IMG/VR virus record: IMGVR_UViG_3300045996_001150 | Span: 1 to 23,660 of that record | Reading direction: 5' to 3' (one strand) | DNA length: 23,660 nucleotides | DNA from: a virus | Shown here: one piece after another, positions 1-23,660 of the stretch | Position numbering within the stretch: position 1 is the first letter of the stretch | Layout: the number at the start of each line of letters is the position of its first letter | The notes under the pieces: model-generated | What the model was told of the DNA's origin: nothing | Databases searched by the model: none | Seen by the model: only the letters and a program-made list of their open reading frames with translations | Translations under genes and position numbers: made by a program

Positions 1-2
1 CG

Positions 3-1055
3 AAAGGTTTCAGCTTCCATTGCATGACCGGCGAACCGGACGACAACGCCGGGACATGGTTCGGCCTGGTCACGGTCATTCGCGATCCGCAGCGGTGGGC
101 GAACAAGTGGGCAACGCAGATCATCGCGATTTTGAACACGACGGCGAAGGGCGGCATTATCGCCGAGAAGGACGCTTTCGACGATCCGCAGCAAGCCGAG
201 GAGAACTATGCGGCGCCCGATGCGATCACCTGGGCCGCACACGGGGCGCTCGCAAAGCAAAAGATCATCCCCAAGCCTGGCGCCGGCAACATCAACGGCC
301 TAGACGGTATGTTGCAGCTCGCCCTTGAGGAGATCCGGCAAGTCTCGGGCGTGAACATGGAAATTCTCGGCCTTCGCGACGCCAATCAACCCGGGGTGTT
401 GGAAGCGCAGCGCAAACAAGCCGCGATGACAATCCTCGCGACGCTGTTCGATAGCCTCCGGCGGATGCGCCGCTACATCGGTATCAACCGGCTGCACTAC
501 ATTCAAAACTTCCTTTCCGATGGGCGCCTGATCCCGATCATCGGGGAGGACGGGGCGAAGCGTTACATCGCGTTGCAAAAGCAGGCCGTCGCTGGTGACT
601 ATGACGTGATCGTCGAGGACGCCCCGACATCGCCAAACCAGAAGCAAGAGACATGGCAAATCATCATGCAGATGTTGCCGGCGATCCGCGACAAGCTCAC
701 GCCGCAAGTTCTGGTCCTGCTGCTCGAATATTCGCCGTTGCCGTCGAAGCTGGTCGACGCGCTCAAGCAGATGATCGAACAGCCGGACCCGAAAGCCGAG
801 CAACGCGCCGACATCGCCGACGCAACGGCGCTGGCGGAAGCCGAGAAGACGCGCGCCGGAGCGGCCAAGGACCGAGCGCAGGCGAACAAGACGAACCTCG
901 ACGGCATCCTTGAGCTGATTGGTGCCGCTGCAACGGGTGCCAGCCTTGCAGAAGCATCTCGGCTCTATAACGCGGTGCCTGGGCAGTCTAGATTGCCAGC
1001 GCCGGCCGGTCCCGATCTATCCGGCGGCGTCCCGGCGGGGGCGACGGTGAACTAG
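3..1055 (+). CDS. Portal protein, C-terminal part (P22-type), truncated by window edge
   Basis: The frame is open from base 3 with no stop before the first visible ATG at 24, so the gene begins upstream of the window; 350 codons are visible. The portal is the dodecameric ring at the DNA-packaging vertex that docks the terminase and later the tail adaptors. Supporting features are a QVSGVNMEILG segment followed by QPGVLEAQRKQAAM, which resembles the conserved core of P22-like portals, then a long helical stretch (LFDSLRRMRRYIGINRLHYIQ) and a charged Ala/Lys/Glu-rich helical tail ending in a low-complexity Pro/Gly segment, like the barrel end of P22 gp1. Its place upstream of scaffold and coat also fits, although a five-gene island now separates them. 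The last ~70 bases contain two copies of a motif related to the repeats downstream. The family is fairly certain; the missing N-terminus cannot be judged. Confidence 0.85.
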   Translation, partial: KGFSFHCMTGEPDDNAGTWFGLVTVIRDPQRWANKWATQIIAILNTTAKGGIIAEKDAFDDPQQAEENYAAPDAITWAAHGALAKQKIIPKPGAGNINGLDGMLQLALEEIRQVSGVNMEILGLRDANQPGVLEAQRKQAAMTILATLFDSLRRMRRYIGINRLHYIQNFLSDGRLIPIIGEDGAKRYIALQKQAVAGDYDVIVEDAPTSPNQKQETWQIIMQMLPAIRDKLTPQVLVLLLEYSPLPSKLVDALKQMIEQPDPKAEQRADIADATALAEAEKTRAGAAKDRAQANKTNLDGILELIGAAATGASLAEASRLYNAVPGQSRLPAPAGPDLSGGVPAGATVN

Positions 1056-1061
1056 CTGTGC

Positions 1062-1138
1062 ATCTAGATCAGATATAGATTGACAATCTCCGGCGAATAG
1101 GGCGCCTGATGGGGGTTGTTGATCTATATATCTAGATC
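1062..1138. repeat. AT-rich inverted repeat cluster upstream of parA (candidate centromere/operator)
   Basis: ATCTAGAT (1062-1069) and ATATAGAT (1073-1080) recur in inverted order as ATCTATAT (1122-1129) and ATCTAGAT (1130-1137); the left pair is separated by CAG, the right pair is adjoining. Related half-sites lie outside the core: TCTAGAT at 987-993 and GATCTAT at 1014-1020 in the portal 3' end, and ATCTAG at 1178-1183 in the parA 5' end. The block is markedly AT-rich against its surroundings. RHH partition proteins bind clustered short repeats upstream of their own operon, so a joint centromere/operator role is inferred. A TTGACA at 1080-1085 has no convincing -10 partner, so the promoter is not defined. 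Confidence 0.6.
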
Positions 1139-1156
1139 GCTGGCTAGGGGAAAGAT

Positions 1157-1822
1157 ATGCAGAAGCGAGCGCCAAAATCTAGGCCGTCGACTAAGGTCGT
1201 CGTGCTTGCGGCAACGAAGGGCGGCGTCGGCAAAACGACGCTCTCGGCCTGCCTGGCATGCTGGGCGGCAAAGCAGGGTCACAGGGTCGGCCTGATCGAC
1301 GCCGATCCGCAAGCCTCGCTCTCCCGCTGGGCACAGGTCCGGGGGAACAATGGGTTGGATCAGCCGGAGCTTTTGAACGTCGAGTGTGCGCCGGAAGCCC
1401 TGGGCCACGTTGCGGCGGAAGGGTATGACTGGCTATTCGTCGATACGCCTCCGGCCCTGGTCGACGACATTCAGAACGCCGTCGAGATCGCCGACTTTGT
1501 GCTCGTCCCGTCGAAAACCTCGATCGACGTCGAGGCGATGGATCAGATCGTCGAGATCATCGGCGAGGAAAGCAAGCCGTTCGCGTTCGTGTTGAACGAC
1601 GTCGAGGCGCGTTGGAAGCTCGACGCGGGCGCCGCGACGTATCTCGCCGAAGCCGGCCGCGTGCTCAAAGAAACCGTTGGCCATCGTCGGGCCTATGTGA
1701 CGGCCATGCTCGCCGGCAAAACCGGGCCGGAAGCCGAGCGCGACGGCAAGTGCGCCGAGGAAATTGCGGCGTTGTGGAAAGTCGTGCAACGGGCCGTTGC
1801 AAGCGCGAGGGCCAAGGCATGA
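1157..1822 (+). CDS. ParA-family partition ATPase (short, type Ib-like)
   Basis: The protein has 221 residues. It shows the deviant Walker A motif KGGVGKTT at residues 21-28, Walker A' LIDADPQ at 46-52 and Walker B LFVDTPP at 93-99, the signature of ParA/MinD-type ATPases. It starts directly with the ATPase fold and lacks the N-terminal helix-turn-helix of type Ia ParA, as expected for short type Ib ParAs that work with an RHH partner; such a partner follows with a 4-base ATGA overlap. ParA proteins bind nucleoid DNA when ATP-loaded and move cargo whose centromere-bound partner stimulates hydrolysis. The start at 1157 is supported by AGGGGA six bases upstream. VirC1-like or other ParA-type positioning proteins are alternatives. 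Its place between portal and scaffold is unusual, because partition genes are normally in plasmid or lysogeny modules. Confidence 0.9.
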   Translation: MQKRAPKSRPSTKVVVLAATKGGVGKTTLSACLACWAAKQGHRVGLIDADPQASLSRWAQVRGNNGLDQPELLNVECAPEALGHVAAEGYDWLFVDTPPALVDDIQNAVEIADFVLVPSKTSIDVEAMDQIVEIIGEESKPFAFVLNDVEARWKLDAGAATYLAEAGRVLKETVGHRRAYVTAMLAGKTGPEAERDGKCAEEIAALWKVVQRAVASARAKA

Positions 1823-2106
1823 CCGCAGACATCAGCGAGGACGAGGCAAGCAGCCTGTTCGATGCGCTGCGCAAGCGGCACGTTCGGACGGATGACAGGT
1901 CAATCTCAGGCCGTCGCGTTCGCGAGGCGCGGCCTATGAACCATCGACGGCGCGTCAAGAGTGACCGGACGGTACAAGTGAACCTCAAGTTTGAGCCGGC
2001 ATTCAAGAAGCTCATGCAGGCCGTCGCCGAGCAACGCAACGTCACCATGACGGAGCTGATCGAGCATGCGGTGAACGCCTACGTCAGCAACGGGGGCGCC
2101 GAATGA
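1819..2106 (+). CDS. Ribbon-helix-helix protein, ParG/ParB-like partner of ParA
   Basis: This 95-residue protein starts at the ATG overlapping the parA stop (ATGA) and itself overlaps the next gene the same way. Residues 51-95 fit an RHH fold: a strand TVQVNLKF (51-58), helix EPAFKKLMQAVAEQR (59-73), a turn NVTM and a second helix TELIEHAVNAYVSNG. Residues 1-50 form a polar tail that is strongly basic near RKRHVR and NHRRRVK, comparable to the flexible N-terminal tail of ParG-type proteins, which contacts ParA and carries an arginine that stimulates ATP hydrolysis. The role inferred is DNA binding at the repeats upstream of parA, acting both as autorepressor and as centromere adaptor. A plain transcriptional regulator or antitoxin-like RHH is possible, but no toxin gene is adjacent. 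Confidence 0.8.
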   Translation: MTADISEDEASSLFDALRKRHVRTDDRSISGRRVREARPMNHRRRVKSDRTVQVNLKFEPAFKKLMQAVAEQRNVTMTELIEHAVNAYVSNGGAE

Positions 2107-3176
2107 AGATCCTGATCGGCATCCTCGCCCTGATCGGCGGCGTCTACTTTGCCGGCGTCGAAGTGATCGGCGTGCACGAATACCTGATCGCCGAGCAAGG
2201 CGGCTGGACGTATGTCACGCTTGCCGGCGTCGGCCTCGCTGCGGTCGTTTCGCTGTTGCCGGCGTGCGCGTCGTTGGCGTGGAAGGGCCGGAAGCTCCTC
2301 GCCCTGGGCCTGTGGGCGTCGTTCTTTGTCGTGCTGGCGATCGTTATCATCTCCGGCCTGACGCGAACCGGATCGGCCGTTGACACGGCGCAAGCGAGCC
2401 GCGAGGACGCCGCATTGGCTCGTCGGCTGGCGTTGGCTGACGAAAAAGCGGCCCGCGCTCGCCTCGATACGGATCAGACGAACGTCGATCGGGAGTGCGC
2501 CAACGTCGCGAAGGACAAGAAGGGCAATCCCGTAGGCTCGGCGATTGGCCCGAAGTGCCTCGCCGCGTCGGAAGCTCGGAATGCGTCGCAAGTCGTGCTC
2601 GACAAGGCCGTCGCCGCGCTCCGGGGCACGAAAGGCGCAACCGTCGACAGTCTCGCAAGCCGTATCGCTGCGACGGGCTACATCACCGAAGCGCAATTCC
2701 GCACGATCTGGCCGTTGACGATCCCCGTCACGACGTCGCTCGTTTCGGCGCTGCTGATCTCGCTGGCGGTGTGGCTGCTGGGCGGTGAGGCTAAACCGGC
2801 CACAACTGCAAAAACTGCCGAAACTGTTGCGAAGCCGGTCGAAGTCGTTCAACCCGAACCGCTCCCGACGCCCTCGACGTCAGTCGCACACATGAACGTT
2901 GTCCCGATGAAGCGGCCGGCACCAAAGAAGCAAAAGGCGATACCGCGCCAGCCGGCGGCATCGCTGATAAAGTTCGTTCATACCTGCACAGCGAACGCGG
3001 ACGGGTCCAAGGTCGATCTCGAAGACTTGTTCAAGGCATATCGCGACTTCTGCGCTCGCGAGGACATGACGCCGCTCGATCCGAATTCGTTCGTCGACGA
3101 CATGCGACGGCTTTGCAACGCAATGGGCGCTGTGATCGAGGGCGGCGACGTGCTCGACATGGCTCTGACGGCATAG
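2103..3176 (+). CDS. Multi-pass membrane protein with possible winged-helix C-terminal domain
   Basis: This 357-residue protein overlaps the RHH gene by ATGA. Hydrophobic stretches are visible at about residues 3-20, 36-55 and 66-84, and a fourth near 199-222 (WPLTIPVTTSLVSALLISLAV). Between the third and fourth lies a charged helical segment with two cysteines (residues about 85-195). After the last membrane span come a Pro/Ala/Lys-rich linker and a compact domain (about 285-357) with the pattern DLFKAYRDFC...PLDPNSFVDDM, which recalls the winged-helix module at the C-terminus of D5-type viral primases. That resemblance is by eye only. If correct, the protein would tether DNA or a protein partner to the inner membrane. 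Coupling to parA and the RHH gene suggests a shared process, for example membrane positioning of the phage genome. No named family was recognised. Confidence 0.6.
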   Translation: MKILIGILALIGGVYFAGVEVIGVHEYLIAEQGGWTYVTLAGVGLAAVVSLLPACASLAWKGRKLLALGLWASFFVVLAIVIISGLTRTGSAVDTAQASREDAALARRLALADEKAARARLDTDQTNVDRECANVAKDKKGNPVGSAIGPKCLAASEARNASQVVLDKAVAALRGTKGATVDSLASRIAATGYITEAQFRTIWPLTIPVTTSLVSALLISLAVWLLGGEAKPATTAKTAETVAKPVEVVQPEPLPTPSTSVAHMNVVPMKRPAPKKQKAIPRQPAASLIKFVHTCTANADGSKVDLEDLFKAYRDFCAREDMTPLDPNSFVDDMRRLCNAMGAVIEGGDVLDMALTA

Positions 3177-3187
3177 GGGGGGGGGAT

Positions 3188-3403
3188 ATGAGCGAGGAGA
3201 AATTCTTTCGGGCTCTGGTGCTCCAAGCTCTTTGGCTGTTGCTTCTCTGCGCATTCGGCGGCCGACCGAGAGTGCAGGCCGCAGTGTTGCGCGGCGAGAT
3301 GATCCGCTTCTTTGACGATCACGGGAACCAATTGGACGGCGCCCGCGAGTATCGCCGCCAAGAGACATTTCCCGAATTGCCAATAGACACGAGGACGCAA
3401 TGA
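3188..3403 (+). CDS. Small membrane-anchored or secreted hypothetical protein
   Basis: The protein has 71 residues. The start at 3188 was chosen because a run of ten G residues (3176-3185) directly precedes it and can act as a Shine-Dalgarno element; the longer upstream frame would overlap the previous gene. The N-terminus has a short charged head (MSEEKFFR) followed by a hydrophobic stretch ALVLQALWLLLLCAFGG, which could be an uncleaved anchor, a signal peptide (a cleavage after VQA is possible) or a single membrane span. The remainder is short and charged. It overlaps the next gene by ATGA, so it belongs to the parA operon. Function unknown; it could assist the preceding membrane protein. 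Confidence 0.55.
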   Translation: MSEEKFFRALVLQALWLLLLCAFGGRPRVQAAVLRGEMIRFFDDHGNQLDGAREYRRQETFPELPIDTRTQ

Positions 3404-3675
3404 AACTCGATCTAACGCTCGACGCCGTGCTCGCAGCACGCAAGATCATCACCGACAAGCTCACAATCGCCATCAATCAGCCAACCGGCATTGATGAGGG
3501 CCGGTATGCGAACCTGCTCGCCGACGTGAAGGCGTTGGACGAGATCGCGGCGCCGCTGATCGAGGCGAAGGAAACTACGGAGCGCAAGGCGCGCAACCTT
3601 GCCCGCATCGCGGAAGATCGCGAGGCGTTGCGCGAGAAGCTGTCGGGCGTCACGCCGGAGATACTCGGCGCCTAG
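3400..3675 (+). CDS. Small helical hypothetical protein
   Basis: The product is 91 residues long and overlaps the previous gene by ATGA. The sequence is Ala/Leu/Glu/Lys-rich and almost entirely helix-forming, with heptad-like spacing in the second half (EIAAPLIEAKETTERKARNLARIAEDREALREKL), so a coiled coil is likely. There is no signal peptide, membrane span or cysteine. It is the last gene of the parA operon, and a strong hairpin begins 9 bases after its stop. Its function is not recognised; a structural adaptor or small regulator fits equally. Confidence 0.6.
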   Translation: MKLDLTLDAVLAARKIITDKLTIAINQPTGIDEGRYANLLADVKALDEIAAPLIEAKETTERKARNLARIAEDREALREKLSGVTPEILGA

Positions 3676-3683
3676 AAACTGCG

Positions 3684-3714
3684 AAGGCCCCGAGGGCTGC
3701 AACCCTGGGGCCTT
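3684..3714 (+). terminator. Hairpin terminator closing the parA island
   Basis: AAGGCCCC (3684-3691) pairs with GGGGCCTT (3707-3714) and AGGG (3693-3696) with CCCT (3703-3706), giving a 12-bp stem with one bulged G at 3692 and a six-base loop. No proper T tract follows (only CTGATG), so termination may be partial or Rho-assisted. It separates the cargo operon from the scaffold/coat genes. Confidence 0.7.
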
Positions 3715-3753
3715 CTGATGATGCCTAGACCTTGGTCCCGGATCTTGGCGGCG

Positions 3754-3769
3754 GAGCTGCTTACAGCTC
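3754..3769 (+). promoter_or_regulatory. Small hairpin in scaffold leader
   Basis: GAGCTG (3754-3759) pairs with CAGCTC (3764-3769) across the tetraloop CTTA. It lies in the 193-base gene-free stretch before the scaffold gene and directly upstream of the leader element shared with the coat gene. An RNA role in the leader (stability or translation) is inferred; the stem is short. Confidence 0.35.
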
Positions 3770-3772
3770 GAC

Positions 3773-3790
3773 GCTTGTCGCCGTGAAATG
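3773..3790 (+). repeat. Leader element, copy A (upstream of scaffold gene)
   Basis: GCTTGTCGCCGTGAAATG matches GCTTGGTCGCCGTAAAATG at 5040-5058 with one gap and one substitution. Both copies lie in the leaders of the two most strongly needed head genes. Each ends in ATG opening a tiny frame (here MADLGR then stop). Whether it is a promoter part, a protein-binding site or an RNA element cannot be told by eye. Within the rest of this leader there is also a 9-base direct repeat GCTGATTTG (3791-3799 and 3808-3816). Confidence 0.45.
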
Positions 3791-3868
3791 GCTGATTTGG
3801 GCCGGTAGCTGATTTGCCGATCCCCTTCAAGCTGTTTCGCGGCTCGCATGCCAAATAGGGGACGCTAG

Positions 3869-4957
3869 ATGGATACCGATACAACTCAGACGGCCGATCA
3901 GGGCTCGTCCGACTTCACTCCCGCAGAAATGGCTTTCATCAACTCGCAGGGCTCCGATCCTGCGGCGGCTGATGCCCTCGCCAAAGAGTACAGCGGGGGT
4001 AGTAGCCAGAACGACGCGACCGGCCTAGAAACGCAAAAAACAGGCTCTAGCGTCGAAAACGCCGATTTGCCGCCGAATGACCCGGCCGAAGGGCAGCTAA
4101 TCGACACGGAGTTTCTACAACTCGACGCCAACGGGCAGGTTCGGGACAAGCGCACGAATAAGTGGGTGTCGCACCAGGCTTTGCACCGCGAGCGCATTCG
4201 GCGGCAGGAAGCGCAGACCGAAGCGCAGACGCTTCGCGAAAGGCTCGCAGCCAAAGACGAGCGCTCGGCGATCCTCGATCAGTTCTTGAAGCCGGAAGAC
4301 AAGGACGGCGGCGACAAGAAAGCCGACGCGCCGAAAAACCCGTTCGAGGAAGCGACGATTGATCCGACCGTCGACTACATCGGCGCGTTGAAGCAGACGG
4401 CGCGCCGGCAAGAGTGGCAACATCAGCAGGCGCAAGAGCGCGCGCAGGCCGACGCGAAGCGAAACGAAGTCCAGACGTTCCGCTCGCAGTTTGAAAGCGA
4501 CGTCGCGGCTTACGGCAAAACGACACCCGACTTCGGCGCCGCGCTCGATCATCTGTCGTCGACCTTGGCAAAGACGGCGGCGCGTCGCGGCGTTGCTGCC
4601 GACAAGGTGCAAGCGACAGTGACGGCGATGCTGGTCGACATTGCTCGCGAAGCGCAAGGCGCGAAGAAAGGCATGGCCGAAACGCTGTACGGGCTCGCCG
4701 AGGATTTGGGCTATGTGAAGAAAGCCGCAGATCCGAAGGACGATCCGAAAAAGCAAGCCGAGGAAGCGATCGAGAAGATTGCAAAGGTGCAAGAGGCGTC
4801 GCGTTCGATCACCGGCAAGGGCAGCGCTGCGCAGAGTGACGGCTTGCCGAGCGTCGACGAATTTATCAATATGCCCACCGAAGACGCATTGAAGTTCGAG
4901 CGGGATTTAGGTCCGAACAAGTTTCGAGCTTGGATGAAGTCGCGAGGGCAAGCGTAG
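3869..4957 (+). CDS. Scaffolding protein (probable)
   Basis: The product has 362 residues and starts at 3869 with AGGGGA (3857-3862) six bases upstream. It is polar and mostly helical: an acidic, low-complexity N-terminal third rich in D, E, S, T and Q, then long Glu/Gln/Lys/Arg/Ala helices (QTEAQTLRERLAAKDER, RRQEWQHQQAQERAQADAKR) and a charged C-terminal end. This composition, the size and the position directly before the major capsid gene match podovirus scaffolding proteins, which fill the procapsid interior, guide coat assembly and leave before DNA packaging. P22 gp8 ends in a basic coat-binding helix-turn-helix; here the last residues (NKFRAWMKSRGQA) are basic and may play that role. 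Family membership is based on context and composition, because scaffolds diverge quickly. Confidence 0.75.
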   Translation: MDTDTTQTADQGSSDFTPAEMAFINSQGSDPAAADALAKEYSGGSSQNDATGLETQKTGSSVENADLPPNDPAEGQLIDTEFLQLDANGQVRDKRTNKWVSHQALHRERIRRQEAQTEAQTLRERLAAKDERSAILDQFLKPEDKDGGDKKADAPKNPFEEATIDPTVDYIGALKQTARRQEWQHQQAQERAQADAKRNEVQTFRSQFESDVAAYGKTTPDFGAALDHLSSTLAKTAARRGVAADKVQATVTAMLVDIAREAQGAKKGMAETLYGLAEDLGYVKKAADPKDDPKKQAEEAIEKIAKVQEASRSITGKGSAAQSDGLPSVDEFINMPTEDALKFERDLGPNKFRAWMKSRGQA

Positions 4958-4984
4958 GCGGCATGTAAGTCGACCTAGCATCCA

Positions 4985-5022
4985 CTGCCCGACGAGATGG
5001 CCAGCGTGTTCGCGTCGGGCAG
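4985..5022 (+). promoter_or_regulatory. 10-bp hairpin in coat-gene leader
   Basis: CTGCCCGACG (4985-4994) and CGTCGGGCAG (5013-5022) are perfect inverted repeats around an 18-base loop. It begins 27 bases after the scaffold stop. No T tract follows, so it is more likely an mRNA stability or processing structure than a classical terminator, although partial termination is possible. The 236-base gap 4958-5193 holds no gene; a smaller inverted repeat TGGCC/GGCCA occurs at 5098-5115. Confidence 0.5.
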
Positions 5023-5039
5023 GGTGCAAATCCCTTTCG

Positions 5040-5058
5040 GCTTGGTCGCCGTAAAATG
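5040..5058 (+). repeat. Leader element, copy B (upstream of coat gene)
   Basis: GCTTGGTCGCCGTAAAATG is the second copy of the element at 3773-3790. It sits 18 bases after the 10-bp hairpin and 135 bases before the coat start codon. The terminal ATG opens a short frame (MIRNRATA, then stop). The shared core is TCGCCGTRAAATG. Confidence 0.45.
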
Positions 5059-5193
5059 ATCCGCAATCGCGCGACGGCGTGACGTCTGCGCTCCGGCTGG
5101 CCCCGATATAGGCCAATCCAACAACAGGCATTCAATCGGCATCGCCCGAGCTGCGTCTAAACGCGCCCGGCGATCCCTGACGAGGGCGAAGCT

Positions 5194-6267
5194 ATGGCAG
5201 AGAACTCATTTGGCGTGAACGACGCGAACGCCGTAAAACTTTGGCAGAAGCGTCTCGAAGTCGCCGAGCGTGACAGCACCGACATTGCGCCGCTGATGGG
5301 CACAAGCCCTGACAGCATCATTCACATCAAAGAGGAAACGACGAAAGGCCCCGGCGATCGGGTGCGCTTCTCGCTGCGTCCTCGTCTGTCCGGCGCCGGC
5401 AAGACTGAGAGCGACGTCGCCGAGGGGCAGGGCGAAGGCTTGTCGATCTATTACGACGACGTGACGATCAATGAGCTGTTCCACATCGTCGCCGCGAAGT
5501 CCGAGAACACGATCGACCATCAGCGCGTGCCGTGGGATCTTCGCGAGGAATGCCGTGGCGCGCTCGGCGATTGGTGGGCCGACCGCAACTCCGCAGCATT
5601 TTTTAACCAGGTGTGCGGCAACACGGCCCAAGTCGACATCAAGTACACCGGCATGATCGCGACAACGGCTCCGTCGTCTGATCGCATCCTTCGCGCTGGC
5701 GCGCAGGCAAACGATCAATCGCTGACGAGCAGCCACCCGTTCGTGCTCGGGCTGATCGACAGCGCCGTCGAGAAGGCATCGGTCGGAAACAACAAGATCC
5801 GCCCGCTCCGCATCGGCGGCAAGCTGAAATATGTCATGTACCTCCATCCGTATCAGGTGACGTCCCTGCGGACGAACACCGCAACGGGTCAGTGGCTCGA
5901 CATTCAGAAGGCGGCAATGGCCGGCTCTGATAGCTCCAAGTCGCCGATCTATACGGGCGCGCTCGGCGAGTACAACGGCGTAATCTTGCGCGTGTCGCAG
6001 GACATTCCGCTTGGTTGCAACTCGTCGACGCCGACGACTGCCGTCGCCAATACGCGGCGCGCGGTGCTGCTCGGCGCACAGGCTGCGGCGGTTGCCTACG
6101 GGAAGAAGCACGGCCCCAGCAAATACCGCTGGAACGAGGAATTGCTTGACCACAAGCGCAAGCTCGAAGTCGGCGCCTTCTGCATCATGGGCATGAAGAA
6201 GACGGTGTTTAACAGCTCCGACTTCGGCGCGCTCGTCGTGTCCACCTACGCCGCTGCCGCTGCGTAA
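5194..6267 (+). CDS. Major capsid protein, N4-gp56-like family
   Basis: The protein has 357 residues and is preceded by GAGG eight bases before the ATG. Its pattern fits the N4-gp56 coat family (HK97-fold shells): an N-terminal segment with LWQKRLEVAERDSTDIAPLMG, an early strand-rich part ending at DDVTINELFHIVAAKSENTIDHQRVPWDLREECRGALGDWWADR (long helix of the P-domain type), the central YVMYLHPYQVTSLR segment that is typical of this family, and a C-terminal KRKLEVGAFCIMGMKKTVFNSSDFGALVV. The product forms the icosahedral shell. Its location after the scaffold and the long structured leader imply high expression. Pairing with a P22-type portal shows a mosaic head module. Confidence in the coat assignment is high. 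Confidence 0.88.
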   Translation: MAENSFGVNDANAVKLWQKRLEVAERDSTDIAPLMGTSPDSIIHIKEETTKGPGDRVRFSLRPRLSGAGKTESDVAEGQGEGLSIYYDDVTINELFHIVAAKSENTIDHQRVPWDLREECRGALGDWWADRNSAAFFNQVCGNTAQVDIKYTGMIATTAPSSDRILRAGAQANDQSLTSSHPFVLGLIDSAVEKASVGNNKIRPLRIGGKLKYVMYLHPYQVTSLRTNTATGQWLDIQKAAMAGSDSSKSPIYTGALGEYNGVILRVSQDIPLGCNSSTPTTAVANTRRAVLLGAQAAAVAYGKKHGPSKYRWNEELLDHKRKLEVGAFCIMGMKKTVFNSSDFGALVVSTYAAAAA

Positions 6268-6297
6268 TCCTTCAATCTCGGAATAGGAGCGCTCGCT

Positions 6298-6720
6298 ATG
6301 GGCACCGGAACACTACAGACGGACGCGCAGAAGTACGAAACAAATCAGGTTCACTATCTGCGCAAGCGCGTAACGTACAATGAGACGGGCATCGCAACCG
6401 GCGTGTCGATGGGCAAAGTCCCGGCCGGCTCGATGATCCTCGACGCTGGCGCACGCATCGAAACCGGCTTCAACTCGGCCGGCACAAATCGCCTCGTCAT
6501 CGGCACCAACTCGTCGTCCTACAATAACATCATGACGAGCACGGTCGCCGCAGCTTCGACGACGGGCGGCAAGAAGTCGACCATCGGCGCGGCTTTGTCC
6601 TTCACGCAGGACACCGAAGTTTTCGCCAAGTACACGGCGGCAACCGGAACGGCGGCGTCTGCCGGCGTTGCGACGCTGGTCGTTGCCTATGTGCCCGGCC
6701 GCGTCGCTGGCCAGGCGTAA
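6298..6720 (+). CDS. Small head protein, possible capsid decoration protein
   Basis: The product has 140 residues, with AGGAG at 6285-6289 before the ATG. It is rich in Thr, Ser, Gly and Ala, has no cysteine and alternates short hydrophobic strands with polar turns (VPAGSMILDAGARIETGF, NRLVIGTN, VATLVVAYVPG), which suggests an all-beta fold. Proteins of this size immediately after the coat gene are often decoration or head-stabilising proteins on the capsid surface. The segment from residue 39 onward (VSMGKVPAGSMILDAGARI) resembles small conserved proteins found behind N4-gp56-type coats. The surface-exposed Ser/Thr content makes it a possible substrate for the glycosyltransferase encoded next. 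The function is inferred from context. Confidence 0.6.
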   Translation: MGTGTLQTDAQKYETNQVHYLRKRVTYNETGIATGVSMGKVPAGSMILDAGARIETGFNSAGTNRLVIGTNSSSYNNIMTSTVAAASTTGGKKSTIGAALSFTQDTEVFAKYTAATGTAASAGVATLVVAYVPGRVAGQA

Positions 6721-6727
6721 GACACTA

Positions 6728-6751
6728 CGGGGCGGCCATCCGGTCGCCCCG
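6728..6751 (+). terminator. Strong hairpin after the head-protein gene
   Basis: CGGGGCGGCC (6728-6737) pairs with GGTCGCCCCG (6742-6751) as a 10-bp stem with one G-U pair and a four-base loop. It starts eight bases after the stop codon of the small head protein. There is no T tract, so it may attenuate rather than stop transcription, or protect the coat mRNA 3' end, giving lower expression downstream. Confidence 0.55.
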
Positions 6752-6754
6752 ATC

Positions 6755-6770
6755 ATCTTCGGGGGAAGAT
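6755..6770 (+). promoter_or_regulatory. Hairpin enclosing the ribosome-binding site of the next gene
   Basis: ATCTTC (6755-6760) and GAAGAT (6765-6770) form a perfect 6-bp stem around the loop GGGG. The only Shine-Dalgarno sequence, GGGGGA (6761-6766), lies in the loop and the right arm, and the start codon ATG follows at 6771 without a gap. Folding would hinder ribosome loading, so translational control of the enzyme gene is plausible. Confidence 0.5.
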
Positions 6771-8150
6771 ATGCCAAAGCATCACCACTATCAGGGCGGC
6801 GAAGCTGCGCGCGATTTCAATACGCAAGCTCTGCCCTATCACGTCATGATCGCAACGCCGACGTCGCGCGGCCTGTGCGTGCCCTATGTGATGGGCATCG
6901 TCGCGACCATCGAGACGCTGATCCGCTTCGGCGTGAAAACCGACTTCCATCTTCTCGCGGACGATTGCCACGTCGACGACGCGCGCAACAAGATTTTCCG
7001 CGAATTTCTGACGACGCCTTGCACCGATCTTCTGTTCATCGATAGCGATATGGGCTGGCGGCCCCAAGATGTGCTGCGGCTGCTCTCAGCGCCCGGCGAC
7101 ATCGTTGCCGGCATCTATCGCCACAAGAACGAGGTCGAGACGTATCCTTTCCATCCCGGCAGCAACACCGGCCCGCGCACCGCGAACGAACACGGCCTGT
7201 TTGAAATGCCGAAGGTGCCCACGGGCTTTATGCGAATTCGGCGTGAGGTCATCGAAGCCCTGCACAAGTGGGAAGTCGATAAAGGCCGCGTCTTTTGGGA
7301 CAGTCCCGAGGACGAGGCGACGGGCAAGATCCCGATCGCGGCGATCTGCGAGCGCGCCTTCGCCTCTGAAATGAAACTGTCGATCGAGGTCGGCGATCAC
7401 AGCAACCGGCATTCCGGCGATCTCGTGCTGTGCCTGAAAGCGCGCCATCTCGGCTTCAAATGCTTTGCCGATCTCGAAATGCAGTTCGATCACGTCGGCG
7501 AACAGGCTTGGACAGGCAATCTCGGCAACTTCCTGCGCCGGCAGCAGGGCTTGCAAAATCCCGGCTTCTGCGAGGCCGTCGACATGATCCGCGCCGGCAA
7601 AACCGGCCCCTCGACGTTCCGCAAGCTGTTTGAAGCCTTCGGCGTGACCGAATGGCCCATGATGCCGGAAGGGCTGCACGAGCTGTTTCACGAGGTCAAG
7701 AACGGCTCCGGCGACGTTCTCGAAACCGGATCGGGCCTGTCGACGCTGGTTATCAGCCTTGCCCTGGAAGGCACGTCGCGCAAGCTGCATGCGCTCGAAC
7801 ACGACGTTCTCTATTGGCAGCAAACCGGGCAATGGCTGCAACGTTACGATCTGACGTCCAACGTCGTGTTGCACCTGGCGCCGCTCATGCCCCAAGGCGG
7901 TTGCATCTGGTACGACATCGGGCCTCGCGATCTGCCAGAGCATTTCGGCGTCGCCCTGATCGACGGGCCTCCGCACAAGTACGGCCGCGACGGCGTGTTC
8001 CACATTCTCGGCGACGCCTTGGCCAGCGCAACGATGATCCTCGACGACGCGGCGCGCGAGCGGTTCGAGATCGACACACACGACATTGAAATGCGCGTGT
8101 GCAATCGGACGTATGCCGTCGCGCGTCCGAAGCTGGCGAGGGCGGCATGA
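6771..8150 (+). CDS. Glycosyltransferase (GT-A-like) fused to SAM-dependent methyltransferase-like domain
   Basis: The product has 459 residues in two parts. Residues about 24-260 look like a GT-A glycosyltransferase: a VMIATPTSRG start strand, LLFIDSDMGW with a DXD-type metal site (D91-S-D93), and FADLEMQFDHVG (232-243) with a His at the place of the usual late metal ligand. Residues about 300-459 look like a class I methyltransferase: DVLETGSGLST (316-325) as the SAM-binding loop, the acidic ALEHD (341-345) after the second strand, ALIDGPP (395-401) and MILDDA (422-427). It would transfer a sugar, and perhaps methylate it or another target. The position between head-protein and adaptor genes suggests virion-protein modification; modification of host surface or small molecules is an alternative. 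The acceptor is unknown. A hairpin covers its ribosome-binding site. Confidence 0.75.
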   Translation: MPKHHHYQGGEAARDFNTQALPYHVMIATPTSRGLCVPYVMGIVATIETLIRFGVKTDFHLLADDCHVDDARNKIFREFLTTPCTDLLFIDSDMGWRPQDVLRLLSAPGDIVAGIYRHKNEVETYPFHPGSNTGPRTANEHGLFEMPKVPTGFMRIRREVIEALHKWEVDKGRVFWDSPEDEATGKIPIAAICERAFASEMKLSIEVGDHSNRHSGDLVLCLKARHLGFKCFADLEMQFDHVGEQAWTGNLGNFLRRQQGLQNPGFCEAVDMIRAGKTGPSTFRKLFEAFGVTEWPMMPEGLHELFHEVKNGSGDVLETGSGLSTLVISLALEGTSRKLHALEHDVLYWQQTGQWLQRYDLTSNVVLHLAPLMPQGGCIWYDIGPRDLPEHFGVALIDGPPHKYGRDGVFHILGDALASATMILDDAARERFEIDTHDIEMRVCNRTYAVARPKLARAA

Positions 8151-8791
8151 GCACGTTGGGAACGATGAAGTCGCGCATCGCTCGCGAGCTTCGGCGAACA
8201 GATCTGACGACGCAGATCGCCGAGGCCATCGCGAGCGCAATCCAGCACTATCAGAAGGAAATCTTTACCTTCACCGAAACGCGCGGCCTCACGTTCCCGA
8301 CTGTTGCATCGCAGGAATTTTACGACAGCGCCGACAACGCCAACATTCCTCTGCTGATCCGGCTCGACTGGCTTCGCCTGGAACACGGCGGGCACTCGTT
8401 CAAGCTGTTCCGCAACTATGACGAGGAGCTAGAGCTATCATCGGGCGGCGGCACAAACACCGGCATGCCGTCCGAGTTCTCATACTTCAACGAGAAATTT
8501 CGGCTCTATCCGGTCCCGGATCAGGTCTACACGGTTCGCATGGCCGGGCATTTCATGCTTGCCGCACCCGCCGGCGACAGCACCGAAAACAATAAATGGA
8601 TGACGGACGGCGAAAACCTGATCCGCCAGCATGCCAAGTATGAGCTGTTCCTGAACGTCCTACAGCGGCCCGATATGGTCGCGCTCTACACGCCGGAGAA
8701 TGAGAACGGCCCCGTCTATCGTGCTCGATCTGCCTTGCGCGGCCTTCGGGCCTCCCGTGGAACGGGCCGCGTCCAAGCGTGGGGCTTCTGA
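8147..8791 (+). CDS. Head-tail adaptor, P22 gp4-like tail accessory factor (probable)
   Basis: The product has 214 residues; the start at 8147 overlaps the previous stop (ATGA), whereas the upstream extension in this frame would lie inside the enzyme gene. The N-terminal part (MKSRIARELRRTDLTTQIAEAIASAIQHYQKEIFTFTETRG) is the helical start typical of gp4-like adaptor proteins, followed by a middle beta-rich part (FRLYPVPDQVYTVRMAGHF) and a helical C-terminal part (ENLIRQHAKYELFLNVLQRPDM). This pattern recurs in podovirus adaptors that bind below the portal ring and connect it to the tail hub. The neighbours on both sides, especially the hub-like gene downstream, support this. The assignment is from motif style plus gene order. 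Confidence 0.72.
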   Translation: MSTLGTMKSRIARELRRTDLTTQIAEAIASAIQHYQKEIFTFTETRGLTFPTVASQEFYDSADNANIPLLIRLDWLRLEHGGHSFKLFRNYDEELELSSGGGTNTGMPSEFSYFNEKFRLYPVPDQVYTVRMAGHFMLAAPAGDSTENNKWMTDGENLIRQHAKYELFLNVLQRPDMVALYTPENENGPVYRARSALRGLRASRGTGRVQAWGF

Positions 8792-10482
8792 TGATCCCGT
8801 TCGGCGAATTCCGGCCCGATCTCAGCGACACGGCGACAAAGATCGTTGCGGAAGCGGCGAACGTCATCCCGCGCGCTGATGGTTACGGCCCATTCCCGAG
8901 CCTTGAGGCCGTGTCCGAGGCGTTGGGCTCTCGGTGTCGCGGATACTTCTCGGCCGATCTCGACGGCGAAGCGTTCTTTTTCGCGGCGACTGAAACCGAT
9001 CTGTTTCTGCTCGACAATACGACGCTGATCTTCTCGAACGTCAGTCAAAGCGGCGGCCCGTATGCAGGGCTCGACACTAAGTCGCAATGGCAATTTGTGC
9101 AGTTCAATAATCTCGTGCTGGCGACGCACCGCAACGTCGTTTTGCAGCGGTTCGATCTCGCGTCGGATACGGAATTCGAGGACAATCCCGACAATCCGCC
9201 GCAAGCCGGCGCGATCGGTGTCGTCGGGCGGTTCGTCATGCTGGCCGATCTTCTCGACGATCCGCAGCGCGTCGCGTGGTGCGGCTTGAATGACACCGAA
9301 AATTGGACGTTCGGCACCGGAAGCAGTGACTTTCAGGATCTCCCGGACGGCGGGCGCGCCCTGCGGATTGCCGGCGGCGAATTCGGCTTCATCCTGCAAG
9401 CGCTGGCGGTGCGGACGATCGTCTACCAACCCGGCTCGGACGTCATTTTCGCGATCAAGCGCGTAGGCGAGAACAAGGGCATTCTGGCGCAATATTCGCT
9501 CATTTCAACCGGCGGCCGGCATTTCTTCTTAGCGACGAGCGGATTTGTCGAGCTGAATTTCGACGGCAGCCTAACCCCGATAGGCGCCGAAGCGGTCGAC
9601 CGGACATTTTTCGCGGCGGCGGCGCTGGACTTTCCACAATTCATCCTGGGCGGTGCCGATCCGAAGCGCGATCTTGTGTTTTGGAGCTACAAGAGCGCCA
9701 GCAGTCCCGACGATCTGTTCGACAAGGTGTTGCCGTACAATACGCTGCTCAAGCGGTGGGGTGCGCCGCTCTCGATCACGGGGGAGTTCTTCGCCTCGGC
9801 CTCGCGTCCTGGCCTGACGCTGGAAGCTCTCGACGCGATTGCGCCTGGCGCCCTTGAGATCACGGACGCCGTAGACAACGGGTCCGGCCTGATCCGCCTT
9901 GAGGTCGGCGACACGTCGAGCCTGACGACGGGCGAATTTAAGACGATCTCCGGCGTTGGCGGCGTGACCAACGCGAACGGCAATTTCGAGATTGACGTGA
10001 TCGACGGGACGCACGTCGACCTTATCGGATCGACGTTCGCGGGCTCCTACACGTCAGGCGGCGTTATCGCCGGCAGTATCGACTTGCTGTCGTTCTCACT
10101 CGACGACGTGTCGACGGCAACGCTGCCGAACCTCGCATGCTTCAACAGCGATCATCAGCTCGGGTTCTTCTCAGGCCCGGTCCTTGAGGCCGTGATTGAG
10201 GGGCCGGAACAGCGGATTGACGGCTGGCGGATGACGACTGACGGCTTCTTTCCTCTCACCGATGCCGAGGAATGTTTCGGCTCCGTCACGAAGCGCGACA
10301 CGCTGCACGGCGATTATGTCGCCAGCTCTGAAAGCGCGATGGATAGCGACGGCTTCTGTTGCGTGCTTGAAGACGCGCGCTCGATGCGGCCTCGGGTTCG
10401 CATTCCGGCCGGCGTGGCCTGGACATATGCGAAGGGCGTCGACACGACGGACTATAGCTTCATCAGGGGGTCGCGGCTATGA
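8791..10482 (+). CDS. Tail hub/nozzle protein, P22 gp10-like (probable), with FCCH-like insert
   Basis: The product has 563 residues from the ATG at 8791, which overlaps the previous stop by one base (TGATG); a GTG four codons earlier is less likely. The sequence is almost all short beta strands with repeated aromatic/Gly turns (RGYFSADLDGEAFFFAATETDLFLL, WQFVQFNNLVLATHR), as in propeller-like podovirus hub or nozzle proteins that close the tail tube below the adaptor ring. The N-terminal motif FGEFRPDL...VIPRADGYGPFPSLE is characteristic of this phage family. Residues about 346-428 form an inserted module with GVTNANGNFEIDVIDGTHVDLIGS...YTSGG, resembling the FCCH-type beta module that recurs in phage tail proteins. 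Function as hub is inferred from fold style and order; confidence is good for virion role. Confidence 0.72.
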   Translation: MIPFGEFRPDLSDTATKIVAEAANVIPRADGYGPFPSLEAVSEALGSRCRGYFSADLDGEAFFFAATETDLFLLDNTTLIFSNVSQSGGPYAGLDTKSQWQFVQFNNLVLATHRNVVLQRFDLASDTEFEDNPDNPPQAGAIGVVGRFVMLADLLDDPQRVAWCGLNDTENWTFGTGSSDFQDLPDGGRALRIAGGEFGFILQALAVRTIVYQPGSDVIFAIKRVGENKGILAQYSLISTGGRHFFLATSGFVELNFDGSLTPIGAEAVDRTFFAAAALDFPQFILGGADPKRDLVFWSYKSASSPDDLFDKVLPYNTLLKRWGAPLSITGEFFASASRPGLTLEALDAIAPGALEITDAVDNGSGLIRLEVGDTSSLTTGEFKTISGVGGVTNANGNFEIDVIDGTHVDLIGSTFAGSYTSGGVIAGSIDLLSFSLDDVSTATLPNLACFNSDHQLGFFSGPVLEAVIEGPEQRIDGWRMTTDGFFPLTDAEECFGSVTKRDTLHGDYVASSESAMDSDGFCCVLEDARSMRPRVRIPAGVAWTYAKGVDTTDYSFIRGSRL

Positions 10483-10793
10483 GCGGCAACGTCCCCGCGC
10501 CGAACGAGCGCAATCCCGAACGACTGTCGCAGGCGATCCGCGAGCTGTTCGAGGGCCGGTCGAATGCGGTCGGCACGTTCAACCTTGCGGATGATCCCGC
10601 GACGTCGACCGTCGTCGAGGCGATGAATTGCGGCGTCGACAGCCAAGTTCTGCTGATGCCTCGCACGGCCGATGCTGCGGCGGCCCTGGCTGCTGGCGAC
10701 GTCTACGTTTCCGCAGTCGGACAGGGCAATTTCACCGTGACGCATCCAGTCGACACAAGCGATCGGGAGTTCGGCTATGTCTGCCTCGGTTAA
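10479..10793 (+). CDS. Small conserved virion-associated protein
   Basis: The product has 104 residues and overlaps the hub gene by ATGA. It has a short helical start (NPERLSQAIRELFEGRSNAVGTFNL) followed by a beta-rich part ending VYVSAVGQGNFTVTHPVDTSDREFGYVCLG. This arrangement, an LFEGRSNA-type motif and a terminal ITH/VTH strand, is familiar from small proteins next to tail-hub genes in many podoviruses, where the precise role is not assigned. It probably folds as a small beta barrel or sandwich in the tail or on the head. It carries no catalytic motif, signal peptide or membrane span. Confidence 0.6.
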   Translation: MSGNVPAPNERNPERLSQAIRELFEGRSNAVGTFNLADDPATSTVVEAMNCGVDSQVLLMPRTADAAAALAAGDVYVSAVGQGNFTVTHPVDTSDREFGYVCLG

Positions 10794-11214
10794 CGTGCTC
10801 TGCGTTCCACCGTTCGCGGTTCGGGAGATGCTTCCGAGGCTGCGCCCGCATCTGATGCGCGGCTGCGAGGTCGCCAAAACAAAAATGGCGACGGTGATCG
10901 ATAGCGTCGAAAGCGGCGACGCCCTCGTTTGGATGGCTTGCGAGACATTCCCGCCGCGCATTCTCGGCGTGTTCGTGACGGAGATTTACGAGCGCGAGGC
11001 CGGCGGGAAATATCTCGTCGTGTCTGCGCTCGCCGGAACCGAGCTAAAGCGATGGGCGATCCTCGCTCGTGACACGATCGACCAATTCGCGCGCAAGGAA
11101 GGCTGCGACGCCGCACGCTTCGCCGGCCGGTTCGGCTGGTCGCGGATATTCACTGACAGTCGCGTCATCTCGGGCGCGGGTGACACCGCTGTTTACGAAA
11201 GGGCGATCGCATGA
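10777..11214 (+). CDS. Possible GNAT-fold virion protein (T7 gp13-like position)
   Basis: The product has 145 residues and overlaps the previous gene by 17 bases; CGGGAG at about 10764-10769 serves as ribosome-binding site. The pattern of alternating strands and helices, with a central GVFVTEIYEREAGGKYLVVSALAG and a C-terminal FARKEGCDAARFAGRFGWSRIF, resembles small acetyltransferase-like proteins found between tail-hub and ejection genes, of which T7 gp13 is the best-known positional counterpart. The GCxxARxxGRxGWxR segment is the most distinctive part. Enzyme activity is doubtful: I see no clear acetyl-CoA loop (Q/RxxGxG/A). It probably acts in virion assembly. The assignment rests on pattern and gene order. 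Confidence 0.5.
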   Translation: MSASVNVLCVPPFAVREMLPRLRPHLMRGCEVAKTKMATVIDSVESGDALVWMACETFPPRILGVFVTEIYEREAGGKYLVVSALAGTELKRWAILARDTIDQFARKEGCDAARFAGRFGWSRIFTDSRVISGAGDTAVYERAIA

Positions 11215-12284
11215 GCGGCGGCATCGGCGGAGAGAAAAAGGACACGAAAAGTCAAGCGCAGTCCGACCCGTGGGACGTGGCCATTCCCTATATTCAACAG
11301 GTTCTCGGCAAGGCCGGATCGGCGATGAGCACGACGCCAACCGGCCCGACGCCGGATCAGATCGCAGCGGCTAACGAGATCAAAACCACGGCCAAGGCCG
11401 GGCATCCCTTCACCGACGCGATCAAGGGCGTTGCGACCGATCTATTCGAGACTGAAAGCCGATCGCCGGCCGTCGAGGCTGGCTATGCCGATTTTGATGC
11501 GCGCGTGAAGGATACGGCGGACGGAAAAAACCTGGACATTCTCAACAATCCGCATCTGCAAGCGATGTTGCAGCTTGTCGGCGACAACGCCTCGGAAGCT
11601 GTTGAGGGACGTTTTGCATCTGCCGGCCGCGACTTTTCAGGGTACGAAGGGCGGGCGATCGCAAAGGGCGTGGCCGACGCGCAGACGCCGCTTCTCCTCG
11701 ATCAGTTCAATCGGGAGCAAGGCCGCACCGACGCGGCGGCGCGCGACATCTACGGCGCGAACAAGGACACGCAGACGACGGCCGCAGCTCTCGACGAGAT
11801 GCGCGAAAAACTTCGCATTGCCGGAATTGACGTCGGGCAGGCTGGCGTCGACGCCTCGCTTTGGGGGCCTGAGACGATCCTTAAAGTCGAGGAAATGCTT
11901 AAAGCCATGCCAGCGGAAGATATGAAGCGGTGGGCAGAGATTTTCTTCCCGGCCGGCCAGCTCGGATCGCAGGAAAGCGGCACGTCGCAAACGAAAAGCT
12001 CGAAATGGGGCGTTTCGGCCAGCTTGAAAGACGTTGGAACGGTCGCGACTGCTATCGGCTCGCTCTCCGATCGTCGCATGAAGCAGGACGTTCGCCGGAT
12101 CGGCACGCTTAACGATGGCCAGCCGGTTTACAGCTTCCGATACCTCGGCAATCCGGTCGTTCACGTCGGCCTGATGGCGCAAGAGGTAGAGGCCGTTGTC
12201 CCTGGCGCCGTTCACGAGGTCGACGGCGTGAAGTTCGTCGACTACGGGCTCGCCACACAACGCGCAGCCGAGATGGAGGGCTAA
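11211..12284 (+). CDS. Internal virion-like protein with C-terminal S74 intramolecular chaperone
   Basis: The product has 357 residues and overlaps the previous gene by ATGA. Residues 1-270 are polar, Ala/Asp/Gln-rich and mostly helical. From residue 286 the sequence SDRRMKQDV...QPVYSFRYLG...VHVGLMAQEVEAVVPGAV matches the S74 chaperone domain of endosialidases and tail fibres, which trimerises, helps folding and is then cut off just before the conserved Ser-Asp; the S286-D287 pair is intact. Fibres normally carry this domain after beta-helix parts, whereas here it follows a helical domain in the place of small internal virion proteins (T7 gp14-like). The protein might be a short fibre or an ejection-channel component assembled as a trimer. 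The S74 domain is sure; the rest is not. Confidence 0.75.
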   Translation: MSGGIGGEKKDTKSQAQSDPWDVAIPYIQQVLGKAGSAMSTTPTGPTPDQIAAANEIKTTAKAGHPFTDAIKGVATDLFETESRSPAVEAGYADFDARVKDTADGKNLDILNNPHLQAMLQLVGDNASEAVEGRFASAGRDFSGYEGRAIAKGVADAQTPLLLDQFNREQGRTDAAARDIYGANKDTQTTAAALDEMREKLRIAGIDVGQAGVDASLWGPETILKVEEMLKAMPAEDMKRWAEIFFPAGQLGSQESGTSQTKSSKWGVSASLKDVGTVATAIGSLSDRRMKQDVRRIGTLNDGQPVYSFRYLGNPVVHVGLMAQEVEAVVPGAVHEVDGVKFVDYGLATQRAAEMEG

Positions 12285-12286
12285 CG

Positions 12287-13642
12287 ATGTCCACTCTATC
12301 CGAGTTGTTCAAGGGCATCGGCGCCGTTGACGCGGAAGACAATCTATTCAAGAACCCGGTCGTCTCTCAAATGATTGCCGGCATCATATCGAGTACGCCC
12401 GGAATTAGCGTGACGCCTCCCGACGAGACGGCAAAGCCGCAGGTTCGAGACGTTGCCTCGACGGTCGATCAGGGCATGCCGTACACGCCGAGCGCAGCAC
12501 AGCCGCAGGACGTGGCGCCCAAGAACATCAACAACGCAAGTCCTGTCCCGGCCAAGCAATCGCGCGGGCTCTCCGAAACGGTTTACGACTTCGGCCGTGC
12601 ATTGCAGGGGCATGCGGTCGACGTCAACAAATACGACAACCAGAACGAGACGGTCGCCCTGTTCATGCAGCATGGGCTCGACGAAGCCACGGCCCGCGCC
12701 GCGGCGCGCAATCCGGCCGTGCAACAGGCTTTGCTCGGCTCACTCATTCCGCAGAAGCCGACGCCTTACGATTTGAAGCCGGGCGAGATCCGTTTCGACG
12801 GCAAGAACCGCGAAGTCGCTCGCAATGACCTCGGGCGTCCCGGCGCAAACGAGCTGGGGCTAAATCCGCAGTATGTGCGCGGCCCTGACGGCAAGGTGCG
12901 CTTGCTGCAAGTCGGAAAGGACGGTCGCGGCGTTCTGACGAAGATCGACGAAGGGCTCGAAGTCCTGCCGCCGACGACGACGGTCGATCGCGGGACGTCG
13001 ACGGAGATCATAGGTCGGCATGGCGGCGGCTCGGTCGGAAACCTGACAAAAGACGTTGAGGGCGAAGCGCGCGGCAAGAAGTATGGGCAGGAAAAAGGCG
13101 AAGCGCTCGCCAACAAGCCGCAAGCAACGGCCGCACTCGACAGCTCGATCAAGGGCCTTGAGCGGTTAGAGCGAGAAGCACAGGCGATCCACGATAATCC
13201 GGCGTTGGGCCGGATTACCGGCGTCATGGGTATGTTTCCGAATATGCCCGGCGGCGAAGCGGCGAACGTCAAGGCCAATCTCGAAACGCTCAAGTCGCAA
13301 GTGGGCTTCTCGGTGCTGCAAGCGATGCGCGACGCCTCAAAGACGGGCGGCGCCCTCGGCGCGATCTCCGACCGCGAAAACGAGATATTGCAGAACAACC
13401 TTTCTGCGCTGATGCAAAGCCAGTCGGTCGAGCAATTCCAAACGAACTTGCAGAAGATAGTCACGTTCGCGCGGGAAAGCCGCGACCGTTTGCGCAAGGC
13501 ATACGGTGACACCTATGGAAACGACAACGACGCCGCGTCGGTCGTCGACAAGGCACGTCAAGCCATAGCGGACGGCGCAAATCGCGAGGCCGTCATTCAA
13601 CGATTGATCTCGAACGGGATCAATCCGCCGCCGGGGTTGTGA
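12287..13642 (+). CDS. DNA-ejection (internal virion) protein, probable
   Basis: The product has 451 residues, starting three bases after the previous stop. An N-terminal Pro/Ala/Gln-rich disordered part (1-130) is followed by a beta-rich middle (GPDGKVRLLQVGKDGRGVLTKIDEG) and a long helical C-terminal half. The latter holds ALDSSIKGLERLEREAQAI and a SQVGFSVLQAMRDASKTGGALGAISDREN segment that I associate with ejection proteins of many short-tailed phages. Such proteins leave the capsid with the DNA and form a conduit across the envelope, like P22 gp7/gp16/gp20 or T7 gp14-16. Order and coupling with the two following large genes support this. No enzymatic motif was seen. The name of the family is uncertain. 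Confidence 0.62.
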   Translation: MSTLSELFKGIGAVDAEDNLFKNPVVSQMIAGIISSTPGISVTPPDETAKPQVRDVASTVDQGMPYTPSAAQPQDVAPKNINNASPVPAKQSRGLSETVYDFGRALQGHAVDVNKYDNQNETVALFMQHGLDEATARAAARNPAVQQALLGSLIPQKPTPYDLKPGEIRFDGKNREVARNDLGRPGANELGLNPQYVRGPDGKVRLLQVGKDGRGVLTKIDEGLEVLPPTTTVDRGTSTEIIGRHGGGSVGNLTKDVEGEARGKKYGQEKGEALANKPQATAALDSSIKGLERLEREAQAIHDNPALGRITGVMGMFPNMPGGEAANVKANLETLKSQVGFSVLQAMRDASKTGGALGAISDRENEILQNNLSALMQSQSVEQFQTNLQKIVTFARESRDRLRKAYGDTYGNDNDAASVVDKARQAIADGANREAVIQRLISNGINPPPGL

Positions 13643-13643
13643 G

Positions 13644-16577
13644 ATGGCAACCCTCGATTTCGACGATCTCATTCCCAAGCGCAAGATTGAAAGCGGGGCG
13701 CCCGGCCTGACGTTCGACGATCTTGTGCCCGGTCGGACGTCGGATCTCGACGGCTCTATTCCAGCGCCAAAGGCGAAGGCGCCCGATCCGAAAGCTGATC
13801 GGCCCGGCTGGGTTGCCTGGGCGAAAAGCCTCGTCACGGGTGAAGGCCGGACGGAATTCCCCGACGCGCCGGAGCTGAACGCAGGGCAGGCCGGCAATAT
13901 CACGCTTGAAGACGCGCAAGCCGGCAAGGCGCCCGACTATGATCCGGCCGTCATCTCACGGTCTGCGATCACGTCTGATCCGGCGGCACAGCTCGACATT
14001 CTGCGCAAGCAAGTCCCCGGCATTCAGACGAAGCAGGACAAGCACGGCAACGCCATGGTGATGTTGCCGGGTCAAACCGAGTGGGCCTACCTCAACAAGC
14101 CGGGCGCGTCGTGGCGCGATCTTGACGAGGTAGGCACGCAAACGCTCGCGACGCTGCCCCTCCTCGGTTCGGCCGGCGCTGGCTCGACGCTCGGAACGCG
14201 GATCTTGACGGCCCTCGGCCTGGGCGCGGCGTCATCCGTGGCGAACGACGCGATCGCCGTCTCGGAAGGGTCCGAACAGGGCATCGATAAGACGAAGGCC
14301 GCCCTTGCCGGCGGTATCACGGCCGGCCTTGCGCCAGGCGTCCCGACTGCGATCGTCGGCGGTGCGCGCGATCTCGCCCTCGGCGGTGCTCGCGCTGTGC
14401 GTAATCAGGCCGAGCGCGTCTACAATCCGTCCCGAGCTGCCGATCGCGCCGTCGCCGACGCGCAACGCGCGGACTTCGACGGGCAGATCGCCAGCGGCAA
14501 GCCGATGCTGACGCCGGCCGAAGTCGAAAGGCTCGAACAATGGGGCCTTGACTTCCGGGTGATGGATACCGGCGGCGAAGCGATGTCCGGCCTTGCTCGA
14601 TCGGCGGCCAATCAGTCGCCAGAAGCTCGCCGCGTCATCAACGATGCTGTGCAGCCTCGCTATGAACAGCAGGCGCAGCGCGGAATAAACATGATGCGCG
14701 ATCAGGTCGATAGTCCGGCCCTTGCACACCTGACGCGCGAACAGCTCCAAGCGGAAGGCGATAAGGCGCGCGCTATTCCCTACGCGCGGTCGTACCGCGA
14801 AGGCGACGAAGGCATTCTAGACGATCAAATTTTGGGTCTGACGGAAGCGCCGGCCATGCGCCGGGCGATGGGTGACGCGAATACGTCGGTCGAAAACCGT
14901 CGAGCCGGCGGCATTGCCCACGGCAGAACGGAGCCTGTGAACCGCGACGATCTGCCGGAGATGGCAGAACGGGTGCCATCCCAAGCGCCGCGCGTCGGGG
15001 AATTCCGGCTCTATCGCGTCGACGGCGATTTCGGGGCCGGGACGACTTACGTCATGGGCGCCGAGGAAGCCGCGCGACGTGCCGAGGGCATCCAGGGCGG
15101 GCGCGTGATGTACGTCGACGTGCCGCCGTCACAGCAAGGCGCCTTGCGCAACCTCTCCGGCGACAACTTCGGCGTTCCCGATGCTGTAGCGCAGACGGCG
15201 AAGCCCTTCCGATCCGGCCAAGGTCGACCGACGCGCGACACAGAAGACGTGAACGCCATTATCGATATGTGGACGTTTACGAACGCACAGCGCCAGCAGC
15301 CGAAGCCGGAAACCTTGACGTCCTTCCTCGCTCGGAACCGTGGCGTTGTCGACGATGGCGGCGATCTCGCCAAGATCGAGGACAAGGCAACGCGGCCCGG
15401 CCTACAACGCCGCGACACGCGCGGCCCTGCCGATCAAGAGAATATGTTCGGGCGGCCGGAGATCGACAACGATCTCGACAGCGCTGCGCAAAGGGCGTGG
15501 GAAGCCGGGTTTTTCCCCGAGCACCAGACGCGCCCGACGAAGCAGGATCTTCTCGACGCGCTCGACGACGAAGCGCGGGGCAATGTCCGGTATCGCCCCG
15601 AGGACGAGGAAGCGGCGGCGGCCTTCCGCGATGCTCACGACATGGAAAACATGCTCGCCGACGAGGGCATTGTCGGCGCTCGGTCGTGGACACCCGAAAA
15701 GATCCGCGAGCATCTGAACGACGCCAGCCTTCCGGGCGCACAAGGCAAGCTGCCGCCAACGCTCGAATATTGGGATCTCGTCAAGCGGAAGCTCGACGAG
15801 CAAATAAATGATGCCGTCAAGAACAAGGAAGCCTCTAAGGTCCGCGATCTGACTGTGATCCGTGACAAGCTCGTTGCGCGGCTCGACGCGGCCGTTCCGA
15901 CGTATCAGGAAGCGCGCGGCGTCGCTGAAACGTTCTTCAAGGCTAATAACGCCCTGGAAGCCGGCGAAAAGTTCGTCACGATGTCGCTACGTGGTGGCGA
16001 CGAAAACACCATACAGCAAGCGCTCGACAAGATGACGAAGCGCGAGCGCGATCTGTTCGCGGAAGGCTTCGCCTCGAAGTACGTCGACCTTCTCAACTCG
16101 ACGGCCGATCGGACGAACCTCCTCAACCAGATCGCCACAAGCGCGGCGGCGCGGCGCCGTATCGAAATGGCGCTCGGCCCTGGCGGCGCGCGTGATGTCG
16201 AGCTATTCGTTCGCGGCGAAAACATTCTCGACAATATCCGCAAAGGCATGGGCAACAGCACGACGGCCCGGCAGCTCGTCGAGCTTGGGCTTGTGGGCGG
16301 CGCTGGCGCCATCGGTGGCGGCGGCAATCCGCTAGACCCGCACGGCCTCATGTATGCGGCGATCATGCTCGGCGCGACGCGCGGCCGTGCAAAGGTTCAA
16401 AGCAACGTTGCGATGGAAGTCGCGAAGCGGCTCGTCAGCAATGATCCGGTGCAACTGAAACGCGGCTTTATCGACAAAGAGACGGGGCCGATCCTCGAAG
16501 CGATCCGCGCGGCCGATAACTTCATCGCCGGCATGCCGGGAATTCGCAACGTCGCAGCGCAGCAGGGGGCGCAATGA
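13644..16577 (+). CDS. Large ejection/internal virion protein
   Basis: At 977 residues this is the largest gene product in the window; the start lies one base after the previous stop (TGAGATG). Visible parts: a repeated LDFDDLIP / LTFDDLVPG motif near the N-terminus (4-11 and 23-31), a Gly/Ala-rich hydrophobic region at about 165-240 (TLATLPLLGSAGAGSTLGTR and ALAGGITAGLAPGVPTAIVGG) suited to membrane insertion, a beta-rich insert at about 453-495 (FRLYRVDGDF...VMYVDVPP), long charged helices at about 700-850 (EYWDLVKRKLDEQINDAVK) and a second Gly-rich hydrophobic stretch near 880-915. This make-up fits podovirus internal virion proteins that form the trans-envelope channel. No transglycosylase motif was found here; a separate gene downstream may serve that role. 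Confidence 0.68.
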   Translation: MATLDFDDLIPKRKIESGAPGLTFDDLVPGRTSDLDGSIPAPKAKAPDPKADRPGWVAWAKSLVTGEGRTEFPDAPELNAGQAGNITLEDAQAGKAPDYDPAVISRSAITSDPAAQLDILRKQVPGIQTKQDKHGNAMVMLPGQTEWAYLNKPGASWRDLDEVGTQTLATLPLLGSAGAGSTLGTRILTALGLGAASSVANDAIAVSEGSEQGIDKTKAALAGGITAGLAPGVPTAIVGGARDLALGGARAVRNQAERVYNPSRAADRAVADAQRADFDGQIASGKPMLTPAEVERLEQWGLDFRVMDTGGEAMSGLARSAANQSPEARRVINDAVQPRYEQQAQRGINMMRDQVDSPALAHLTREQLQAEGDKARAIPYARSYREGDEGILDDQILGLTEAPAMRRAMGDANTSVENRRAGGIAHGRTEPVNRDDLPEMAERVPSQAPRVGEFRLYRVDGDFGAGTTYVMGAEEAARRAEGIQGGRVMYVDVPPSQQGALRNLSGDNFGVPDAVAQTAKPFRSGQGRPTRDTEDVNAIIDMWTFTNAQRQQPKPETLTSFLARNRGVVDDGGDLAKIEDKATRPGLQRRDTRGPADQENMFGRPEIDNDLDSAAQRAWEAGFFPEHQTRPTKQDLLDALDDEARGNVRYRPEDEEAAAAFRDAHDMENMLADEGIVGARSWTPEKIREHLNDASLPGAQGKLPPTLEYWDLVKRKLDEQINDAVKNKEASKVRDLTVIRDKLVARLDAAVPTYQEARGVAETFFKANNALEAGEKFVTMSLRGGDENTIQQALDKMTKRERDLFAEGFASKYVDLLNSTADRTNLLNQIATSAAARRRIEMALGPGGARDVELFVRGENILDNIRKGMGNSTTARQLVELGLVGGAGAIGGGGNPLDPHGLMYAAIMLGATRGRAKVQSNVAMEVAKRLVSNDPVQLKRGFIDKETGPILEAIRAADNFIAGMPGIRNVAAQQGAQ

Positions 16578-17389
16578 CCGACGTCCTCGATCAAATGCTG
16601 CGCGAGATCGAGCAACCGACCGTTAAGCGGCGCGGCTTCCTCGTTCCTCGTGACGAGATGAGCGACGGCACGACGCAATGGGCATGGCCTAGCGCGGTGG
16701 CCGATCCATACGAGGCCGTGCAGCGCATTTTGCGCGGTGAACTTCCCGTGATGCACCCGGACGAGATGACAAACGCAGACGCGGCGGAAAGGCTCGGCGC
16801 GGGCCTGACGGCGGCTTCACTTCCGATGGGCGGGAGCGCGGCCATTGCGCGCCCGGCCGCATCTCTCGGCGCTGGCGGCGTTCTTCCACGCGAGGTCATA
16901 AGCTGGCTGCAACGCGCGGGCGTGCCGATTGAGAAAATTCAGACGGCTTCGACGGGCAGCACATACGTTCATGCGCGCGATCCGAACGCAGCCAAGGGCG
17001 CGCCCGGAAGCCGCGTCGAGGTTCGCATTCCTCCCGAGGATGGCCACGGTGGGCGCATCCTGCCCAAAGACGTCAAACCGGGGAACTACTTCGACACGAC
17101 GCCGGAAGCTCCTCGGAAGCAATTCGATCGCATCATGTCGCCGCGCGTCAACCAGGGCGGCGAACAGTACAGCGACCGTGAAGCGCTGTTCGATGCGCTC
17201 AAGTGGCGCTTTCAGCGAAGCCCGGACGGTCAGCCTCTCGTCTCGCCGGATAGGGCGCCGCGCGGTCTGACGCCGGAGCCGGCAGCCAAGCCCTTGCCGG
17301 AGTTGTCGCCGGATCAATTGAAGCTCTTGGCGACTGCGGAGCCGGCGCAGCTCGTCGAAATTCTGCGGCAGATCCTGGGGGATGACTGA
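16574..17389 (+). CDS. Hypothetical virion protein of ejection cluster
   Basis: The product has 271 residues, coupled to the large ejection gene by ATGA and to the next gene by TGATG. The N-terminal part (MTDVLDQMLREIEQPTVKRRGFLVPRDEM) looks like a targeting or interaction segment. A Gly/Ala-rich stretch at about 77-103 (RLGAGLTAASLPMGGSAAIARPAASLGAGG) resembles the membrane-active part of the preceding large protein. A compact charged domain follows (RVEVRIPPEDGHGGRILPKDV...YFDTTPEAPRKQF), then a Pro-rich tail. No family was recognised. Since it lies between an ejection protein and a peptidoglycan hydrolase-like gene, a role in DNA ejection or as minor virion component is the best inference. 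Confidence 0.5.
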   Translation: MTDVLDQMLREIEQPTVKRRGFLVPRDEMSDGTTQWAWPSAVADPYEAVQRILRGELPVMHPDEMTNADAAERLGAGLTAASLPMGGSAAIARPAASLGAGGVLPREVISWLQRAGVPIEKIQTASTGSTYVHARDPNAAKGAPGSRVEVRIPPEDGHGGRILPKDVKPGNYFDTTPEAPRKQFDRIMSPRVNQGGEQYSDREALFDALKWRFQRSPDGQPLVSPDRAPRGLTPEPAAKPLPELSPDQLKLLATAEPAQLVEILRQILGDD

Positions 17390-18105
17390 TGGCCGATCCC
17401 GCATCAATTCGCTATGGCAACCCCGGCGCAATGTATCCCGGCCCCTCTGCGCGGCGCTTCGGCTCGACTGGCCATGAGGTCATCGGCGGCGGACACAAAA
17501 TCGCGGTCTTTCCCGATGCGGAGAGCGGCGCGGCGGCGCAATTCGATCTCTTGAGCCGCAACTATGCCGGCCTCCCGCTTCGCGACGCTATTGCCAAGTG
17601 GAGCGGCGGCAATGCCTCGGGCGCCTATGCCGACTTCATCGCCAAGAACACCGGCCTTTCACCAGACACGGTTCTCACGCGAGAAATATTGCAGGACCCA
17701 CGTCTGGCCGTCCCTCTGGTCCGATCTATGGCTCAATGGGAAGCCGGTCGCGTCTATCCGCTCGACGATGCCGGCTGGAATTCTGCCCATTCTCGCGCCT
17801 TCGGTCCTGGGCAGCAACAATTGGCCGCTGGCGGCGGTTCTCTCGACCCGGCGTCTTCCCCTGCGCCGGCCCCGGATCGCCAGCCAGCGGCCAACCCTGG
17901 CGATCTGCAAGCCTATGCGAAACGGTTACTCGCGGAAGCCGATCAGAAGGCCGGCGCACAGCCGCAGTCGCAGCAACAACCTAACGACGACGAGCGGGCG
18001 GTCCTCGGCCTGGTCATGGCCAACGATGGCACCGGCCCCGAAAGTCCGTTCATTCGACCCTCTCGGAAGCGTATCGCGTCCGTGCTCAAAGCGAGGATGC
18101 TATGA
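17389..18105 (+). CDS. Virion-associated peptidoglycan hydrolase-like protein
   Basis: The product has 238 residues; its ATG overlaps the previous stop (TGATG). Residues about 5-125 carry the pattern IRYGNPGAMYPG...KIAVFPDAESGAAAQFDLL...YAGLPLRDAIAKWSGGN...YADFIAKNTGLSPDT. This arrangement (Asn-Pro-Gly start, FPD/S-x-xGxxA helix, AI-x-KWSGGN) is familiar from phage structural proteins annotated as lytic transglycosylase-like or peptidoglycan-digesting. A catalytic Glu is possible at ESG (about residue 45) but not proven by eye. The C-terminal half is Pro/Gln/Ala-rich linker plus a basic end. It may open the cell wall locally at DNA entry. No signal peptide, so it is not a lysis enzyme but likely packaged in the virion. 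Confidence 0.6.
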   Translation: MADPASIRYGNPGAMYPGPSARRFGSTGHEVIGGGHKIAVFPDAESGAAAQFDLLSRNYAGLPLRDAIAKWSGGNASGAYADFIAKNTGLSPDTVLTREILQDPRLAVPLVRSMAQWEAGRVYPLDDAGWNSAHSRAFGPGQQQLAAGGGSLDPASSPAPAPDRQPAANPGDLQAYAKRLLAEADQKAGAQPQSQQQPNDDERAVLGLVMANDGTGPESPFIRPSRKRIASVLKARML

Positions 18106-19322
18106 CGCTCTACAAATTTTCGCGCACAGCGGCCGACAACGCCAACGCGGACAGCACGCAGAATTGGCGCGAAGGGCAGGGGCCAAGCTCCATCAACGAC
18201 TCGGCGCGTGCTTTGCTGGCTGCAATCGCCAAATATCGCGACGACGTTGGGGGCACGATCGCGACGGGCGGAAGCAATACGGCCTACACCCTGACGTCGT
18301 ATCAGAGTTTTCCGAACCCTCTTACTGACGGCCTGTACATCGCCTTCACTCCGCATGCGACGAGCGGCGCAAATCCGACGCTCAACGTCGACAGTCGCGG
18401 CGCAAAGCCTTTGCGTGCTCAAACCGGACAAGCCCTGGGCGCTGGCGTTTTGATCGAGGGGACGCCGTACATCGCCGTCTATCGCCTCGCAACCGACGAG
18501 TGGATGCTTTTCTCGACGCCGATCAGCATTGCAGCCGGCTCGCTTACTGTGGGCATGGCGCCGGACAATTTATGGACGTATGCAAAGTTACAGCAGATTT
18601 CCGCAACAAAGCGGATGCTCGGCCGGAACACAGCGGGCGCGGGCAATATCGAGGAAGTCACGCTAACGCAATTCCTCGACTGGATCGGCTCGGCGGCGCA
18701 AGGCGACATTCTATTTCGCGGCGCGTCGGGATGGGAACGCCTCGGCGCGGGGACTGCCGGGCAATTTCTCCGCACGGGAGGCGCGGGCCAAAACGTTGCA
18801 TGGGGAACACCCGGCCTCACGCTGCTGGACTCCGGCACGCTATCGACAGTCGCAGCGCTCGACATTGTTTTGACCAACTACTCCGCATTTCGCGGCTTCC
18901 GTCTCAAGGCGACAAATTTTGTCCCGGCGACCGATAACGTCGGATTGCGCATGCGGTTTTCGAGCAACGCGGGCTCCACCTTCGACGACGGCGCCTCTGA
19001 CTATATGTATACCAATGACAGAACGCGCGTCGCGGCAGCAACGCCGGATGGATCATCTGGCGCATCGAACCTGGCCATGATCGGCGGCGTCGGAAACGGC
19101 GCGGTGGAAGGCGTCTGTGCAGACATTGAGATTTATGATCCTTTCGCCACCACGAAAACAAAAGCCAGTTGGCACACGATTGCTTACGACGAGGGCGACG
19201 CCGCTCGCATGAGCGTCGGCGGCGGCTTCCGCAATGCCTCGCAAGATACCGACGCGATCCGGGTTCTGTTTGAAACTGGAAACATCGCCTCGGGCAAGTG
19301 GGCGCTGTACGGATACGCATAG
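18102..19322 (+). CDS. Tail fibre/receptor-binding protein
   Basis: The product has 406 residues and overlaps the previous gene by ATGA. The N-terminal part has the widespread fibre-base motif NWREGQGPSSINDSARALLAAIAKYRDD (about residues 25-49). Next come beta-rich repeats (AYTLTSYQSF, GLYIAFTPHATSGANPTLNVDSRGAKPLRAQTG) typical of phage fibres and, at about 170-245, a segment with ISATKRMLGRNTAGAGNIEEVTLTQFLD and LRTGGAGQNVAWG of the kind found in many fibre stalks. The last ~155 residues (LTLLDSGTLSTVAALDIVLTNYSAFRGFRLK onward) look like a jelly-roll-type head that may contact the host surface. No depolymerase motif or S74 domain is present. It closes the virion operon before the lysis genes. 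Receptor-binding function is inferred. Confidence 0.78.
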   Translation: MTLYKFSRTAADNANADSTQNWREGQGPSSINDSARALLAAIAKYRDDVGGTIATGGSNTAYTLTSYQSFPNPLTDGLYIAFTPHATSGANPTLNVDSRGAKPLRAQTGQALGAGVLIEGTPYIAVYRLATDEWMLFSTPISIAAGSLTVGMAPDNLWTYAKLQQISATKRMLGRNTAGAGNIEEVTLTQFLDWIGSAAQGDILFRGASGWERLGAGTAGQFLRTGGAGQNVAWGTPGLTLLDSGTLSTVAALDIVLTNYSAFRGFRLKATNFVPATDNVGLRMRFSSNAGSTFDDGASDYMYTNDRTRVAAATPDGSSGASNLAMIGGVGNGAVEGVCADIEIYDPFATTKTKASWHTIAYDEGDAARMSVGGGFRNASQDTDAIRVLFETGNIASGKWALYGYA

Positions 19323-19331
19323 GGGGATGCG

Positions 19332-20120
19332 ATGAAGATTTCCGACAACGGCATTCGTCTCGTTAAGGGCTTCGAGGGGTATCACCGACGCCTGCCAAAC
19401 GGTGACTGCACAACCTATTACTGTCCGGCCGATGTTCTAACCATCGGATACGGCTGCACCGAAGGCATCAAAGAAGGCGACGTGTGGACCGAGGCGCAAG
19501 CCACGGAAGCCCTGATGCGCGAGCTGGCGAAGCACGAGGCAGCCGTTACACGCCTCGTGACGGTCGAGATCAATCAGCACCAATTCGATGCGCTTGTCAG
19601 CTTCTCGTACAACTGCGGCTCGGGCGCGCTGGCAAAGTCGACACTCCTCCAGCGGGTAAACGCTAAGGACTTCGACGGCGCGGCGAAGGCGTTCGCGGCT
19701 TGGAATAAGGGCGGCGGTCGCGTTCTGCCCGGCCTCGTCTCTCGGCGCTCGCGCGAGGCCGCGTTGTTTCAGAAGCCAGCAACGACGGTGACAAAGGCGC
19801 CGGAGCCGACAATGCCGCAGACGGTAGACACTCCGAGCGAAGGGCCTAGCGGCTCTCGCAAGGAAAAAACGTCAAAGATGGGGATGGGCATTGCTGCGTT
19901 TTTCTATGCGTTGTTCGTCGCCATCAAAGCAAAGATCGAGGGCCTGATAAGCGATCCGTTCGGCGCGCTCGAAACGGCGCACAGCTTCATCTCGGAATAC
20001 GGATGGGAGTTTGCAATGGTTTCTGCGGCTGTTGGCTTCGCCGCGTTCAAGATCATCAGCGCGCTAAACCATCAGGACTACGAGGAAGGGCGCTATACGC
20101 CAAGCGGGGGTGCAGCATGA
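19332..20120 (+). CDS. Endolysin, GH24 lysozyme with C-terminal membrane segments
   Basis: The product has 262 residues, with AGGGGG just before the start region. Residues 1-150 are a GH24 muramidase: catalytic Glu in KGFEG (E15), YYCPADVLTIGYG with C31 and T37 at the other active-site positions, and the helical core NQHQFDALVSFSYNCGSGALAKSTLLQRVN...WNKGGGRVLPGLVSRRSREAALF. An insert (about RLPNGDCTTYY) between E15 and the CPA motif is longer than usual. A linker rich in P, T and S follows, then two hydrophobic segments at about 187-200 and 228-245. These C-terminal segments are unusual for a plain GH24 enzyme and may anchor it in the inner membrane or give holin-like activity. No N-terminal SAR or signal sequence is visible, so export probably relies on a holin. 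Confidence 0.88.
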   Translation: MKISDNGIRLVKGFEGYHRRLPNGDCTTYYCPADVLTIGYGCTEGIKEGDVWTEAQATEALMRELAKHEAAVTRLVTVEINQHQFDALVSFSYNCGSGALAKSTLLQRVNAKDFDGAAKAFAAWNKGGGRVLPGLVSRRSREAALFQKPATTVTKAPEPTMPQTVDTPSEGPSGSRKEKTSKMGMGIAAFFYALFVAIKAKIEGLISDPFGALETAHSFISEYGWEFAMVSAAVGFAAFKIISALNHQDYEEGRYTPSGGAA

Positions 20121-20371
20121 TCGCGGCAATTTGGTTGGCCATCAGAACGAGCCCGACGCTGATGCTCATTCTGGCGGCACTCGCCGGTTATGGCGGGCTC
20201 AAGGGCTACGGCAAATATCAGCACTATTCGGGCGTGAAGTCGGGCGAGTTGCAGATGGCCGATAAGGTCGAGAAGAAAGCGAACGAAGATGCAAAGATCG
20301 CGGACGCTGCCGCCGAAGGCGTGGCTGCTGGCAAGCCTGGTCGGCCTGACCCTAACCGCATGCGCAAGTGA
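20117..20371 (+). CDS. Inner-membrane spanin subunit (Rz-like), short
   Basis: The product has 84 residues and overlaps the endolysin stop by ATGA. It has an N-terminal membrane anchor (PTLMLILAALAGYGGLKGYG, about residues 13-32) and a charged helical periplasmic part (SGELQMADKVEKKANEDAKIADAAAEG) that could form the coiled coil of an i-spanin. Typical Rz proteins are longer (about 150 residues). Assignment rests mainly on the following gene, an o-spanin-type lipoprotein that overlaps it in another frame, the classical Rz/Rz1 arrangement in which the two subunits fuse inner and outer membranes at lysis. A small holin-like role is the alternative. Confidence 0.6.
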   Translation: MIAAIWLAIRTSPTLMLILAALAGYGGLKGYGKYQHYSGVKSGELQMADKVEKKANEDAKIADAAAEGVAAGKPGRPDPNRMRK

Positions 20372-20549
20372 GAAGCCTGTCCCCGTCTCAGATCTAAGGC
20401 CATGGCGCCCTATCGCGTGGAAATGCGACGAGGCGAGCGGCAAGACGCGGGAACAGATCATTCAACACAATAGTCGCTTCGCCAGCGTGAAGGCAGGCAA
20501 GCCAATCGTGTATCAGGACGATTGCCCTGTCGGCAAACCTATAAGCTAG
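20289..20549 (+). CDS. Outer-membrane spanin lipoprotein (Rz1-like), overlapping Rz-like gene
   Basis: The product has 86 residues and starts inside the Rz-like gene in a different frame, with 83 bases shared. The N-terminus is a lipoprotein signal: basic MQRSRTLPPK, hydrophobic AWLLASLVGLTL, then lipobox LTAC with Cys25. The mature part is about 62 residues and includes RPWRPIAWKCDEASGKTREQIIQHN, reminiscent of small phage lipoproteins behind lysis genes; two further Cys could form disulfides. Rz1 proteins sit in the outer membrane and bind Rz across the periplasm. Unlike lambda Rz1 it extends well past the Rz stop. The ribosome-binding site is weak, which suits translational coupling. Confidence 0.75.
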   Translation: MQRSRTLPPKAWLLASLVGLTLTACASEKPVPVSDLRPWRPIAWKCDEASGKTREQIIQHNSRFASVKAGKPIVYQDDCPVGKPIS

Positions 20550-20564
20550 GGGGCTCGACGATGA

Positions 20565-20819
20565 ATGCCACACGCTACGGACACGCGGTCGATCGACCCT
20601 TTGACTTTGGGCCGGTGGATGGAAGGCCGGGAACGGGATATTCGCTCTCTGACTGGCCGCGTCGAGAAGATCGAGGGCCTAATCGCGGCGGCGATCAGGC
20701 TCGCGAAGCGGTGGGGCATTCTCGCGTTTCTGACGATCATCGGGGCGGCGACGAACGCAGCGCCCGACAAGCTGGGCAAGGTGATAGGCGAGACGATCAG
20801 GGTCGTGCTCGGACACTAG
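20565..20819 (+). CDS. Holin-like small membrane protein with coiled coil
   Basis: The product has 84 residues. It combines a charged helical N-terminal half with heptads (REREI-type segment RERDIRSLTGRVEKIEGLIAAAIR) and one membrane span (RWGILAFLTIIGAATNAAP, about 49-67), followed by a short basic end. This layout resembles XhlA-type holins/haemolysin-like proteins, which have a coiled coil followed by one membrane segment. Its place behind endolysin and spanins fits a holin or antiholin. AGGGGG (20548-20553) lies 11 bases before this ATG and 7 bases before another ATG at 20561 in a different frame; that alternative frame yields an Arg/Gly/Asp-rich product that looks like non-coding, so 20565 is preferred. 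Confidence 0.6.
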   Translation: MPHATDTRSIDPLTLGRWMEGRERDIRSLTGRVEKIEGLIAAAIRLAKRWGILAFLTIIGAATNAAPDKLGKVIGETIRVVLGH

Positions 20820-20824
20820 ATTGG

Positions 20825-20926
20825 ATGACGGTTTCTTGCTGGGCTCTCCGGGTCGCGGTGCTCGTCGGCGTCGTGCGCGTAGCCTATTGGGTCGGCCGGG
20901 ATTGGGCGGCCTTTGTCGCCGGGTAG
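20825..20926 (+). CDS. Possible tiny membrane protein at end of lysis cassette
   Basis: This is a 33-residue frame (MTVSCWALRVAVLVGVVRVA...) starting six bases after the holin-like gene stop. It would form a single membrane span flanked by aromatic and charged residues, as in small holin-type or regulator peptides. The 3' end overlaps the convergent membrane-protein gene on the minus strand by 43 bases. No clear ribosome-binding site is seen, so translation would need coupling. It may be chance. Confidence 0.3.
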   Translation: MTVSCWALRVAVLVGVVRVAYWVGRDWAAFVAG

Positions 20927-21051
20927 GCGATCCGCCGGGCAATGGTGATCGGCAGCGCCACAACGAACAGCGCGGCATAGGCCGGCACCATCAGCGGCCA
21001 CAGCTTCGGCGCACCTATTCTGCGGGCGACTTGTTTGCAGGCGTAGACCAT
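20884..21051 (-). CDS. Small membrane protein, last gene of resolvase operon
   Basis: The product has 55 residues; the start at 21051 is set by GGGGGAGAACGATG on the minus strand, an excellent ribosome-binding site, while a longer frame reading further upstream consists of Arg-rich non-coding-like sequence. The sequence has a basic head (MVYACKQVARRIGAPK), one clear membrane span (LWPLMVPAYAALFVVALPITIARRI) and a basic/polar tail. It overlaps the end of the preceding membrane-protein gene by 37 bases. Its role is unknown; it may work with that protein, for instance in superinfection exclusion or lysis control. Confidence 0.55.
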   Translation of the reverse strand: MVYACKQVARRIGAPKLWPLMVPAYAALFVVALPITIARRIAYPATKAAQSRPTQ

Positions 21052-21311
21052 CGTTCTCCCCCGATTTTCAGAATTGCATAGTAGACGTGAATTGCGAAAG
21101 CCTTCTCGGCGGTCCCGAACGCGAGCATAAAGGCGAGGATCGCGAACGCGTGCGACGCGATGTTGAAGACGTGGGCGGCCGGCTCCGGTGTCACCCTGGC
21201 CAGCCAGTAGCAGACGACGGCGCCGGCCACGCGCAACAGAACGAGCGTAATCGTAATCGGCGCCGGCACGAACCGAAGGGCAACGCGCTTTGTCCAACCG
21301 GGACGGAGCAC
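21015..21311 (-). CDS. Small multi-pass membrane protein coupled to resolvase
   Basis: The product has 98 residues and starts at a GTG that overlaps the resolvase stop codon by one base (TAGTG), so translation is coupled. Two or three hydrophobic stretches are present: APITITLVLLRVAGAVVCYWLA (about 17-38), FNIASHAFAILAFMLAF (about 49-65) and a weaker third near AFAIHVYYAILK. The N-terminus is basic (inside by the positive-inside rule). No family was recognised. Linkage to a recombinase is unusual; the gene might be a separate accessory function (membrane protection or exclusion) carried in the same transcript. Confidence 0.55.
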   Translation of the reverse strand: MLRPGWTKRVALRFVPAPITITLVLLRVAGAVVCYWLARVTPEPAAHVFNIASHAFAILAFMLAFGTAEKAFAIHVYYAILKIGGERWSTPANKSPAE

Positions 21312-21859
21312 TATGCGAGCCTCCCGATTACCTTGTGCGATACGCCGAACGTTTTCCCGACTTGCCGGTGCGACTGCCCGGCCGCGATCATCTTCCGGGC
21401 CTCGGCCTGCTGGTGCGCGTCCAGCTTCGGCCGGCGGCCGAATTTGACGCCACGGGCTAAGGCATACGCCATGCCCTGCTTGCCGCGCCTGACGATCCTC
21501 TGACGCTCGTCCTCGGCCATTGCGGAGAGCAGGGCCATGATCCCGCGGCCGATCGGCGTCGTCAGATCGAGATAGGCCCGATCAAGCACCTTCACCATAG
21601 CGCCGCGATCGGCGATACGTTCAAGGATCTTGAGGCCGTCATTCATCGATCGCGTTGCGCGGTCCCACTCGGCGACGATCAGCAAGTCGCCCTTGCCGAG
21701 CGCATCGATCGCCTTCGCGAGCTGCGGCCGGTTCGCGGTGTCCTTGCCTGATGCCTTCTCGGCGAAGATCCGATCGCATTTCTCGCCCTTGAGGGCGCCG
21801 ATCTGACGATCGAGGTTCTGTTCGATCGTCGACACTCGGGCGTAGCCTATGCGCTTCAT
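21311..21859 (-). CDS. Serine recombinase, resolvase/invertase family
   Basis: The product has 182 residues from the ATG at 21859, chosen because GGGGGATCAG precedes it and the family starts with MKRIGYARVS; a frame extending to 21907 would add 16 unlikely residues. It shows the catalytic serine in YARVST (S10), the KASGKD segment (about 35-40), the WDRATRS motif (variant of the LDRLGRS active-site arginines), the long E-helix region (GRGIMALLSAMAEDERQRIV) and a C-terminal HTH (AAGQSHRQVGKTFGVSHKVIGRL). It is thus a complete small resolvase/invertase. It makes site-specific double-strand breaks with 2-bp overhangs at paired sites. Probable roles are resolution of genome multimers or inversion; no invertible fibre segment is visible. 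An inverted repeat lies 35-93 bases upstream of its start. Confidence 0.9.
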   Translation of the reverse strand: MKRIGYARVSTIEQNLDRQIGALKGEKCDRIFAEKASGKDTANRPQLAKAIDALGKGDLLIVAEWDRATRSMNDGLKILERIADRGAMVKVLDRAYLDLTTPIGRGIMALLSAMAEDERQRIVRRGKQGMAYALARGVKFGRRPKLDAHQQAEARKMIAAGQSHRQVGKTFGVSHKVIGRLA

Positions 21860-21893
21860 CTGATCCCCCGAAATTGAGCTCGAATGCGTCCCG

Positions 21894-21952
21894 CCTTTAC
21901 GTCCCACAACAAAGCCTTGATTTTCGGGCGTTCGTCAACGTGGGACGAAAGG
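21894..21952. repeat. Inverted repeat upstream of resolvase (candidate res site/operator)
   Basis: CCTTTACGTCCCAC (21894-21907) is repeated inverted as GTGGGACGAAAGG (21940-21952): CGTCCCAC/GTGGGACG are perfect, and CCTTT/AAAGG match after one skipped A at 21899. A related half-site GCGTCCCGC occurs at 21887-21895. Small serine resolvases act at sites just upstream of their own gene built from such inverted subsites, so a crossover site or autoregulatory operator is likely. There is no gene in 21860-21981. Confidence 0.5.
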
Positions 21953-21981
21953 GGTAGTTTTTGACCCAATCGGAAGCCGGC

Positions 21982-22221
21982 CTATTCTGTTGATGCTTCG
22001 TCGTTAATGTCCGTGAGCAAAACAAACCCCTGCCCTAGGCTATGCTGGCCGCCTCGCTTCTCGACCTCGATCTTCCTGATTTTTTCCATGATAACGTGTC
22101 GGTTTGACACGTTCGGAAAGCGCGAGCAGATATAGTCTGCGCTGTTGCCGATCACCCATCCGACAACGGCTCCGCCTCCCTTAACCCGGAGCAGGCAGTA
22201 GCGCATTGAGTTGTCTTCCAT
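21982..22221 (-). CDS. Small hypothetical protein
   Basis: The product has 79 residues, read leftward. The first part (MRYCLLRVKGGGAVVGWVIGNSADYICSRFP) looks like a small beta-rich fold, followed by a basic middle (HVIMEKIRKIEVEKRGGQ) and a strand FVLLTDIND. The start at 22221 is 12 bases after the upstream stop, with AGGGGCG as a possible ribosome-binding site; a second in-frame Met (residue 6) is an alternative. It differs from its upstream neighbours in lacking the GAAAGGCC ribosome-binding motif. Unknown function; probable early accessory phage gene. Confidence 0.55.
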   Translation of the reverse strand: MEDNSMRYCLLRVKGGGAVVGWVIGNSADYICSRFPNVSNRHVIMEKIRKIEVEKRGGQHSLGQGFVLLTDINDEASTE

Positions 22222-22233
22222 AGCATCGCGCCC

Positions 22234-22425
22234 CTATTGCTCTGGTTCGATCTTCATCGCGGCATCCAGTTTTCCGGCCGCCCATTTCATGACTTCCTTT
22301 GGCTCCCATCCAGCACGGGGATTGGCCAGTTCGCGTCTCACGTACTCAACTTCGGTGCGGAGCTTCTGACGCGCAAGCTCCGTAGCTACAAGCGCGTCGT
22401 CAGTCTCTTTTGCTGTTACCGGCAT
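22234..22425 (-). CDS. Small helical hypothetical protein
   Basis: The product has 63 residues, starting at 22425, where AGAAAGGCC sits directly upstream (22430-22437 as GGCCTTTC on the + strand); the longer frame to 22503 lies in the neighbouring gene and is rejected. The sequence is charged and helical (ETDDALVATELARQKLRTEVEYVRRELANPR) with a short second helix (KEVMKWAAGKLDAAMK). A small regulator or DNA- or protein-binding adaptor is conceivable, but nothing diagnostic was seen. Part of a leftward operon of small accessory genes. Confidence 0.55.
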   Translation of the reverse strand: MPVTAKETDDALVATELARQKLRTEVEYVRRELANPRAGWEPKEVMKWAAGKLDAAMKIEPEQ

Positions 22426-22441
22426 AGGCGGCCTTTCTTCA

Positions 22442-22624
22442 CTATTGGTCCGTAGGTGGCAGCGGCATCGGCTGCCAGTGCGTTGGAACGCGAATTTCAT
22501 CAACGCAAAATCCGGCGTCTTCGTGCCACTGGCAACACGTTACGAACCCAGACAAACCCTCGCGCGGCGGCGCCCATACTATGATCAGCCTGTCCTTCGG
22601 TGCCGTCTCGATTGGCTGCCACAT
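22442..22624 (-). CDS. DUF551-like small protein
   Basis: The product has 60 residues, starting with the MWQPIETAPKDRLIIVW motif and ending with THWQPMPLPP, both typical of the DUF551 group of small phage-borne proteins of unknown function. The middle (GFVTCCQWHEDAGFCVDEI) has three cysteines. The start at 22624 follows GAAAGGCCAATTTG on the minus strand, eight bases spacing; a longer frame extending to 22801 overlaps the upstream gene and is rejected. These proteins are frequent in accessory and early regions of phages of Gram-negative bacteria. Confidence 0.72.
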   Translation of the reverse strand: MWQPIETAPKDRLIIVWAPPREGLSGFVTCCQWHEDAGFCVDEIRVPTHWQPMPLPPTDQ

Positions 22625-22638
22625 CAAATTGGCCTTTC

Positions 22639-22899
22639 CTATGCGCTCAGGGCGGCAGCCATAGCGGCCACCTTTTTCGTCACCAATTCTAGTGCGCGCT
22701 CCTGTGCTTCCTCGGCTGTTTTGACGCCGCCCAAGGGATAGGTGCTGAACCACGGCTGGCAGTGCATGACCCACTCGCCGGGGTGATAGATGTGACCGCA
22801 CGTCACGACGATGCGGAGATCATCGCAAGGCTTTGTCTGCCACGCCGTAGGCACTCGCTCCGATCCGCGCGAATAGCTGGTTGCGTCTTCCCACTTCAT
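22639..22899 (-). CDS. Small hypothetical protein
   Basis: The product has 86 residues. It starts at 22899 with GAAAGGCC nine bases before the ATG, and the preceding gene stop is 16 bases upstream. Visible features: a polar start (MKWEDATSYSRGSERVPTAWQT), a strand pair around LRIVVTCGHIYHPGEWVMHC with Cys/His residues that might bind metal, and a helical C-terminal end (EEAQERALELVTKKVAAMAAALS). No known family name is recalled, but the compact design and context suggest an early phage protein. Its stop TAG directly adjoins the ribosome-binding motif of the next gene. Confidence 0.6.
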   Translation of the reverse strand: MKWEDATSYSRGSERVPTAWQTKPCDDLRIVVTCGHIYHPGEWVMHCQPWFSTYPLGGVKTAEEAQERALELVTKKVAAMAAALSA

Positions 22900-22915
22900 A
22901 GCCCTGGGCCTTTCT

Positions 22916-23152
22916 TCAGCTATCGCAGACGGGGCACAGAACGCCCCGGTCTACATCGTAACCGTGCTTACACAGACCATTGCTCGGCTCGGTCATCGCG
23001 ACAGGACAAACCTCGATCTCAACCTTGCCCGTTCCGCGACAGTCGGGGCACTCGCCGTGGTCGCATTCCTCGTATGGGTTGGTGACGTGCTGGCGATAGA
23101 TGCGTCCCTCGGAGCCGCACGTTTCGCACAGGATGGTTCGCACTTCCGACAT
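22916..23152 (-). CDS. Small zinc-ribbon/DnaJ-like Cys-rich protein
   Basis: The product has 78 residues and nine cysteines: C9-x2-C12, C30-x4-C35-x2-C38, C49, C61, C73-x2-C76. The part CPDCRGTGKVEIE is like a CxxCxGxG zinc-binding knuckle of DnaJ, and the C-terminal end GVLCPVCDS is a second knuckle, so at least one or two Zn sites are likely. It may bind nucleic acid or act as a chaperone-like adaptor. The start at 23152 follows the sequence GAGGCCGCCTATG, nearly the same start context as the 63-residue gene downstream. An extension in frame to 23296 would overlap the upstream gene. Function not known. Confidence 0.65.
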   Translation of the reverse strand: MSEVRTILCETCGSEGRIYRQHVTNPYEECDHGECPDCRGTGKVEIEVCPVAMTEPSNGLCKHGYDVDRGVLCPVCDS

Positions 23153-23160
23153 AGGCGGCC

Positions 23161-23241
23161 TCATGTAACAGGTTTGCGGGATCGCGCGGACAGCCCCTTC
23201 ACGCGACCCCATTTCACTTGTATGCGAGCGGCTGTCGTGAT
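23161..23241 (-). CDS. Possible 26-residue microprotein with ATC start
   Basis: GAAAGGCC (minus strand; 23253-23246) directly abuts the upstream stop, like the other start signals of this operon, yet no ATG, GTG or TTG follows at the proper spacing. Six bases after AAAGG an ATC opens a frame of 26 codons (ITTAARIQVKWGRVKG...) ending with TGA next to the next gene's ribosome-binding site. ATC is a very rare start; a GTG at codon 9 would give 18 residues. The tidy packing favours a real gene, perhaps with a start codon changed by mutation or a sequencing error. Confidence 0.3.
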   Translation of the reverse strand: MTTAARIQVKWGRVKGLSARSRKPVT

Positions 23242-23253
23242 CTCGGGCCTTTC

Positions 23254-23493
23254 CTAGCGTGTCCAACCGTAGTCCGATGCAGGCCGCGCATGCCAAGCGT
23301 GGCGGTCAAAAATCTTGGCGGCGCTCCACTGGCCTTTGCCGAAAGCCTTGTCGGCCTTTTCAAAGGCGAACGCCTTGATCGTATCGAAGTCATGCCCTGT
23401 GGGCTTGCCAGAAAGGTGCATAGGATCGGTGCCGCCGAGGCGTTCCAGCTTGCCGTTGACCGTGAACGTTGCGCCCCATGTGTGCAAGATCAT
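23254..23493 (-). CDS. Small hypothetical protein, first gene of leftward operon
   Basis: The product has 79 residues. The ATG at 23493 is preferred over the one at 23517 because AGGAGA precedes it. The sequence begins MILHTWGATFTVNGKLERLGG (strand-rich) and continues to a helical, basic C-terminal half (TIKAFAFEKADKAFGKGQWSAAKIFDRHAWH). No membrane span or Cys. It lies closest to the leftward promoter and so would be the first product made. No family was recognised; it may be a host-takeover or regulatory protein. Confidence 0.55.
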   Translation of the reverse strand: MILHTWGATFTVNGKLERLGGTDPMHLSGKPTGHDFDTIKAFAFEKADKAFGKGQWSAAKIFDRHAWHARPASDYGWTR

Positions 23494-23520
23494 GTCCGTC
23501 TCTCCTATCCAATGCAAATC

Positions 23521-23549
23521 ACTCTACACATTTCTTCCGCCTCGGTCAA
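23521..23549 (-). promoter_or_regulatory. Leftward promoter
   Basis: On the minus strand TTGACC (-35; 23549-23544) is followed after 17 bases by TAGAGT (-10; 23526-23521), a fair sigma70-type match. It lies 28 bases upstream of the start of the 79-residue gene at 23493 and can drive the whole leftward operon. Confidence 0.5.
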
Positions 23550-23562
23550 CGGATCAGTTGAC
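23545..23562. promoter_or_regulatory. Palindromic operator between divergent -35 boxes
   Basis: GTCAAC (23545-23550) and GTTGAC (23557-23562) are perfect inverted repeats 6 bases apart. They cover the leftward -35 (TTGACC) and a rightward TTGACA (23558-23563), so a dimeric repressor bound here could block both directions. The rightward -10 is weak (TACGCT at 23582, 18-base spacer). A second repeat AAAAAG/CTTTTT (23573-23578, 23586-23591) lies just beyond. Confidence 0.4.
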
Positions 23563-23634
23563 AGATACGCACAAAAAGTCATACGCTTTTTTGCATGTCG
23601 AGGCGATTTGCGGAATTGAACGTTGAGGCGCGAA

Positions 23635-23660
23635 ATGAAGCTGTCAGACGTGCAGACTTT
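23635..23660 (+). CDS. Start of a rightward gene, cut by window edge
   Basis: An ATG at 23635 opens a frame (MKLSDVQT) that runs off the window. It is preceded by TTGAGGCG, a weak ribosome-binding site, and lies downstream of the rightward TTGACA. By its place opposite the leftward operon it might encode a regulator, but only eight full codons are visible and the call is tentative. Confidence 0.25.

Follow-up and report, generated by a model that had tools for sequence, protein, structure and literature searches.

A ParA-RHH partition-like cassette with an added membrane-protein gene between the portal and scaffold-like genes of a phage with a P22-like portal

Cluster A mycobacteriophages carry parABS cassettes that replace the integrase, and their prophages are extrachromosomal, according to the available portions of two reports (PMC7157519, PMC3585329). 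LadyBird and RedRock are temperate members whose parABS loci include parS repeats (PMC7157519, same portion), and in LadyBird a short ParA overlaps a small "Arc-like repressor" protein. Among plasmid systems, available excerpts place the TP228 ParF-ParG-parH operator upstream of the genes and describe autorepression of its operon as normal for ParG (PMC7308502); they also state that pSM19035 needs four or more contiguous repeats (PMC9499535). Plasmids of Xanthomonas citri and Halomonas (loci L078 and L079) carry a ParA gene with a small gene directly after it; the L078 pair adjoins a replication initiator, and the L079 pair is near a relaxase. Phage genomes with ParA and a small partner are represented by plasmid prophages such as phiHAP-1, D6 and examples from the Bacillus cereus group, for which the accessible part of one study reports ParA-Ib plus RHH in group 5 (PMC8026635); in phiHAP-1, a protelomerase and RepA lie near ParA. 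Among the titles and opening abstract lines covered by the literature searches, none names a ParA cassette among phage structural genes.

The locus described here does lie among such genes. The window, by which we mean the full 23,660-base IMG/VR record IMGVR_UViG_3300045996_001150 (positions 1-23,660, classed linear), contains a 5′-cut P22-like portal gene, a scaffold-like gene, an N4-gp56-type capsid gene, further plus-strand ORFs and a lysozyme gene at 19332-20120. It belongs to a phage group with P22-type portals and N4-gp56-type capsids, and a Rhizobium phage is among the nearest named relatives of that group. Portal and capsid identities are firm. The scaffold-like gene is putative, assigned from its position and its similarity to the portal-capsid gene of relatives; it has no Pfam match and a weak minor-tail PHROG match (E 0.0014). 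Between the portal stop (1055) and this gene lie ParA, an RHH gene, a membrane-protein gene, two small ORFs and a hairpin:

3-1055, plus strand: P22-like portal protein gene, its 5′ part cut by the window edge (PF16510, E 2.5e-54; phrog_156, E 8.2e-55)
1062-1137, plus strand: candidate operator/centromere-like region directly after the portal stop, with four ATCTAGAT-type 8-mers in two pairs that form the arms of a long hairpin
1080-1085, plus strand: TTGACA, possible -35 element
1157-1822 (ATG at 1157, stop at 1822), plus strand: ParA ATPase of type Ib size, 221 aa (phrog_164, NF041546 and solved ParA/ParF matches)
1819-2106, plus strand: probable RHH DNA-binding partner with a ParB/ParG-like role, 95 aa, with an arginine-rich N-terminal tail (model, fold matches and profile search)
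2103-3176, plus strand: third module gene, 357 aa, several predicted membrane spans (hydropathy; homologue in L314)
3188-3403, plus strand: small ORF encoding 71 aa with a single predicted membrane span; unmatched in the searched loci
3400-3675, plus strand: small ORF encoding 91 aa; unmatched in the searched loci
3683-3715, plus strand: strong GC-rich hairpin 3′ of the cassette, no T-run (-26.1 kcal/mol, z -4.6)
3869-4957, plus strand: putative scaffold gene
5194-6267, plus strand: major capsid protein gene (PF13252, E 3.4e-84; TIGR04387)
21311-21907, minus strand: small serine recombinase (resolvase/invertase), possible multimer resolution (PF00239, E 9.4e-32)

The initial annotation had described an intact short ParA gene overlapping by ATGA a 95-residue RHH gene, between the portal and scaffold genes, and had read them as a type Ib partition-like pair. 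The pair is confirmed at this place, with both genes and their overlap as described, and sequence, fold, gene order and the repeats upstream all support the type Ib reading. Our verdict is that the system is of a familiar type, located at an unusual place and extended by a membrane gene. The likeness to LadyBird extends to the small protein, since the window RHH protein also matches an "Arc-like repressor" family, phrog_582; whereas the cluster A parABS sits centrally, at the integrase place, the module of the window and of its relative L085 lies between portal and scaffold, and the membrane gene that follows in the window has no annotated counterpart after the LadyBird parABS. The module resembles TP228 in the full-length match of its ParA to solved ParA/ParF structures, in an RHH protein with an N-terminal tail that aligns to ParG, and in upstream operator-like repeats, and differs from it in lacking a Pfam ParG match, in its repeat unit and in the extra membrane gene. 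Its repeats form two separated pairs, unlike the contiguous repeats required in pSM19035 (PMC9499535, excerpt). The Xanthomonas and Halomonas pairs, whose small genes are found by our RHH profile, are on plasmids, unlike the window; the L078 ParA is 41% identical to the window ParA. Of the protelomerase and RepA of phiHAP-1, neither was seen in the window.

All three ParA motifs, KGGVGKTT, LIDADPQ and FVDTPP, are intact; we take them to be Walker A with the signature lysine, A′ and B, respectively. At 221 aa and with KGGVGKTT near its N terminus, the protein has the type Ib features of a deviant Walker A and no N-terminal DNA-binding domain. It matches phrog_164, "ParA-like partition protein", at E 2.8e-37, and NCBIfam NF041546 (ParA_partition) at E 5.2e-43, where its 147 bits fall below the curated cut-off of 180 and so outside equivalog membership; its best solved relatives over the full length are ParA 5u1g and ParF 4dzz. 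In a tree of 55 rows, from which L314 was left out, the window and L085 proteins form one clade (SH-aLRT 99). Named phages with related ParA proteins include phiHAP-1 and D6, and also a Schitoviridae record (Ab2712) and the 309-kb Tunturi_5, which are among phages for which we found no plasmid-prophage report. Pattern scans built from a single protein, for ParA and for the third protein, returned no viral relative, their one genome match being L076, a short piece of ParA; the ParA scan from a pair alignment returned L085 alone.

The RHH gene follows ParA directly, as in type Ib systems. Family matches of its product are weak (Antitox_RHH, E 0.008, under its cut-off; phrog_582, E 2.3e-5), and no match to Pfam ParG (PF09274) appeared up to E 0.1; that model matched 4 of 42 ParA partners. 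The AlphaFold model has block means above 90 for residues 51-90, and VIA-align places CopG, Arc and AmrZ among the first structures at Z ~6 and ParG at Z 5.1, with an rmsd of 8.6 over 68 residues. The support for an RHH fold is fair, not proof, because none of the 122 Foldseek matches reached E 0.001; a three-row RHH profile found no PDB match by sequence. Residues 1-49 contain 13 K/R and 9 D/E, and the tail pattern RRxREARxM, a candidate arginine-finger-like motif, recurs in L085 and in part (RGAREM) in L314. When a profile of the window and L314 proteins was run on the 38,786 ORFs of 317 overlapping loci, its hits at E 0.01 or better were the two RHH genes of L085 (RHH E 1.3e-11, with L085 left out of the profile) and ORFs of L079, L096, L090 and L149, these last four each adjoining ParA; including L085 added L078 and L077, both beside ParA. 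Weaker rows of the two-protein profile (E 0.02 to 0.2) include one L084 RHH ORF that is not downstream of ParA. Because the set of 317 loci is enriched for ParA, which was the reason for retrieving many of them, this result is support and not a clean test.

Short repeats lie upstream of ParA in the window, L085 and L314, with an HNH gene intervening in L314. In the window, ATCTAGAT with at most one mismatch occurs at 1062, 1073, 1122 and 1130 and elsewhere only at 986 and 21566. The region they occupy has a GC content of 46.5% versus 61.7% and an RNA fold of -36.4 kcal/mol (z -6.5), and all four imperfect arm positions of its hairpin are G-U pairs on the plus strand, which hints at selection on RNA or an RNA role. 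Its inverted-repeat score is not outstanding, being equaled by 36 of 943 tiles, and by RNA energy it comes 84th among 4716 tiles. L085 also has a hairpin after the portal stop (z -7.2). In shuffle tests, ATCTAGA x4 in the window (two palindromic sites, both strands) was reached in 4 of 1000, six CTAG in 189 bp of L085, mostly as CTAGGCA, in 0 of 1000, and GGTAGC x8 in L314 (2784-2952) in 1 of 1000, whereas two exact copies of the 8-mer in the window were reached in 309 of 1000 and are not unusual; these numbers are descriptive because the motifs were chosen after viewing the sequence. In L085 and L314, too, a TTGACA occurs within or next to the repeats, and a scan of the window found no full sigma-70 promoter. 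The 3′ hairpin at 3683-3715, which lies outside the initial annotation's finding, was absent from the one L085 stretch tested at the matching place.

The third gene, likewise absent from that finding, overlaps the RHH gene by ATGA. Its homologue in L314 was found by phmmer (E 9.9e-26 among 38,786 ORFs) and by BLASTP (E 1.9e-30 among 30 window proteins), and its C-terminal domain is weakly like primase tails (phrog_6088, E 0.0011 on residues 285-339). The third protein of L085 resembles that of the window in place, length (335 versus 357 aa) and hydropathy; BLASTP between them gave E 2.6, it was missing from the matches of a window-plus-L314 profile down to E 10, and the hhalign probability was 12.6 over 41 columns. 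These comparisons do not show homology of the L085 protein; earlier profile scores for it came from profiles of which it was itself a member. Neither phages nor plasmids gave a tblastn match to the third proteins, and the structure model is poor (pLDDT 51). An ORF annotated as a small terminase subunit (L005, 606-1214) weakly resembles the C-terminal domain, at E 0.003 with the two-row profile and at 0.2-0.3 in a later run.

The initial annotation proposed looking for the pair at the portal-scaffold junctions of relatives, and envisaged that it might be absent from all of them and decay there. The search found ParA-RHH at the same junction in L085, and the pair is present in L314 too. In L085, the gene order is terminase, portal, ParA, RHH, second RHH, third gene, scaffold and capsid; its ParA, with intact Walker motifs, is 52% identical to that of the window, its portal 51% and its capsid 62%. 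The second RHH gene (6897-7109) encodes a tail-less protein and could be a duplicate or an operator-only regulator. A ParA scan of 221 loci, fetched through portal or capsid searches, gave one match, L181, which derives from the L085 contig; 51 loci scanned earlier had yielded no match. The 144 rows with usable portal and capsid reduce to 95 that are distinct by capsid core, window included, and L181 alone among the other 94 has ParA between portal and capsid, leaving 93 of 94 with no detected ParA there. In the 15 loci listed for cassette-free relatives, the junction gaps measure 0-157 bp and together contain a single CTAG, and an insertion scar was rejected on these figures. As to one capture of the cassette or two, the window and L181 are not sisters in the 95-row trees; with 20 rows, the portal tree pairs them at weak support (47/36), and the pairing is not rejected by the capsid (p-AU 0.217). 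Among 80 viral ParA loci, a plus-strand ParA was called in 70 and an upstream gene in 63, of which 54 were scanned, nine near-duplicate or short loci being left out; the upstream gene was a portal once, that of L085 itself, among the 25 of 76 families listed. A head-gene position of viral ParA is rare in this sample, within the same 25 of 76 families. The initial annotation's view that phage partition genes lie outside the head operon fits what was seen, with the window and L085 as the exceptions.

The module has also been found elsewhere in a genome. A ParA search of 40 chosen group records of at least 30 kb and of the L085 record gave strong matches in G068, G072 and G001 plus two marginal ones; ten further group records searched later gave none. 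L314 is a stretch of G068, a record of 42,066 bases and of unknown completeness, and has ParA, RHH and third genes in the window's order. Judged by sequence comparison, all three are homologous to those of the window (ParA, 44% identity; RHH, BLASTP E 5e-4). They are located among early genes, near repressor-like, replication-initiation and Erf-like genes, and the portal and scaffold genes of G068 (locus L016) are adjacent, 17 bases apart. Because the L314 set lies away from head genes, the module can move and does not need the head-operon position. Directly upstream of the G068 ParA, an HNH endonuclease gene (L314, 2945-3454) has its start overlapping the repeat array, a possible homing insertion; the Walker A of that ParA (3458-4099) reads KGGVSKTT, departing from KGGVGKTT. 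Another record of the same capsid group, G072, has a different, more distant ParA with a small RHH-like neighbor (L315, 3309-4239; E 0.055 to the profile), and no third module gene was found there.

Such a module could serve a prophage that replicates as a plasmid, and the group's lysogeny genes bear on this. No PF00589 tyrosine integrase was found in the window (23.7 kb) or in the L085 record, which means little because both records are short; the window, a fragment, showed no lysogeny gene and, in an unsystematic search, no plasmid replicon. Because 31 of 50 group records have a tyrosine integrase (25 of 40, 24 of them over the cut-off, and 6 of 10), integration is common in the group, and because 17 of 49 viral ParA records have one, ParA and integrase can coexist. 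G068 has one small resolvase and G072 a resolvase, and neither has a PF00589 match; the link between ParA and lack of an integrase rests on these two records, approximately full length, with a chance of 0.14. A temperate state is supported for the L085 phage by a CI-like repressor (HTH_3 over the cut-off, S24 just under) and for the group by its tyrosine integrases, and the L085 and L314 records both contain phage replication-initiation matches. Small serine recombinases occur in 13 of 40 relatives, 11 of these 13 having no strong ParA match; because they are this common, the resolvase is not specific to ParA, and the one at 21311-21907 was rejected as a sign of a plasmid state.

We posit that the module probably serves to maintain an extrachromosomal (plasmid) prophage, as a type Ib partition cassette to which a membrane protein has been added. 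This reading is favored because a relative that gave no tyrosine integrase match, G068, has the homologous ParA-RHH-membrane set away from its head operon. The homologous set elsewhere in that genome suggests that these viruses can persist in their hosts as plasmids. In the proposed mechanism, 1157-3176 would constitute one operon, with upstream repeats, of a phage with temperate relatives. By analogy with the available accounts of ParF-ParG (PMC7308502) and pSM19035 (PMC9499535), the RHH protein would bind and coat the repeats, repress the operon and load ParA, and its arginine-rich tail would trigger ATP hydrolysis by ParA. ParA would then carry copies of the prophage across the nucleoid, leaving each daughter cell with one, and the phage would be maintained as a low-copy plasmid, either in place of integration or in addition to it. 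Anchoring or timing of the partition complex may be the task of the membrane protein. It is quite unlikely that the three components work as a relay, in which RHH-bound DNA would be passed between nucleoid-bound ParA and the membrane-anchored protein, whose cytoplasmic C-terminal domain would bind DNA or the RHH complex, thereby tethering plasmid prophage copies or replicating genomes.

The initial annotation had offered two explanations, (i) a plasmid prophage and (ii) use of ParA during infection to position the genome, procapsid or packaging complex; the first is favored by our results, whereas the second is weakened by the movable location seen in L314. ParA/MinD ATPases can position cargo encoded nearby, and two phages share the portal-scaffold location, as would be expected if ParA acted with the RHH or membrane protein on a replicating genome, procapsid or packaging complex. 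That the homologous L314 set is away from head genes, that all but one of the other distinct portal-plus-capsid loci have no detected ParA at this place, and that the partner and repeats are those of DNA partition make such a role very unlikely. The same two genomic places, together with patchy presence among relatives, hairpins on both sides of the window cassette and a membrane protein as the third gene, are compatible with lysogenic cargo, a moron that would confer incompatibility with related plasmids or prophages or whose membrane protein would exclude superinfecting phage. We consider this unlikely: complete ParA, RHH and repeats exceed the needs of a decoy, no full promoter came out of the scan, and the 3′ hairpin has no equivalent in the L085 stretch tested.

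Finally, the RHH protein could mainly regulate neighboring genes, with ParA as a passenger or as a regulator of RHH. Its matches to Arc-like repressors and the operator-like place of the repeats and hairpin fit such a role, but autorepression is normal for the partition protein ParG (PMC7308502, excerpt), the ParA motifs are intact in the window and L085, and both genes stay together in three phages; we regard this as highly improbable. That one module occupies two genomic positions shows that an unusual location is not in itself a sign of unusual function. With this module, the range of phage partition cassettes comes to include a little-known phage group, and the plasmid-prophage reading predicts that some of its members live as plasmids, which chromosome-based prophage searches would miss. 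The membrane partner offers a practical way to ask whether membrane tethering of type Ib partition is possible.

Several observations concern the remainder of the head region and the record. In five relatives (L027, L029, L041, L050 and L045), up to ~5 kb of extra ORF-bearing DNA lies between the scaffold and capsid genes, marking a possible cargo hot spot. After the capsid genes of the window, 6771-8150 encodes a 459-aa protein of phrog_1574 (unknown function), with no Pfam match. When the record is divided into 80-nt tiles, the strongest local RNA fold is at 17821-17900, inside the ORF at 17389-18105, with energies of -50.5 kcal/mol on the plus strand and -48.2 on the minus strand.

Follow-up and report, generated by a model that had tools for sequence, protein, structure and literature searches.

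A glycosyltransferase-methyltransferase fusion with a conserved place behind the coat gene of tailed phages, a candidate virion-modifying enzyme

Glycosylation of virions is regarded as uncommon among tailed phages; the literature consulted describes it from some mycobacteriophages, in which antibody responses are reportedly weakened as a result. Corndog-type (Cluster O) mycobacteriophages encode an O-methyltransferase (gp35) and glycosyltransferases (gp36-38) in the structural operon (PMC4351075), and a passage of PMC11600133, citing Freeman et al. 2023, states that these enzymes have been reported to modify the capsid and the tail tube. As summarized in passages of PMC7826918 and PMC9614988 that cite a PNAS 2020 study, the 638-residue A064R polypeptide of PBCV-1, arranged as GT-GT-MT, extends and O-methylates the glycan of the capsid protein. 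In STIV, the viral protein A197 is essential and has been suggested to glycosylate the coat (PMC10551542). No description of a glycosyltransferase (GT) fused to a methyltransferase (MT) in a tailed phage was found in the literature.

The window considered here, namely the whole stretch of 23,660 bases that was analyzed, corresponds to one entire IMG/VR virus record and is probably a fragment of a larger genome. Its plus strand carries a P22-like head module, with the fusion gene and the head genes being similarly oriented (Table 1). The first-pass annotation had described a single 459-residue frame within the head operon and had named a series of motifs in its product. These motifs, namely DSD (residues 91-93), H241, ETGSGLST (318-325), EHD (343-345), and IDGPP (397-401), were indeed all found in one open frame that begins with ATG, with GGGGGAAG upstream. 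The stop codon of the fusion gene and the start codon of the adaptor gene share the sequence ATGA (8147-8150) and, as such, the adaptor gene was taken to start at 8147 and not at 8099. A promoter scan revealed no sigma-70-like promoter within positions 5000-8900 of the window, and no nucleotide-sugar pathway genes were recognized in the window.

Table 1. Positions of the fusion gene, its domains and motifs, and neighboring features (window coordinates unless a locus is named; fractions refer to full-length homologs).
Feature	Position	Strand	Remarks
Portal C-terminus	24-1055	+	PF16510
Scaffold-like gene	3869-4957	+	
Major coat protein, candidate acceptor	5194..6267	+	PF13252 (Phage_capsid_3), E 3e-84
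140-aa Ser/Thr-rich small protein behind coat gene, candidate acceptor	6298..6720	+	phrog_18422, weak
10-bp GC-rich hairpin between 140-aa gene and fusion gene	6728..6751	+	-28.4 kcal/mol, z -4.5
Second hairpin, covering the ribosome-binding site of the fusion gene	6755-6770		
GT-MT fusion gene, 459 aa	6771..8150	+	AlphaFold model pLDDT 91.5, pTM 0.85
GT-A glycosyltransferase domain, residues 24-262	6840..7556	+	phrog_1574 family
D69-D70-A-R72-N73 motif, presumably on the donor-binding side	6975..6989	+	D69, R72 52/52; D70, N73 51/52
D91-S-D93, DxD metal/nucleotide-sugar motif	7041..7049	+	both Asp 52/52
H241, late His	7491..7493	+	52/52
Class I SAM-dependent O-methyltransferase domain, residues ~290-459	7638..8147	+	
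E318-T-G-S-G-L-S-T325, SAM-binding loop	7722..7745	+	E318, G322 52/52
E343-H-D	7797..7805	+	E343 52/52
D398-G-P-P, putative first metal ligand, COMT-type	7962..7973	+	D398 52/52; aligns with first D of FIDADK in 6jcl
D425-D426, putative second and third metal ligands	8043..8048	+	both 52/52; align with DN pair of 6jcl
Head-tail adaptor	8147..8791	+	SU10_adaptor PF24175
gp10-like virion structural protein	8779..10482	+	phrog_3287
TPR-transferase, Methyltransf_23, and Glyco_transf_8 cassette	L131:7490-10587; L140:2210-5078		

Two hairpins lie immediately upstream of the fusion gene. In a relative (L001, 7938-8003), a comparable 10-bp GC-rich hairpin, likewise devoid of a T-run, occupies the gap that separates the small head gene from the fusion gene. 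The idea that the upstream hairpin serves as a terminator was rejected, given that it lacks a T-run and was not picked by a terminator scan. The hairpins may lower the output of the enzyme relative to that of the coat.

Elsewhere in the window, a ParA-type ATPase (AAA_31, E 8e-19) and then a small ORF with weak likeness to ribbon-helix-helix proteins occupy positions 1157-2106 (+), between the portal and scaffold genes, while a serine resolvase is encoded at 21311-21907 (-), near the right end. Together, these amount to a plasmid-like partition set placed within the head operon, possibly reflecting a phage-plasmid lifestyle. Positions 11211-12284 encode a structural protein that ends in a Peptidase_S74 intramolecular chaperone domain and that matches virion structural and DNA ejection families.

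Direct searches of Pfam and NCBIfam with the fusion protein gave no match, and a single-sequence phmmer search of the PDB returned only chance matches. In profile searches, the N-terminal domain matched phrog_1574 (E 3e-18, positions 14-233 of 240), as did all 42 N-domain rows considered, with STIV A197 (2c0n) being the top match of known structure (E 4e-7). When folded alone, this domain yielded a confident model (pLDDT 93, pTM 0.90) of GT-A fold for which Foldseek again placed 2c0n first (E 4e-8). Further fold matches included Mnn9, SpsA, mimivirus R699, and the GT domains of LH3 and COLGALT1, both collagen-type protein glycosyltransferases; the PBCV-1 capsid glycosyltransferase 2p72 appeared at rank 47 (E 1e-3). 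H241 is presumably a metal binder, as is the late His of GT-A enzymes.

A 47-row alignment of full-length homologs served to generate an AlphaFold model of the complete protein, which comprises two domains. When this model was compared with the PDB using Foldseek, the top 50 matches were all methyltransferases, mostly COMT-like O-methyltransferases (E 9e-7 to 2.5e-5), and covered the C-terminal part. At the profile level, the C-terminal domain matched 3cvo (E 6e-10) and an O-methyltransferase family 3 protein (E 3e-5), while the corresponding domain of one homolog (L052) passed the Pfam cut-off for Methyltransf_24. The fold and the SAM motifs are common to this domain and the cation-dependent O-methyltransferases of the COMT/SynOMT type (Methyltransf_24), with three Asp residues aligning at the places of putative metal ligands; the identity is only about 12-16%. 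Many characterized members of the COMT type act on catechols, and the fold serves many substrates. We take E343 to be the acidic residue that binds the ribose of SAM, and the assignment of D398, D425, and D426 as putative metal ligands draws on established knowledge of COMT-like families and on sequence alignment. The GT-A-like and SAM methyltransferase-like domains proposed at first pass are, therefore, upheld, the former by the phrog_1574 and STIV A197 profiles, the fold, and the unvarying D91, D93, and H241, and the latter by Methyltransf_24 in the homolog and by class I O-methyltransferase profile and fold matches, with structure prediction having assigned both folds confidently.

To assess conservation, relatives were drawn from an IMG/VR profile scan by protein sequence, of which the best 80 of 179 confirmed relatives were taken. 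Together with other loci, these provided 52 complete full-length proteins, which fall into 44 clusters when grouped at 70% identity and into 22 when grouped at 50%. Twenty positions are invariant in a 49-row alignment and the catalytic and ligand positions are invariant or nearly so across the 52 proteins (Table 1), such that the motifs of the fusion stand far beyond chance. A search of 50,697 phage records revealed a single relative that spans 80% or more of the protein; it comes from the spring-water phage record MW202691 and carries the annotation 'polysaccharide biosynthesis'. In a 398-genome sample of the phylum assigned to a metagenome-assembled genome (MAG) that carries the gene (L095), the full fusion was found in that MAG only, with the GT domain alone being present in 14 others.

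These findings bear on two alternatives to a role in modifying the virion. Because the gene lies in the midst of structural genes and shares ATGA with the adaptor gene, the protein could be packaged in or attached to the particle, there modifying host glycans upon entry, or could be a structural part that has retained its fold. This is very improbable, since a purely structural role would have no need for invariant catalytic residues and since, in many loci, the slot that the gene occupies contains nothing or holds unrelated genes. That the comparable Corndog enzymes were not found among the virion proteins (PMC4351075) likewise agrees with the protein being catalytic and not structural. Alternatively, given that phage DNA glucosylation is known (PMC9614988), the GT could glycosylate a modified base while the MT methylates DNA. 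Such an activity is hardly credible, with the MT fold being COMT-like and unlike that of a DNA methylase, the gene sitting in the head operon, no base-hypermodification genes having been recognized among the ORFs scanned, and family and fold searches having shown no likeness to DNA glucosyltransferases.

Since the homologs were retrieved by protein sequence and not by position, where they are encoded is informative. From relatives including the best 80 of the 179 in IMG/VR, 55 distinct two-domain proteins were obtained (identical proteins having been merged, with the counts otherwise ignoring kinship), of which 45 come with more than 1.8 kb of upstream sequence. In all 45, a coat gene lies within 1.2 kb upstream, ending 221-1014 bases (median 302) before the fusion gene. 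Downstream, an adaptor or gp10 gene is found within 3 kb in 33 of 35 cases. The search for the same fusion next to other capsid genes, as suggested in the first-pass annotation, thus found every distinct homolog with sufficient upstream sequence behind a coat gene. Carriers of the fusion span two coat families, PF13252 and PF11651. Of the coats of the 52 full-length proteins, 44 are P22-type and six, including that of the window, are of PF13252, with two proteins having no coat gene in the stretch covered; the six PF13252-coat carriers form a single branch in the tree of the 52 (support 100/100).

This placement is also relevant to the proposal that the enzyme modifies LPS or capsule sugars at the surface of the infected or lysogenic cell, leading to superinfection exclusion or seroconversion. 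Phage glycosyltransferases of this action are well known, P22 gtrABC being an example treated in part of PMC10883804, and some carriers of the fusion may be temperate, with L095 lying within a MAG contig and the L052 record appearing to be genome-derived. However, O-antigen seroconversion of the gtrABC type involves a membrane flippase and lipid-linked GT partners, neither of which was seen around the fusion gene, whose neighbors are the coat, the small head protein, the adaptor, and gp10. The fusion protein itself contains no membrane segment (peak 19-residue hydropathy 1.58), and its nearest GT folds include protein and viral-capsid glycosyltransferases. When the consistent position behind the coat gene is also considered, modification of the host surface is quite unlikely.

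The region between the coat and adaptor genes was further considered in loci retrieved with coat proteins as bait, using short peptide patterns and hence not constituting a random sample. Here, the fusion gene was present in 0 of 49 slots behind PF13252 coats and in 2 of 63 behind P22-type coats, with the GT alone occupying the slot in a further 13 of the 63. The fusion gene is, therefore, an accessory gene with a fixed address, found behind the coat wherever enough upstream sequence was available yet rare in coat-baited loci; its being a core head gene was rejected, as most coat-baited relatives, including close coat relatives, do not contain it. In the P22-type coat-baited loci, all 17 ORFs of the GT family fall within the slot and none outside, although the slot represents only 12.4% of the DNA (binomial p 4e-16, kinship ignored). 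In five PF13252-coat loci (L131, L140, L141, L145, and L151), the slot is instead taken by a cassette that bears no homology to the fusion. It combines a TPR protein whose C-terminal part resembles a transferase with proteins of the Methyltransf_23 and Glyco_transf_8 families, the former not being detected in L145 and the latter matching Pfam at E 3e-5 in L131 and at 3e-4 in L140. The cassette of L131 additionally includes a sugar-pathway-like gene (Polysacc_synt_C, weak). Other coat-baited slots contain small beta-rich-looking ORFs or long Ser/Thr-rich fiber-like ORFs. That two unrelated solutions offering the same pair of activities occupy one slot favors a role at the virion surface.

Even if the virion is the target, the two domains could act separately, the GT adding an unmethylated sugar and the MT being directed at another glycan or at the side chain of a protein. 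The breadth of substrates served by the COMT-type fold would allow for this, as would the lack of an assigned function for 3cvo, to which the MT domain is most similar in sequence among PDB entries, and the occurrence of GT-only versions in the same slot, indicating that the GT can act alone. Nonetheless, separate action is considered unlikely, as in the loci examined the MT domain was seen only fused to the GT, as the pairing of the two activities recurs both in the unrelated cassette and in adjacent MT and GT genes by a head-tail connector gene in L233, and as the A064R precedent involves methylation of the sugar just added. In L233 (914-2196), a bacterial genome, the methyltransferase gene overlaps the GT gene and adjoins a Phage_connect_1 head-tail connector gene, thus presenting a split GT-MT pair. 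A similar MT adjacent to the GT in L236 was rejected, as only a 50-residue piece could be aligned (12 bits).

Many carriers contain a second, GT-only copy of the family near or right behind the fusion gene (L022, L025, L029, L046, L063, L071, L073, and others), which suggests a second sugar. In L004, L005, L007, L012, and L093, the same GT family forms part of longer proteins that lack the MT and in which it seems to be linked to further parts resembling glycosyltransferases. The GT family would, therefore, appear to be a frequent fusion partner.

Taken together, the intact GT-A and MT active sites and the strongly conserved place by the coat gene make modification of the virion the best reading, and it is probable that the fusion is a soluble enzyme with two activities, through which virion proteins receive an O-methylated sugar. 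According to this reading, the fusion gene would be expressed with the late (head) operon. The GT-A domain, relying on a nucleotide-sugar from the host and a divalent metal, would transfer a sugar either directly to Ser/Thr of a virion protein or onto a sugar already attached there, with the most likely acceptors being the coat and other proteins at the surface of the head and neck. The COMT-type domain would then use SAM and a metal to O-methylate that sugar, thereby capping it. The resulting particles would carry a methylated glycan, and the benefit might be masking, stability, or altered adsorption. This two-step account is the simplest. Precedents for each step are available, namely A064R for GT-MT action on a capsid glycan and the Corndog-type enzymes for an O-methyltransferase and GTs of a structural operon.

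Concerning the acceptor, the small protein encoded just before the fusion had been described as Ser/Thr-rich and, indeed, its Ser+Thr content of 22.9% is the highest of the 17 main window proteins tabulated. The family of this 140-residue protein is, however, present in about 40 coat relatives that do not carry the fusion gene and was not detected in the fusion-carrying lineages with P22-type coats. Within the family, the median Ser+Thr share is 0.228 in carriers as compared to 0.169 in non-carriers, yet seven of the eight carriers form one tree cluster, one carrier shows a value of 0.156, and several non-carriers reach 0.21-0.24. The Ser/Thr content was, therefore, rejected as evidence, and the 140-residue protein is not supported as the dedicated target. 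For P22-type coats, the Ser+Thr share is 0.172 in carriers and 0.163 in others (p 6e-4, kinship ignored), a difference too slight to use. As such, Ser/Thr content gives no usable signal in either protein and does not allow the acceptor to be named. Accordingly, of the earlier proposal of a dedicated virion coat-modification enzyme, the GT-A/MT fusion, the intact active sites, and the conserved place beside the coat stand, whereas the 140-residue protein as a special target is not supported.

The bacterial relatives of the GT domain were also considered. Six of 14 bacterial GT-only relatives (L239, L241, L243, L244, L247, and L248) are encoded directly behind a large flagellar gene, although these six loci are probably closely related and so represent one observation. 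Extension of two of these (L247:164-4816 and L248:7-5150) revealed the upstream pair to encode FlgK (PF22638, E 5e-40 and 2e-41) and a FlgL/flagellin-like protein, the latter showing a weak Flagellin_N match (E 3e-4) in one locus and no Pfam match in the other. The GT of the flagellar locus shares 26% identity with the GT domain of the window over 212 columns. The bacterial protein encoded behind flgK and the flgL/flagellin-like gene is thus a candidate flagellar glycosyltransferase, its context fitting that of a glycosyltransferase acting on filament proteins.

At a broader level, the balance of these observations tilts toward a previously unrecognized and widespread group of podoviruses that glycosylates and methyl-caps its own capsid by means of one fused enzyme, with the gap between the coat and adaptor genes being a conserved slot for virion-surface chemistry, filled, depending on lineage, by homologous GTs, the fusion, the unrelated GT-MT-GT8 cassette, or decoration or fiber genes. 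The 44 clusters (70% identity) in which the fusion is linked to the coat gene come mostly from environmental podoviruses; if the proposed role is true, self-made methylated glycan coats would be common in nature, and a function would be given to phrog_1574, now listed as unknown. The findings suggest that many phages modify their own virions chemically, and the coat-adaptor slot offers a concrete locus in which to find further virion-modifying enzymes.

In comparing the fusion with known systems, the N-terminal domain is a member of phrog_1574 by profile score, although that family, labeled as being of 'unknown function', does not include a methyltransferase part. Among solved structures, STIV A197 ranks first for the GT domain by both profile and fold, but it comprises a GT only, comes from an archaeal virus, and has a putative acceptor. 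With the Corndog-type enzymes, as likened by gene content and descriptions, the fusion shares the presence of GT and O-methyltransferase functions in the structural operon of a tailed phage, yet in those phages the activities are encoded by separate genes found between the portal and protease genes, whereas the fusion gene lies between the coat and adaptor genes. Finally, PBCV-1 A064R likewise unites GT and O-methyltransferase domains in one viral polypeptide, and the GT-A domain of the fusion matches 2p72 at the fold level; A064R, however, belongs to a eukaryotic algal virus, contains two GT domains, and extends an existing N-glycan, while the fusion described here is encoded by a tailed phage and contains one GT.
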